64,000 bases of DNA from Desulfobacula sp. (lineage in GTDB: Bacteria; Desulfobacterota; Desulfobacteria; Desulfobacterales; Desulfobacteraceae). Positions 1-64,000 of this stretch are shown here, in pieces (position 1 is the stretch's first letter; each line of letters opens with the position of its first letter). Below the pieces are notes generated by a model, which was not told where the DNA came from, searched no databases, and was given only the letters and a program-made list of their open reading frames with translations. The position numbers and the translations under genes were made by a program. The stretch spans positions 100,457 through 164,456 of the forward strand of contig JAMPXP010000013.1 in the NCBI GenBank assembly GCA_023701135.1, in the 5' to 3' direction.

Positions 1-1662
1 CCCCACAATGAAGACCGTGTCAAATTCCAGGCCCTTGGCCGAATGGATGGTCAGAAGGGAAACCCCGGAGGATTCTTCCTCCTCCTCCTTGTCCTCACGG
101 ATGAGAGCTGCTTCCTCAAGGTATTCCAGGAGGGTTTCCTTGACCCTGGCCGTATACATCAACTGTTCGATATTTTCCTTTTTGGAAATATATTCTTCCT
201 GGGTTTTTGTCTTTTTCTCCAGATAGGCCAGATATCCTGTTTTTTCCAGGACCGTGTCCATGGCCCGGGCCGGCGGCAGAGAAGCGATTTCATCCAGGAG
301 CTCAAGAAGTGCGGAAAGGCCCCCGTGGATCTTTTTGGTCAGGACCCGCTCCCTGACCATGATCCTTGCCGCGTCCTGGAGGCCGACCCCCTGGGACCTC
401 ATATCGGCCATCTTTTTGACCAGAGCGGGCCCGATTCCCCTCTTCGGCGTATTCAGGACCCGTTCAAAGGAAACATCATCCTGGGGGAAAAAGGCCGCGC
501 TCAGATAGGAATTGATGTCCAGGATTTCCATTCTTTCGAAAAATCCCTGGGAACCTTTCAGGCTATAGGGGATCCGGTAGGCCCGGAAGATTTTTTCAAA
601 GGGCAGGGAGCAGAATTTGGTCCTATAGACCACGGCCATTTTGTCATAGGGGATGCCCAGTCCCTGGCGATTCAGGCCCTTGATCCGCCGAGCCACCCAT
701 TCGGCCTCATGGGAATCCGACAGAAAATCATAGATCTCCACCACCCCGCCTTTTTTCCGGGAAAAGCATTTTTTGTCCATTTTGTCCGGGTTATAATCAA
801 TGAGATCATTGGCGGCCTGGACAATCTCGTCGGCAGACCGGTAATTCTCCTCCAGCCGGAAAATTCTGGCATCCTTATATTTTTCGGAAAACCCCAGGAA
901 ATGGTTTACATTGGAACCCCGGAATCCGTATACGGCCTGCCAGTCGTCCCCGACGCAGAACAGATTCCGGTGGCTGCCCAGAAGCAGGCTTGTCAGGTCG
1001 TCCTGGAGATTGTTGGTGTCCTGGTATTCATCCACCAGGATATAGGAAAAATAATTCTGATAAAATTCCCGGACATCCTTATGATCCCTCAGAAGATCTC
1101 TGGTTTTCAGAAGGATATTGTCAAAATCAACCCCGTTCATTTCCTTGAGCCGCTCTTCATACTGGGCAAAGAGATCCTTCATATGGATGGAGAACATGGA
1201 GGTCCGGGTATCCAGATATTTTCCCGGATTGCCGGAATTTTTGGCCCTGGAAATGGTGGACAGAATCCGGGAGCCCTGTTTTTTCTCGATATTGTTTTTA
1301 ATGCAGATTTCCGTTGCCAGTTTTTCCTGCTGATAAACGGAAAGCACCTGCAGGGGCAGGACATATTTCAGCCGCTCGCAATGCTGCTTTAATATCATGA
1401 GACAGGCGGAATGATAGGTTCTCACCCAATGAAAAGACCGATAATCCAAGCCCGTCATTTTCATGAGCCGGGATTTCATCTCGTCGGCGGCCTTGTTGGT
1501 AAAGGTAATGGCCAATATTCGTTTGGGATCAAGTCCCTGGTTCACCAGGTGCGAAAATTTGGCCGTGAGGGTTCGGGTCTTGCCGGACCCGGCTCCCGCA
1601 ACCACCAGGGCAGGGGAACCGGTATGGCGGACAGCTTCTGTCTGCTGTGAGGATAACTCCAT
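1..1662 (-). CDS. UvrD/Rep-family ATP-dependent DNA helicase (3' part cut by window edge)
   Basis: Reverse strand from ATG at 1662 reads MELSSQQTEAVRHTGSPALVVAGAGSGKTRTLTAKFSHLVNQGLDPKRILAITFTNKAADEMKSR: Walker A AGSGKT and motif Ia TFTNKAA of SF1 helicases. Confidence 0.9.
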   Translation of the reverse strand, partial: MELSSQQTEAVRHTGSPALVVAGAGSGKTRTLTAKFSHLVNQGLDPKRILAITFTNKAADEMKSRLMKMTGLDYRSFHWVRTYHSACLMILKQHCERLKYVLPLQVLSVYQQEKLATEICIKNNIEKKQGSRILSTISRAKNSGNPGKYLDTRTSMFSIHMKDLFAQYEERLKEMNGVDFDNILLKTRDLLRDHKDVREFYQNYFSYILVDEYQDTNNLQDDLTSLLLGSHRNLFCVGDDWQAVYGFRGSNVNHFLGFSEKYKDARIFRLEENYRSADEIVQAANDLIDYNPDKMDKKCFSRKKGGVVEIYDFLSDSHEAEWVARRIKGLNRQGLGIPYDKMAVVYRTKFCSLPFEKIFRAYRIPYSLKGSQGFFERMEILDINSYLSAAFFPQDDVSFERVLNTPKRGIGPALVKKMADMRSQGVGLQDAARIMVRERVLTKKIHGGLSALLELLDEIASLPPARAMDTVLEKTGYLAYLEKKTKTQEEYISKKENIEQLMYTARVKETLLEYLEEAALIREDKEEEEESSGVSLLTIHSAKGLEFDTVFIVG

Positions 1663-1705
1663 AAATAATATAACGATAAGACTTCATGGCCGGGCATGGA
1701 AGATC

Positions 1706-3061
1706 TTATTTGGTCTCCTTGATAATGGCTTTTAAAGCAGATTCTATTTCATTTCGGATTTCAACCAGCCTTTTTTCGCTCAGGGCTTCAAAACGGAGAA
1801 CCAGGGCAGGCTGGGTATTGGAAGCCCGGACCAGCCCCCACCCGTCTTTATAAACCGCCCTGAGCCCGTCAATATCAATGACGTCCATTTTGGCCTTGAA
1901 TTCTTTTACAATCCTGGCCACCACCTTAAATTTGATATGATCCGGGCAGTCCACCCTGAGTTCCGGTGTCGTAAAGGTTTTGGGAAGGTCCTTGATGAGT
2001 TCGTCCACCCCCAGGCCCGTGTCGGCCATGATCTCAAGGAGGCGGCAGGTGGCGTAGAGAGCGTCGTCAAAGCCGAGATACCGGTCCTTGAAAAACATAT
2101 GCCCGCTCATTTCTCCGGCCAGGGCCGCATTTTCCTCTTTCATCTTTTTCTTGATCAATGAATGGCCGGTTCGCCACATGATGGCCTTGCCCCCGTGTTT
2201 CCGGATATCATCATACATGACCATGGAGCATTTGACTTCCGAGATAAAGGTGGCACCGGGATTTCGCTGGAGGATTTCCCTGGCGTAGATCACCATGAGC
2301 TGATCCCCGTAGATGACAGTGCCGTTTTTATCTACAACGCCTATCCTGTCAGCATCTCCATCGTATCCAACCCCCAGGTCCAGGTTTTTTTCCCTGACCA
2401 GTTGAATAAGATCCAGAAGATTTTTTTTCTGGGTAGGGTCAGCTTCATGGTTGGGAAAGGTTCCGTCCAGATCGCAATAGATGTCATGGACCTCACAGCC
2501 CAGTTGTTTTAAAACCGGAAGGGCCGTGATGCCGCCGGTGCCGTTACCGGCATCGATCCCGACCCGAAGGGGGCGTTTGATCTTTATATTTTTGACAAGG
2601 AATTCCTTATAGGGGGTGATGACGTCCTTTTGAATCACCTGTCCCCGGCCCTCTGCAAAATCATTGGCTTCGATGAGCAGGCGGACGTCCTGAAGCCCCT
2701 GGCTGTGGATGGAGTCTTCGCCGCTCATGAGCTTGAACCCGTTGTATTCCGGCGGATTATGGCTGGCGGTCACCATGGCGCCGCCCTCAAGGCTTAAGTG
2801 CTGGATGGAAAAATACAGCACAGGGGTCGGACAGACCCCGATGTCAACGACATCACAACCCGTGGACAAAATACCGCTGATAAAATGGGCGGCAAAGCTT
2901 TCCGAGGTCAGGCGGCAGTCCCTTCCAACGGATACGGTTTTCCTGCTCTGCCTCTGTAAAAGAGTGCCAAAGGCCTTACCGATACTTTTTGCATCCTTTT
3001 CCAGAATATCCTTGCCTGCAATTCCCCTGATATCATATTCCCTGAATATCCCAGGATTCAT
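1706..3061 (-). CDS. Phosphomannomutase/phosphoglucomutase
   Basis: MNPGIFREYDIRG, TASHNPPEYNGFK active-site Ser loop, GYDGDADRIGVVD metal loop; start chosen at MNPGIF inside the 1706..3127 ORF. Confidence 0.92.
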   Translation of the reverse strand: MNPGIFREYDIRGIAGKDILEKDAKSIGKAFGTLLQRQSRKTVSVGRDCRLTSESFAAHFISGILSTGCDVVDIGVCPTPVLYFSIQHLSLEGGAMVTASHNPPEYNGFKLMSGEDSIHSQGLQDVRLLIEANDFAEGRGQVIQKDVITPYKEFLVKNIKIKRPLRVGIDAGNGTGGITALPVLKQLGCEVHDIYCDLDGTFPNHEADPTQKKNLLDLIQLVREKNLDLGVGYDGDADRIGVVDKNGTVIYGDQLMVIYAREILQRNPGATFISEVKCSMVMYDDIRKHGGKAIMWRTGHSLIKKKMKEENAALAGEMSGHMFFKDRYLGFDDALYATCRLLEIMADTGLGVDELIKDLPKTFTTPELRVDCPDHIKFKVVARIVKEFKAKMDVIDIDGLRAVYKDGWGLVRASNTQPALVLRFEALSEKRLVEIRNEIESALKAIIKETK

Positions 3062-3071
3062 ACGCCCTCCC

Positions 3072-3899
3072 TTAGATAACGGTTGATAAAATTGCCAGTA
3101 CCCCGACCAGCCAGCAATAGGGGGCAAAGAAATGGAATCTGCCCGAATGAACCAACCGTAATAATATTTTTAATGCGATCAGGCCGGTGATAAATGCTGC
3201 AATTGTACCATAAATGGTCACAAGGTCAATGGAAAGGCCTTGCTCCATAATATCTTTCAGCCCCAGAATTTCCGCCCCCATAATGGCCGGGACGGACAGA
3301 AGAAAGGAAAACCGGGCCGCCGTATCCCGGTCAAGACCGGCCATCATACCGGCAGCGATGGTGGAGCCTGACCTTGAGATACCGGGCATAACGGCAAGGC
3401 CCTGGACCGTCCCGATGAAAACCGCTTTTTTGATGCCGAACCCGTCCCCTATGGGTTTCGACGTATAATGGGTCCGGGAAACCCAGAGAATGATTCCGGT
3501 CAGAATGAGCATGAAGCCCACCAGAATGGCCGATGAAAACAAAACGGCTTCAAACTCTTTCAGAAAAAGCCCGATCACGGCCGTTGGAACCGAACCGATC
3601 AGAATCAGAGCCGCCATTCTGAGATGGGGGTCCTCATGGAACAGGTGTTTGACGGGTTTTCCGGATACTGCCGTGAGAAAAAATCCAAGAACCGAGACCA
3701 GGATGGATCGGATATCTGAAAAATAAACCACCAGAATGGCCAAGAGGGTTCCCACATGGAGGCTGATATCAAAAATTAACTGAGATTCGGTAATCCCGAA
3801 AAAAATCTGGCCCAGGACCAGATGCCCCGAACTGCTGACAGGTAAAAACTCGGTCAGTCCCTGTAAGATACCCAGAACAATTCCCTGATACATTTCCAT
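3072..3899 (-). CDS. uppP: Undecaprenyl-diphosphatase
   Basis: GILQGLTEFLPVSSSGHLVL and PGISRSGSTIAAGMMAG motifs, polytopic membrane protein. Confidence 0.95.
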   Translation of the reverse strand: MEMYQGIVLGILQGLTEFLPVSSSGHLVLGQIFFGITESQLIFDISLHVGTLLAILVVYFSDIRSILVSVLGFFLTAVSGKPVKHLFHEDPHLRMAALILIGSVPTAVIGLFLKEFEAVLFSSAILVGFMLILTGIILWVSRTHYTSKPIGDGFGIKKAVFIGTVQGLAVMPGISRSGSTIAAGMMAGLDRDTAARFSFLLSVPAIMGAEILGLKDIMEQGLSIDLVTIYGTIAAFITGLIALKILLRLVHSGRFHFFAPYCWLVGVLAILSTVI

Positions 3900-4053
3900 A
3901 TCTTAAATGCTTTCTTTTTTATTCAGTATTGGCCGATAAACAGCACCCGTATATAATTCTCCGGCCTAAATTGCAAGATATTAAAAAAAGACTTGAACTT
4001 GTCTGTTTTTCGCAATAAAACCGTGCATAAGCCTTAAACGGAGACAATGCGGA

Positions 4054-6120
4054 ATGGAAAGCGTGGAAACGGATCTCCGGCAGACCGGGCCCAGTGAAAA
4101 ATTAGCCGGTTTGGCACATATTTTTCATCTTTTGGGCACCGATTGCCGCAGGAATATAGATATCATTCTGAAGCAGACATGGCAGATTCTGGACGGCGTT
4201 TGCTCTTTATACAACCGAGTTGATGAAAAAGAAAAATCCCTTGTCGTATGGGCCGGCCACAACAGGCCCGAGGACCTTGAAACAGAATCCGATGCCGTGG
4301 GCCATATCTGCTGGGAAGCCACCATTCAGGAAGAAAACAGGGCCGTTGCCATTCCGGATATTGAAAAAACCCCTTTTTTCCATACCGATCCCCATGTAAA
4401 GCAATACGGGTTAAAAGCCTATCTCGGGTTCCCGGTCAAACTCAGAAACCGGATCATCGGGTCCCTTTGTATCGTGGATACAAAAATACGGGAGTTTACG
4501 GACGATGACCTCCATTGCATCAGGACCCTTGCCGCCGCCCTTTCCCTGGAAGAGGAGCGCCTGGCCCTGGAAACCGAACTCATGGAGGAAAAAGAGAAAT
4601 ACCAAACCCTTGTGGAAAATGCCAATGATGCCACCTTCATTGTCCAGGACGGGTTGCTCAAATTTGTCAACTCCAGGACCGTTGCCCTGTCCGGCTATTC
4701 ATGGGACGCTTTGCAAGGCATTCCTTTTATAGACCTCATTCACCCCGATGACAGGGAATTGGTTCTCCGGAATCACATCCAACGGCTGAGAGGAGAAAAG
4801 CTGGCCCTGCCCTATGCATTCAGAATTTTTAATAAAAAAAAGGATATTGTCTGGCTTCAGATCAATGGGGCCCGGATTGTCTGGGAGGGGAGACCGGCCG
4901 TACTCGGATGTGCGAGGGACATCTCCAGAATGAAAGAGCTGGAGGAAAAACTGGACCGGGCCAAAAAAATGGAGTTGATCGGAACCATGGCCGGGGGCGT
5001 GGCCCATGATTTAAACAATATCCTTTCCGGACTGGTCAGCTATCCTGAACTTTTGTTGATGCAGATATCCCCGGACAGCCCTCTAAAGGAGCCCATCTCC
5101 TTCATGCATGATGCCGGACTAAAGGCAGCGGAAATTGTTCAGGACCTTCTGACCCTCACCAGAAGGGGGATCAGCGTTAAAAACAGTATCAACCTCAACC
5201 ATGTGATCCATGACTATTTTACCAGCCCTGCGCACCAGCGGCTGGTAAAAACCTATCCCCATATCCGGTTCAAGGTATATCCCGAAAACGACCTTCTGAA
5301 CATCATCGGATCTGCCTCCCATCTCTCCAAAATTATTATGAACCTGGTCATGAATGCGGCTGAAGCCATAAAGGGGAGCGGTACGGTCACGGTTGAATCC
5401 TTTAACCGGTATCTGGATATGCCCCTGAAAAGCTGTGATCATATCCTTGAAGGAGAATATGCAGTTTTAAGGGTGACGGACAACGGTGCCGGTATCCCTA
5501 AAAAAGATCTGAACAAGATATTTGAACCCTTTTACACCAAAAAGCAAATGGGAAGAAGCGGGTCAGGGCTGGGCCTCTGTGTGGTTTGGAACTGTGTAAA
5601 AGACCATAACGGTTATATTGAAGTAACCAGCAAAATCAATAAGGGCACTACCTTTGAACTTTATTTTCCCGCGACCCGTAAAGAGACGGACCCGGAACCT
5701 GAGGGACTCCGGATTGACGATTATAAAGGCAACAAAGAAACCATCCTCGTGATTGATGATGTCCACGAACAAAGGCGGATTGCCCGGGAATCCCTGAAGA
5801 TGCTGGGGTACAAGTCCTTTACCGTCCCGAGCGGCGAAAGAGCCCTGCTTTTTCTAAAAAAGCGCGCTGTCGACCTGATCATCCTTGATATGAAAATGGA
5901 GCCGGGCATGGATGGGCTGGATACCTACAGACGGATACTGAAACTTCATCCCAATCAGAAAGCCGTCATCGCCAGCGGATTTTCGGAAAATGACCGGGTC
6001 AGGGAAGCCTTGAAGATCGGAGCAGGGCAATATATCAAAAAACCCTATACCATCAAAAAACTGGCCCATGCCATTAAAGAAGAACTTGCCGACCCTAAAA
6101 AATATAAAGAGAATCATTGA
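4054..6120 (+). CDS. Hybrid sensor histidine kinase (GAF-PAS-HisKA-HATPase-REC)
   Basis: GGVAHDLNNILSG H-box, NAAEAIKGSG N-box, DNGAGIPKKDLNKIFEPFYTKK, C-terminal receiver LIILDMKMEPGMDG. Confidence 0.9.
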   Translation: MESVETDLRQTGPSEKLAGLAHIFHLLGTDCRRNIDIILKQTWQILDGVCSLYNRVDEKEKSLVVWAGHNRPEDLETESDAVGHICWEATIQEENRAVAIPDIEKTPFFHTDPHVKQYGLKAYLGFPVKLRNRIIGSLCIVDTKIREFTDDDLHCIRTLAAALSLEEERLALETELMEEKEKYQTLVENANDATFIVQDGLLKFVNSRTVALSGYSWDALQGIPFIDLIHPDDRELVLRNHIQRLRGEKLALPYAFRIFNKKKDIVWLQINGARIVWEGRPAVLGCARDISRMKELEEKLDRAKKMELIGTMAGGVAHDLNNILSGLVSYPELLLMQISPDSPLKEPISFMHDAGLKAAEIVQDLLTLTRRGISVKNSINLNHVIHDYFTSPAHQRLVKTYPHIRFKVYPENDLLNIIGSASHLSKIIMNLVMNAAEAIKGSGTVTVESFNRYLDMPLKSCDHILEGEYAVLRVTDNGAGIPKKDLNKIFEPFYTKKQMGRSGSGLGLCVVWNCVKDHNGYIEVTSKINKGTTFELYFPATRKETDPEPEGLRIDDYKGNKETILVIDDVHEQRRIARESLKMLGYKSFTVPSGERALLFLKKRAVDLIILDMKMEPGMDGLDTYRRILKLHPNQKAVIASGFSENDRVREALKIGAGQYIKKPYTIKKLAHAIKEELADPKKYKENH

Positions 6121-6233
6121 TTTTCAAGGCGTTTTTATATATAAGAAAAAACAATATCCATATCATCAAGCGATATTTGTATAGAAATAACCCATGGAAA
6201 CCATAATGGACAACCCTTTAAAAGGAGAAAAAA

Positions 6234-7397
6234 ATGAAATTTTTCAGCAAAAGTGTATTCCTGTTAATCGCCTTCCTTTTTTTGTTCGGATGCGCAGTCC
6301 CGCAGATGAACCTACCCCCATTTGAAGCCGTAAAATTCGACAAAAACCTTTACACCTCCAAGGTTGACAATTTCCTCATCGTTTTTGATGCATCAAGCTC
6401 CATGTATGAAAATTATGGCGGCACCAAAAAATTCAATATTGCCCAGGCCCTTGTTGAAAGAATGAATCAGACCATTCCCGAACTGGGACAGACCGCCGGC
6501 TTAAGATCCTTTGGCCATTCTCCTGCGGTTTCAAGCAAACAGACCGAACTGTTTTATGGAATGGAAAAATTCTCATCCAAAAACCTGGCTGACAAATTCA
6601 AAAAAATTACCGAACCGGGTGGAACAACCCCTCTCTATAGTGCCCTGGACACTGCAAGAGCAGACCTGAAGGGTCTTTCAGGAAAAACGAATGCCGTTAT
6701 CATCATCAGTGACGGCCTTGAAACCGACGGGAATGCGGCTGCTGCGGCAAAAGCATTGAATGCAGCTTACGGAGACGCCATCTGCTTTTACACCATCCTT
6801 GTGGGGAATTCCGCCCCAGGGGAAGCCCTTTTAAAAGAAATTGCAAAAATAGGCGGATGCGGATTTGCTTCAAAAGCCGATGAACTCATGACCAGCGCCG
6901 GGATGGCCGCCTTTGTGGAAAAAGTCTTCCTGACCAAGAAACCCGCGCCTGCACCGGCACCGGCTGTAAAACAGAGAGTCGACAGTGATGGCGACGGTGT
7001 GTATGATGAAGACGACAAATGCCCCGGAACCCCCAAGGGCGCCAGGGTCAATGCCCAGGGATGCTGGGTCCTGAGCCATGTTCTCTTTGACTTTGACAAG
7101 GCTGAAATCAAACCCATGGCCTATCCCCTCCTGGACGAAGTGGTTGCGATTTTTGGAAAGAACCCCGGCATGAAAGTTGATCTCCAGGGACATTGCGACA
7201 ATATCGGAACCCCGGAATACAATCTGGGTCTTTCTCTGAAGCGCGCCAATGCCGTTAAAAAATACCTGGTATCAAAAGGCGTTGCCGAAAACCGGCTGAC
7301 CACCCAGGGCTTTGGATTCAGCAAACCGGTGGGCCCCAATACAACACCGGAAGAACGGTCATTGAACAGAAGGGTTGAACTCCAACCCATGAACTAA
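6234..7397 (+). CDS. VWA-domain lipoprotein with OmpA-like C-terminus
   Basis: Lipobox LFGCAV; VWA FDASSSMYE; DSDGDGVYDEDDKCPGTPKGARVNAQGCW TSP3-like segment; OmpA GHCDNIGTPEYNLGLSLKRANAVKKYL. Confidence 0.88.
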   Translation: MKFFSKSVFLLIAFLFLFGCAVPQMNLPPFEAVKFDKNLYTSKVDNFLIVFDASSSMYENYGGTKKFNIAQALVERMNQTIPELGQTAGLRSFGHSPAVSSKQTELFYGMEKFSSKNLADKFKKITEPGGTTPLYSALDTARADLKGLSGKTNAVIIISDGLETDGNAAAAAKALNAAYGDAICFYTILVGNSAPGEALLKEIAKIGGCGFASKADELMTSAGMAAFVEKVFLTKKPAPAPAPAVKQRVDSDGDGVYDEDDKCPGTPKGARVNAQGCWVLSHVLFDFDKAEIKPMAYPLLDEVVAIFGKNPGMKVDLQGHCDNIGTPEYNLGLSLKRANAVKKYLVSKGVAENRLTTQGFGFSKPVGPNTTPEERSLNRRVELQPMN

Positions 7398-7418
7398 GAT
7401 TTAACATTCATACCAGAT

Positions 7419-7449
7419 AAACCGGGGAAGGATACCCATTCCCCGGTTT
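7419..7449. terminator. Hairpin between convergent genes
   Basis: AAACCGGGGAA ... TTCCCCGGTTT perfect inverted repeat. Confidence 0.7.
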
Positions 7450-7457
7450 CATTACCA

Positions 7458-7493
7458 AAGGCCGCAAGAAAAATTCATTTTCCTTGCGGCCTT
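7458..7493. terminator. Second hairpin between convergent genes
   Basis: AAGGCCGCAAG ... CTTGCGGCCTT inverted repeat. Confidence 0.65.
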
Positions 7494-7519
7494 ATCTTTG
7501 AAACTCCGTCGTAAATCCG

Positions 7520-9451
7520 TCAGGACTGATAGATAACCCGTCCTGTAATGCTTGTATCATATCCACCAAGGGCCGTGACCTTGTCCTTGAAATCCCGGGA
7601 TTGGATAGTGTCTAGCAGGACCTGGATTTTCCCGGTTGAATAGAACCGGTCCGGGATAACGAGGTCATATTCTTCGGTCACCACCGGGATAAAATCAAGA
7701 TCCAGGGCCCGGGCTGCCGCCATGATGCCGAGACCTGCATCGGCCCTTCCCGAAAGGACGGCAACGGCGACGGACATATGGGTGTATTCGTCATTTTCAT
7801 AGCCTCTGATCTCTGAGGAAGATATCTGAAGGGCCTTGAGCTTGTAATCCAGCAGGATCCGCGTACCTGATCCGGGCTGTCGGTTGATGAAGGCGAGATC
7901 CTTGGTTTTCAAATCCTCAATGCCCGTGATCCGCTTCGGGTTTCCCTTGGGAACAATGAGCCCCTGATCCCTCATGACCAGATTGATCACCCAAACCTTC
8001 TCACCGGGCAGGTATTTTTGAATATAGGAAATATTATAAGTCCCGTCCTCAATATCCAGAAGATGGACTCCGGCCATATGGCAGGCACCTTTCCGGATGG
8101 CCATGAGCCCGCCCATGCTGCCCACATGGCTGGAAGAGATGCCGATATCCCCCTGGGTCATCCGGACCTGGTCCGCCAGAAGGTCCAGGGTATTATCATG
8201 GGACCCGATGATCACAATGGTATTTTCAATGGCGGACAGGGGTCTCAAGAGATGGGCCTGAACCGTCTCGTTTTCCGATATCCCCTCCACATTGGCCGGA
8301 ATCCTGATAATTCCGTCTGCCTCGGTCAGGGTGGTGATGCTGCCCGATCCCCTGGGCAACTGGGAAGACATGAGTTTGCCGTCCACGGAACCGATTTTTA
8401 CCCTTACGAATTCTTCCTGGCCCAGCTTTGACGCCATTTTCCGGGAAGGTGACACCGGAACCGTGACCGCTTCCTTTTGCGGCAGCTTCTGCATGTTCAA
8501 CAGCAAAGGCCCGGCAAACTGCTCAAAGGCCACAATGGCCGATACCGGATATCCGGGAATCCCAAAAACAGGCTTGCCGGAAACCTTGCCGAACATCACG
8601 GGCTTTCCAGGCATCATGGTCACGCCGTGGACAAAGATTTCACCCAGGGAGGAAATCACGGGCTTTGCATAATCTTCCGACCCGGCCGAAGATCCGCCGA
8701 TGATGCAGATCATATCGTAGTCCTGTTTTGCCGCCGTTTCAACCACCTTTAAAATCGTATCCAGATTGTCCCTGAGCATGGGATGACAGTCAAAACAGGC
8801 CCCGTGGTCTTCACACAGACCGCCCAGAACAGACGAATTGGATTCAATCACATCCCCGGGTTTCATCGCTTCTATGGTTATTTCCCGCCATTGTTTCAGT
8901 TCCGACCCGGTGGGGATGATGAGGACCTTCGGCTTTTTATACACTTCCACACGGAAAATGCCGCCGGACAGGAGGGCTCCCAGGGAATAGGACGTAATTC
9001 TGTGGCTCCGGGGGAATAAAAGCTTGGTCGCAACGATATCTTCTCCCATTTTCCGAACATGCTGCCAGGGGAAAACAGGGGCCTCAATCTCAACAGTTTT
9101 ATCATCAATGATGTTCAGGTGCTCGATCATGATCACGCTATTGGTGCCCTGGGGCAGGGCATGGCCGGTATTGACCCAGTAGGCGGTTTCTCCGGGAACA
9201 AGGGTAACGGGCGATTCTTCACCGGCCCCGAAAGTGAGTTTGGCGTCCACGGCAATACCGTCCATGGCGGCGGCATGAAAATTGGGGGATGAGATAAGGG
9301 CCATGGCCGGTTTGGCAAGGACCCTGTCCTTTGAACTCACCACATCAAGGGTTTCAACCGGCGTGGCCAAGCCGCCAAACCGGTCAAAAAGGATTTTCCG
9401 GGCCTCTTCAATGGTTTTCATATCCAGATAGACATTTCGTTTGGAATTCAT
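7520..9451 (-). CDS. MoeA-family molybdopterin biosynthesis protein fused to a periplasmic-binding/LysR-substrate-like domain
   Basis: MoeA motifs (AMDGIAVDA, GGSSAGSEDYAKPV, PGKPVMFGKVSGKPVFGIPGYP), then IVIIGSHDNTLDLLADQ...GSGTRILLDYKL. Confidence 0.85.
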   Translation of the reverse strand: MNSKRNVYLDMKTIEEARKILFDRFGGLATPVETLDVVSSKDRVLAKPAMALISSPNFHAAAMDGIAVDAKLTFGAGEESPVTLVPGETAYWVNTGHALPQGTNSVIMIEHLNIIDDKTVEIEAPVFPWQHVRKMGEDIVATKLLFPRSHRITSYSLGALLSGGIFRVEVYKKPKVLIIPTGSELKQWREITIEAMKPGDVIESNSSVLGGLCEDHGACFDCHPMLRDNLDTILKVVETAAKQDYDMICIIGGSSAGSEDYAKPVISSLGEIFVHGVTMMPGKPVMFGKVSGKPVFGIPGYPVSAIVAFEQFAGPLLLNMQKLPQKEAVTVPVSPSRKMASKLGQEEFVRVKIGSVDGKLMSSQLPRGSGSITTLTEADGIIRIPANVEGISENETVQAHLLRPLSAIENTIVIIGSHDNTLDLLADQVRMTQGDIGISSSHVGSMGGLMAIRKGACHMAGVHLLDIEDGTYNISYIQKYLPGEKVWVINLVMRDQGLIVPKGNPKRITGIEDLKTKDLAFINRQPGSGTRILLDYKLKALQISSSEIRGYENDEYTHMSVAVAVLSGRADAGLGIMAAARALDLDFIPVVTEEYDLVIPDRFYSTGKIQVLLDTIQSRDFKDKVTALGGYDTSITGRVIYQS

Positions 9452-9475
9452 TTATCCTGTCCTGTTTGTAACTTC

Positions 9476-10702
9476 TTATAAAAGGATGATATCAACAAGG
9501 GCACCTTTTTCAAGGCCTTCCACATGCTCACCGATTTCTAGGAGGCCGTCGGCATGGATCATGGTCCGGATCAGCCCTGATTTGCCCAGAACGGGTCTGG
9601 CCGTTATCCGGCCGGCTCCATGTTCCAGGAGAACCCGGATAAACTCCCGCCGCCCCTGGGCTGAGGCGACATTGCGGCTCAATATGGCCGGGAGCCGGAT
9701 GGTTCGATCCCTGTCATCCAGCCCTTTGAGGTGATTTAAAAAGGGCAGGACAACAATCTTGAAAACCACCATGGCCGACACCACCTGACCGGGTAGCCCC
9801 CATACGGGTTTTGCCCCGGCCCTGGCCAGGATGGTGGGTTTGCCCGGACTGATGGATATGCCGTGGGCCAGAATTTCCGCATCCTTCAGGGAGGAGACGG
9901 CTTCCACCGTAAAATCCCGTGTGCCCACGGAGCTTCCGCCGGAGATCAGCACCATATCGGTTTCTTCAAGGGCTTTTTCAAGGGCTTTTCTCAAGGCGGC
10001 CCGGTCGTCCTTGACAATGCCGTAACAGACCGGTTCGGCATGGGCTTCCCGGATAAACCCGGACAGGGTATAGGAATTGATATCCCGGATTTTTCCGGGA
10101 GAAGGCTCTTCTTCAATGGGAACAATCTCATCCCCGGTTGAAATGATGCCCACCCTGGGGCGTTTGTACACCCTGATCTTTGAAACCCCGAGCCCGGCGG
10201 CAAGGCCCTGTTCCTGGGGACGGATAAAGGTGCCTTGGGGCAGAACGGTTTCATCCTTTGCAACATCTTCCGAAGCATCAATGACATTCTGCAACGGCGC
10301 CACGCTTTTATAAATCTCCACCGATGCATCGTCAATGAGTTCAGCATGCTCCACCATGACCACACTATCTGCACCCAGGGGAAGCATTCCGCCCGTTGAT
10401 ATTTTAGCGGCCTGCCCGGTTTCCAGGGCAAAGCCGGGAATATCTCCCATGGATATGGTACCGGCAAGGGTCAGCCAGGCCGGGTTGGATTCCGAGGCCC
10501 CAAAGGTGGAATTTGCCGCCACGGCATATCCGTCCATGGTGGCCCGTCTGAAACCGGGAAGGTCGGTTTTCGCAACCAGGTCCCGGGCAAGGACCCTTGA
10601 AAAGGCATCCCCTACAGGGATGAGTTCGGAGTCGACCAAAGAAAAATCCTTTACCCGTTCCATGACCTCTTCAAGGCTTTTCACCTTAAAAAAATGATTC
10701 AT
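9476..10702 (-). CDS. moeA: Molybdopterin molybdenumtransferase MoeA
   Basis: [45 protein letters not shown]. Confidence 0.88.
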
Positions 10703-11925
10703 TTCAAGGCCTCTTTTATTCTTTCCATGGCCAGGGTTACATTCTCAAGGCTGTTAAAGGCGCTGATCCGGATATAATGCCGGCCGCACCGGCCGAAACC
10801 GGCCCCCGGAGTACAGACCACCGAGGCTTGGGTCAACAGCAGATTAAAAAATTCCCATGAATCCCTTCCCTTTCCGTCCACCCAGATATAAGGCGAATTT
10901 TTTCCCCCCACATAATCGAATCCAAGGGATTCTACGGTTTTTCTGATCACGTCCGCATTGTTCAGATAATAGGCGATCTGCTCTTTGATCTGGCGCTTTC
11001 CTTCTTCGGAATAAACCGCTTCCGTGGCTTTCTGGACCGGATAGGAAACCCCATTGAATTTGGTGGTATGGCGCCGGTTCCACATGGAATGAAGAGATAT
11101 TTTTTCTCCCTTGGCAGAATAGATCATGCAGTCCTTGGGAACAACGGTGAACCCGCAACGAGTGCCGGTAAACCCGGCGGTCTTTGAAAAACTTCTGAAT
11201 TCGACGGCTACCTCTCTAGCCCCATCAATTTCATAAATGGTCCTGGGGAGGTCCGGATCACGGATATAGGCTTCATAGGCGGCATCAAACAGGATCAGGG
11301 CCTTGTTCTCCCTTGCATAATCCACCCAGACCTTCAGTTCGTCTTTGGTGGCGGTGGACCCGGTGGGGTTATTGGGAAAACACAGATAAATCAGGTCCAC
11401 TTTTTCCCGGGGCAGCGCCGGAAGAAAATGATTTTCTTTGAGGCAGTCCATATAGACGATCCCGCCATAACGGCCATCCTCAAACCCGCCGGTACGGCCG
11501 GCCATGACATTAGTATCCAGATACACCGGATACACCGGATCAGGAATGGCCACCTTAATGTCGGGCGCAAACAATTCCTGGAAATTTCCCGTATCACATT
11601 TGGCCCCGTCACTGACAAAAATTTCATCCGGAGAAATATCTGCCCCCTGGGCATGGTAATCGTTTTCTGCTATTTTTTCCCTTAAAAACAGATATCCCTG
11701 CTCCGGGCCATAGCCCCTGAAGGAGGCATCCTTGGCCATCTCGTCCACACCCCGGTGAAATCCTTCAATGACGGCAGGCACCAGGGCCTTGACCACATCA
11801 CCGATCCCCAGCCGGATAATATGGGCTTCCGGATTTTTGGCCTGGTATTCATTCACCCTTTTGGCAATATCTGAAAACAGATAGGATGCCTTGAGTTTAC
11901 TGTAATTCTCATTTGCTCTGATCAT
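10699..11925 (-). CDS. dapL: LL-diaminopimelate aminotransferase
   Basis: [52 protein letters not shown]: characteristic DapL motifs. Confidence 0.93.
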
Positions 11926-11995
11926 AAAACGTCCTTTCTAACCCTTTATCAATAGTCAATCCCATGTATAAATTATCAAAAATGGTGTGTCGGTT

Positions 11996-12838
11996 TCAGC
12001 CGCCTGTTTTTTCCAAGGCCCGGGTAAGGGCCTTAAACTCTTCCACGGAAAGGGTTTCCGCCCGTCTTTGGGCGTCTATGCCGGCCGAGGCCAGTGCCTC
12101 AAGAACGAACTGCTTTTCATATCCCGGCTCGCCGCCGATCATGGAATTTTTTAAGGATTTTCTTCTTTTTGAAAATGCAACCTTGATGACATCAAATAAT
12201 AAGCGTTCCTGATGCGCATCAAACTCCTCCGGCGGAATAAATCTGAATTGCAGAATGGTTGAATTCACCTCGGGGCTGGGGAAAAAGGAGGAGGGACCGA
12301 TCTCGGCCACAAAGCTGATCTTTGCTGCATACTGGCTCACGGCAGACAACCGTGAATAATCCCTCCCCCCGGGAGGGGACAGAATTCTTGTGGCCAATTC
12401 CTTTTGAAACATCAAAAATGCCTTTTCGATATACTTTCTTTCTTCCACCAGTTTAAACAGGATCTGAGACGAAATATTATAGGGAAGATTTCCGATGATC
12501 ACAAGTTTTTTATCCCGGGCCATCTCTGATAAAGGCACTTTCAAAATATCCTGATGGATAATATCGATATTGTCTAATCCTTCATCATTGATGATCTGTC
12601 TTAAAATCGGAATCAGGCGGCCATCCTTTTCAACGGCGGTGACATGACAGGCTTTTTTTGCAAGGGGCAGGGTCAGGGCGCCGAGTCCGGGACCGATTTC
12701 CAGGACTCGGGTATCCGCTGATACCCCGGTTTTCTCGACAATCATCCGGGCCGTATTCGGATCTGAGAGAAAATTCTGGCCAAGTTCTTTTCCTGCATAT
12801 AAGCCTGCCTGTTTCAACAACTGCCCGGGATGTGTCAT
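11996..12838 (-). CDS. rsmA: 16S rRNA (adenine1518/1519-N6)-dimethyltransferase
   Basis: GQNFLSDPNTARMIVE, VLEIGPGLGALTLPLA, IIGNLPYNISSQILFKL; start chosen at MTHPGQ. Confidence 0.93.
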   Translation of the reverse strand: MTHPGQLLKQAGLYAGKELGQNFLSDPNTARMIVEKTGVSADTRVLEIGPGLGALTLPLAKKACHVTAVEKDGRLIPILRQIINDEGLDNIDIIHQDILKVPLSEMARDKKLVIIGNLPYNISSQILFKLVEERKYIEKAFLMFQKELATRILSPPGGRDYSRLSAVSQYAAKISFVAEIGPSSFFPSPEVNSTILQFRFIPPEEFDAHQERLLFDVIKVAFSKRRKSLKNSMIGGEPGYEKQFVLEALASAGIDAQRRAETLSVEEFKALTRALEKTGG

Positions 12839-13075
12839 GAGGTTTTCCTTAAAAATTACATACAAATTACTACTTGACTTTCTTTGTCTCCCTAAGTAGT
12901 TATTATACTATATACTTCAAGCAATTAACAGGTTCAACCTTCTTAAAAAAATCTGGGCTGTTTTTAAGTTCTCTAATATCCGGATGAAAACGGATGTCAA
13001 CCATTGTATGCGGCGTTAAAGGGTTTGACCTGATTCAATATATACACATAAACCTTTTCAAAAAGGAGACGGATC

Positions 13076-13435
13076 ATGGTAGAAAAACCGGAACAAGGAA
13101 CCAATTGGGAAAGCTTTATCAAGATGCTGTTGAGCAGACTGGATATTCCCACCAAGGAAGATATTGCCTTTTTAAATACCAGGCTGGACCGCCTTGAACA
13201 GTTGTTTTACGAGAGAAAACCAGAAAAAAGTCCTTCGCCAAAACCTGTCCAGGGCCGAAAAAATGCTTCTTCCATTGTTCTTGAAATGATTGACAATCAT
13301 CCCAAGGGTGCTGATTTTAAAAAAATTCAAGCGGCCACAGGGTTTAATGAAAAAAAACTCAGAAACATTATTTTCAGGCTGTATAAATTAAAACGGATCA
13401 AACGGATCAAACGAGGCAGCTATCAAAAAGCATAA
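13076..13435 (+). CDS. Small protein with phasin-like N-terminal segment and C-terminal winged-HTH-like segment
   Basis: LDIPTKEDIAFLNTRLDRLEQLF resembles phasin/PHA-granule protein C-termini; ATGFNEKKLRNIIFRLYKLKRIKR HTH-like; RBS aaaaggaga upstream. Confidence 0.6.
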   Translation: MVEKPEQGTNWESFIKMLLSRLDIPTKEDIAFLNTRLDRLEQLFYERKPEKSPSPKPVQGRKNASSIVLEMIDNHPKGADFKKIQAATGFNEKKLRNIIFRLYKLKRIKRIKRGSYQKA

Positions 13436-13450
13436 AGGAAAACAACATAC

Positions 13451-16420
13451 ATGAAAAGCAATCGATTCCACAAAGGCATGAACATCTGCGGATATAAGGT
13501 CGAGGCCGTCACTTCACTCGAAAACATGGATGCGGTCATGATTCAGCTTGAACACATGAAGACAAAGGCAAAGCATATTCATATCTCAACACAGGACAAG
13601 GAAAATACCTTTGGCGTTATTTTCAGAACCGTTCCAACGGATTCATCCGGTGTGGCCCATATCCTGGAGCATACGGTTTTATGCGGATCAAAACATTTCA
13701 ATGTCCGGGACCCGTTCTTTTCCATGATCAAAAGAAGCCTGTCCACCTTCATGAATGCCTTTACGGCTTCCGACTGGACCATGTATCCCTTTTCCACCCA
13801 GAATAAAAAAGATTATTTCAACCTGATGAATGTCTATCTTGATGCTGCTTTCTTCCCAAAAATAGATGAATTAAGCTTTAAACAGGAAGGTCACCGCCTG
13901 GACCTCCTTGAAACCAACGATAAAAAAATCGAACTCGAATATAAAGGCGTTGTCTATAATGAAATGAAGGGCGCCATGAGTTCTCCATCCCAGGTCCTGG
14001 GCAGATCCCTGCTGTCGGCCCTGTATCCCGATACCACCTATCGGAACAATTCCGGCGGAGAGCCCTCGGAAATACCCGGATTGAAATATCAGGACCTGAA
14101 AAATTTCCATGCAACCTATTACCACCCTTCCAATTCCCATTTCTATACCTATGGAAACCTGCCCCTGGAAGAAACCCTGGCCTTTATCTGTGAGAAAGTC
14201 CTGGATGAATTTGATGCCATCCGGGTGGATTCACAGGTCCCGGCCCAGCCCCGGTGGGATTCTCCGCGGAAAAGGACCCAGGCCTATGCCTATGCGGACC
14301 CGGAAGACATCTCCAAAAAATACCAGGCCTGTGTGGCCTGGCTGACCTGTGATGTAAAAGATTCTTTTGAAGTCCTGGTCCTGACCGTCCTGGAGCAGAT
14401 TCTGCTGGGGAATTCCTCATCTCCCTTGAGAAAGGCCCTCATCGATTCCTCATTGGGGTCTGCCCTGTCCGATTCATCGGGCTTTGATGCCGAGAACCGG
14501 GATACCATGTTTACCTGCGGCCTGAAAGACGTCACCCAAGATTCCGTTAAAAAAGTGGAAAAGATCATTTTTTCCACCCTTAAAAACCTGGCTGATAAGG
14601 GAATTGATCCCACCATGATTGATTCGGCCATTCACCAGATTGAATTTTACAGAAAAGAAATCACCAATACCCCGTACCCCTTTGGCATCAAATTGCTTCT
14701 GGATATTGCCGGAACCCTTATCCATGAAGGGGACCCTGTCTCCTGCATCAATATTGACAAGGATCTGAACACCCTCAAGGAAAACCTGCAAAAGGGCGGT
14801 TTTCTGGAAGCCAAATTAAGACAGTATTTTCTTTTGAATCCCCACAGGGTGCTTTTTACCCTTAAGCCCGATGCGGCCCTGGAAGAAAGAACCCTGAAAA
14901 AAACAAAAAAAGAACTGAAAGCCCTTTTAAAGAAAATGACGCCCACGGATCTTGAAAAGATCCGCGAAGATGCAAAAACGCTTGAGGCCCTCCAGGAAAA
15001 AGACGAGGACGTATCGGTTCTGCCCACCCTTGAACTGGCCGATGTTCCCCATGAGATAGAAATCATCCGGCCCGATGCCATAGAAGCGGTTGATTTTTCC
15101 ACTGCCTATGACAAAGCCACCTCAGGCATCCTTTATTTTACCTGCCCGGTGGGGGCAGGGCGGATCTCCACCAATCTTTACGCCCTTGTCCCGTTTTTCT
15201 GCAGGGCCTTTACCAACGCGGGTACTAAAACAACGGCCTATGACAAAATGGCGGAACTCATGGACCTTTACACCGGAGGGATATCCATCATCCCCTATTC
15301 AGGCTCCTATTTTTCCAAGGAGGCTGAATCCCATTCCTTTCTTGCCCTCCAGGGAAAGGCCCTGGACCGGAATGTGGATCGAATGTTTGATCTCATCCGG
15401 GAATTTCTGGAATCCTACAGGTTTCACGATATGGAAAGGCTGAAAAACCTGCTTTTGCAATATCAGGCCGGCATGGAGGCCTCCATTGTGTCTTCAGGCC
15501 ACCGCTATGCCATTTCCCTTGCGTCCAGACATCTTTCCAAAGCCTCCTATATCAATGAACTCTGGCATGGGATTCTCCAGTACCAGTTCATCCGTGAAAT
15601 AACAGACCAGTTGGCCGCAAACAGGGATAAAACCCTTGGGGACCTTTCGGAAAAACTCGCCCGGATTGCCCGGTCCATATTGAAAAAAGGAAATCTGAAA
15701 CCGGCCCTCATCGGCGGCAAAGAGGCCATCGTCAGATCGGAAAAACAGATCCTGTCCATCCATGAAGCACTTTCCAATGATACGGAATCCTCCTTTTTTA
15801 CCCCGGCCATGGGTTATGATGAAACCGTACCCTTTGACGGCTGGTATACCAATACCTCGGTATCCTTTGTGGGCCAGTCCTTTAAAACGGTTCAAATCAA
15901 CCATGAGGATTCTCCCGGACTTGCCGTCATCGCTAAAATTTTAAGATCCCTCTATCTTCACCGGGAAATCCGGGAAAAGGGAGGGGCCTACGGCGGATTT
16001 GCCGTTTACAACACCGAAGAAGGCCTTTTTTCATTCGGCTCCTACCGGGACCCCCATATTCAAAGAACCCTGGACGTCTATAAGCGGGCCTGTGATTTTA
16101 TCATAAGCGGGGATTATTCCGGGACCGATGTGAAAGAAGCCATCTTACAGGTCTGTTCGGAAATCGACAAACCTGAAACACCCGGTCCGGCAGCCATGAA
16201 AGCCTTTTACAGGGATATCACAAAACTGGATGACACCATCCGCAGAAAATTCAAGGATGCTTTGCTGCAACTGAATAAAAAAAGAATAAAGAATATCGCC
16301 GAAACCTATTTTTCCTGTGATGACAGCCTGAAGGGAACGGCCGTCATCTCCAGCAGGACCAACCTGGAACAGGCCAATACCGGGCTTTCGGGAAAGCCCT
16401 TGGCCCTGTTTAAGATTTAA
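13451..16420 (+). CDS. M16C-family (presequence protease-like) zinc metallopeptidase
   Basis: HILEHTVLCGS zinc motif HxxEH, YNEMKGAMSSP, 989 aa. Confidence 0.9.
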   Translation: MKSNRFHKGMNICGYKVEAVTSLENMDAVMIQLEHMKTKAKHIHISTQDKENTFGVIFRTVPTDSSGVAHILEHTVLCGSKHFNVRDPFFSMIKRSLSTFMNAFTASDWTMYPFSTQNKKDYFNLMNVYLDAAFFPKIDELSFKQEGHRLDLLETNDKKIELEYKGVVYNEMKGAMSSPSQVLGRSLLSALYPDTTYRNNSGGEPSEIPGLKYQDLKNFHATYYHPSNSHFYTYGNLPLEETLAFICEKVLDEFDAIRVDSQVPAQPRWDSPRKRTQAYAYADPEDISKKYQACVAWLTCDVKDSFEVLVLTVLEQILLGNSSSPLRKALIDSSLGSALSDSSGFDAENRDTMFTCGLKDVTQDSVKKVEKIIFSTLKNLADKGIDPTMIDSAIHQIEFYRKEITNTPYPFGIKLLLDIAGTLIHEGDPVSCINIDKDLNTLKENLQKGGFLEAKLRQYFLLNPHRVLFTLKPDAALEERTLKKTKKELKALLKKMTPTDLEKIREDAKTLEALQEKDEDVSVLPTLELADVPHEIEIIRPDAIEAVDFSTAYDKATSGILYFTCPVGAGRISTNLYALVPFFCRAFTNAGTKTTAYDKMAELMDLYTGGISIIPYSGSYFSKEAESHSFLALQGKALDRNVDRMFDLIREFLESYRFHDMERLKNLLLQYQAGMEASIVSSGHRYAISLASRHLSKASYINELWHGILQYQFIREITDQLAANRDKTLGDLSEKLARIARSILKKGNLKPALIGGKEAIVRSEKQILSIHEALSNDTESSFFTPAMGYDETVPFDGWYTNTSVSFVGQSFKTVQINHEDSPGLAVIAKILRSLYLHREIREKGGAYGGFAVYNTEEGLFSFGSYRDPHIQRTLDVYKRACDFIISGDYSGTDVKEAILQVCSEIDKPETPGPAAMKAFYRDITKLDDTIRRKFKDALLQLNKKRIKNIAETYFSCDDSLKGTAVISSRTNLEQANTGLSGKPLALFKI

Positions 16421-17300
16421 ACAGGCGGGCCAGCTTTTGTTGTGCATCCGGACCGATCTCACCTCTTTTTTCGGCAAGATCAAGGGTGTACCGTCCCAGG
16501 AGCCGGTAAAGATCGGAGAATTGAGGCAGTTTTTGATCAATATCGGACAGGTGCCGTGACACGATTTCATCGTCCCCCCGGGCCACAGGACCCGTAAGCG
16601 CATTGATGCATCCTCTTTGCTTGATATTGTTCAAGGTCCCCTTGATAAGGGGTTCCAGAACTTCATAGGCATTTTCCTCGGATAAATTTGCCTGTTTCAG
16701 CAATTCCAGAGCAAAATGCTCCAGGGTCACCAGATAATTGGATGCCACAACGGCCGAGGCATGGTATACGGTCTTGGCATGGGTGGGAATGGTAAAGGAA
16801 TTGGCCTTTAAGGCATTGACGATTTCCTTTCCCAGGGCCACGGCCCTTTCATCCCCCTCAATGGACATATTGATGCCCTTAAAGGGAGATTTCATCCCAT
16901 CTTCATAGGGCGCAAAGGCCTGAAGGGGATGGATGGAGCCTGTTCCGGCCCCCAGCTTTCCGGCTGACCTGAGGATGCTCGACGACAGGGCCCCGGAAAG
17001 ATGATAGACAACGGTATCACGGGTAAATCCACCTTCCAGGGCGATTTGCTCACACACGGGTTCAATCAGGGTGTCCGGCGTGGTAATAAACACAAGGGGT
17101 GAGGTCTTGGCCGCATCGGTCGGGTTTTCATATCCTTTTCCCTTTCCGGCGAAGCCGATGGCCCGCTCAACGGATTCCGAACTCCTGCTGGAAAAGGCCC
17201 TGGGGATAAATCCCTGCTTTGACAAAAAAACCGCAAGGGATATCCCCAGCCTGCCGCAACCGATAACACAGAATTCCATATTTTTTTTATTTGTATTCAT
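16410..17300 (-). CDS. Rossmann-like/DUF2520-type oxidoreductase
   Basis: [17 protein letters not shown] Rossmann motif; [21 protein letters not shown]. Confidence 0.8.
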
Positions 17301-18078
17301 AGTCTTTTGAAGGAAATTCCCCGGCCTTTACTTCATTGATATATTGTTCTATCCCTCTTTTTGCCGCGCCTGCAAGATCTGCATATTTTTTGACGAATTT
17401 GGGCAGAAACCGGTCATTGATCCCGATCATATCATGGAGCACCAGGATCTGGCCGTCGCATTCAACGCCTGCGCCGATGCCGATGGTGGGGATGTGAAGG
17501 CTCTGGGTGATCTTTGCGGAAATAGCCGATGGAATCCCTTCCAGGACAACGGAAAAGGCTCCAGCTTCTTCAACATCTTTTGCATCTTTTAAAAGCCTTT
17601 CCTCGTCTCTCTGGACCTTGAATCCCCCCATCTGGTGGACGGACTGGGGAGTCAGGCCGATATGGGCCTGGACCGGAATGCCCACCCGGGACAGCGCATG
17701 GATGACCGGGCAGACCCCTGCCCCGCCTTCCAGTTTAACGGCGGCGGCTCCGGCTTCCTTTAAAAACCGGCCGGCGTTGTCAATGGCTTTATCCAGGGAG
17801 CCCTGGTAGGACATGAAGGGCATATCGCCGATGACCATGGAAAAACTGCATGCCCTGGATACCATGGACGTATGGTATATGGCCTCATCCATGGTGACCG
17901 GAAGGGTATTGTCTTTTCCCTGGACCACCATGCCCAGGGAATCTCCCACCAGGATAATCTCAATGCCGGCCTGATCCAGCATCCGTGCAAAGGGAAAATC
18001 ATAGGCCGTCAGGGCGGTTATCCTTTTTTTCTCCGCTTTCATTTTCATCAGTGTTGATGTGGTTACTCTTGGCTGCAT
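17287..18078 (-). CDS. panB: 3-methyl-2-oxobutanoate hydroxymethyltransferase
   Basis: [69 protein letters not shown]. Confidence 0.95.
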
Positions 18079-18177
18079 GTTGCCTCCTGAAAAAGTATTG
18101 GTTTATGTTTATCCCTGCAAAATCATCACACCCGGCCATGGTATAGTAAAATAAAAATTCAGAGGTTACAAGGCCCC

Positions 18178-20370
18178 TTATTCATGGCCTTTCTTCCACT
18201 CATAATACCGGACCATCCCCCATAGGGCCTTTACCGCCCTTTCCGGGGACGGGAAAAAAACGCTTCTATAGTCATATCCCTCGCACGGGTAAAGGGTTCT
18301 GCTGATTTCATCGGTCAAAAGGCTGACGCCCAGGACCGGCTTTTCATATTTTTTCGTTAACTGGACCACATACCGGGCGTAATCGTCTTCAAACTGAAGG
18401 ACGGCTGCCTTGAAAAGCTCTGCCTCAGCCCTGCTAATGCCCGGATCGGTTTTTAATACCGATTCAATCATATTGTTCACCAGAACCCGTTTGCCGTGAA
18501 TCCCCAGATGAATGACAGCGTCACAGCCATCCCATTTCAGCAGCTCTTCCAGGCAGGTTTTGGGGATGGCCGGGTCCCCTTCCCCCACAATATCCACGGG
18601 GTTGCCGTGGCTCCAGAAGGGCGGAAGGATCTTATTCAACCGGCCGATGATCTCCTGGGGCAATTCAGGGACATCCAGGCCGTTTTCCGCACAAAGATCC
18701 GTGGTGATGACTCCCCAGCCGCCCCCCAGGGTCATGATGGCGACCCGGTTTCCCTTGGGCAGGGGCAAGGATGAAAATACGGCCGAAAGATCCAGAAGTT
18801 CCATGGGTTGGTTGACCTGGATGATGCCGGCCTGCCGGCAGGCCGCGTCAAACACCCTTGAATTCGAGGCCATGGCACCGGTATGGCTGGAAGCCGCCTT
18901 TCCCCCTTTTTGGGTTCGGCCGCCCTTCAGGACAACGATGGGTTTTTTCCGGGAAACCCGCTTTGCACTTTTGAAAAACCGGGACCCGTTCTTGACGCTC
19001 TCAAGATACAGAACCACGGTACCGGTCAGCTCATCGACCTCAAAGGCCTCCATATAGTCTTCAATGGTGACCATGGCTTCGTTTCCCGAGCCAGAAAAGG
19101 CCCGGATGCCGATATCCTGCTGTTCGGCAAAGGCCAGGAGCTGGGTTCCCATATTCCCGGACTGGCATACCAGGGTGGTGGAACCGGGTTTAGGATAGGC
19201 ATGGGCCGCGCAGCAATAAAAATCAATGTGAGGATTGCAGATGCCCATGGTATTGGGGCCAAGAATCAGTATCCCGGCATCCATCGCCGCTGCCGTAAGT
19301 CTTTTTTCCAAATCAGCGCCAGCCTCCCCCACCTCCTTGAACCCGGAGGTGATCAAAAGCATGCCTTTGACGTTCTTATTTTGCAGATCCGGCAGAAGAC
19401 GGATCACATGTTCCGCAGGAATGGTGACAACGGCAAGGTCCACTGAATCTTCTATCTCATTGACGGAGGTGTACACATGACGGCCGGCAATGGTTCCGCC
19501 CTTGGGATTGACCAGATACACCTTTCCCGGATAATTTCTGGACAGGGTATTGGTCAAAAGCATATGCCCCCATTTCCCGGGTGTGGCAGAGGCTCCGATA
19601 AAGGCCACAGACTTTGGATAATAGCAGGCACCCAAGACGGACAAATCAATGTCCTTTGTCTTTTTCTCCTCCTTTTGAAGTTTTTCAAGGACGATGAGCC
19701 CGTCCACTGCCACAGGGGACCCATCGGACCGGATGATGAGCGGATTGATATCCACTTCCCGGATGTCCGGATGGGCCAGGGCCAGATCAGACAACCCCCT
19801 GAGAATGGTTTTAAGGGCCGCTTTATCAGCCGGTTTTTCACCCCGGAATCCGGCCAGGAGGGTTTTTGAGGACAATTGATCAAACATGTCTTCCATGTCT
19901 GCATCCTCCAGGGGTGCAATTTTCAGGACACTATCCTTTAGGGCCTCAGTCAGGATGCCGCCCAGCCCGAACAGGATCACGGGACCGAACTGGGGGTCCC
20001 TGAACATGCCGGCCACGAATTCTCTTTTTCCCTGAACCACCGGCTGGATAAGAAAGGCCTCAAGGGCCCCCCCGGCCGATGCCTGCATCTCCTTCACAGC
20101 CCTCCGGACCTCATCCGGGGTGTTCAATCCGACCCGGACAAGGCCCTTTTCCGTTTTGTGCAGAATGGTATTGCCGATGCCTTTCAGCACCACCGGAAAT
20201 CCCGTTGTCCGACAGGACGCCAATACGCCTTCTTCCGTCGTTTCCCGTTTTTCATCCACCACCGGGATATTGAATCCTCTGAATACGGCTTTGGCCCGAT
20301 CTTCGGCCAACGATTTTGAAGAAGCGGATAAGCCTTCTTCAATCCATTTTTCAATATCAATTCTGTCCAT
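18178..20370 (-). CDS. ADP-forming acetate/acyl-CoA ligase family protein (ATP-grasp + CoA-binding)
   Basis: CoA-binding SVAFIGASATPGKWGHMLLTN, LILGPNTMGICNP, SHTGAMAS, N-terminal ATP-grasp. Confidence 0.88.
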   Translation of the reverse strand: MDRIDIEKWIEEGLSASSKSLAEDRAKAVFRGFNIPVVDEKRETTEEGVLASCRTTGFPVVLKGIGNTILHKTEKGLVRVGLNTPDEVRRAVKEMQASAGGALEAFLIQPVVQGKREFVAGMFRDPQFGPVILFGLGGILTEALKDSVLKIAPLEDADMEDMFDQLSSKTLLAGFRGEKPADKAALKTILRGLSDLALAHPDIREVDINPLIIRSDGSPVAVDGLIVLEKLQKEEKKTKDIDLSVLGACYYPKSVAFIGASATPGKWGHMLLTNTLSRNYPGKVYLVNPKGGTIAGRHVYTSVNEIEDSVDLAVVTIPAEHVIRLLPDLQNKNVKGMLLITSGFKEVGEAGADLEKRLTAAAMDAGILILGPNTMGICNPHIDFYCCAAHAYPKPGSTTLVCQSGNMGTQLLAFAEQQDIGIRAFSGSGNEAMVTIEDYMEAFEVDELTGTVVLYLESVKNGSRFFKSAKRVSRKKPIVVLKGGRTQKGGKAASSHTGAMASNSRVFDAACRQAGIIQVNQPMELLDLSAVFSSLPLPKGNRVAIMTLGGGWGVITTDLCAENGLDVPELPQEIIGRLNKILPPFWSHGNPVDIVGEGDPAIPKTCLEELLKWDGCDAVIHLGIHGKRVLVNNMIESVLKTDPGISRAEAELFKAAVLQFEDDYARYVVQLTKKYEKPVLGVSLLTDEISRTLYPCEGYDYRSVFFPSPERAVKALWGMVRYYEWKKGHE

Positions 20371-20964
20371 TTATCGTTTTGCTCCGTTAAATACAATATT
20401 TGCAATTCCTGTTGAAACCCCATCAATATCCAGCGGTCGGCCGAAAATGATCTCCCCGAGACAGGCATGCTCAATGGCTCCCAGTATGACTTTACGCAAT
20501 ATATGGGGATCTGTTTCCGGTTTCAGCTCCCCTGTCTCTATGCCTTTTTCAATGATGTCCAGAATGGTCCGGGCATATTCCCGAACCATTTCATAGGCAC
20601 CGGACTCAAAAAAATCCAGGGAGTTTCGAACCTCCAGCAACAGGATCTTTGAAAAAATCCGGTTGGCGGCATAACTTTCAAGACTTGAAAAGATAATCAC
20701 CTTAAGCTTTTCAACACAGGTCTTTTCATTGGCAATCCGGTTTTCGATATGGGTCTGGAATTCAAAAAAATGGTCGTTCAATACCTGGTACAACAGATCT
20801 TTTTTATCTTTAAAATATTTGTAAATCAGCCCCTCGGTCACCTGGGCGGTCCTGGCAATCTCGGCCGTTGTAATGGAATGGAAATCCTTCTCCGCCATGA
20901 GAAGAGAAAAGGCTTTCATGATTTTGATTCTACCCGGAGGATTGGTTTTTCCTTTATGCTTCAT
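20371..20964 (-). CDS. TetR-family transcriptional regulator
   Basis: ITTAEIARTAQVTEGLIYKYFKDKKDLLYQV HTH. Confidence 0.9.
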   Translation of the reverse strand: MKHKGKTNPPGRIKIMKAFSLLMAEKDFHSITTAEIARTAQVTEGLIYKYFKDKKDLLYQVLNDHFFEFQTHIENRIANEKTCVEKLKVIIFSSLESYAANRIFSKILLLEVRNSLDFFESGAYEMVREYARTILDIIEKGIETGELKPETDPHILRKVILGAIEHACLGEIIFGRPLDIDGVSTGIANIVFNGAKR

Positions 20965-21221
20965 AACTCCACATACTCATGGTCATTATCTTACCCGGAC
21001 AAAACCGGATGCGAATAAGGTAAGTAATACTTACTCACAATCCTGCCTGCTTGTCAAGGGAGATAAAAAGAAAATAATTGAATTGCAAACCGGATAGTAT
21101 CATATTTTCACCCGGTTCACAGGCGAGTCTTCTATTGGATCCGGTTTAATCATTGACACTGCCTGACAAAGCCCTTTATACTGAACGGACAATTAAAACA
21201 GAACCTGTTTCAGGAAATAAG

Positions 21222-22118
21222 ATGGATAAAAATCCGCCCCCCTTGCGACAAGCCGCCACAGTCATCCTTGTGAGAGAAAAAAGCTCTGCCTTTGAAATAT
21301 ATCTTTTAAAAAGAAGCAATACCTCCGGCTTCATGGACGGGCTTTATGTTTTTCCGGGCGGGGTGGTGGACCCGGAAGACAAGGGCCTTGAATCCTGGGC
21401 GCCTTATGTGGATCTACATCCGGATGAAATTATGCAACGCCTGGGCGGGGCTGCCCTGTCCCTTGAAGAGATTCTTTCCTTCAGCATTGCCGCCATCCGG
21501 GAAACCCTTGAAGAAGCAGGGGTGTTGATTGCCTTGACCAAAGATAAAACAAAAGAGGCTCTGGACCATATATGCGCCTTCCGGTTGACGACGGACCTTC
21601 CGAAATCCTGGTTCAGGACCAGGATCATGGCTGAGAACTGGACCTTATCGCTCTCAAGCCTTGGAAGATGGTCCCACTGGATTACACCGGTCCTCATGAA
21701 AAAGCGCTTTGACACAAGATTCTTTATGGTCTTTATGCCCCAGGGCCAGACCTGTATCCCCGATGATACGGAAACCCAGCACGGCGTTTGGCTGACGCCC
21801 CAAAGGGCCCTTGAACTGAACCTGGAACTCAAAATTCCCCTGAGTCCGCCAACGGTTGTCACCCTGACGGAGCTTTCAACATACAAAACCCTGGATGACC
21901 TTGGGCAGGCCCTCAAAACCAGGACCTGGGGTGATGCCATTGCACCGCGCCTGGTTCCGTCCCCCAACGGCCCTGTTATCCTGGAGCCCTGGGATCCGTT
22001 GTGGGCTCTGGACTCCGGAATCGATACATCAACATTTTCTGAAAAAATACTGGCGCCGGGCGCCGGGTTTTCAAGGATCTGGTGTGATACCGGCGTCTGG
22101 AAACCCGTAGGCCTCTAA
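21222..22118 (+). CDS. NUDIX hydrolase family protein
   Basis: AATVILVREK...FMDGLYVFPGGVVD...AAIRETLEEAGVLIA Nudix box; start taken at MDKNPPPLRQ inside the 21153 ORF. Confidence 0.85.
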   Translation: MDKNPPPLRQAATVILVREKSSAFEIYLLKRSNTSGFMDGLYVFPGGVVDPEDKGLESWAPYVDLHPDEIMQRLGGAALSLEEILSFSIAAIRETLEEAGVLIALTKDKTKEALDHICAFRLTTDLPKSWFRTRIMAENWTLSLSSLGRWSHWITPVLMKKRFDTRFFMVFMPQGQTCIPDDTETQHGVWLTPQRALELNLELKIPLSPPTVVTLTELSTYKTLDDLGQALKTRTWGDAIAPRLVPSPNGPVILEPWDPLWALDSGIDTSTFSEKILAPGAGFSRIWCDTGVWKPVGL

Positions 22119-22137
22119 ACGCCGGACAGCCTTAACA

Positions 22138-22665
22138 ATGGATCGGATCAAACCGCTTTTTAAGGATTACCAGGCCCTGGTCAAACGGGTGGATGTCCAT
22201 ATCGCCGGCATCCAAAAAATCTTTCCGGACAGAATTGCCTGCAAAAAAGGCTGTGACAGGTGTTGCAGATCTCTGACCCTCTTGCCGGTTGAGGCCTTTT
22301 CATTATCCTATGCCCATGGCCGTCTGCCTGAAGACATAAAGGCTAAAATAGGGCTAAACCTGGAAAAGGCCGGATGCCCGCTTCTGATTGACAGAGAATG
22401 TGTCCTCTATCCCTTTCGCCCCATCATCTGCCGGACCCACGGCTATCCCATTTATATGGAAAAAAGAGGCCGGAGACTCATAGATTTCTGCCCTGATAAT
22501 TTTAAAGATGTCGCCTCTTTCCCTAAAGAGACCTTGCTCCATCTCGACCAGCTCAACACCCTGCTGACCGCCATAAACCGGCAGTTCATCGGAGCCATTG
22601 AGACAGATCCGCCTCTTTTGGACAGGATTCCGATTTCAGAGGCGATTTTTATACTCAGCCATTGA
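22138..22665 (+). CDS. YkgJ-type cysteine cluster protein
   Basis: CKKGCDRCCRSLTLLPVEAF...LLIDRECVLYPFRPIICRTHGYP. Confidence 0.82.
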   Translation: MDRIKPLFKDYQALVKRVDVHIAGIQKIFPDRIACKKGCDRCCRSLTLLPVEAFSLSYAHGRLPEDIKAKIGLNLEKAGCPLLIDRECVLYPFRPIICRTHGYPIYMEKRGRRLIDFCPDNFKDVASFPKETLLHLDQLNTLLTAINRQFIGAIETDPPLLDRIPISEAIFILSH

Positions 22666-22669
22666 ATCC

Positions 22670-24022
22670 TTATTCTTCGATATGGATCATCTTGAGTTTC
22701 CGCCATAGGGCAGCACGGCTGATGCCCAGAATTTCAGCGGCTTTTGACCGGTTACCCCGGGTTATTTCAATGGCTTTTACAATATGGTCCTTTTCCAATT
22801 CAGCCAGGGACTTAAACGGTTGCGAGGCCAAAGACAGGGGAGCCGGTGTGGTTTTTCTTAACCGGTCAGGCAGATGCATCAGCTCAATCGTTGTCGTATC
22901 CGCCAATATCACCGCTCTTTCGATAAGGTGCCGGAGTTCCCGGACATTGCCGGGAAAAGAATAGTCCATGAAAACGGAAAACACCTCATCTGAAATGGAT
23001 TCAATGCGTTTTTCAAATTCTTTATTCAATTGGGCCAAAAAAAAGCTGCATAGGGGAGAAATATCATCCCGGCGTTCCCGAAGCGGCGGAACGGACATGG
23101 GTATGGCATTAAGACGCTGATACAGGTCCTTGTTAAATTTTTTATCTTCCACTCGTTTCTTGAGGTCCTGATGGGTGGCGACAATAAACCGGATGTCCAT
23201 TTCCCCAGAATCCGGAAGCCGATTGGAACCGGTTTTGTCCATCAATGCCATCATATCGCGTTGTGTTTCCCCGGGCATGGTTTCGAAATGATCCAGAAAA
23301 ATCGTTCCCGTAAACCGGATATCCCTTGATCCCTGATCCTTTGAACCGGTATAGCCACCCGCTTCCTCAAGGGACCCCAAGAGTTCTGCAAAATTAAAAT
23401 CATTGCTGAAACACCCGCAGTTGAATGCCAGGAACCTCTGTTCCCGGCGATGGCTCAATTTATGGACGGTCCTTGCAGCCAGTTCTTTTCCCGTTCCTTC
23501 TTCCCCCTGGACCATAATGGTGCAGTCCAGTCCGGCCAAGCGTTCAATGTCTTTACGTAGCCGCTGCATCCCAGGGGTTTCCCCGATCATCCGGGGCAAA
23601 TCACCCAAGCGCCGGCCGGGGGACTCCACCATCCCCCTCGAAATCTGCCGGTCCATGTCCTGGGCGCTCATCCTCCGGATCAGATCCCAGAGTTCCCCCA
23701 TGGAATCCTTTTCAAAATAATCCGACCCCAGGCTCTTGGTTTTCTGCCGGGTTTTCTCGCTTCCATACCCCGTCAGAAGAACTGTCTTCATATCCGGAGC
23801 CATCTGCTTGAGCCTTGTGATGGTGGCCAAACCATCCATATCCGGCATTTTCAAGTCCACAATGGCCAGATCAATCTTTGTTTTTGAAGCAAGGTCTATG
23901 GCCTTTGTACCGGAAGCTGCCTTTATGGCTTCAAAGCCCAGCAGGGTAAGCCGCTGGGCCATTGAATCCAACAACCGTTCTTCGTCATCGACCAGCAGAA
24001 TTTTTTTAATCCGGTTAATCAT
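22670..24022 (-). CDS. NtrC-like response regulator (REC-AAA+-Fis HTH) with degenerate AAA+ motifs
   Basis: REC LAIVDLKMPDMDG; Walker A GEEGTGKE; C-terminal NRSKAAEILGISRAALWRKLK; Walker B region reads GTIFLDHFETM. Confidence 0.88.
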   Translation of the reverse strand: MINRIKKILLVDDEERLLDSMAQRLTLLGFEAIKAASGTKAIDLASKTKIDLAIVDLKMPDMDGLATITRLKQMAPDMKTVLLTGYGSEKTRQKTKSLGSDYFEKDSMGELWDLIRRMSAQDMDRQISRGMVESPGRRLGDLPRMIGETPGMQRLRKDIERLAGLDCTIMVQGEEGTGKELAARTVHKLSHRREQRFLAFNCGCFSNDFNFAELLGSLEEAGGYTGSKDQGSRDIRFTGTIFLDHFETMPGETQRDMMALMDKTGSNRLPDSGEMDIRFIVATHQDLKKRVEDKKFNKDLYQRLNAIPMSVPPLRERRDDISPLCSFFLAQLNKEFEKRIESISDEVFSVFMDYSFPGNVRELRHLIERAVILADTTTIELMHLPDRLRKTTPAPLSLASQPFKSLAELEKDHIVKAIEITRGNRSKAAEILGISRAALWRKLKMIHIEE

Positions 24023-24825
24023 TTATCCTTTTTTAGAGGGTCTTCTATTTTAATGGCATCTTCCTGATCCCCGTCTTCCGCCATTCCGGCCGCGGCCATG
24101 GAGGTTTCAAGACTTTTCAGAATCTTTCTGAAGAATCCCCAGAAACTGCCCATGTCTTCCTTTTCAAAATAGGCGGAATTCAGGGCTTCCGTCGCTTCCT
24201 TAAGTTTCTCATCTCCATGGCCGGTCAATAGCATGGTCTTTATGGAAGGATCAATCTTTTTTAACTGGGTAATGACTTCCAGGCCGTCCATATCCGGCAT
24301 CCGCTGGTCCACAATGGCCAACTGAACCCTTGTGCTTTTCATGATTTCAAGGGCTTGTTTCCCGTTCAGGGCCGTCAGGGGATCATGGCCTTTGAGCTTA
24401 ATTCTGTCGGACAGGGTTCTGAGGAATTTGGGGTTGTCATCCACCAGAAGAATATTAATATTTCCCAAAGACAGGTTGGCCAGAAAATCCCAGAACCCGG
24501 AAATGTTTTCCTTATCAAAATATGAGGAATTCAAGGCTTCCGTCGCTTCCTTAAGCTTCTCGTCTCCATGGCCGGTCAAGAGAAGGGTTTTCATATCAGG
24601 AGAGATGGCCTTAAGCCGGGTGATCACCACCAGCCCTTCCATGCCCGGCATCTGCTGATCGACCACGGCAATATGCACCGTTTGTTTGGAAGCGATCTCC
24701 AGGGCCTGCTCACCATTGGTTGCGGTCAACACCGTATAATCTCTCATCCTGGCGCGTTCCGCCATGGAATTCAGAAATTTTTCATTGTCATCTACCAGCA
24801 ATAGCGTTAATTTATCTTTTTTCAT
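24019..24825 (-). CDS. Tandem receiver-domain protein (REC-REC), no obvious output domain
   Basis: Two receivers: VHIAVVDQQMPGMEGL and VQLAIVDQRMPDMDGL, each followed by LLTGHGDEKLKEATEALNS(S/A)YF(D/E)KE. Confidence 0.9.
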   Translation of the reverse strand: MKKDKLTLLLVDDNEKFLNSMAERARMRDYTVLTATNGEQALEIASKQTVHIAVVDQQMPGMEGLVVITRLKAISPDMKTLLLTGHGDEKLKEATEALNSSYFDKENISGFWDFLANLSLGNINILLVDDNPKFLRTLSDRIKLKGHDPLTALNGKQALEIMKSTRVQLAIVDQRMPDMDGLEVITQLKKIDPSIKTMLLTGHGDEKLKEATEALNSAYFEKEDMGSFWGFFRKILKSLETSMAAAGMAEDGDQEDAIKIEDPLKKDK

Positions 24826-24889
24826 AATTCACCTTTCAAATTTCCCTATCGTAGGGTGGTCTAAATATTGCCAAAAATGCCAATGATTG

Positions 24890-25318
24890 CTAATGACCTC
24901 CGCTTCCAAACAATCCGGAAGCGGCAAGAGATAAAACCACGATTTCCAGGACGGCAATCCCGGTATAAAGCCAGTCTTTTTTTGCAAGATACCCTTTTAC
25001 CAGCACCAGATAACAGATGATGGTCATCACGGCCAGCAATACAAACCCGATATAATTTAAAAAATCACCTTTATTCAGAAAATATACCCATCCCCATCCA
25101 TGGGGGGAATGGGTAAGTTCCAGATATTCCTTGACCCCCTTACCCCACAGTGTTGTAATCGTGTGCAGATCCACGTAGGGGGGCATGATGTTTGAAAGAT
25201 AAAGAAAATAAGTGATACCCATGATGGCGATACTGGACCATACACCCACCACCAGAATATTTGCGTAAATGATCTGTTCCTTTGAGGCTCTTCGAGCCAA
25301 TTTTTCCCGCTCGTCCAT
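24890..25318 (-). CDS. Small membrane protein adjacent to TauE-type permease (possibly DUF1634-like)
   Basis: 142 aa with several hydrophobic segments; gene order with TauE/SafE. Confidence 0.6.
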   Translation of the reverse strand: MDEREKLARRASKEQIIYANILVVGVWSSIAIMGITYFLYLSNIMPPYVDLHTITTLWGKGVKEYLELTHSPHGWGWVYFLNKGDFLNYIGFVLLAVMTIICYLVLVKGYLAKKDWLYTGIAVLEIVVLSLAASGLFGSGGH

Positions 25319-25365
25319 AGTCTTATTTTACTCCTCTGTAGTTAACCTGTAAATTCATGTTTGGA

Positions 25366-26343
25366 TTATCCTAACAATCCGAGTCCAAGGCCTTTGTCCA
25401 AAGCCTTTAATCCTGAAAAAAGCAACATCAGGATAACCAGATAACGAATCATTTTGGGTTTGGCAACGGCCAGAAGTTTTACCCCCAGCAATGAGCCGAG
25501 CATCAGGCCGACAATGGACGGGATACCGATGAGGGGAATGACGCAGCCCTGGTTCATATAAATCCAGGCCGCCGATGTATCGGTAATGGAAAGCAGAAAT
25601 TTACTGGTGGCCACCGAAACTTTCAGGGGGACGCCCATCATGAGATTCAAAACCGGAACATTGGCCCAGCCAGCCCCCAGTCCGAACATGCCTGCCAAAA
25701 GCCCGATAAGGATGAACATGAACAGTCCTAGAAGCGTCCTGTGGGTTTTCCATTCAACGCTTTCCCTTGCCCCTTCATCCCAGTAAAGCCCGTTTAAGCC
25801 AAGGGCCATGCCGATGGCATCCTGCTTTGTCACAACGGGCTTTTCGGAATTTTTGGAAAAAATCAAGAGGGCGGCAATACCCACAATGGTTGCCCCCAGG
25901 CAGGCCTGGATAATATTGGGATCCAAGGCGGACAACCGCAACCCGATGACGGCCCCCACAACGGAAAAAGCCGAGGCAATCAATGCAACGGGCAGGGCCA
26001 GCCGAAGATTGGCCAGGTTCCGGCGCAGCAGGCCCGGACCCGCAGCCAAAGCACCGGCAAGGGCCACCATCAGGCCGACGCCCCTGACAAAATCAATATG
26101 AAACGGGAAAAAACCGCTGACCAGCGGCACATACAGTACGGCTCCCCCCACACCGGCCATGACGGCCAATACACCGAGAACAAAACAAAATACAAATAAA
26201 ATTGAGGGCCAGAACCACCAGGGTTTATCCCCGCCGCCCGTTGCGGCCTGATCTGCGGCAAATGCGCCCAACGGACTAGTCAGCACAAGAACCATGGATG
26301 AGAAAATCAACCGGTTCATGGTATTAAAAAATTTGTTTAACAT
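25366..26343 (-). CDS. TauE/SafE-family sulfite exporter/anion permease
   Basis: Polytopic; GIGGAVL-like AGVGGAVLYVPLV, LAGMFGLGAGWANVPVLNLMMGVPLKVSVATS. Confidence 0.85.
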   Translation of the reverse strand: MLNKFFNTMNRLIFSSMVLVLTSPLGAFAADQAATGGGDKPWWFWPSILFVFCFVLGVLAVMAGVGGAVLYVPLVSGFFPFHIDFVRGVGLMVALAGALAAGPGLLRRNLANLRLALPVALIASAFSVVGAVIGLRLSALDPNIIQACLGATIVGIAALLIFSKNSEKPVVTKQDAIGMALGLNGLYWDEGARESVEWKTHRTLLGLFMFILIGLLAGMFGLGAGWANVPVLNLMMGVPLKVSVATSKFLLSITDTSAAWIYMNQGCVIPLIGIPSIVGLMLGSLLGVKLLAVAKPKMIRYLVILMLLFSGLKALDKGLGLGLLG

Positions 26344-26444
26344 TTAATCGATCTCCTAAAATAATTGTTTACAAATGAAACCGAACTCGTTATATGTGGT
26401 CTATAAAGTATTTTTTTTAAACAGTCAATTAAAAAGATTTCATC

Positions 26445-26825
26445 ATGCAACATACCGACATCCTCATTATCGACGACGAAATAAAATTTGCAGACATGCT
26501 GGCAAAACGGATTGAGCTGCGAGGCCGCAGCAACGCGGTGTGTTATGACGGAAGGTCGGCCCTTGAATGGGTCAAAACCCATGCCCATGGAATTACCCTG
26601 ATTCTGCTTGACCTTCGGTTGCCAGACCTGTACGGTACAGAGGTCCTGGTCGGTATAAAAGAGATCAACCCGGCCATTCCGGTGATTATCCTGACCGGTC
26701 ATGGAACCGAAAAAGACCGGCTGGAATGCGAAAGACTGGGGGCGTATCAATTCATCCACAAACCGCCCAAGATAGATGAACTGATGCGCATTTTCGAACA
26801 TATCAGGGAGAAATCCGAATGCTGA
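26445..26825 (+). CDS. Single-domain response regulator
   Basis: ILIIDDEIKFADML...LILLDLRLPDLYG...ILTGHGTEKDR. Confidence 0.88.
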   Translation: MQHTDILIIDDEIKFADMLAKRIELRGRSNAVCYDGRSALEWVKTHAHGITLILLDLRLPDLYGTEVLVGIKEINPAIPVIILTGHGTEKDRLECERLGAYQFIHKPPKIDELMRIFEHIREKSEC

Positions 26826-28579
26826 AAATTTTTCAGGATTTTTTGAAACGTCTGTGGCCCGAATTTTATCGGCACCGGACAAATGTTCACCTGACCTCCT
26901 TTTATACTTTCACAAATTACCGGTATCTCTGGTTCATCAGCATTTCCGTCCTGGCCGCGACGGCCCTTGCCCCGATCTGCATTGCAACCCTCATCTATTA
27001 TCAATTGATAGAAACATCCGTGGATTCCGACTTGAACCACCGAACCAAACAATTGACCGTCGCTGCAAGAAGCGCTGTGACCTTTTTCATGGAGGAGCGT
27101 CTGAATGCATTGACGTTTACCGTCAATGAAAATGGATATGAACAACTCACAAGCAATACCCGGCTGGCGGAAATCTTAAAAAACCTGAAACTCGGATTCG
27201 GAGGGGTAACCGATCTCAGCGTGCTGGATGCGGATGGAAACCAGGTGGCCTATGCCGGGCCTTTTAACCTTGAAGGAAAAAATTATAAGAATCAATCCTG
27301 GTTTGAACAAAGCCTTAAACAAACAAATTATATCAGCGAGGTATTTACCGGATACCGGGACGTTCCCCATATCATCATTACCGTCCGGTCCGCCAAACCC
27401 GACGGCAGTTCTTTTATTTTAAGAGCCACCCTGGACACGGAGCGCCTGATGCAAACCCTGTCATCCTATAAAACCGGGGATTATGCTGATATTTTTCTCG
27501 TCAATCATGAGGGTACGCTGCAAACCCCATCCATTCATTATGGCAGCATTTTTACCCCGACAAATCTGATTTTCCCTGCCGGGTCCGACGAATCAGAAGT
27601 CATGGAAATTATTCTGGACGGCAAATCCATTATCTCAGGACATTCATCCATATCCAGAGATCTGACGTCCACACCGTTTACCCTTATGGTCTTAAAAGAA
27701 AAAGCCGGAATGATGAAATTCTGGCAGGATATGAGCTTTAAATTTAACTGGATCATGGGCGCCAGTGTCATCGTGATTCTCATTGTGATTACCTTTGCAT
27801 CGACCTTTATGGTGAATAAACTTTACCGTGCCGACAAGGCAAAGGCTGAAACCATGATGCAGATGGAGCAAAGCCAGCAACTGGCCTCCATTGGCCAACT
27901 GGCCGCTGGTGTTGCCCATGAGATCAATAACCCCCTTGCCGTCATCAACCAGACGGCCGGTTATATGAAAGATCTGTTCAGCTTCAAGGACCAGGCACGG
28001 AACGATGATGAGATCGTAGAATATATTGATTCCATCCTTGATGCCGTGGACCGTTGCGGGACCATCACCCGCCAGCTTCTGGGCTTCGTGAGACAGTTTG
28101 ATGTAAAAATTAAAAAAGTCAATCTACAGAAACTGATATCCCAGGTTTTGAGTTTTCATAAAAAAGAAGCGGAATACAGGAGAATCCATGTAACCGTATC
28201 CATCCCCGAGTCATTTCCGGAATTGGAAACCGACAGCAGTAAATTTCAGCAGGTTCTTGTCAACCTTATCAATAATGCCTTCCAGGCCGTTGAAGAAGGA
28301 AACTGCCTGGATATCATGGCCAGCCAATTGAGCCCCGACACCATTGAGCTTGTCATTCATGATACGGGTTGCGGTATTCCTGAAGAAAATCTGAAAAAAA
28401 TCCATGAGCCCTTTTTCAGCACCAAAAAGAATGGCTCCGGAACAGGATTGGGGCTTTCCATAACCTATGGCCTTGTCAAAAAACTGGGGGGCCGGATATC
28501 GGTTCAAAGCACGGAAGGGGTAGGAACTTCATTTACGATTCATCTGCCCGTAAAAATAAACGAAGGAAGGAAAGCATGA
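26819..28579 (+). CDS. Membrane sensor histidine kinase (dCache-like periplasmic region)
   Basis: Two TM segments flanking a sensor; AAGVAHEINNPLAVINQ; LINNAFQAVEEG; GSGTGLGLSITYGLVKKLGG. Confidence 0.9.
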   Translation: MLKIFQDFLKRLWPEFYRHRTNVHLTSFYTFTNYRYLWFISISVLAATALAPICIATLIYYQLIETSVDSDLNHRTKQLTVAARSAVTFFMEERLNALTFTVNENGYEQLTSNTRLAEILKNLKLGFGGVTDLSVLDADGNQVAYAGPFNLEGKNYKNQSWFEQSLKQTNYISEVFTGYRDVPHIIITVRSAKPDGSSFILRATLDTERLMQTLSSYKTGDYADIFLVNHEGTLQTPSIHYGSIFTPTNLIFPAGSDESEVMEIILDGKSIISGHSSISRDLTSTPFTLMVLKEKAGMMKFWQDMSFKFNWIMGASVIVILIVITFASTFMVNKLYRADKAKAETMMQMEQSQQLASIGQLAAGVAHEINNPLAVINQTAGYMKDLFSFKDQARNDDEIVEYIDSILDAVDRCGTITRQLLGFVRQFDVKIKKVNLQKLISQVLSFHKKEAEYRRIHVTVSIPESFPELETDSSKFQQVLVNLINNAFQAVEEGNCLDIMASQLSPDTIELVIHDTGCGIPEENLKKIHEPFFSTKKNGSGTGLGLSITYGLVKKLGGRISVQSTEGVGTSFTIHLPVKINEGRKA

Positions 28580-28932
28580 AAATTCTCCTTGTGGATGATG
28601 AGCAAAAATTTGTTAATATGCTGGCCAAACGGCTGGCATTAAGGGGGATAGAGGCTGATGTGGCCTACACCGGAGAAGAGGCCCTTAAAAAAGCCGAGAG
28701 TGCAGTCTATGACGTGGCGGTCCTTGATATTAAAATGCCCGGCATCAGCGGAACCCAACTGAAAAGAAAATTGTTCACCCTGCATCCAAGCTTGAATTTT
28801 ATTTTTGTAACCGGCCACGGGGCTGTTGAAAAGTCAGAAGCGGATGGCTCTGAAAAAGACATTTATCTTTCAAAACCTCTGGATATCGATTTTCTGATTG
28901 AAACCGTCCAGGAGCTGACCCAGACCCGATAA
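28576..28932 (+). CDS. Single-domain response regulator
   Basis: ILLVDDEQKFVNMLAKRLALRG...VAVLDIKMPGISG; overlaps upstream kinase by 4 bp. Confidence 0.88.
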   Translation: MKILLVDDEQKFVNMLAKRLALRGIEADVAYTGEEALKKAESAVYDVAVLDIKMPGISGTQLKRKLFTLHPSLNFIFVTGHGAVEKSEADGSEKDIYLSKPLDIDFLIETVQELTQTR

Positions 28933-28975
28933 TTTTTACCTGGTGGATTAATTTAAAACCCAATGGGAGGCCCTA

Positions 28976-29656
28976 ATGAATGATGCGCTCAACAATATGA
29001 ATATTGAAAGCCTTAAATTTTTTGGAAAAGTCAATGCCAGCATTTCCCACGAATTAAAGAATATCCTGGCCATTATCTCGGAAACCGCCGGTTTTTTAAA
29101 TGATTTGACAGAACTGGCCAAGCAGGGAAAAGAGCTTAAACTGTCATTGCTTGAAAATTGCAGCAACAGCATTGCAGAAGAGATTCAGCGTGGATTTACG
29201 ACCATCAAGCAAATGAACCGGTTCTCTCACAGCGTAGATGCGCCGGTGATGGATGTTGATCTTTTGGACATCCTGGATTTGATGATCGGCTTAACCGGGT
29301 TTTTAAGCTTTGCCGGCAAGGTCCGGATTGAAGACAAGGATCAAAAATTGGAAACCATAACAACCTGCCCGTTTCTTCTTCAGAATCTCATATACCGGAT
29401 CCTGTGTTTTGCCTACGAATGTGCTGGCCCGGAAGGTGAGATACGCCTTCGTCTTTCCCCGGAGAAGGGCAAGGGAATCCTTCTTACGGTTTTAAATTCC
29501 GCTCAAATGCCGGTTGAAAAATTTCCTGATGAGAAAATAAAACAAACAGCGGAACTGCTGGGAGTGGAATTCAAAAAAAACGATTCTTTTTATGAACTTA
29601 ATCTGCTCATCCCTTATGTTTGTGATAAAATAAAAGAACTGGAAAAAAACCAATAA
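28976..29656 (+). CDS. Histidine-kinase-like protein with H-box but degenerate ATPase domain
   Basis: NASISHELKNILAIISETAG H-box; no recognisable N-box/DxGxG. Confidence 0.7.
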   Translation: MNDALNNMNIESLKFFGKVNASISHELKNILAIISETAGFLNDLTELAKQGKELKLSLLENCSNSIAEEIQRGFTTIKQMNRFSHSVDAPVMDVDLLDILDLMIGLTGFLSFAGKVRIEDKDQKLETITTCPFLLQNLIYRILCFAYECAGPEGEIRLRLSPEKGKGILLTVLNSAQMPVEKFPDEKIKQTAELLGVEFKKNDSFYELNLLIPYVCDKIKELEKNQ

Positions 29657-29716
29657 ATTTTAATCTCCATGTGGAAAAGAATACAAATATAAATAATGGT
29701 AATACAGGAGGACATC

Positions 29717-30211
29717 ATGGAAAAAATGGAAAAAATCCATCTGCTGATGGTGGATGATGAAGTAAAATTTTTGGAGACCATCACTGAACGGCTGAAATTA
29801 AAATTCTTTGACATCACCTCGGCAACAAATGGAAAAGAAGCCATTGAGGCGGCGGAAAAAGGACGGTTTGATGTTGCCGTCATCGATCTGCAAATGCCAG
29901 GCATTGACGGTGTCCAAGTTCTTGAAATACTGAAAAAGAACCACAAATACCTGGAGGTTCTGATTCTCTCCGGTCATGCCACCATTGAAACCGCAGTCAC
30001 CTGCACAAAGCTGGGCGCCTTTAAGGTTCTTGAAAAACCCTGCGATTTTGACAAATTGGTTGAAGCCATTAAAGAAGCCTATGAAACAAGACTGAAAAAG
30101 AAATTTGAGCACGATGAAATCAGAATCAAACAAATTCAGGCTTTGGCCCTGGGACAATCCCCGCTTGGCATATTAAAGGAACTGGCCAAAATGGATGAGG
30201 CAGAAAAATAA
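29717..30211 (+). CDS. Response regulator
   Basis: HLLMVDDEVKFLETITERLK...VAVIDLQMPGIDG; RBS caggagg before MEKMEK. Confidence 0.88.
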   Translation: MEKMEKIHLLMVDDEVKFLETITERLKLKFFDITSATNGKEAIEAAEKGRFDVAVIDLQMPGIDGVQVLEILKKNHKYLEVLILSGHATIETAVTCTKLGAFKVLEKPCDFDKLVEAIKEAYETRLKKKFEHDEIRIKQIQALALGQSPLGILKELAKMDEAEK

Positions 30212-30232
30212 ACCGGCCAAAGGGAAGGGTCT

Positions 30233-31330
30233 CTATTCCGGAATGGCGGTTAATTCACTTGCGCGGACAATTTCCACCTTGTTTTTCAGTTTTGGCAACT
30301 CCTTTGAAAGGGCCAGAAGGGTCGCTTTATAAGGATGGCCGATACCAACGGCCGAGCCGTGTTTTTTTGCCAGGCTGACAAGCTCTCTTAATTGTCCGGC
30401 AATGTATTCGGTTTCCTGATGATTATCCAGAAAAACATCCCGGTGAGCAAATTTGAGTTTTAAGAGCCTTGCCGATGCCTCGGCCTGGGATTTCAAAGAG
30501 GTTCTAGAATCAATAAAAAACAGATTTTCCTTTTTAAGAATGGTAAATATCTGATTCATCTGGTCCGAATGGGTGGTCAATTCAGATCCCATATGGTTAT
30601 TCACCCCTACGATATAAGGAACGTCACTGATATTTCTTTTAACCTGATCCAAAAGGTCATCCGGCGGCATGGTGGACAGGATGGCCCCGGGGCCGGGGTC
30701 TACGCTGGGATGATCCACCGGCTCCATGGGCAGATGAAGCATGATCTCGGCCCCTTTTGAATGCAGATCCTCACTGATTTCCCGCCCGAAAGGAGAAAGC
30801 GGCAGAACGGAAAAGGTAAGGTTTGAATTCAGTTCAATGAATTCCCGGGCCATCTTTTTATCATATCCAATATCATCGATGATAATCGCAATTCTGGGGC
30901 CCCTGTCCTTGGCCTTTGGGGGCGGTTTTTCCACAACCGTCTCGTCCACCCCTTCAAACACCTCATACTTGATGGGTTTATCCTTTATGGACGCTTCCGG
31001 CACAGATTTCGCAGCTATGCGTTTTTCCGATTTTTCCTTCAGGCCTTCGGCTTGGCTTTTGTCCCTGGGTTCAACCATATCTTCTTCAATAGGCTTGATT
31101 TTAGAAGGGACTACGGGTTTCTCGACCACCTGTTTTTTTTCAGGCCGGCCCGGATGAAAAAACAGATCCGCAATCATTGCCGCGGTAAGGCATACGGAAA
31201 CAAGAATGGCAAGCCCCACCAAAACCTTTTTCAATTCGGTGACAACCAAGGAAGGCTTCTTTTTAGAAGCCCTGGACTGCTTTCGGGGGGCCGGCTTTTT
31301 CTTAGGGCCGGCCGTGTTTTTACCTGCCAT
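30233..31330 (-). CDS. Divergent polysaccharide deacetylase family protein
   Basis: RIAIIIDDIGYD, LTFSVLPLSPFGREI, EIMLHLPMEP, GVNNHMGSELT. Confidence 0.88.
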   Translation of the reverse strand: MAGKNTAGPKKKPAPRKQSRASKKKPSLVVTELKKVLVGLAILVSVCLTAAMIADLFFHPGRPEKKQVVEKPVVPSKIKPIEEDMVEPRDKSQAEGLKEKSEKRIAAKSVPEASIKDKPIKYEVFEGVDETVVEKPPPKAKDRGPRIAIIIDDIGYDKKMAREFIELNSNLTFSVLPLSPFGREISEDLHSKGAEIMLHLPMEPVDHPSVDPGPGAILSTMPPDDLLDQVKRNISDVPYIVGVNNHMGSELTTHSDQMNQIFTILKKENLFFIDSRTSLKSQAEASARLLKLKFAHRDVFLDNHQETEYIAGQLRELVSLAKKHGSAVGIGHPYKATLLALSKELPKLKNKVEIVRASELTAIPE

Positions 31331-32654
31331 TTAAATTGCTGAAGACTCCGTAGCTGATCAGAATATCAAGGGCTCTTTTAATCTGGGCATCGTGCAGAAG
31401 CTGATCCGTATCAAGCAATCGCTGGGGCTTTTTGGGCTGTGTTTTGGCCTTGTCCGCTGGTCCTGCCTGTTCCGGTTGCAGGCTGTTTTTAAGATCTTTT
31501 TCCTTTAGCATCCGGTCAAAGGCCGATGTCTTTTTTTCTTTTTCTTCAAGGATTTCATATGCCACTTCAATATCAGGCTCTATGCCTTTGGCCTGGATGG
31601 ACCTCCCATTGGGTGTATAATATCGCGCTATGGTATATTTAATGCCATACCCGTCTTTTAGAGGCCGAACCGTTTGTACAGATCCTTTGCCAAAGGATGT
31701 TGTTCCAAGAATCAAGGCCCTGGAGTGGTCCTGCAATGCACCGGCCAGAATTTCAGAGGCTGAGGCAGACCCGCCGTTGATCAGAACAACGACAGGGTAT
31801 TTCCGGTCCTCATCCCCTTGCGTTGCTTTGAACACCTGGGAATTGCTTTCCTGTTTTCCTTTGATGGAAACAATGTCTCCTGCGCCAAGAAAAAGATCTG
31901 AAATTTTTACCGCCTGATCCAGAAGACCGCCGGGATTATCTCTTAAATCCATAACAAGGCCCTTCAGATTTTTGTTTTCGGCTTCAATCCGCCCCAGGTG
32001 AGTCTTGATATCATCCAGAGTATTCATCCGGAAATTGGTAATCCGAAGATATCCGAATCCGGGTTTCAGGGTTGCGCTTCTGACGCTTTCCATTGGAATC
32101 AGATCCCGGTTGATGGAAAAATCCAGGGACTCGGGCTCTCCTTCTCTAATCACTGTAATATGAACCGGTTTGTTCCGAGGACCCCGCATCATATTCACTG
32201 CTTCCCAGAGTTCCATGTCCTTGGTGGATTTTTCATCGATCCGGAGGATCATGTCACCGGCCTGGATACCGGCCTTATAAGCCGGAGTTCCTTCAATGGG
32301 GGATACAACGGTCAAGATGCCGTCCTTCATGGTGATAACGATACCAATCCCGGAAAACTCTCCCTTTGTATCGTCCTGAAGATCTTCAAACGCTTCGGGA
32401 GGCATAAAGCTTGAGTGCGGATCAAGGTTCCCCACCATGCCTTTGATGGCATTGTGAATCAATGCTTCGGAATTGACATCATCCACATAATTTTTTTCCA
32501 GTTCTTCCAGGACATCTGTAAACATCTTCAAAGAACTGTATGTCTTATCATCCGCCATCAGCGGATGGATCAATCCTGCCGCCAATATCAGGATAAAGCC
32601 GGCAACTGCGGCACCATATCCGGATCTGATGATCTTGCGGAATCTGAATTTCAT
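31320..32654 (-). CDS. S41-family C-terminal processing peptidase
   Basis: PDZ + VVLINGGSASASEILAGALQDH...GTTSFGKGSVQT catalytic Ser/Lys motifs. Confidence 0.93.
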   Translation of the reverse strand: MKFRFRKIIRSGYGAAVAGFILILAAGLIHPLMADDKTYSSLKMFTDVLEELEKNYVDDVNSEALIHNAIKGMVGNLDPHSSFMPPEAFEDLQDDTKGEFSGIGIVITMKDGILTVVSPIEGTPAYKAGIQAGDMILRIDEKSTKDMELWEAVNMMRGPRNKPVHITVIREGEPESLDFSINRDLIPMESVRSATLKPGFGYLRITNFRMNTLDDIKTHLGRIEAENKNLKGLVMDLRDNPGGLLDQAVKISDLFLGAGDIVSIKGKQESNSQVFKATQGDEDRKYPVVVLINGGSASASEILAGALQDHSRALILGTTSFGKGSVQTVRPLKDGYGIKYTIARYYTPNGRSIQAKGIEPDIEVAYEILEEKEKKTSAFDRMLKEKDLKNSLQPEQAGPADKAKTQPKKPQRLLDTDQLLHDAQIKRALDILISYGVFSNLNGR

Positions 32655-32656
32655 TT

Positions 32657-34123
32657 TTACGCTCCTTTTCGCAACCATTTCATGGGATCAACCGGCTTTC
32701 CGTGATGCCGGACTTCAAAATGCAGGCACATTCCTTTGATGGAGCCTGTATCTCCTGCCGTTGCAATGACATCACCGGTTTCAACAGCTTCCCCTTCTTT
32801 TTTAAACATTTCTTCCACATGGGCGTAGAGCGTATAATAATGGTCTCCATGGTTGATGATCAATACATTTCCATAGCCTTTCAGCCATTGGGCAAACATG
32901 ACCTCCCCCTTGAAAACGGTTTTTACGGGCTCACCCCTTACCACTTTTATATCAATTCCTTTTTGAAAAGTGAAGACTTTGTAATTGCCGGGGGCTGAAC
33001 TGCCGAATTCTGAAATAATTTCGCCTTCTGCCGGAATCATGAGCCTTCCTTGATGGTCAGGAAAAGAATCCCCCTTTGCGGTTTTAAACTCCTTGGGCGC
33101 AATCTTCTCCATCCTGTTGTCCAATTGGAGGGCGGCAAGCTTTAAAGACTCCACCGCAGCAAGAGATAATTTTTTTTTCTGACGAATTTCTTTTAATATC
33201 AATTCCCTTTTCTGGGTTTCTGAATGATTGATCCGGATCTGGTCATTGAATTCTGCTTCAAGGAGGGTTTTTGTCTCAACCTCTTTTCTCATCTCCTCTT
33301 CCAGGCGCTCAAACATATCCAGGTCCCTGTTCTGCCGGTCAATGACATTAAAATCCGCTTTGACAATGGATTTCATAGAATTCTGCCGCAAAAAAAAGTC
33401 AAAGACCGAAGAAGGCATACCGGCCACATCCAACCGGCCGAGCATATGCATTTTATAAAGCGCTCTCAGCCGCTCCCCTGCATACGCCCGATTCCGGGCA
33501 ATGTCCTGGGCCAGCCGTTCCCTGTCCTTTTGCAGCCGAGTCATTTTTTCTTCCATATCCCGGATTTCTCCGGACAGGGTCTGGGCCTTAAGACGGGCCC
33601 GGTTTAAGGCATAATCGATTTCATTGAGGCCCTCAAGGATTTCAACCTCTTTTTGAGAAAAGGTTTCCAGCATTTTCTCCTGGGTCTGAATATCCGCCCG
33701 GATCGCCTCTTTTTTTTCCGGTTTTATTTTTTCAGTATTTTCTTCAAGCTTGTCTTCCGGTTTTTTTTCGGCTTTCTTTTCCGCCGGCGGCTCTTCTTTT
33801 TCTTCAGAGGCGGTTGTCGGCAACTCGATATACTGGGGCCGGTTACGAATATATCCTTTTGTGCCCCTATGGTCTACCAAAAGCCAACCCCCGATACCCC
33901 CCTGTTTTTCCAGCACATCCACTGTTTCACCCTTATCTGCAACACCGACAACCTCTGAAAGAAGAGAAGGCGTTTTTCTGATATTTATCTTGGGTGAATT
34001 AATGATTCCCTTGAAAAGAACCGGGCTCTCAGCCTTGCCTTCACCTGAAAGGAGAAATAAAAGAAGTCCGGAAAAAAATATTATCTTAATATTTGTTTTA
34101 AGGACAAATAACATCCGAACCAA
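32657..34123 (-). CDS. EnvC-like murein hydrolase activator (SH3-coiled coil-M23)
   Basis: SH3-like N-term, long coiled coil, LIINHGDHYYTLYAHVEEMFKKEGEAVETGDVIATAGDTGS...LHFEVRHHGKPVDP. Confidence 0.9.
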   Translation of the reverse strand: MVRMLFVLKTNIKIIFFSGLLLFLLSGEGKAESPVLFKGIINSPKINIRKTPSLLSEVVGVADKGETVDVLEKQGGIGGWLLVDHRGTKGYIRNRPQYIELPTTASEEKEEPPAEKKAEKKPEDKLEENTEKIKPEKKEAIRADIQTQEKMLETFSQKEVEILEGLNEIDYALNRARLKAQTLSGEIRDMEEKMTRLQKDRERLAQDIARNRAYAGERLRALYKMHMLGRLDVAGMPSSVFDFFLRQNSMKSIVKADFNVIDRQNRDLDMFERLEEEMRKEVETKTLLEAEFNDQIRINHSETQKRELILKEIRQKKKLSLAAVESLKLAALQLDNRMEKIAPKEFKTAKGDSFPDHQGRLMIPAEGEIISEFGSSAPGNYKVFTFQKGIDIKVVRGEPVKTVFKGEVMFAQWLKGYGNVLIINHGDHYYTLYAHVEEMFKKEGEAVETGDVIATAGDTGSIKGMCLHFEVRHHGKPVDPMKWLRKGA

Positions 34124-34956
34124 CCTAAAAAAGTGCTGCCAAAAATTATTAAACCCATTGTTTTTATTGAAAGGAAACGGACATCAAAATAAATATAGGA
34201 GGATAACCCCTGTGTCATCCCAGATGAAAACATGAGATAGGTGATCAGGAGAATCGCAAGCCCCAGGACTCCGCCGATGAATCCCTGAAGCAGTCCTTCC
34301 ACATAAAAAGGCGCTTTGATAAAGGTCTCCGTTGCTCCCACCAGCCGCATGACCTCGACTTCCAGTTTCCGGGAATAAAAGGCAAGCCTAACCGTATTGG
34401 AAGTGATGAACAGGGCCACCAGAAAAAAAAGACCGCACATGGCATAGCCGGTAATCTTGAACAAATTGAAAATTTTTAAAAATTTCCCGAGCCAGCCCTG
34501 CCCGTATTCTACATCATCAACAATTTCAATCCGTTTTATCTTTTCGGCAAAGGCTTCCACTTCCTCAAGACTGTTATAGGATGTCATCTGGATTTCCAGG
34601 GCATCGGGAAGCGGGTTTCCCTGCAAGGTCTTTAAAAAAGCGCTACTGGAGGATATTTCTTTTTTCAGCCGGTCCAGAGCTTCATCTTTTGAGATAAAGA
34701 CCAAGCCCTGAATATTGCCCAGGCTGTTTATCCTGTCCTTCAATTCCGGCAGCATATCCATGGTGAAATTGTCCTTCAGATAGATCATGGCCCTGCCCCC
34801 CTGATTCCATGCTTCAATTACCCGGCCTGCATTTTCAAAAAAAAGCATAAAAACACTAACCACCAGGATGGACAGAGAAATTGTAAAAATCGTTACCAGA
34901 TTCAAGAATCGATTCAGGCGGATATCGGTCAGGGCTTTTTTTATAAAAGGAGACAT
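34081..34956 (-). CDS. ftsX: Cell division protein FtsX
   Basis: Permease architecture, adjacent to FtsE, EVEVMRLVGATETFIKAPFYVEGLLQGFIGG. Confidence 0.92.
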   Translation of the reverse strand: MSPFIKKALTDIRLNRFLNLVTIFTISLSILVVSVFMLFFENAGRVIEAWNQGGRAMIYLKDNFTMDMLPELKDRINSLGNIQGLVFISKDEALDRLKKEISSSSAFLKTLQGNPLPDALEIQMTSYNSLEEVEAFAEKIKRIEIVDDVEYGQGWLGKFLKIFNLFKITGYAMCGLFFLVALFITSNTVRLAFYSRKLEVEVMRLVGATETFIKAPFYVEGLLQGFIGGVLGLAILLITYLMFSSGMTQGLSSYIYFDVRFLSIKTMGLIIFGSTFLGWFGCYLSLKQILR

Positions 34957-34973
34957 GGATGATTTCTCAGGGC

Positions 34974-35693
34974 CTAAAGCATGGTTGCCGTTCGTTTGAT
35001 GGTTCCTTCCGTGATTTCAATATTTCTTCCCCGCACCGAACTTTCCAGGAGATGCAGGTTGTGACTGGCGACCAATACGGTGGCGCCTTTTTTATGGTAT
35101 TCCATTATAAAATCCAACACGGCCTGGGCAGATTTTGCATCAAGGCTTCCGGTGGGCTCATCGGCAAGGATGATGGACGGTTCTCCCACCAGAGCCCTTG
35201 CCACGGCCACCCGCTGCTGCTCACCGCCTGAAAGAGTTGGCGGAAGCGCTTTGGCCTTTTTATCCATCTCGGTTGTTCTTAAGACCTGCATCACCTTTTT
35301 TCGAATATAGTCCGGCTTTTCTCCGGCCGCTTCAAGGACAAGGGCGACATTTTCATAAACCGTTCTGTTGGGAATCAATTTAAAATCCTGGAATACCATC
35401 CCAAACCTCCGCCTTAAAAGGGGCAGCCGCGATGAGGAAATCCTGGCAAGGTTCATGCCGTCAATCAATATCTGCCCTTCGGAAACCTTTTCCGCAAGGT
35501 ACAATACTTTAAGCAGGGTGGATTTGCCGGCCCCTGAGGGACCGGAAATAAAAATGAATTCTCCTGGCTCAATATCAAGATTAATATCTTTTAAGGCAAA
35601 TTTTCCATTATATCGTTTGCTGACATTAAACAGCCGAATAATAGAATTTTTTTTTATCTCTGGGTTCATGTCCGAATTCGTTATATTACCCAT
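34974..35693 (-). CDS. ftsE: Cell division ATP-binding protein FtsE
   Basis: [50 protein letters not shown]. Confidence 0.95.
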
Positions 35694-35878
35694 ACCATCC
35701 TCAATTGACTGAAACTGAATTTACTGCTATAAATGGCAAGTGTCAAGGAGTGCTGCAAAACAGTTTTCCTTACATTGAGCCTTCACTGTTACCGTAAAAC
35801 GGCTTCTTCCACTCAGTGAAGGCTTTAATATTGGTAAAGATAAGGTTAACCGCTGATTACGGAATAATTGATCCATAT

Positions 35879-36664
35879 ATGATATTATTTGATTCCCATT
35901 CCCATATCGATGACAAGGCCTATGATGAGGACCTTGATGAGGTCATCAGCCGGGCTAAAAAAGAAAATGTCCTGGGCATAATGATTGTCGGCATCGATCT
36001 TCCCACATCTTTGAAGGCCATCCGGATTGCCCGGACCCAGGATCATATCATCACCTCCGTGGGAGTTCATCCCCATGATGCGGCCCATTGTTCAAAGAAT
36101 TTGCTGGATAGCCTTTTTCGTCTTGCAAAAGAAAATCACTGTGTAAAGGCCTGGGGAGAAACCGGTCTTGATTATAACCGCATGTTTTCCCCGGCTAAAG
36201 ATCAGGAAGCCTGCTTTGAAGCCCAACTTGACATGGCCGGCCGCCTTGACCTGCCCTTGATTTTTCATGAAAGAGACTCCCATGGCCGATTTTACGAGAT
36301 TCTGAAATCCAATGGGCCGAAAAGCAGAAAAGGGGTAGTGCATTGTTTTTCCGGCACCCGGGAGGAATTGTTCAAATACCTTGACCTTGGATATCATATC
36401 GGTATCACGGGAATTGTAACCATCGAAAAAAGAGGGGAATATTTGAGGAGCCTCATCCCCCATATTCCTGAGGAAAGACTGGTCATTGAAACGGATGCCC
36501 CCTATCTTACGCCTGCTCCCCAGAAAAATAAATACCGGCGCAACGAGCCTGCCTTTGTGAAATCGGTGTTGCTAAAACTTGCCGAGGTCAAAGGCGCTGA
36601 TCCTGAAATGCTTTCCCAGACGATCTTCAACAATACAAAAAAGCTGTATCAGGTTGATTTCTGA
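35879..36664 (+). CDS. TatD-family metal-dependent DNase
   Basis: MILFDSHSHIDD, GVHPHDA, GETGLDYNR, ETDAPYLTP. Confidence 0.92.
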   Translation: MILFDSHSHIDDKAYDEDLDEVISRAKKENVLGIMIVGIDLPTSLKAIRIARTQDHIITSVGVHPHDAAHCSKNLLDSLFRLAKENHCVKAWGETGLDYNRMFSPAKDQEACFEAQLDMAGRLDLPLIFHERDSHGRFYEILKSNGPKSRKGVVHCFSGTREELFKYLDLGYHIGITGIVTIEKRGEYLRSLIPHIPEERLVIETDAPYLTPAPQKNKYRRNEPAFVKSVLLKLAEVKGADPEMLSQTIFNNTKKLYQVDF

Positions 36665-36677
36665 CCTCGTCCCATGA

Positions 36678-37904
36678 TCAGCTCTTGGCCATGAGCTTTG
36701 TCACGGCCTTTTCAAGCCCATCCAGAGACAATTCAAACATGGGGAAAATTTTGGATATGGCCATGATGGTATGGGTATATCCCCACATGGTTTCCGGTAC
36801 CGGGTTCAGCCAGACGCAGTGAGAAAAGGTTTTGGCCAGATATTGGAGCTGATCAATACTGGGTCTGCCGCTTCTTTCAGAAATATGAATGGAGCCGTCA
36901 TGGGCCATGAGTTCATAGGGAGCCATGCTGGCATCTCCGACGATCACCAGGCGGGTTTCCGGATCAAGCTTTGAAAATTCAATGATCTTTTTGGGTTTTT
37001 TATACCGGGCCGTATCCTCCCAGAGGTAATCATAGATGGTATTGTGAAAAAAATAGGTTTTGACTTCCTTAAACTGGGACCTTGCATAGTCAAAAAGCGT
37101 CTGAACCACATGGATATAAGGGTCCATGGACCAGCCGCCGTTGTCAATGGCCAGGATGACCTTGAGCCTGTCTTTTAAGGCCCTGTCAAATATAAGCTCG
37201 ATCTCCCCTGCGTTTCTCAGGGTCTCCCGGATGGTATCATCAATATTGATCCTGTCCTTGGGACCGGCCGGGATCATATTGCGCATCCGTTTCAAGGCCT
37301 CGCCGATTTTGGCCTGGGTCAAGGGGCCGGCCGTTGAATAGTCTTTATACCGGCGTTCATTGGCCACTTTAACGGCAGACTTATTCCTGGATTCACCCCC
37401 CACCCGCATGCCGCCGGGATGATAGCCGGAATGGCCCACGGGCGAATATCCGCCGGTGCCGATCCATTTATACCCGCCATGGTGTTCCTCTTTTTGGTCC
37501 TTGAGCCTTTCCTTGAAATATTCGATCAATTCTTCCGGCGACATTTTTTTGAGTTCATCCTCATTTACGCCCAGGGCATCCGCCACCCTTTTGGGATCTT
37601 TCAACCATTCTTCCAGCATCCCGCGCGCTATCTCGTCAACCTCAAACCCATCATTTTCAGGCAGAGGGACACCTTCAAAATGATGGGCAAACACCTGGTC
37701 ATAGAGATCAAAATACCGCTCGCTTTTCACCAGAATGGACCGGGCACAGGTATAAAAATCATCCAGGCTGTTGATAATACCCTGGTGCAATGCTTTCTGG
37801 AGGGTCAAAAAAGATGTGGGTGAGACGGGAATACCGACCTCTTTAAGTGTATAGAAAAATTTTAAGAACATGGCGGCCTTAAAACATTTTTCTTCGGGCA
37901 GCAA
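36678..37904 (-). CDS. VWA-domain (CoxE-like) protein
   Basis: KVILAIDNGGWSMDPYIHVVQTLFDYARS; paired with MoxR ATPase. Confidence 0.82.
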   Translation of the reverse strand: MLPEEKCFKAAMFLKFFYTLKEVGIPVSPTSFLTLQKALHQGIINSLDDFYTCARSILVKSERYFDLYDQVFAHHFEGVPLPENDGFEVDEIARGMLEEWLKDPKRVADALGVNEDELKKMSPEELIEYFKERLKDQKEEHHGGYKWIGTGGYSPVGHSGYHPGGMRVGGESRNKSAVKVANERRYKDYSTAGPLTQAKIGEALKRMRNMIPAGPKDRINIDDTIRETLRNAGEIELIFDRALKDRLKVILAIDNGGWSMDPYIHVVQTLFDYARSQFKEVKTYFFHNTIYDYLWEDTARYKKPKKIIEFSKLDPETRLVIVGDASMAPYELMAHDGSIHISERSGRPSIDQLQYLAKTFSHCVWLNPVPETMWGYTHTIMAISKIFPMFELSLDGLEKAVTKLMAKS

Positions 37905-38730
37905 TATTTTTTACCCGTTCATAATCAGGGCTTTTTTTAAACAAAACCCCGAGATAGGGAAGCTGGCTGGTGATGAGATCCTTTGCCCTGAAATCCGGGT
38001 CGGCACTCAAGGCCCTGATCCAGTTGATCAATTCCCGAGTGGCCGGTTTTTTCTCGATGGAATCGATTTCCCGCACAACATAAAAGGCGTCAATGGCATT
38101 TTCAGCCAGCTTGGTATCTATTCCTTCAAAATGAACATTGATGATTTTTCTCATCATCTTCGGATCGGGAAAGGCAATGTGATGAAAATTACACCGGCCC
38201 AGAAACGGATCGGAAAGATCTTTCTTGGCATTGGAGGTGATGATGATCACCGGTCTGTGTTTGGCCTTAATGGTCCTGTCGGTTTCGATGATATCAAACT
38301 GCATCTGATCCAGCACATCCAGCATATCATCCTGAAAATCCGTGTCTGCTTTATCGATTTCATCAATGAGCAGAACGGTTCTTCGGTCTGCACAAAAGGC
38401 CTGGCCGATTTTTCCCATTTTGATGTATTCATCAATATTACTGACATCCCTTTTGGAGTCCCCGAATCTTGAGTCATTCAACCGGGTAAGGGTGTCATAC
38501 TGGTAAAGGGCATCGATGAGCTTCATGCTGGATTTCACGTTCAAAATAATCAGCGGCATGGCAAGGCTTTCGGCAATGGCATGGGCCAGCATGGTTTTCC
38601 CGGTTCCCGGCTCGCCCTTGAGAAGCAAAGGCATTTCTAATTTCATGGATATATTGACAATTGACGCCAATTCCTGATCCAGAATATATTTTCCAGCGCC
38701 TTGAAATTCATTTTTTGATTCCTGTTGCAT
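37879..38730 (-). CDS. MoxR-family AAA+ ATPase
   Basis: LLKGEPGTGKTMLAHAIAESL, VLLIDEIDKAD. Confidence 0.92.
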   Translation of the reverse strand: MQQESKNEFQGAGKYILDQELASIVNISMKLEMPLLLKGEPGTGKTMLAHAIAESLAMPLIILNVKSSMKLIDALYQYDTLTRLNDSRFGDSKRDVSNIDEYIKMGKIGQAFCADRRTVLLIDEIDKADTDFQDDMLDVLDQMQFDIIETDRTIKAKHRPVIIITSNAKKDLSDPFLGRCNFHHIAFPDPKMMRKIINVHFEGIDTKLAENAIDAFYVVREIDSIEKKPATRELINWIRALSADPDFRAKDLITSQLPYLGVLFKKSPDYERVKNIAARRKMF

Positions 38731-38970
38731 ACGATTATGTCTCCGCCTGTGGTTACCGTTTTATTTGTATTGGTTTCAGGACTTCATAATACTCACAAAA
38801 CAGCTTTTGACAAGTTTTTTATTGGATCGCAAAGGGCAAGGCGATTAAGGTTACAAAAATGCAATTTATGGATTTTTTTATGGAAATTCTAAAAGATTGA
38901 CACGTGAAAGACTTAGTGGTAATAGTTTTTACCTTATCAATAACAATATGAGTCAATAGGAGCGTGTACT

Positions 38971-39159
38971 ATGATTGGTGGAGTCGGAATGCCGGAATTA
39001 ATTATTATTCTTGTCATCATCCTTATTATATTTGGTGCCGGAAAACTTCCCGAAATCGGTGCCGGCCTGGGTAAAGGGATTAAAAACTTTAAAAAGGCAA
39101 CCAAAGAAGTCAATCTGGAAGACAAAGAAGAAGAACCTGAAAAAATAGAAAAAAAATGA
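38971..39159 (+). CDS. tatA: Twin-arginine translocase TatA/TatE-family subunit
   Basis: [37 protein letters not shown]. Confidence 0.93.
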
Positions 39160-39419
39160 TCCTCCCCATTATTTGCTGTTCTCTGAGACAGTCACTCTTT
39201 ACCCAAAAGAGCGACTGTCTGTAACTCATCCGTATTATCTGAATTTTTACCAATTTTTTTGCGTACGAAATCATCATTTTTTCCCATAAAGAATAAAAAC
39301 ACAAATATGAAATTTATAATTTGTTATTTAATACTTTTTTGTAATTTAATCCCAGGTCCCATCCATTTTAAAGCATAGCCTCAAAGCAGAAAAGGCCCCA
39401 TGCAAGGACCTATCCTGCC

Positions 39420-39436
39420 TGGCACATCAATTGCTT
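39420..39436 (+). promoter_or_regulatory. Sigma-54 promoter for glnD-glnB-glnA
   Basis: TGGCAC-ATCAA-TTGCTT: GG-N10-GC spacing exact; about 24 nt upstream of the glnD ATG. Confidence 0.85.
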
Positions 39437-39459
39437 GTATGTCTTGTAAAGGAATGTGA

Positions 39460-42424
<2,965 letters not shown>

Positions 42425-42457
42425 TATATAATTAAATTAGTTAAGAAAGGAATTAAA

Positions 42458-43870
42458 ATGACACCCAAAGATGTAATTGCAATGGCAAAGGAAAATGACG
42501 TAAAAATCGTGGATATCCGGTTCATGGATTTTATCGGTACATGGCAGCATTTTTCAGTTCCCCTGAGCGAACTTACAGAATCCGCATTTGATGAAGGTTT
42601 CGGTCTCGACGGATCAAGCATGAGGGCATGGCAGGTTATCAACAACTCGGATATGATTGTTATCCCCGAAGCCGGAACCGCCAAAATCGACCCCTTTTTC
42701 AAGGTCCCGACCCTGGCCGTCATCGGAAACATCTATGATCCCATCACCCAGGAAGCTTACAGCCGCGACCCAAGAGGCATTGCCAAAAAAGTCGAACAAT
42801 ACATCAAAAGCACAGGCATTGCAGACACCATCTATGTCGGTCCGGAGCCTGAATTTTTTATCTTCAGCAGCATCAGGTATTCATCGGAACCCCATGCCTC
42901 ATTCTTTGAGATTGATTCCGACGAAGCCCACTGGAACAGCGGCTCAGATGAAATGCCCAACCTTGGGTACAAAATCAGGCCCAAACAGGGATATTATCCC
43001 CTGCCGCCCAATGATAAATACCAGGATATCCGTACGGAAATGATGCTGACCCTGGAAGATCTCGGCATTGCCATGGAATGCCAGCACCATGAAGTTGCCG
43101 CTGCCGGTCAGTGTGAAATCGATCTTAAATTCGATTCCCTCTTAAATATGAGTGACAAACTGGCGTGGTTTAAATATGTCCTGAAAAATGTGGCCGTAAA
43201 ACACGGCCATACCGTGACCTTCATGCCCAAGCCCCTGTTCGGGGACAATGGAACCGGCATGCACACCCATATGAGTTTCTGGAAAGGTGGGAATCCTTTG
43301 TTTGCGGGCAACAAATATGCCGGGTTGTCCGATGATGCCCTTTATGCCATAGGCGGGATTATGAAGCATTGCAAGGCACTCTGCGCCATCACAAACCCCA
43401 CGACCAATTCGTATAAACGGCTGGTACCGGGTTTTGAAGCCCCCATCAACCTGGCCTATTCCAGCAGAAACAGAAGCGCCGCCATCCGTATCCCCATGTA
43501 TTCAGGCTCCCCCAAGGCCAAACGCATCGAATTCAGAACACCGGACCCGTCATGCAACGGATACATGGCCTTTGCTGCCATTGCCATGGCCATGCTGGAC
43601 GGTATCCAGAACAAAATCGATCCGGGCGACCCCATGGATAAAAATATATATGATCTGCCGCCGGAAGAACTTGCTGAAATGAAATCCGCCCCCGGCACTC
43701 TGGAAGAAGCCTTGAACGCCCTCAAGGAAGACCATGAATTCCTGCTGAAAGGCGATGTCTTCACCAAGGACGTGATCGAATACTGGATTGACTACAAGAT
43801 GACCAATGAAGTGAAACAGATCATCAGCCGTCCCCATCCGCATGAATTCTATCTTTATTTTGATATTTAA
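42458..43870 (+). CDS. glnA: Type I glutamine synthetase
   Basis: DGSSMRAW, GPEPEFF, TFMPKPLFGDNGTGMHTHMSFWK, adenylylation-type NIYDLPPEE. Confidence 0.97.
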   Translation: MTPKDVIAMAKENDVKIVDIRFMDFIGTWQHFSVPLSELTESAFDEGFGLDGSSMRAWQVINNSDMIVIPEAGTAKIDPFFKVPTLAVIGNIYDPITQEAYSRDPRGIAKKVEQYIKSTGIADTIYVGPEPEFFIFSSIRYSSEPHASFFEIDSDEAHWNSGSDEMPNLGYKIRPKQGYYPLPPNDKYQDIRTEMMLTLEDLGIAMECQHHEVAAAGQCEIDLKFDSLLNMSDKLAWFKYVLKNVAVKHGHTVTFMPKPLFGDNGTGMHTHMSFWKGGNPLFAGNKYAGLSDDALYAIGGIMKHCKALCAITNPTTNSYKRLVPGFEAPINLAYSSRNRSAAIRIPMYSGSPKAKRIEFRTPDPSCNGYMAFAAIAMAMLDGIQNKIDPGDPMDKNIYDLPPEELAEMKSAPGTLEEALNALKEDHEFLLKGDVFTKDVIEYWIDYKMTNEVKQIISRPHPHEFYLYFDI

Positions 43871-43894
43871 TTTAAACTGAAACCAAAAGCCATG

Positions 43895-43930
43895 AACACC
43901 CGGTCCCAAGACCTTGGACCGGGTGTTTTC
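43895..43930 (+). terminator. Rho-independent terminator downstream of glnA
   Basis: AACACCCGGTCC-N9-GGACCGGGTGTT followed by TTC. Confidence 0.8.
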
Positions 43931-44025
43931 ATTTCAGAAAAAACACCCGGGCACCCCTTTTTTTTAATGCAATGTAAAAAAAAATACGCTATAAGAAAAA
44001 AACCATTACCCAAAGGGAGCAGACA

Positions 44026-44919
44026 ATGCCCATGACCATAAAGATACCGCCCTTCCGATCAAAGATGATCCCTTTTCTGCTCTTTTTTTTCATTTGCTTG
44101 GCCCTGCCTGCCTCCCTATTCTGCGAGGAAGTCGGCAGAGGAAATGAATTTGATAAATTGATCCAAAAACTGGTGGGTGACGGATTTGACAGGGGAAAAA
44201 TTGAGCAGATCTTCAGAAGCAAAGAGATTTCCTTTACCCCTGAAACAGTTTCCCTGTTTTTTATCCATAGCGAATCAAGCCTTGACTATGATCAATTTAC
44301 CTCTCCCAAAGCCATTGAAAGCGCTTTAAAATATCTGGGTGACAATAAAGAGATTCTGGACAGGGCCGAAGAAACCTTTGGTGTGGACAAAACCGTTATT
44401 ACGGCCATCCTTCTGGTTGAAACCCGTCTGGGATCATACCTTGGAAACAGAACCGTCATCAACACCCTTTCCACCATGGCGGCCCTGTCCGATGAGATCC
44501 TGAGGGAAAGGGTCTGGAATTCCATTCCTGATGAAAAAAAGCCGGTAAGGGAAGCTTTCATTAAAAAAGCCCGGGACAAAACCGACTGGGGATACAACGA
44601 ACTCAAAGCCTTGCTCCAATATACGGAAAAAGAAGGGGTTGCTCCGGAAACTATCAAAGGCTCCTATGCCGGAGCCCTGGGAGTATCTCAATTCATGCCC
44701 TCCAATGCTCTCAATCTTGCAAAGGACGGCGACAACGACGGCAAAATTGATCTTTTTAACCATGCCGACGCCATTTTCAGCGTGGCCAATTACCTGAAAC
44801 ACCATGGCTGGCAATCGGGCATCACACGGCAGCGGCAACACGAGATCCTGTTCCTTTACAACCACAGCAATTATTATGTGGACACCCTTTTGAAGATTTC
44901 CGACAAACTCAAGGGATAA
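44026..44919 (+). CDS. Lytic murein transglycosylase (MltB-like)
   Basis: TAILLVETRLGSYLGNRTVINTLSTMA, SYAGALGVSQFMPSNALNLAKDGDNDGKIDLFNHADAIFSVANYLKHHGW. Confidence 0.92.
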   Translation: MPMTIKIPPFRSKMIPFLLFFFICLALPASLFCEEVGRGNEFDKLIQKLVGDGFDRGKIEQIFRSKEISFTPETVSLFFIHSESSLDYDQFTSPKAIESALKYLGDNKEILDRAEETFGVDKTVITAILLVETRLGSYLGNRTVINTLSTMAALSDEILRERVWNSIPDEKKPVREAFIKKARDKTDWGYNELKALLQYTEKEGVAPETIKGSYAGALGVSQFMPSNALNLAKDGDNDGKIDLFNHADAIFSVANYLKHHGWQSGITRQRQHEILFLYNHSNYYVDTLLKISDKLKG

Positions 44920-44930
44920 CCCATACCATT

Positions 44931-45134
44931 ATGGATCAGCTTCTCATATATATTCTTCTTGTTTTTGCCGCATCTTTTCTGTTGACCATGATGGCCTTAA
45001 GAGACATCATCCTCAAAGATTTCGGCTCAACAAAGGCCAAATTCATCTGGCATTTCATTGCCATTGTTCCCCTTGTCGGATGGCTTGTCTACCTTGTCTT
45101 CGGCTATAAAAAGGGACGGCGAAAGCCCATCTGA
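44931..45134 (+). CDS. Small membrane protein (PLDc_N-like)
   Basis: Two hydrophobic segments; LRDIILKDFG...KFIWHFIAIVPLVGWLVYLVFG. Confidence 0.65.
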   Translation: MDQLLIYILLVFAASFLLTMMALRDIILKDFGSTKAKFIWHFIAIVPLVGWLVYLVFGYKKGRRKPI

Positions 45135-45192
45135 ACCGGCAATTTCATTTGACAACAGATCTGCTTTAATATACATATAGATACTTTTTTGT

Positions 45193-45267
45193 GGTCCCAT
45201 CGTCTAGTGGTTAGGACGCTGGCCTCTCACGCCGGTAACACGGGTTCGAATCCCGTTGGGATCACCA
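45193..45267 (+). tRNA. tRNA-Glu (CTC anticodon)
   Basis: GGTCCCA/TGGGATC acceptor stem, anticodon loop CTCTCAC, GGTTCGAATCC T-loop, encoded CCA. Confidence 0.96.
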
Positions 45268-45296
45268 ATAAAATCAATAGGTTACAAGTTTTAATA

Positions 45297-45342
45297 AAAG
45301 CCATCCAGAGGGCCGACGGCCCCCCGGACGGCTTTTTCTTTT
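45297..45342 (+). terminator. Terminator downstream of tRNA-Glu
   Basis: AAAAGCCATCC...GGACGGCTTTTTCTTTTT. Confidence 0.6.
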
Positions 45343-46433
45343 TACTGACCCCCAAATATGGATTTTGGGAGATCATTTTCCCTATCCTCACTATGAGAGC
45401 TGTTTACCGTTAAAGATTCAAGTGCTTTCCGAGCGCTTTCAACACCGAGGCTTTTCAGATATCTGTTTGTTGTTGTCGGGCTCTTATGTCGGAGGATTTC
45501 CTGAATTACAGATAGATTGAATCCCTTGCTATATAGAATGCTTGCTGTCAGATGCCGGATAGCATGAAATCCAAATGGCTTAACCCCTGCTTTTTCACAG
45601 AGTGTTGCCATAAAATGCTGTCGATGTTTAAATGGGCCTCCATAATATTCCGCACAGAAATTTTTGGTTTCTATACAGACAAAAACATATTCACTTTCTA
45701 CCGGACAATTATTTTTCCACCAGGATAATCCATCAAAGAGTTCTTTGACCATGGGGAGCCATTCACATTCAAAGCTTCCATTTTCTCTTTTCCGGGTCCA
45801 CAGTCGAACACGCTTCTTTTCAAAATCAAGATCATTCCATTTCATCCGGAATAATTCGCCACGCCTACAAGCCAGATAAATTAAAGCCTGAAGCATAACC
45901 CGGTCTTGACCATGGGCCTGCTCAAATGCTTTCCAAAAATCTTCTTCTGGTGGGATATACCTTGGGGACCTCTCTTCCGGCATCTTTTGGATGTCAAAAG
46001 GATTGTCCTTGGGTAATGGTGGGTTCATAAACATCATGCCCCAGTTCCAACCGGCTAAAAGATTTTTTCTGTCTTTATTGGAGGCGTATCCGCTTCTCTC
46101 CTTTTTCTGTTCCAAAAGATAAGGTCGAACTAAGGCAGGGGTTAATTTTTCGGCGGCTATATGTGAATCAACCTTTTTAAAAAATCGTTTAAAAGCAAAT
46201 GTTTTTTCCGTATAAGTTTTTTTTACATATCTTTCCTGACAATCATCCAGATAAGCCTCCGCCCAATCAGCTAAACAGATTATGCCGGTCTTCTCTTCCC
46301 ACTCTTCTTCTGACAGCCGAAGGCTGCTTTCCCATGCTATTGCCTCTTTTTTCGTCTTGAACGTTTGTTCCTTTCTCTTCCCATTCTTTTTCACCTGGGC
46401 CTTCCAATTCCCATTCTTCATTTGATATGGCAT
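45342..46433 (-). CDS. int: Tyrosine recombinase/integrase
   Basis: ACRRGELFRMKWNDLD (R), HAIRHLTASILYSKG (HxxR), LRHKSPTTTNRYLK (H...Y). Confidence 0.94.
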   Translation of the reverse strand: MPYQMKNGNWKAQVKKNGKRKEQTFKTKKEAIAWESSLRLSEEEWEEKTGIICLADWAEAYLDDCQERYVKKTYTEKTFAFKRFFKKVDSHIAAEKLTPALVRPYLLEQKKERSGYASNKDRKNLLAGWNWGMMFMNPPLPKDNPFDIQKMPEERSPRYIPPEEDFWKAFEQAHGQDRVMLQALIYLACRRGELFRMKWNDLDFEKKRVRLWTRKRENGSFECEWLPMVKELFDGLSWWKNNCPVESEYVFVCIETKNFCAEYYGGPFKHRQHFMATLCEKAGVKPFGFHAIRHLTASILYSKGFNLSVIQEILRHKSPTTTNRYLKSLGVESARKALESLTVNSSHSEDRENDLPKSIFGGQ

Positions 46434-46581
46434 TTAACACTCTCCCTTCAAAAAAGATGTAACGGCTTCCCAAGCGCATTCCACCTAATTTTTTATAATA
46501 TTGTCTTACTGTTTTTTCATTAACACCCAAAAATTCAGCCACTTCTTTAACCTTCAAACTCTTGCCTAGTTCTTTTTCCAT
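46267..46581 (-). CDS. HTH (excisionase-like) DNA-binding protein overlapping int
   Basis: LKVKEVAEFLGVNEKTVRQYYKKLGGMRLGSRYIFFE, MerR/Xis-type HTH. Confidence 0.7.
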   Translation of the reverse strand: MEKELGKSLKVKEVAEFLGVNEKTVRQYYKKLGGMRLGSRYIFFEGRVLNAISNEEWELEGPGEKEWEEKGTNVQDEKRGNSMGKQPSAVRRRVGREDRHNLFS

Positions 46582-46711
46582 AATGATTACGCTCCAAATA
46601 TCTTGATTACCCGGTAGTCATCACCGGCTTTTGGAGACGTCTCTCCTGACACACAAATTTTTTGATTTGGAGTTTGCTTCTGGATTTGAAATGAAACTGA
46701 TCTTTCTGGAT

Positions 46712-46754
46712 AATCAGCCCCGGCCATCCGGGAGGATTGAACCGGGGTTGATTA
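46712..46754. repeat. Intergenic CCCCGGCC hairpin (family member)
   Basis: AATCAGCCCCGGCCATCCgggaGGATTGAACCGGGGTTGATT. Confidence 0.7.
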
Positions 46755-46822
46755 TTTTAAAGGATTATTTGGCAGCCGGTATTAACCTTGGAACCTTGAC
46801 AATCCCAAGATGATTACGTCAC

Positions 46823-46948
46823 TTAAAACGGATCTTTTCTATCCCGATGCCTGATGATATTTTTCACACCGGCCATTTTGGTATTTAAATGGTCAAATTT
46901 AAAGGCCTTCAAGATTTTCCACATTAAAATCCCGTTAGTTACCTTCAT
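46823..46948 (-). CDS. 41-aa basic orphan protein
   Basis: MKVTNGILMWKILKAFKFDHLNTKMAGVKNIIRHRDRKDPF with RBS aaggaga upstream of the internal ATG. Confidence 0.45.
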   Translation of the reverse strand: MKVTNGILMWKILKAFKFDHLNTKMAGVKNIIRHRDRKDPF

Positions 46949-46978
46949 TAGATTTCTCCTTGTTGATAAAATAAATAG

Positions 46979-47016
46979 AAACCCCCGGCCATTCATCATC
47001 GAACAAACGGGGGTTG
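46979..47016. repeat. Intergenic CCCCGGCC hairpin (family member)
   Basis: AAACCCCCGGCCATTCATCATCGAACAAACGGGGGTTG. Confidence 0.65.
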
Positions 47017-47031
47017 AGAAAAATTTAAAAA

Positions 47032-47451
47032 TTATTGGACCAGGCCTTCGCATAAAGCATCTGGGTTTTTAGTTTTCCTGTTTTCCCAGAGTTCTTTATC
47101 AAAGACGATTTCACCTTCAGGGTTTCTGGTGTAGGGCAACAGCACCATTTGAAATCGCTTGGCTTCTTCCACTGTCACGCAAAGACCTTCTGAAAACGGA
47201 AGGCCATCGCCAGGCAGATCACAATCGGAAACCATAGTCACTTGCTTAGCACCTACTTGATTACAGACTCGACGAAGCTCCTCTAAACCAATAATTTTAG
47301 ATTCCGGACTGTCCCAGTACGGTGAAAAGATGATTATCGGTTTTTTCTTGCTCCGAGGCTTAATGAAGTATGTTGGATTAATGGTTTCGTTTTTTAAAAG
47401 TATTGTTTTTGATATTTTCAATAATTTTTTCATATAATTTTTATTAATCAT
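47032..47451 (-). CDS. Hypothetical protein
   Basis: 139-aa ORF with RBS aaggag upstream. Confidence 0.6.
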   Translation of the reverse strand: MINKNYMKKLLKISKTILLKNETINPTYFIKPRSKKKPIIIFSPYWDSPESKIIGLEELRRVCNQVGAKQVTMVSDCDLPGDGLPFSEGLCVTVEEAKRFQMVLLPYTRNPEGEIVFDKELWENRKTKNPDALCEGLVQ

Positions 47452-47486
47452 TGAATTTTACTCCTTATTAAAGGTTTAAATAAAAA

Positions 47487-47521
47487 AACCCCGGCCATCC
47501 ACCTTGGATGAAACCGGGGTT
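47487..47521. terminator. Intergenic CCCCGGCC hairpin (family member)
   Basis: AACCCCGGCCATCCAccttGGATGAAACCGGGGTT; T-run on the minus strand. Confidence 0.75.
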
Positions 47522-47529
47522 AAAATTTG

Positions 47530-48018
47530 TTAAATTAAAGAATAGTTATTAATACACTGATCGGATACTACTTCACCATGTACGGTGAAGACGCCCATAA
47601 AACCAAGTCCTGGCTCATCATATTTAAGTGTAAAGTAAAGATCCGGGTATTCCAGTGCGGCCGCTTTTATCCATTCAACTGGTGGAGCCCATGCAGATTC
47701 AAATAGATATATTGCAAAACCAGGTCCAAAAGCATCCAGCCTGGCATCTACATCCCACTTGGTTCCCCAGTTTGAAACAGCCCAATCGTACCAATCTGTG
47801 TGGCCATACTTCTTTTTCAATTCCACACATTCATCAGGTGATGAATCCCTGTTTGGCGAAGGCAATTCTGATAGTTCCGCAGGGCAAGGCAATAGCTTTT
47901 CAAATGACAAATCTGTATTTTCTTCAGGGTTTTTGACTCGCTCAACAAAATTTTTTAACTGTTCTTCATTTTCTGTCGTAATAATCAATTTATTTTCACA
48001 CCAATTTGGCATAAACAC
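47530..48018 (-). CDS. DUF1281/Api92-like ferredoxin-fold protein
   Basis: MPNWCENKLIITTENEEQLKNFV...WYDWAVSNWGTKWDVDA. Confidence 0.8.
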   Translation of the reverse strand: MFMPNWCENKLIITTENEEQLKNFVERVKNPEENTDLSFEKLLPCPAELSELPSPNRDSSPDECVELKKKYGHTDWYDWAVSNWGTKWDVDARLDAFGPGFAIYLFESAWAPPVEWIKAAALEYPDLYFTLKYDEPGLGFMGVFTVHGEVVSDQCINNYSLI

Positions 48019-48147
48019 TCCTTATTAAAGGTTTAAATAAAAAAACCCCGGCCGTCCACAATGGACGGAATCCGAGGCTCTAAAAACGTTACAGCTCTTG
48101 AAATTTATTTTCCTATAGGCATCACCCCCTTCAAACGCTCCGAATTA

Positions 48148-48333
48148 TCAATTAATTTTCATTCGTTTCTGGTTGCTTTCCCAGAAGACGATGATCTTTT
48201 CCAAATCCCTTGTCGAAATCTCATAAATATCCACAAGGTGTTCCGCCTTCCTTCTGATATCTCCTTTTCCGATCTGATCCATTGAATCCAAAAAAACCAA
48301 ACTATTCCTGATTATTTCTCCTGAAAGAGTCAT
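48148..48333 (-). CDS. Small orphan protein
   Basis: 61 aa, RBS agagga upstream; decayed second copy at 49251-49460. Confidence 0.5.
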   Translation of the reverse strand: MTLSGEIIRNSLVFLDSMDQIGKGDIRRKAEHLVDIYEISTRDLEKIIVFWESNQKRMKIN

Positions 48334-48456
48334 GTATGATTTCCTCTATAAATTAAAAGCCCCACTGAAAAACCAGCAGGGCGAAATTAAAATTGTTATT
48401 GACTCAAAAAAATGAAAAGGCCTCCGGGTTAAACCTGGGGGCATTCTGAAAATATT

Positions 48457-49119
48457 CTATTCTGGATCGACTATAAAATCAAAGCGCTCACCAATACCTT
48501 GATTGATGAAATTAAACGCAGAAACGATATCTTTAAAATGTTTATAAGGATCATCATAAAAAAGCCGAATCTGGTAATCACAAATTTTAATTCCGTTAAC
48601 AAGCTGAACTACATCCCTATATTGTGATAAACCCTCCAGAACCCCATTTTCGGGCAAAGTTTCGCTACGAATCTGTATAAATTCCCTAAAAAATGCAAAA
48701 AAATCGTTTGTAGAATCCATGAGTCTGCTAGTCACATATAGGCCCAGAGGATTTTCAGGATCTATTTGCCTTGAAAAAATATTCCCTCTGCCAAACCAAG
48801 CATCTTCATATAAATCATAGCGAATTTGATGGGGCGGAATACCATTCTTCAGATTGTTTATAAACACATAAGGACAAATTCTGATTTCATATTCACAACC
48901 CTTGACGATAACCGACTCTTCATCATAGTAGACAATGGGAAAAATACAAAAGTCATCCAATATGGAACTGAATGTCATGTACTCGCTACAAGTTGTAATA
49001 TAATTATTTCCTACCCTTGGTTCTCTAATCAATCTGTAATGTTTTTCGTGGTCAAGAATATTTTGAGAGTTTTCTTTTTTAAAATGTATTTGCTTCTTTG
49101 AATTTATCATGGATATCAT
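48457..49119 (-). CDS. Hypothetical protein
   Basis: 220-aa ORF, RBS aaaggatg upstream. Confidence 0.6.
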   Translation of the reverse strand: MISMINSKKQIHFKKENSQNILDHEKHYRLIREPRVGNNYITTCSEYMTFSSILDDFCIFPIVYYDEESVIVKGCEYEIRICPYVFINNLKNGIPPHQIRYDLYEDAWFGRGNIFSRQIDPENPLGLYVTSRLMDSTNDFFAFFREFIQIRSETLPENGVLEGLSQYRDVVQLVNGIKICDYQIRLFYDDPYKHFKDIVSAFNFINQGIGERFDFIVDPE

Positions 49120-49871
49120 CCTTTCTTAATTTATTCGTTCGTTTGTTTTAATAAAAATTTGGTTGGTGAAGAAGAGAACAAAGTCCTTATCCTTTAGGGG
49201 AAGGGGCTAATGCAGTATTGGGGAGGAAGAACCTTTTTGTTTTAATAAAAAATAAGAAACCCCGGCCGTCCACAATGGACAGAATCCGAGGCTCTAACAA
49301 GTTTACAACTCCTGAAATTTATTTTTCTATACGCATCGCCCCTTTCAAAAACTCTGAATTTATCAATTGATTTTCATTCCTTCCTGGTTGCTTTCGGATT
49401 TCCAAAAATTAAAAAGCCCCACTGGAAAACCAGCAGGGCCGCATTAAAATTGTTATTGAAAAGAGGCTTTCTTTCCTCCCCTCTTCATTATTTTCTTTTT
49501 TGATATTTCAGGGTTTCTAATCCTCCCTGATTGATTTTTTTCTCTCGCTCCATGGAGTGGAATAAGGATGCGGCAAAAGTAACATCTCTACACGTCGAAT
49601 TTTAGGCCTTAAATTGAGTTTTCATTTAGCTATCCATTCCTATAGAAACAAGACAAATATCTCTTCAAACTAAAATTTATAGCCTTAAAATTGATATTTT
49701 GAGTAAGTTTTGAATACGAAATTGATATTTTATATCTTATCCTGTAGAGGAAGGGGATAATCGAGTATTGGGGAGGAAGAACCTTTTTTCCCTTACACAA
49801 AAAATAACACTTAAAAAACACTTTTTTGATCAGTGCTTTTCAGTTTTCATTTTTTTAGTTTAAAAGTATTT

Positions 49872-50125
49872 GGTCACCATAGTCCTTATAAAGTCCTCGA
49901 TACTCTAAAACTGAAACCCTTGGTACTGTAGTCTTGGTCCTCGTAGTCACCATGGTCACCATAAATTTAGTATTTTAAATATTCCTATCTCTCCAATACT
50001 AAAATACTATCCAAAACAAATTCTTTAAAATTATGATGACTTCGAGGACCATGGTGACCAAGCCTTTATAGTAGGGCTTCTTGAAACTACGCCATGGTGA
50101 CCTAATCGAATTTATCGAGGACCAT
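49872..50125. other. Candidate replication origin: iterons in dyad symmetry around an AT-rich core
   Basis: GGTCACCAT at 49872, 49954 (GTCACCAT at 49946); ATGGTGACC at 50051, 50094; TGGTCCTCG 49935 versus CGAGGACCA 50043, 50116; AT-rich core with TAGTATTTTA/TAAAATACTA. Confidence 0.6.
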
Positions 50126-52154
50126 TTTCCCAGTCTATTAATCCCTCCATACGGACAAGGTTTTCATACTGCCGCCTGCATTCTTCAAGAGATGGAAAGC
50201 GATATACATTGATCCGGCTCCCGTTTCTGTTGATTTTTACTTTGTCTATGCCTTTACAGAACTTACCTATTCCTCTGCCGAGCAACTGGGGTGTTAAAGG
50301 AAAGCGTTCTTTCAGGTTGCTGGAGAATTGAAGATATTCCCCATAAAGGGACTGACATTCAATCTCCCCTGTCCATCCTTCCTGACCCGAGGACAAGGTT
50401 CCGTCTTCAAGCCTTTCCATCCAGAACTTCCCGGCAACATCCATGGTGTTTCTGATTTGATCCAACAAAGCATCCGTTTTGGGAGCTTGCCTCAAATCTT
50501 CCATTGTGTATGACCATTCGAGAAGATCATAGAGCATGGCCTCATAGCCACCATTTTTCATTTGATTTACAATGGCTTTGAAATATTGATGGTCCTGTTG
50601 GTGTGAGTTGGAAACATCGGTAACGTAAAATCGCCTTTCATCTACCCCGGCAGGTATGACCCAGTCGTTATTTGACGCGATGATAATGTTCATACAGTTC
50701 CTGACGGTAATAGCATCCTTTCCCTTCTGTTCAATCACAAGTCGGGGCTCGGTGATCATATTTTTGATGGCCCCCTCACTCTGTTTATCACCTGCCCAGA
50801 AACCTTCATCGGCAAAAACCAGCACCTTGTTTTTAAGATGATGATTGAATCGGCCTAGAAGATGACTTTGTTGAGCAAGCTGGATGTAATGCTGACCGAA
50901 CAAATACCCGAAGCAATTCACAAATATGCCTTTTCCTGTCCCGCGTCCTCCACGCAGCACAATGGATGTTCCCGGTTTTTCACCGCCTGGGTCCTGAACT
51001 ATCCTTGCCATCCAACTCATGACCCAACCGTAGTGATTTTCACTACGGTTCGTGATGATATTGAAGATGTGATCACGGAATAGGGACCAGTCCCCTTTGA
51101 CCGGTTTAATCGGGAAGCCTGTCCAGAGATTATAATATTCCGGTAATTTTTTTCCAGGTTCAAAAACGACTCCTTTGTATTGCCTTCTGTCCGGAGATTT
51201 AAGCCAGTAATCAGCGGTATTGATTTCTCGCTTAGCATCATTGGGGTCCATAACCATTTTGTTCGCAAAATACTTCCGCAGATCCGTATCAGAAGTGAAT
51301 TCCAGCTCGATATTTTCTGATTCAGGGTTCTTGGTTTCTTTAAGAATGAGACATCTACCGCCAACCCAGGTAATGGCATACTGAGAATTAAATTGTTCAA
51401 TAATCTGGTCATAAATGTTGCCTGCTTCTTTTTTATTAAGGGTTTCTTGAACCGCTCGATATCCATCCGCTTCTTTTGCGTACTGGTTAAAAAGGTCATT
51501 GAAATCTGAATTTACCGGGCATAATACACATTCTATGCCCAACTCCTCTGCTGCCTCCATTGCAGATTTTTTACCGCTGTTATGGCCGGTTTTTTTTTCT
51601 GTTTCAATGTCATTATCGGCGGCTATGATTATGCGTTTGTTAGGGAAACGATCCTTGAGCTTGGCGCAAACCGCCTTGATATTACCGGAAGAAAAAGCTA
51701 TTACAACAGGGATTTCAACTGCCTCAAAAACCGTTGCCCCGGTTGCAAAGCCTTCAACAACATAAATTAAATCAGTATCCGTCAGATGACCCATGGAATG
51801 GAAACACCCAGAAACCGAGCCGCCGGGGTGAAAACTTTTCTTCCCCTCAACATCGATGTATTGAACTGACACCGGATTGTCCTCATGGTCCCCGAAGTCA
51901 CTATAAATCGGAACTATCAAACGATTATAATTCTCTCTGATGCCAAACGCTTTGATCCTCTTTTTAATCAAATAAGGGTTATCGGGTTTTGCTTCGTAAG
52001 CCATTTTCCAGATTTCAGAGGCCTTTTTACAGGCTGCTGACTGCCTCTCCTTGATTTCTTCAAATTTAATCGGTGGATTTTCATCCCTTTCTTTAACGAT
52101 CATCGGACATACTGCTGAAAACACCTTATTATCTTGCTCTAGCTCAATCTGCAT
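50112..52154 (-). CDS. Toprim-primase/D5-like helicase of phage/plasmid type
   Basis: Toprim-like VVEGFATGATVFEA...RIIIAADND; helicase VLRGGRGTGKGIFVNCFG and VFADEGFWAGDKQSEGAIKNMITEP. Confidence 0.88.
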   Translation of the reverse strand: MQIELEQDNKVFSAVCPMIVKERDENPPIKFEEIKERQSAACKKASEIWKMAYEAKPDNPYLIKKRIKAFGIRENYNRLIVPIYSDFGDHEDNPVSVQYIDVEGKKSFHPGGSVSGCFHSMGHLTDTDLIYVVEGFATGATVFEAVEIPVVIAFSSGNIKAVCAKLKDRFPNKRIIIAADNDIETEKKTGHNSGKKSAMEAAEELGIECVLCPVNSDFNDLFNQYAKEADGYRAVQETLNKKEAGNIYDQIIEQFNSQYAITWVGGRCLILKETKNPESENIELEFTSDTDLRKYFANKMVMDPNDAKREINTADYWLKSPDRRQYKGVVFEPGKKLPEYYNLWTGFPIKPVKGDWSLFRDHIFNIITNRSENHYGWVMSWMARIVQDPGGEKPGTSIVLRGGRGTGKGIFVNCFGYLFGQHYIQLAQQSHLLGRFNHHLKNKVLVFADEGFWAGDKQSEGAIKNMITEPRLVIEQKGKDAITVRNCMNIIIASNNDWVIPAGVDERRFYVTDVSNSHQQDHQYFKAIVNQMKNGGYEAMLYDLLEWSYTMEDLRQAPKTDALLDQIRNTMDVAGKFWMERLEDGTLSSGQEGWTGEIECQSLYGEYLQFSSNLKERFPLTPQLLGRGIGKFCKGIDKVKINRNGSRINVYRFPSLEECRRQYENLVRMEGLIDWENGPR

Positions 52155-52304
52155 AAAAAACTCTCCTTTATGCTTTAGGGATCAGGGCTCTCGTTTAAGC
52201 CGCCCTGATCACGGTTAATATTTTAAGGTCAAAAAACTCCCTCTCCTAACCTCTCAAAAAGATCGTTTTTGACTTTTACAGGGTTTAAATCCCTGCATGC
52301 TTTT

Positions 52305-52336
52305 GGCTGCTTTCTGATGAAGCAGCCTGTTTTTAA
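52305..52336. terminator. Hairpin with T-run upstream of primase gene
   Basis: GGCTGCTTtctgatgAAGCAGCCTGTTTTT. Confidence 0.55.
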
Positions 52337-52929
52337 GGTGTTTTCATTTGATCGCTTTGGTAATAGTATTGTTCATGGTAATGCTTCATAACCCTTCCAA
52401 GCATTCATCCATTTACACAACTCAAATTCTTCACAGCAGTATTGAAAACGTACAGAAGAAAATGGAGTTAAACAGGATTGATGGGTCAGCACTTTGAATA
52501 AAAGATTGGATTTTAAAGGATGTGCGGTTTTGATGGAGATCCTATGGGATTAAATACTATACGCTTTACAATACTATTATTATTCTATGTCATCATCCTC
52601 CTCTCCCCCCCTCCATTTCTATCTTTTTTGATTCTGCTTCCTCGTCCGCCCAGGGGGCCACGGATCATCCAGTCGAAAATCCCCATTTCGTCGAACCAAT
52701 CACACATTTGTTTTTCCCTCTCTGTTATCGAGAACACTCCCCACGCCCGCCACTACTCACCAGTATCCTTTTTGATTGTTCTCTGTGGTTTGATCCCGCA
52801 GTCCTTCTCCAGCCTTATTTTAAAGATTTTACAAAGGCCATGGCTATTATCAATATTTTGACACAAAAATGCTTTAAATGTCCTTATTTTGAAAGGAGCC
52901 GGGTATGATTGTTGTAAAAGATAAATAAG

Positions 52930-53537
52930 GTTTTAATCCTCTCGAATCGAGGAGGTCTTTCAGACTGACAATGGAAACTTCAAGACTCATCAATGCAACA
53001 AGTTTTAATCCTCTCGAATCGAGGAAGTCTTTCAGACTGGCTAAGTGTGGTTTTACTTCATCATTTTCTGATGTTTTAATCCTCTCGAATCGAGGAAGTC
53101 TTTCAGACCGCAGCATACGTAGGTTTAACCTGGGAAAACCTCAAGGTTTTAATCCTCTCGAATCGAGGATGTCTTTCAGACTCGCGGTTATTGCGACACA
53201 AGGGGTAGTGAAGACTATGTTTTAATCCTCTCGAATCGAGGAGGTCTTTCAGAAACAGTTATAGAATTAAAAAATACATGGAATAGTATGTTTTAATCCT
53301 CTCGAATCGAGGAGGTCTTTCAGACACAAAATCCTTCCTAAAACTGTCTGAAGCTGCTATGTTTTAATCCTCTCGAATCGAGGAGGTCTTTCAGACATTT
53401 TCCGATGTCATTGAAGATTACAACCGTGAAGTTTTAATCCTCTCGAATCGAGGAGGTCTTTCAGACCGGATGTCATGGTACATCCACAAGAGGGTTAGAG
53501 CGTTTTAATCCTCTCGAATCGAGGAGGTCTTTCAGAC
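52930..53537 (-). CRISPR. CRISPR array, 9 repeats of 36 nt and 8 spacers of 34-37 nt
   Basis: Repeat GTTTTAATCCTCTCGAATCGAGGAGGTCTTTCAGAC starting at 52930, 53002, 53073, 53146, 53219, 53290, 53361, 53431, 53502; unique spacers; predicted transcription on minus strand (repeat ending GGATTAAAAC). Confidence 0.97.
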
Positions 53538-53778
53538 CCTGGGTACTCAGGAATCTCTCCAGTCAATAATCTTCAAGGCTAATTTTACTGACCTGGTCGA
53601 TTTTCGACCTTCGGAAAAAGATTTCATAGTTTTTTTCCAGGCATTTTTCTTACAACCTTTTGTAATTCTTAAATAATATAAAATTATGGACCTCATGGTC
53701 TCTAAATGTAGGCTCAATCATACCATAAAAGCATTTTAAATAAAGACAGATATGAAATTTTTTGACGCAGCTTTGGGT

Positions 53779-54693
53779 TCATTCAACATCCTCTGCCAAT
53801 TTTCGAATTACAAAGCCACCCATACCCATGCTGACTCCTTTTCCAATATGAGTAAGTCCGGCATAACCGATCATGGATTTCAGTTCATCCGGGATATGGC
53901 TGATTTTTATCTGGCCTTGGATAAACATTTCATCTTTCCTCGCAGCATCAATTTGAAAAGTTTTAAACGACCTTGAAATAGTGTCAACACTTCGGATAAG
54001 CTCGTCGGTTGTCAATCTTTCGGTTGTTTCCATCAATGACTGAATCCTCCTTTCAGCACCTTTGATAAAGTCAAAAAAATCAGGCTGGAGTATTGGCTTT
54101 TTGTTGCGGTTAAACAACACAGGTGTGATAAATGCTATTTCCAACCGCTCATCAGATTGACTGCCAGGAATATAATCGAGTTTATTTTGAGCCTGGATAG
54201 CAGTGCTTTTCCTCCAAGCACTCTTGCTCCAGACGGATACATCCTTGATCTTGAATCGGCCGTAGTTATCAGACTTGTAAGTACGCCATTTACCCATCCC
54301 GGTAAACTGACCGGCATATTCAATTGCCGGTAGAAAGCGACCGGTAAACATACGGTCCTGGGCCATATCACAAAACAGTCTGATTTCAAAGGATAACGAT
54401 TCGCCTTCCCGAAATATCAAACGATTGCCCAGAGGCGGGAGGATAACAAATTTGGATGAAGCATTTTTGTTGTAGATCTGAGGCATGAACAGCATGGGAT
54501 ATTCACATCCGTTTTTGGCATTTTTACAGATCTGGCAATTATCCTGTTCTTTGCATGGGAATTGTCTTTTCATGACAGTTTCCAACATCGTTCTTAAATG
54601 ATAACCTTTTCTTAAGGCATCAAAAATCATAAGCGTGCTTTCAACTTCAATTTCAATCCGGTACCGCAGCCATGGGATATTGATTTCAGGCAT
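53779..54693 (-). CDS. cas6: Cas6-like CRISPR RNA-processing RAMP endoribonuclease
   Basis: 304 aa; C-terminal Gly-rich loop GYAGLTHIGKGVSMGMGGFVI typical of Cas6 C-terminal domain; CxxC pair CKEQDNCQICKNAKNGC; adjacent to array. Confidence 0.8.
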   Translation of the reverse strand: MPEINIPWLRYRIEIEVESTLMIFDALRKGYHLRTMLETVMKRQFPCKEQDNCQICKNAKNGCEYPMLFMPQIYNKNASSKFVILPPLGNRLIFREGESLSFEIRLFCDMAQDRMFTGRFLPAIEYAGQFTGMGKWRTYKSDNYGRFKIKDVSVWSKSAWRKSTAIQAQNKLDYIPGSQSDERLEIAFITPVLFNRNKKPILQPDFFDFIKGAERRIQSLMETTERLTTDELIRSVDTISRSFKTFQIDAARKDEMFIQGQIKISHIPDELKSMIGYAGLTHIGKGVSMGMGGFVIRKLAEDVE

Positions 54694-55549
54694 TGAACAA
54701 CCTCGCCAGTTTCAACAGGAGTAAAGCAAAGTTTTTTGGCATTTCAAAAAGGGTGAGGGTAAACAGGATCTCCTTTTGTTTCAATGAACACAACTGTAAT
54801 ATTTTGTTTTTCAGATATTCTTTATTTTCCTGATCTTCATGGAAATAGGAGATTATCTGCTCAAGGTACTGGTATTCAAAATGCTTCCGGATTTCATCAA
54901 CTCCAGGTAAAAGATGATTTAAATCCTCCCGAGAAAGAACCAGGGATGTATCATGGATAAATTCTGAAGCATAGATTTGAGCATCTGAAAAAATGAATTT
55001 AATTCTTCCGTTTTCTTGTGGCTGAATGTGGATGCTGTGGTGCTGGGCCATCAACAGTGTATTGCCGATATGCTTTATTGTCCGGTTGAGTTCAACCACA
55101 ATTACATTGGTTCTGTTCCAGGAGACATTGTTCAGAAGAGAATAAACCAGATTTCTGTTGCAGAACAGACAAGAGTGATGGTTGTCCAAAAGCAATAACA
55201 GGCCTTCAAATGGTATCTGCTCTTCTCGGGTATCCGGATTGAAAATCCAGACAGCAACATCCGGAGCATGGTATTGTTTTTCATCAGAGGGTGAAAAAAG
55301 TTCCTTTTGTGTTTGTGAGACCATCCCACACAAAAAGCAATATCCATCTGCTCCTGATTCACGAGTTAGGCACCTTCGGCATAGCGGATTAAATGGCGGC
55401 ATCCATGCGGTCGGTTTTTGTAAAAGAACCCCATCTTTGAAAGCCTGATCATTTTCAGAAATCAAATGGACCGCGCTCAATAGTCCTTTAACAGTTTTCT
55501 GTTCAAACAGGAAAGAATGATACTCGCTCGGGATTATTTGATTTTTCAT
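54686..55549 (-). CDS. Unknown Cys-rich CRISPR-operon protein
   Basis: 287 aa; CRRC...CFLC and CLFC motifs; overlaps both neighbouring cas genes by a few bp. Confidence 0.75.
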   Translation of the reverse strand: MKNQIIPSEYHSFLFEQKTVKGLLSAVHLISENDQAFKDGVLLQKPTAWMPPFNPLCRRCLTRESGADGYCFLCGMVSQTQKELFSPSDEKQYHAPDVAVWIFNPDTREEQIPFEGLLLLLDNHHSCLFCNRNLVYSLLNNVSWNRTNVIVVELNRTIKHIGNTLLMAQHHSIHIQPQENGRIKFIFSDAQIYASEFIHDTSLVLSREDLNHLLPGVDEIRKHFEYQYLEQIISYFHEDQENKEYLKNKILQLCSLKQKEILFTLTLFEMPKNFALLLLKLARLFNA

Positions 55550-58218
55550 TTAAATTCTAAAAGTGATTTTAATTTCCCCGGGATGACGGCTTTGGGATAA
55601 TCCTCTTTGAAAAAAGCCTGGAATGTCATCGGCTGAAAGGCAGGGTTTGAATATTTTTCTCTCCAGTGATTGGTGTTTTGATTAATCACATAGACAGTGC
55701 TTTGATTGAAATCCACATTTATTTTACAGCTCCCAAAACCCAGAAATTTTCCTTTACCCGTCTTATGGGCCAGTGTCTCTTCGAGAAGAATACTGGAGAT
55801 CAGTCCCTTGAGTTCTTCCAGCCTGAGATTCCAGAAGCCGACATCAAAAGAAAACACAGAGCCTTTTTCAGCGCATCGGCAGGGTGTAATTTTAGGATCA
55901 TGTTCGCTGGGGATCTGGTTTGCCGGATACTTTTTTACAATTGAGCTGTTAAAGAAATCAAAATGCCTGAAAATTCGAACATCGTTGTATCTGTCATAGT
56001 CTCTTTTTCCGCTCCCGTTTTTGGGGTATACCTTTTCCAGCAAGTCAGAATAATGATGAGGCATCCCATACCAGGACATGGCTCCTTCACAAAGGGGAGC
56101 AAAAGAAAAGTTCAACCTGCCCATGTATCCTTTGTTGCCATCGAGAAAACCGAACAGTGATTCTGCTTTGGCCTTATCGGATAACAGGAGGTAATTATTT
56201 CTGATCATCCCTTTCAGGGTTTTTGAGGGAATGGCATACTCCCGGGGGTCCGGTTTGTTTTGGTTATCGGGGGGACCCATATGGAAAAAGTCCCATCCTT
56301 GAGAAGCGGGTGCCATGTCAATGGTCGGCTGTCCGCTTTCTTTGATGTGGAGCGGGGTTAAAACCGTCAAATGACAAGACAGCGAACCTGAATACCCCGA
56401 GAAAACGGCATGGGAAATCTCTTTCCGATTTTCCGAACACTTAAACATCGAGTTTGCCGGTGCAGGGTTTCCGGCATTGGGCAGGCTTGTTCTGAAACTA
56501 TCCATGGCCTTTTTATAAAGAGCTGTTTTTTCCAACTGCTCCATTGTCCCTTGTTTGACGATCCAGCTTCCGGCTTTAGTTTCCTTTCCAAAGTCAGGGA
56601 TAAATTCAAGAATTTTAGCATTACGCCCGGATCTGATATCAATGCTTGTTATTTCACCTTTTACCCATCCCATTCCGGATGTTTTTTGGCCACCCAGGGG
56701 TATTTGGCCATTCTGCATATCCTGAAGAAGATGGAAGAACAGTCCTGATGCCTGGTCATCCTTGATGTCTTGAAGGTAAAAGGATGTCGTAAATTCAAAA
56801 TCCTTTCCATACGCATACAGAAAATCCATCTTGGCTTTGTCAATGGGTTGGCCGGTTTTGGGATTAATCTGAATGGAATCTACCGAACAATAATTTTTTC
56901 CCCGGGTCAGGTAAGCGTCACTGAATATAATCTTTCCGGCCGATCTCTGTTTTCCGAAGACATCACCGATGATACCGATATCTGTGGGCTCTCCGTTATT
57001 CAATGGCTGATTTAAAAGAGTTCGCATGATTTTTTCAGCCCTGATCCTGAAAGCCCCTTTAATGGTTCCTCCTGGTATGTAAACGTCCCACCCGGTATCA
57101 TTGGTTCTGGTGCCGTTTGAATATTTCCATCCCAGCATACGCATGAAGATCCGGTCATAAGGTGTCTGGCTTCGAGCAACTTGAGGATTGTTTTTTGAAG
57201 AACGAAAATCGCAATTACCTGGTTTCTCGATTTCTGTCAGCACCTTGGAACGATACCATCCCAGAAAATGATTCAGATTTTCGTCATTAGCAACGGCTTT
57301 CCCGAAATTGTTTTTATCTAATGGGAAAGGCCGCCCGTTCCTCTGATGCTCTCTTTTAAAGCCTTCATCTCTAATCTGGTCGAAGCTTCTTATCTGGCCC
57401 GATGCTATTTCTCTTTTTATTTTAAGATGTGCCTGTCTGTTTTGGATCTCTTGGTCAATCCAGCCTGCTATTTTCCGATGGTATCCCTTATTTTCTTTCT
57501 GGCTGTCGTCTTTTCCTTCGTCATGGAACTGCCATCCTACCAGCAGAGGATTTGATAATCTGAATGAAACCCTTATTTCCATGGCATTGGCTGTGTTTTT
57601 GATGGGAGGTTCCACTGTGTTTAATTTTTCAAATTCCCTTGAGGAATTCTCATCCAGACAGAGCCTTATTTTCCCCAATCCCTTGGTTTTTCCCGCACCG
57701 AACCAGAATCTTCCGTCAATAAGTTCTTTCAACAGCAGATAAAGCTTGCCCTTCTGGGTATTGTCAAAAGTGTTGGGGTAGTCCAGGGAAAAATTAAAAT
57801 TGGTACCCTTGAAAATGGTTTCTATCTTGTAATTGGCGTTCTCTTCCATAGACATGCGGTCTCGGTTGAGTCTGATTCCCATCCGCAGGTCATAAAAACA
57901 ATCCTCTTTTTTTCTTGGATCATTAAAACTGCAATCTATTTTAATATTTTTGAAAAAGGCCTCGTTATTTCTATCATCAAACAGGCGCTTATAAAGGCCA
58001 TCAAATAATTTATCGATGTATGTGGTTCCATTCCTTGTTTGATTAGTAAAACCGAGAAATGCATCCATGAGCGCCTTCCCGGGATCTCTGCCGTCTGGTC
58101 TGCCCGGAAGTTCGATGGGCGTACAGTCCCTTTTGTTCTTTCTAGAAAAAAGTGTTTTTAAACCATTGCCTCGATATATGGGGGATTCTGCAATAAGATG
58201 ACCTTTGATTAAAGGCAT
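55546..58218 (-). CDS. Multi-RAMP (Cas7-like) fusion protein, putative single-protein CRISPR effector backbone
   Basis: 890 aa with three Gly-rich RAMP loops (GRFWFGAGKTKGLGKI; IPLGGQKTSGMGWVKG; AHKTGKGKFLGFGSCKI) and two IPxxTxKG motifs (IPGGTIKGAFR with DVFGKQRSAGKIIFSDA; IPSKTLKGMIRN with SLFGFLDGNKGYMGRLNF). Confidence 0.85.
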   Translation of the reverse strand: MPLIKGHLIAESPIYRGNGLKTLFSRKNKRDCTPIELPGRPDGRDPGKALMDAFLGFTNQTRNGTTYIDKLFDGLYKRLFDDRNNEAFFKNIKIDCSFNDPRKKEDCFYDLRMGIRLNRDRMSMEENANYKIETIFKGTNFNFSLDYPNTFDNTQKGKLYLLLKELIDGRFWFGAGKTKGLGKIRLCLDENSSREFEKLNTVEPPIKNTANAMEIRVSFRLSNPLLVGWQFHDEGKDDSQKENKGYHRKIAGWIDQEIQNRQAHLKIKREIASGQIRSFDQIRDEGFKREHQRNGRPFPLDKNNFGKAVANDENLNHFLGWYRSKVLTEIEKPGNCDFRSSKNNPQVARSQTPYDRIFMRMLGWKYSNGTRTNDTGWDVYIPGGTIKGAFRIRAEKIMRTLLNQPLNNGEPTDIGIIGDVFGKQRSAGKIIFSDAYLTRGKNYCSVDSIQINPKTGQPIDKAKMDFLYAYGKDFEFTTSFYLQDIKDDQASGLFFHLLQDMQNGQIPLGGQKTSGMGWVKGEITSIDIRSGRNAKILEFIPDFGKETKAGSWIVKQGTMEQLEKTALYKKAMDSFRTSLPNAGNPAPANSMFKCSENRKEISHAVFSGYSGSLSCHLTVLTPLHIKESGQPTIDMAPASQGWDFFHMGPPDNQNKPDPREYAIPSKTLKGMIRNNYLLLSDKAKAESLFGFLDGNKGYMGRLNFSFAPLCEGAMSWYGMPHHYSDLLEKVYPKNGSGKRDYDRYNDVRIFRHFDFFNSSIVKKYPANQIPSEHDPKITPCRCAEKGSVFSFDVGFWNLRLEELKGLISSILLEETLAHKTGKGKFLGFGSCKINVDFNQSTVYVINQNTNHWREKYSNPAFQPMTFQAFFKEDYPKAVIPGKLKSLLEFK

Positions 58219-58338
58219 TATTCTCTCCTTCCATTTGGGTTTTCAAAAGAGCGGTTTATAACAAAGTTTTGGGAATGTTCTATTTATTCTCAGGAAAAAT
58301 CAAGGAATAAATAACTGTTCTCACCAACACTATCAATT

Positions 58339-58404
58339 TCATAAATCAGGCAGAGCCATTAAAAGGGTAGCCTCTGAAATCTCTGGATTTAAGATAACAA
58401 CCAT
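58339..58404 (-). CDS. Putative 21-aa leader/micro-peptide upstream of the cas operon
   Basis: MVVILNPEISEATLLMALPDL* preceded by AAAGGAGG at ideal spacing. Confidence 0.4.
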   Translation of the reverse strand: MVVILNPEISEATLLMALPDL

Positions 58405-58813
58405 TTTAGAAAACCTCCTTTAGCCAGCATTCCAATTTAAAATGCTTGTGTGATGCCATTGGATTGATAAGAAGCGTCTTGGATGGAAAAAACATGTCTT
58501 GAGAGGATAGCAGTATTTATTTCATAAGCACCATATCCCACCCCTCTACACACCCAATCCCCATAGCAAACACGAACAAATGGAATTAAACAGGAGTGCT
58601 GATGAGGTAGCGTTTAAAGGATCAAACTTGCTGGTAGAATTGGCTCTGGAGTGCTTTAGGATGGGATTTTTGATGGTTGTGGATTGATGCTTCAGGGTAC
58701 TGGGATGGTTGGTACTTCAAAATACTGGATGGTTGATGCTACTGGGTCGATACTGCGAGAAACTTATGGATGGATACTTCTGGGTTGATACTGCTTTTTT
58801 ATACTGTTTTTTA

Positions 58814-59290
58814 TTATACTACGGTATCATCATCCTCCTGATTAAAATCATCTTCAATTTGCTTCTGATTTTTTTCTTCCTCGCTCAGATCTTCTGATAA
58901 AGGGCCTATGATCATCCAATCCTCCACATCGAAAAAATCACACATTTTCATCTTTTCCATTTTGATTGGGATAAATCGGGCATTATCAGGGAGCCTGGCC
59001 CTAAATTGCCTACTGATTTCGCCCTGGAACCAAAGATTACAGGTTTCAACTGTCCTTCCATCATTGAAATTGATGACAAATCTTTTGCCGCCAAAGCCCC
59101 TGGGGCCGGATGTGTTGGCTCCCATCATATAATGCTGGCCGGCGACAATTACCCTTCTTTTTTCATCCTCTTCCGGCATCGTTATTTTTTTGAGCCAGAA
59201 GGAACAATCAAAACAGTTTTCATCCAGATAGGATTCAGGGGTATGATTTCTGATAAAGGGCTTTTTGCAGGATGGGCATATGTTATTCAT
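58814..59290 (-). CDS. Hypothetical protein with N-terminal zinc ribbon
   Basis: MNNICPSCKKPFI...CFDCSFW; start at MNNICP inside the 58814..59305 ORF. Confidence 0.65.
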   Translation of the reverse strand: MNNICPSCKKPFIRNHTPESYLDENCFDCSFWLKKITMPEEDEKRRVIVAGQHYMMGANTSGPRGFGGKRFVINFNDGRTVETCNLWFQGEISRQFRARLPDNARFIPIKMEKMKMCDFFDVEDWMIIGPLSEDLSEEEKNQKQIEDDFNQEDDDTVV

Positions 59291-59471
59291 GATTTTCTCC
59301 TTCATCGCTTATATTGGCATCTTCCAGGGCCTTCTTGCTGCAGATAGGGCATATCGCATGGCTTATAATCGGAAGCCCCATCTTTTTTAATGATAGGGTA
59401 AATTCGGTGTGTTCGCATTCTTTAGTGCCCATGGATTTACCGCACCAGGCACATTTGATTTCATAGACCAT
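59283..59471 (-). CDS. Small zinc-ribbon protein
   Basis: IKCAWCGKSMG...AICPICSKKAL. Confidence 0.6.
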   Translation of the reverse strand: MVYEIKCAWCGKSMGTKECEHTEFTLSLKKMGLPIISHAICPICSKKALEDANISDEGENHE

Positions 59472-59535
59472 TTTTTATCTCCTTAATTTTTAAAATGACC
59501 TGCATCTCTACTGGTAACAGGGTTACTTAATTGAT

Positions 59536-60486
59536 TTACGGTTTGACCAGGGAAAGGATCTGCCCCCCGGTTTTTTCGAATTTATAGACATCCGCTGTGG
59601 ACAGGCCGTCCATTTTTGCTGAAGCAGTGAATGCGTTGATGATATGAAACATCGTATTGCCCGGCTCCTGTTCAAACACTGCTTTTACGATCTCTGCTTC
59701 ATTCTGGGAAAGGCCGAACCGTCTGCAAAAAGCTTCAATGGAACGAACAGGGTCATGCACATGGGATTCACGAGAGAGTTTGAATTTCATCCGGCTCCTG
59801 TCTGACCCATCCCTCACCATGGCAAGGGTGGCGGCGAAGTTTTTCAGGCCCCGGGAACTGATATGCTTGAACCTGGATTCCCTGGCCTTTGCAATGGAGA
59901 TGAGCCCGTTGGTGCAGATCAAACGATAGAAGAAGGATTCAATGCTGAATGCGATCAGACCGACCTCGGAATTGGCAAAAGCTACGCCTGGAATAATTTC
60001 ATCCAGAGGACCCCCGGCATTGACCCCAAAGGCTTTGTCATATTCCGGGATCTTCAACAGGAACATGCCATGATCAAGTGAATACTGAACCTGCAGATGA
60101 GGCTCAAATCCCAGTTGAATGAGCTGGGCCAGGATTTCCATATTGTCCAGGGGCTGATACCGTTCTGTAAATACAGCCCGGAGTGAGTTCCCGTTGAACC
60201 GGCAAAAGAAGGTATCCCGGTTCTTTTTTTCCTGTTCGATCCAGTAATTGAGGTTCCGGGCCTGCAAATCTTGCGGACACCGCATAAGATAAGAATGAGG
60301 CACCCGCAAGCGGTTGGCTAATAGGTGTTGGGCGCTGGCGGCCACATCGACCTGCTTACCGGATATCCACATCTGCTTCAGGCTGTCAAAAGACATTTCA
60401 TGAACCGGTATGATTTCGTCAAAATGATTTGCTGATTGCTGATGAACTTCGTTGATAACGGTTTCAAGGGTGGTGATTATAGGCAT
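59536..60486 (-). CDS. DUF932-like phage/plasmid protein
   Basis: FSIESFFYRLICTNGLISIAKARESRFKHISS, typical of DUF932; mobile-element context. Confidence 0.75.
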   Translation of the reverse strand: MPIITTLETVINEVHQQSANHFDEIIPVHEMSFDSLKQMWISGKQVDVAASAQHLLANRLRVPHSYLMRCPQDLQARNLNYWIEQEKKNRDTFFCRFNGNSLRAVFTERYQPLDNMEILAQLIQLGFEPHLQVQYSLDHGMFLLKIPEYDKAFGVNAGGPLDEIIPGVAFANSEVGLIAFSIESFFYRLICTNGLISIAKARESRFKHISSRGLKNFAATLAMVRDGSDRSRMKFKLSRESHVHDPVRSIEAFCRRFGLSQNEAEIVKAVFEQEPGNTMFHIINAFTASAKMDGLSTADVYKFEKTGGQILSLVKP

Positions 60487-60551
60487 GATATTCTCCTTTT
60501 TATTGGTTTTGGGATTATTTAAGGCGGGGTTTGGGGCGCTGGAAGGGCTTC

Positions 60552-61097
60552 TTAACCTTGTTCATAGGCTTCCTGAATCAAGCCCTGGTCTGCAAAACTG
60601 AAGAAGCTGTCATCATCCATGTTGATAATCAGATGCTCATGGACAGTTATCCCGATGATAGATGCGGCCTGAACAATTCTTTTCGTAACATCCTTGTCCG
60701 ATGCTGAAGGCGTAAGGTCACCACTAGGGTGGTTGTGCCCCAATATGAGGGCGGCCGCATTTGCCAGGATGGCTGGTTTTAGGACCTCCCTTGGATGAAC
60801 TGAAGCAGACGACAAACCGCCGATAGAAACGATATTCATACCGATGATAATGTTTTTGGCGTTAAGCATCAGGACACAAAACTGTTCTCTGTCAGGCTGT
60901 CCCATGTTTCTAATCATATCCTGGAGATGTCTTTGAGCATCAGAGGGATTATACAATGCTTGCGGACTGAATTTGACCCGTTCATCTCTTACCAGGCTTA
61001 CACGGTATGCCGAAACGAAGTGGGTCATCTGGTTTTGGGTTTCTGATACGCTGAAAAGATCCAGTTGCTTGCATTTTTGATGTGTTAATTTTCTCAT
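60552..61097 (-). CDS. RadC-like JAB-domain protein
   Basis: VHPREVLKPAILANAAALILGHNHPSGDLTPSASDKDVTKRI...HEHLIIN; start at MRKLTHQ with RBS aggagg. Confidence 0.9.
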   Translation of the reverse strand: MRKLTHQKCKQLDLFSVSETQNQMTHFVSAYRVSLVRDERVKFSPQALYNPSDAQRHLQDMIRNMGQPDREQFCVLMLNAKNIIIGMNIVSIGGLSSASVHPREVLKPAILANAAALILGHNHPSGDLTPSASDKDVTKRIVQAASIIGITVHEHLIINMDDDSFFSFADQGLIQEAYEQG

Positions 61098-61112
61098 GGC
61101 TCCTCCTAATAA

Positions 61113-61153
61113 AAGAACCGGCATCCGGAGAATTACCCCGGATACCGGCTTTT
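61113..61153. terminator. Hairpin upstream of radC-like gene
   Basis: ACCGGcATCCGG...CCCGGATaCCGGcTTTTT. Confidence 0.65.
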
Positions 61154-61171
61154 TCGATTGTCGTTAAAATT

Positions 61172-61516
61172 TTATGGATAAATGACGGTACAGTCGTCAA
61201 AACTGATTTCCCATGGACCCAGTTTATCGCTGGAAGAAAATCCGTTGTTGAGCCAGATACCGCCGCTGAACACTTTGGGATGATGTTTCTGGTCAAAATC
61301 AATAAACAGTTGGCAGATGTACTTCCACATTTCCTGGCCGACGGTGGGGAATCCTTCTAATCTTTCGATGCTCTCCCAGTCCGGAAAAAAGAGTTTGTAA
61401 ATCCCGACCAGGGCGGAGTTTTGATGATCTGCTTTCTCGAATATCAACTGTAGTCGGCGCTGGAGTTCTTCTTTTTTGAAACTCTGAAACTTGGTTCGGG
61501 TTAAAGTCTGTTTCAT
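61172..61516 (-). CDS. Hypothetical protein
   Basis: Start at MKQTLTRTKF with RBS aaaggaga. Confidence 0.6.
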   Translation of the reverse strand: MKQTLTRTKFQSFKKEELQRRLQLIFEKADHQNSALVGIYKLFFPDWESIERLEGFPTVGQEMWKYICQLFIDFDQKHHPKVFSGGIWLNNGFSSSDKLGPWEISFDDCTVIYP

Positions 61517-61598
61517 GGCATCTCCTTTTAAATAAAAAACCCTCCAGGATTGCTCCGGGAAGGCATCTAATTTTAGATTTACGGGTTGTTTGGCTGGT

Positions 61599-61946
61599 TT
61601 AAGTGATATGTTCCACAAGCCTTTTGATGGCGTTAAAAGGGCTTAATTTCCCAGTTCCCAGGACCTCCTTGACCTGGTCCCCCTGGAGGAAAATGCTTCC
61701 TTGTTTTTCGGCTCCTTCAAAGATTTCAAGGCCGACATAATCAAGCCGGGGATTTCTGGACAAGACAAAGGTTTCTTTGCCTTCCCGATAAACATCAATG
61801 TCATCCTGATATCCGGCGGACAGTTTGTGGGTGTGGCTTCCGGATTTATCTTTGAATGTGATGACAAGGCAGGGATTGTGTCTTTTGGCATGAAGCATTT
61901 CCCAGAAATCTTCTTTGCCGATTCGGTAATTATGAATTCTTCGCAT
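61599..61946 (-). CDS. Hypothetical protein
   Basis: 115-aa ORF with RBS aggag upstream. Confidence 0.55.
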   Translation of the reverse strand: MRRIHNYRIGKEDFWEMLHAKRHNPCLVITFKDKSGSHTHKLSAGYQDDIDVYREGKETFVLSRNPRLDYVGLEIFEGAEKQGSIFLQGDQVKEVLGTGKLSPFNAIKRLVEHIT

Positions 61947-62148
61947 GGGATGCTCCTATCCTGTTGAATGGGCAGGATTGGCACTTGGTTTTATCCCGAC
62001 AGGCTGAACAGATTTTCCCAGGGTCCAGGGTCCTGCCCAGATATTCGAAGACATCTTCCAGGGCCTTTGTCATTGGCATTCCGGAAGCCCAGGCGATGCG
62101 TCTTAATGTGGCGCTGTGATGCCGGGAAAGTTCAGGAGTATAGGCCAT
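61930..62148 (-). CDS. Small Cys-containing protein
   Basis: MAYTPELSRHHSATLRRIAWASGMPMTKALEDVFEYLGRTLDPGKICSACRDKTKCQSCPF. Confidence 0.6.
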   Translation of the reverse strand: MAYTPELSRHHSATLRRIAWASGMPMTKALEDVFEYLGRTLDPGKICSACRDKTKCQSCPFNRIGASHAKNS

Positions 62149-62620
62149 GGCGGAATCCTCCCTGATATGAAATGGAGCGCTGAAGAATGATGACCTTACA
62201 CTCGGGGCATGATATTTCTTCACCCAGACCTGACCGGGTGATTTTCTTACAGTTCGGGCACTCGATTTCAAGGATATCCTGGTGTTCAGGAAGGGGCCAC
62301 CCTTGGGCTCGGCAGATTCTTTCTACCTGGTGGGCCGGGCGCACCTGCCAGAAAAGGTCGTTTTCAATCTCAAAAATACCTTTGACCTGGATCTCGTCCA
62401 GATCATGAAATGAAAAATATCCCCACTCCGACATCTGGAAATCATTGTTCAAAATTGCAAATCCCCAGAAAACGTCTTTCCCATCGAATTCACTAACATA
62501 CCAGTCGCAATTGCCGATGAAAAAATGAAGATAGATGGGCTTGTCCTTCAGGGGTGTTTCTTCAGTCCTGTATAATTCGGGGATGCTTGCCAATTGTTCT
62601 TTTGTTGGTTTATTCCACAT
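62132..62620 (-). CDS. DUF2958-like protein
   Basis: LASIPELYRTEETPLKDKPIYLHFFIGNCDWYVSEFDGKDVFWGFAIL...EWGYFS. Confidence 0.8.
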   Translation of the reverse strand: MWNKPTKEQLASIPELYRTEETPLKDKPIYLHFFIGNCDWYVSEFDGKDVFWGFAILNNDFQMSEWGYFSFHDLDEIQVKGIFEIENDLFWQVRPAHQVERICRAQGWPLPEHQDILEIECPNCKKITRSGLGEEISCPECKVIILQRSISYQGGFRHGLYS

Positions 62621-62650
62621 GATTTTTTTCTCCTATAGATTGTGGCTGTA

Positions 62651-63499
62651 TTAGCCGTTTAAATGCTGGATAAATCTTGAAGCCTGTACTCTATCAAGGC
62701 TGTCTAAATCCTTGTCAAACAGTCTCTGAACTGCCTTATTCAGCCCTTCCGTGGTCAAGCCCCTTCGTCCTGCTATTCTCTGAATCAGGTCCTTTTGCTT
62801 CGGTGTGATGGGCTTGTCTTCTGGAAAAACGGTGTTACAAGTTGTCTTCGATGTCAGATTGTAATTACAGTTTCCCATATCTGGCATATTGTTTTTCAAT
62901 GTGTGTCGATGTGTTTTGATGAAGATGCCTGTCAATCCTGCTGTGCGGATAACGGCATCGACCATGGCGCTTTTACACGCCATTTTTATGCTGATGTTCA
63001 GGTTCCATCCGTCTTGTTTTAAATGTCTCGCTCCTGTCCCCTCCCCGACAGTAGTTCCCGCCTGGGTCCGCAACTCGCACTTCAAGACAACTGTCTGAAT
63101 CTCTTGGTGGTGAAGGCCGGCAATTTCATATTGCTGGACAGTCGGAAAATGGGCAGTCAAGCCCAGCAAGCGGGCTATCTTCTCTGCTCCTGACTTCCAC
63201 AATGTCAACATTGAAAAATGGGAAAAGTCAGAACACAGAAAGGGCGCTCCAGCTCGGACGTATTTACAATTTTCAAAAATGTGGGATCTGCCGTAATCAA
63301 TATCCGGGTTAAGGTTCTTCCGTATCCACTGGATAAGCGCTTGATGGTTCTTTTCTCGCCTTTCCAGTGCTTTCTGAAAGGTCTCTGCTGGCAGATCCAA
63401 CGGGCTGGATGGAAATACCGAAATTGAACCCTTTGGTGGGTCCCCGGGCGGGCTGATAAATCTTTTTAACGTGTCTGTTTCTGACAATTGCTGAAGCAT
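62651..63499 (-). CDS. Mobile-element protein resembling phage ssDNA-annealing-associated proteins
   Basis: GEGTGARHLKQDGWNLNISIKMACKSAMVDAVIRTAGLTGIF pattern. Confidence 0.55.
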   Translation of the reverse strand: MLQQLSETDTLKRFISPPGDPPKGSISVFPSSPLDLPAETFQKALERREKNHQALIQWIRKNLNPDIDYGRSHIFENCKYVRAGAPFLCSDFSHFSMLTLWKSGAEKIARLLGLTAHFPTVQQYEIAGLHHQEIQTVVLKCELRTQAGTTVGEGTGARHLKQDGWNLNISIKMACKSAMVDAVIRTAGLTGIFIKTHRHTLKNNMPDMGNCNYNLTSKTTCNTVFPEDKPITPKQKDLIQRIAGRRGLTTEGLNKAVQRLFDKDLDSLDRVQASRFIQHLNG

Positions 63500-63589
63500 A
63501 AATCCTCCTTTGATTAAGGTTAAAAATAGAAAAGGCCATCCCGGTGAAGGAACGGCCTCATGATCTGGTAATGAAATGTTTGATGCTGG

Positions 63590-63826
63590 TTAAAATCCCA
63601 TCCCAATCAATTTTCCATGAAAGCGATGGTCACTGGCGCAACAATCCGTTTTCCCGCAGATAAAGCATGCTCCTGTCAGGTTCTCATATTCTTTTTCTTT
63701 CAGGATTTTGCTGTATCCGCAGGAACACTTGAAAACCTTATCCCTGGGCAGGAAGGTCCTCGGGGGATGTTCCATTGGGCTCTGGCAGGATGGGCATGGA
63801 ATGGGTGCTATCGTTTTCTTTCTCAT
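63590..63826 (-). CDS. Small zinc-ribbon protein
   Basis: IPCPSCQSPME...FKCSCGYSK...CFICGKTDCCASDH. Confidence 0.6.
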   Translation of the reverse strand: MRKKTIAPIPCPSCQSPMEHPPRTFLPRDKVFKCSCGYSKILKEKEYENLTGACFICGKTDCCASDHRFHGKLIGMGF

Positions 63827-64000
63827 GATTTGGTTCTCCTTTTGATTAGGTGGGGGGGATGGTTGATTTTATGGATGGGAAAAACTGTGATACTGATGGG
63901 TTGGGTAAATGCCTAAAATGCTGAAAAGGCTGAAAGGCTTGTCAATAAAGCCCCTAGCCCCTATAATATTTTAAATCGGAATTAAAAAACCTTCAAAAGC

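Follow-up and report, generated by a model that had tools for sequence, protein, structure and literature searches.

A Cas11-less, array-linked type III CRISPR-Cas module in Desulfobacula sp. related to subtype III-I

Main

Can a backbone of fused Cas7 domains cut RNA without a Cas11 domain, which mutation of gRAMP suggests is essential? This question is posed by a CRISPR-Cas locus in a genome of Desulfobacula sp., analysed here within a 64-kb stretch of DNA that we call the window. We give a probability of about 0.75 to the reading that the locus encodes a class 1 type III module of three genes that forms a deep sister to subtype III-I, has its own array, resides on an integrative element and probably acts in crRNA-guided RNA binding or cutting without Cas11. 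Subtype III-I was reported in November 2025 from >160 genomes and combines an extremely diverged Cas10 with a Cas7-11-like effector built of three Cas7 domains and a Cas11 domain (PMC12669027). In the open-access literature, no experimental study of the subtype was found. The III-I loci examined have no linked array, so their crRNA repeat is not obvious, and the window supplies a matched set of repeat, Cas6, effector and Cas10 remnant. Its effector, at 890 aa, is far smaller than the Cas7-11 of subtype III-E, which matters for tool building if the protein works. The locus is also relevant to the sequence of steps by which fused effectors arose, and it is a ready test of the minimum parts of an RNA-guided machine.

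Organization of the locus

The module is encoded on the minus strand, on which the three genes precede and the array comes last, the opposite of the array-first order given in a first-pass annotation of this DNA. The array and the three overlapping genes that it described were confirmed, and the features are as follows.

52930..53537, minus strand: CRISPR array of nine 36-nt repeats and eight spacers of 34-37 nt, all spacers different
53538..53778, minus strand: A+T-rich stretch of 241 bp that separates cas6 from the array and, by its sequence, is the likely leader
53779..54693, minus strand: Cas6-family crRNA-processing nuclease, 304 aa (Pfam, PADLOC, hhalign)
54686..55549, minus strand: probable Cas10 remnant (Cas10i-like), 287 aa (position, zinc-finger motif, profile match, predicted fold)
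55546..58218, minus strand: Cas7-11i-like effector of 890 aa, in which three Cas7 domains are fused and the insert is absent (NF049957, alignment)
55549..56421, minus strand: Cas7.3 of the effector, residues 600-890, with D643 conserved
56599..57462, minus strand: Cas7.2, residues 253-540, in which D355 aligns with D698 of Sb-gRAMP
57463..57534, minus strand: Cas7.1/Cas7.2 junction, residues 229-252, the site of the extra residues in measurable III-I relatives
57535..58218, minus strand: Cas7.1, residues 1-228, delimited by alignment with III-I effectors

Adjacent genes overlap by 4 and 8 bp. The order of effector, ~292-aa protein and Cas6 is found in 61/61 III-I loci that hold all three genes, and the order in the window is identical. 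The description of a compact module that joins fused RAMPs to a separate Cas6 also stands, with three RAMP stretches recognized (Pfam E 7.7e-24), as do the reported absence of adaptation genes and that of HD, CARF and TPR-CHAT genes.

The effector is a sister of Cas7-11i

The best curated model for the 890-aa protein is NF049957 (Cas7-11i, subtype III-I), which it matches with an E value of 2.6e-192 and 641.5 bits, below the NCBI curated cut-off of 800 bits. The protein is ~37% identical to III-I effectors (35-40%), with the identity spread over Cas7.1, Cas7.2 and Cas7.3, and III-I proteins in the same alignment are about 48-71% identical to the reference. In a tree of effectors built without the insert columns, the window protein falls outside all 70 full-length III-I effectors (SH-aLRT 92), with a terminal branch 4.1 changes per site long; the outgroup branch is very long and the root uncertain, and the window protein stands apart regardless. 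No relatives were found in phages, plasmids or viral contigs.

Every measurable III-I effector (about 80 loci in a GTDB-based collection) has 183-193 extra residues between Cas7.1 and Cas7.2, and the window protein has none. Sampling of the order (390 genomes), the phylum (395) and the Chloroflexota (400) turned up no other relative without the insert. The insert is the Cas11 domain according to the domain list of PMC12669027, on which the name rests. A structural model of it is largely helical (pLDDT 86), and its best fold match, the sole non-trivial one, is a weak match to 7zol_B, a III-E Cas7-11 (prob 0.66, E 0.12). The insert could not be equated with a known Cas11 homologue by sequence, as neither PDB nor PADLOC gave a useful match and hhalign gave none to a III-E protein. 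A relationship to the Cas7.4 insertion of III-E was also rejected, as the weak, low-scoring stretches that suggested it were lost on direct comparison.

Because a domain that defines III-I was tested for and is absent, the module is classed not as III-I itself but as a sister of III-I that lacks Cas11 and has a linked array. Assignment to a described subtype, the outcome that the first-pass annotation had set against its own proposal, is borne out in large part, by the match to NF049957, and fails at the curated cut-off and at the missing domain. With both the outgroup branch and the window branch long, the tree is compatible with loss of the insert in the window or with its gain by III-I. It is possible, though doubtful, that the locus preserves the state before Cas11 insertion, that III-I arose by gain of the insert and loss of array linkage, and that the 890-aa protein would be a functional RNA nuclease with no need of Cas11.

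A Cas10 remnant beside the effector

The first-pass annotation had listed no Cas10 in this locus, a statement that is not borne out, given the 287-aa protein whose gene adjoins that of the effector. Neither a GGDD motif nor an HD domain was found in this protein, and the family libraries name no family for it. It shares two CxxC pairs (a zinc finger of the form CxxC...CxxC) with the ~292-aa family of III-I loci, and it aligns with the profile of that family (hhalign E 1.4e-4; 15 bits in hmmsearch). The six best PDB fold matches of its AlphaFold2 model (pLDDT 82.9, pTM 0.76) are all chains of type III Csm/Cmr complexes, and next come GGDEF domains, whose fold family includes the Cas10 palm; these matches are of moderate strength (E 0.007-0.5, prob at most 0.93, TM about 0.3-0.4). 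On the basis of locus position, shared CxxC pairs, profile alignment and predicted fold, there is moderate evidence that the protein is a Cas10 remnant without a cyclase motif.

Cas6 and the CRISPR array

The 304-aa protein matches CRISPR_Cas6 in Pfam (E 1.3e-10), Cas6 in PADLOC (6.5e-26) and the III-I Cas6 family in hhalign (E 5.6e-11). Its match to the III-I Cas6 model NF049959 (1.4e-9, 37.7 bits) does not reach the curated cut-off of 160. In many Cas6 enzymes, the catalytic histidine sits in the N-terminal helix. The window Cas6 has a histidine in this helix at residue 32 (H32), and none of 57 III-I Cas6 proteins has one there.

The array repeat reads GTTTTAATCCTCTCGAATCGAGGAGGTCTTTCAGAC on the plus strand and GTCTGAAAGACCTCCTCGATTCGAGAGGATTAAAAC in the crRNA sense, that is, on the minus strand. 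The four repeats nearest cas6 (53290-53537) are identical and the variant repeats are all distal, so the leader likely lies on the cas6 side of the array. Hairpins formed by the repeat RNA (-8.4 kcal/mol) are unexceptional compared with those of shuffled sequences (z -1.2). No spacer targets were found in phages, in the window or, for three spacers searched as exact 23-25-mers, in viral contigs; relatives gave nothing beyond chance, and plasmids gave one partial match of 26 nt (E 0.3). A search of viral contigs for the repeat core also found none.

A linked array, as present in the window, was found in 0/79 III-I loci by a detector that recovers both the window array and the type I-C array of the host genome. 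At least 1.5 kb of sequence is available downstream of the operon in 52 of these loci and on both sides in 45. The repeats that do occur in them are tandem or coding, and masked stretches are present in only four locus records. These array-less loci (L068-L146, for example, L111, L121 and L140), with a Cas6 that has no histidine in the N-terminal helix, are perhaps supplied with crRNAs in trans.

Catalytic residues and predicted activity

The module most likely functions in the manner of III-I, binding RNA under crRNA guidance and probably cleaving it. Family relationship, gene order, the absent domain, the array and residue conservation are observed directly; the steps of crRNA processing, complex assembly, targeting and cleavage that follow are inferred. 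Cas6 would probably cut the array transcript into crRNAs with a AUUAAAAC 5' handle, and the 890-aa Cas7x3 protein would probably wrap the crRNA. The 287-aa Cas10 remnant would probably cap the complex at the 5'-handle end, in a structural role without cyclase activity. The complex would then bind matching RNA and cut it, probably at the Cas7.2 site (D355) and perhaps elsewhere too. All of this predicted RNA binding and cutting would proceed without the domain that, in every measurable relative, is taken to be Cas11.

Residue conservation bears on the last step. In hhalign comparisons, Cas7.1, Cas7.2 and Cas7.3 of III-I align with Cas7.2, Cas7.3 and Cas7.4 of III-E, and D355 of the window protein aligns with the III-E aspartate represented by D698 of Sb-gRAMP, mutation of which abolishes cleavage (PMC9729208). 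Mutation of D298 in the Cas11 (Csm2-like) domain of Sb-gRAMP also abolishes RNase activity (PMC9729208). The window effector keeps D465 and D643, and the position of Sb-gRAMP D547 (numbering inferred) is lysine both in III-I and in the window. The acidic loop of III-I Cas7.1 (D26/D28/E39 in the numbering of L111; 99-100% conserved) is replaced by K27/K29/R40. We considered D26/D28 of this loop as the equivalent of D429; the alignment places lysine there in III-I, and no lost catalytic site is claimed. Cleavage of target RNA at the Cas7.2 site is thus likely but not assured, as D355 is kept, whereas the K27/K29/R40 loop and the need of Sb-gRAMP for D298 point the other way.

Since D298 of the Cas11 domain is required for cleavage in Sb-gRAMP, an effector that lacks Cas11 may be able to bind RNA but not to cut it. 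An alternative reading is built on this requirement: without Cas11 and with its altered Cas7.1 loop, the system no longer cuts and silences transcripts, whether from the host or from competing elements, by binding alone, in keeping with an operon that has no nuclease gene and with carriage on a mobile element. However, D355, D465 and D643 are all kept, and the lysine at the D547 position runs throughout III-I, so loss of that site is not special to the window protein; we consider this reading unlikely, though far from negligible. A decaying III-I system, with the inserted domain deleted and the locus drifting, would fit a singleton on a long end branch that has lost several III-I-conserved residues and whose distal repeats are altered. 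It would not fit three long, intact open reading frames that overlap at their starts and stops, the identity of the four leader-side repeats, the retention of most conserved charged residues or a divergence that extends beyond the junction into all domains, and decay is accordingly a poor bet. The view of the first-pass annotation, an unrelated, minimal and orphan Cas10-less type without known kin, can draw on the lack of a library family for the 287-aa protein and on the missed NF049957 cut-off but is largely refuted by full-length homology to Cas7-11i, a Cas10-like predicted fold and identical gene order, and it is very improbable.

Relation to other class 1 systems

The reading that we prefer, a Cas11-less sister of III-I, follows from a detailed likeness to that subtype. 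Both have three fused Cas7 domains that are homologous over their full length, a diverged, cyclase-less Cas10 and a Cas6 in the same order, overlapping genes, and no Cas1 or Cas2. They differ in the residues at the Cas11 position, which III-I effectors carry and the window effector does not; in array linkage; and in the scores of the window effector and Cas6, both of which are below the NCBI cut-offs for III-I (641.5 versus 800 and 37.7 versus 160 bits).

With Cas7-11e/gRAMP of subtype III-E, the window shares a single-chain fused Cas7 effector and the catalytic D698 position. By contrast, the III-E effector comprises four Cas7 domains, Cas11 and an insertion, and the subtype, with a self-processed crRNA and often TPR-CHAT, has neither Cas10 nor Cas6; none of these traits applies to the window. 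Membership of III-E was rejected given three Cas7 domains, the presence of a Cas10 remnant and Cas6, and a score against the III-E model NF041225 of only 109.5 bits of the 700 required. The III-D2 variant with Cas7x3 (PMC8730458) likewise has three fused Cas7 domains and separate Cas10 and Cas6, but the window protein is far closer to Cas7-11i by sequence, and no full Cas10 was found in the genome. Type VII (Cas14) is also an RNA-targeting class 1 system with a C-terminal remnant of Cas10 and no adaptation genes; it differs in having a beta-CASP nuclease, which is absent from the window operon, and the backbone of the window system is one fused chain.

Three further observations were made among the relatives. 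In two Desulfobacterales MAGs (L064/L114 and L065/L130), Cas7-11i is present as two open reading frames, with breaks near residues 230 and 825, reflecting a frameshift or a real split. An N-terminal piece of Cas7-11i lies at a contig end in a draft genome of Piscirickettsia salmonis (L145, NZ_AMFF02000190.1), a case of possible contamination or of an unexpected host. One relative genome encodes a III-E-like Cas7-11 of 1723 aa (L190, G028:C600) as well as a type III locus of multiple genes, several of them for RAMPs (L191, G028:C763).

Host genome and mobile element

Outside the module, no RAMP protein other than the 890-aa effector was found in the host genome. A genome-wide check for cas1, cas2 and cas10 gave a divided answer: cas1 and cas2 are present, in a separate locus, and the Cas10-palm search returned GGDEF-type matches only and no full Cas10. 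These matches carry GGEEF/GGDEF motifs and were read as diguanylate cyclases, not as Cas10. The single cas1 lies inside a complete type I-C locus (cas1/cas2) with a repeat unrelated to that of the window. As this is the sole Cas1/Cas2 found, the earlier suggestion that adaptation genes are borrowed in trans is unsupported.

Carriage on an integrative element, proposed in the first-pass annotation, gained strength from two features of the window and from a direct repeat elsewhere in the genome.

45193..45267, plus strand: tRNA-Glu, the last 45 bp of which (45223-45267) are the likely attL
45342..46433, minus strand: tyrosine-type phage integrase (PF00589, E 2.9e-21) adjoining tRNA-Glu

An exact copy of the 45-bp 3' end of tRNA-Glu is present on contig C29 of the same genome (G000:C29:17955-17999). 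From these sequences, the module likely rides on an element integrated at tRNA-Glu. The contig that holds the window ends at window position 64000, and the element probably continues on C29. Flanking genes at 50112-52154 and 58814-63499 encode a Toprim/DUF5906 primase, DUF932, RadC and DUF2958, which fit a mobile-element backbone. The stretch C29:1-17999 (L205) encodes a type III restriction-modification system, an SNF2-type helicase, an Mrr-type nuclease and a caspase-fold protein and is the probable other half of the element, a defence island.
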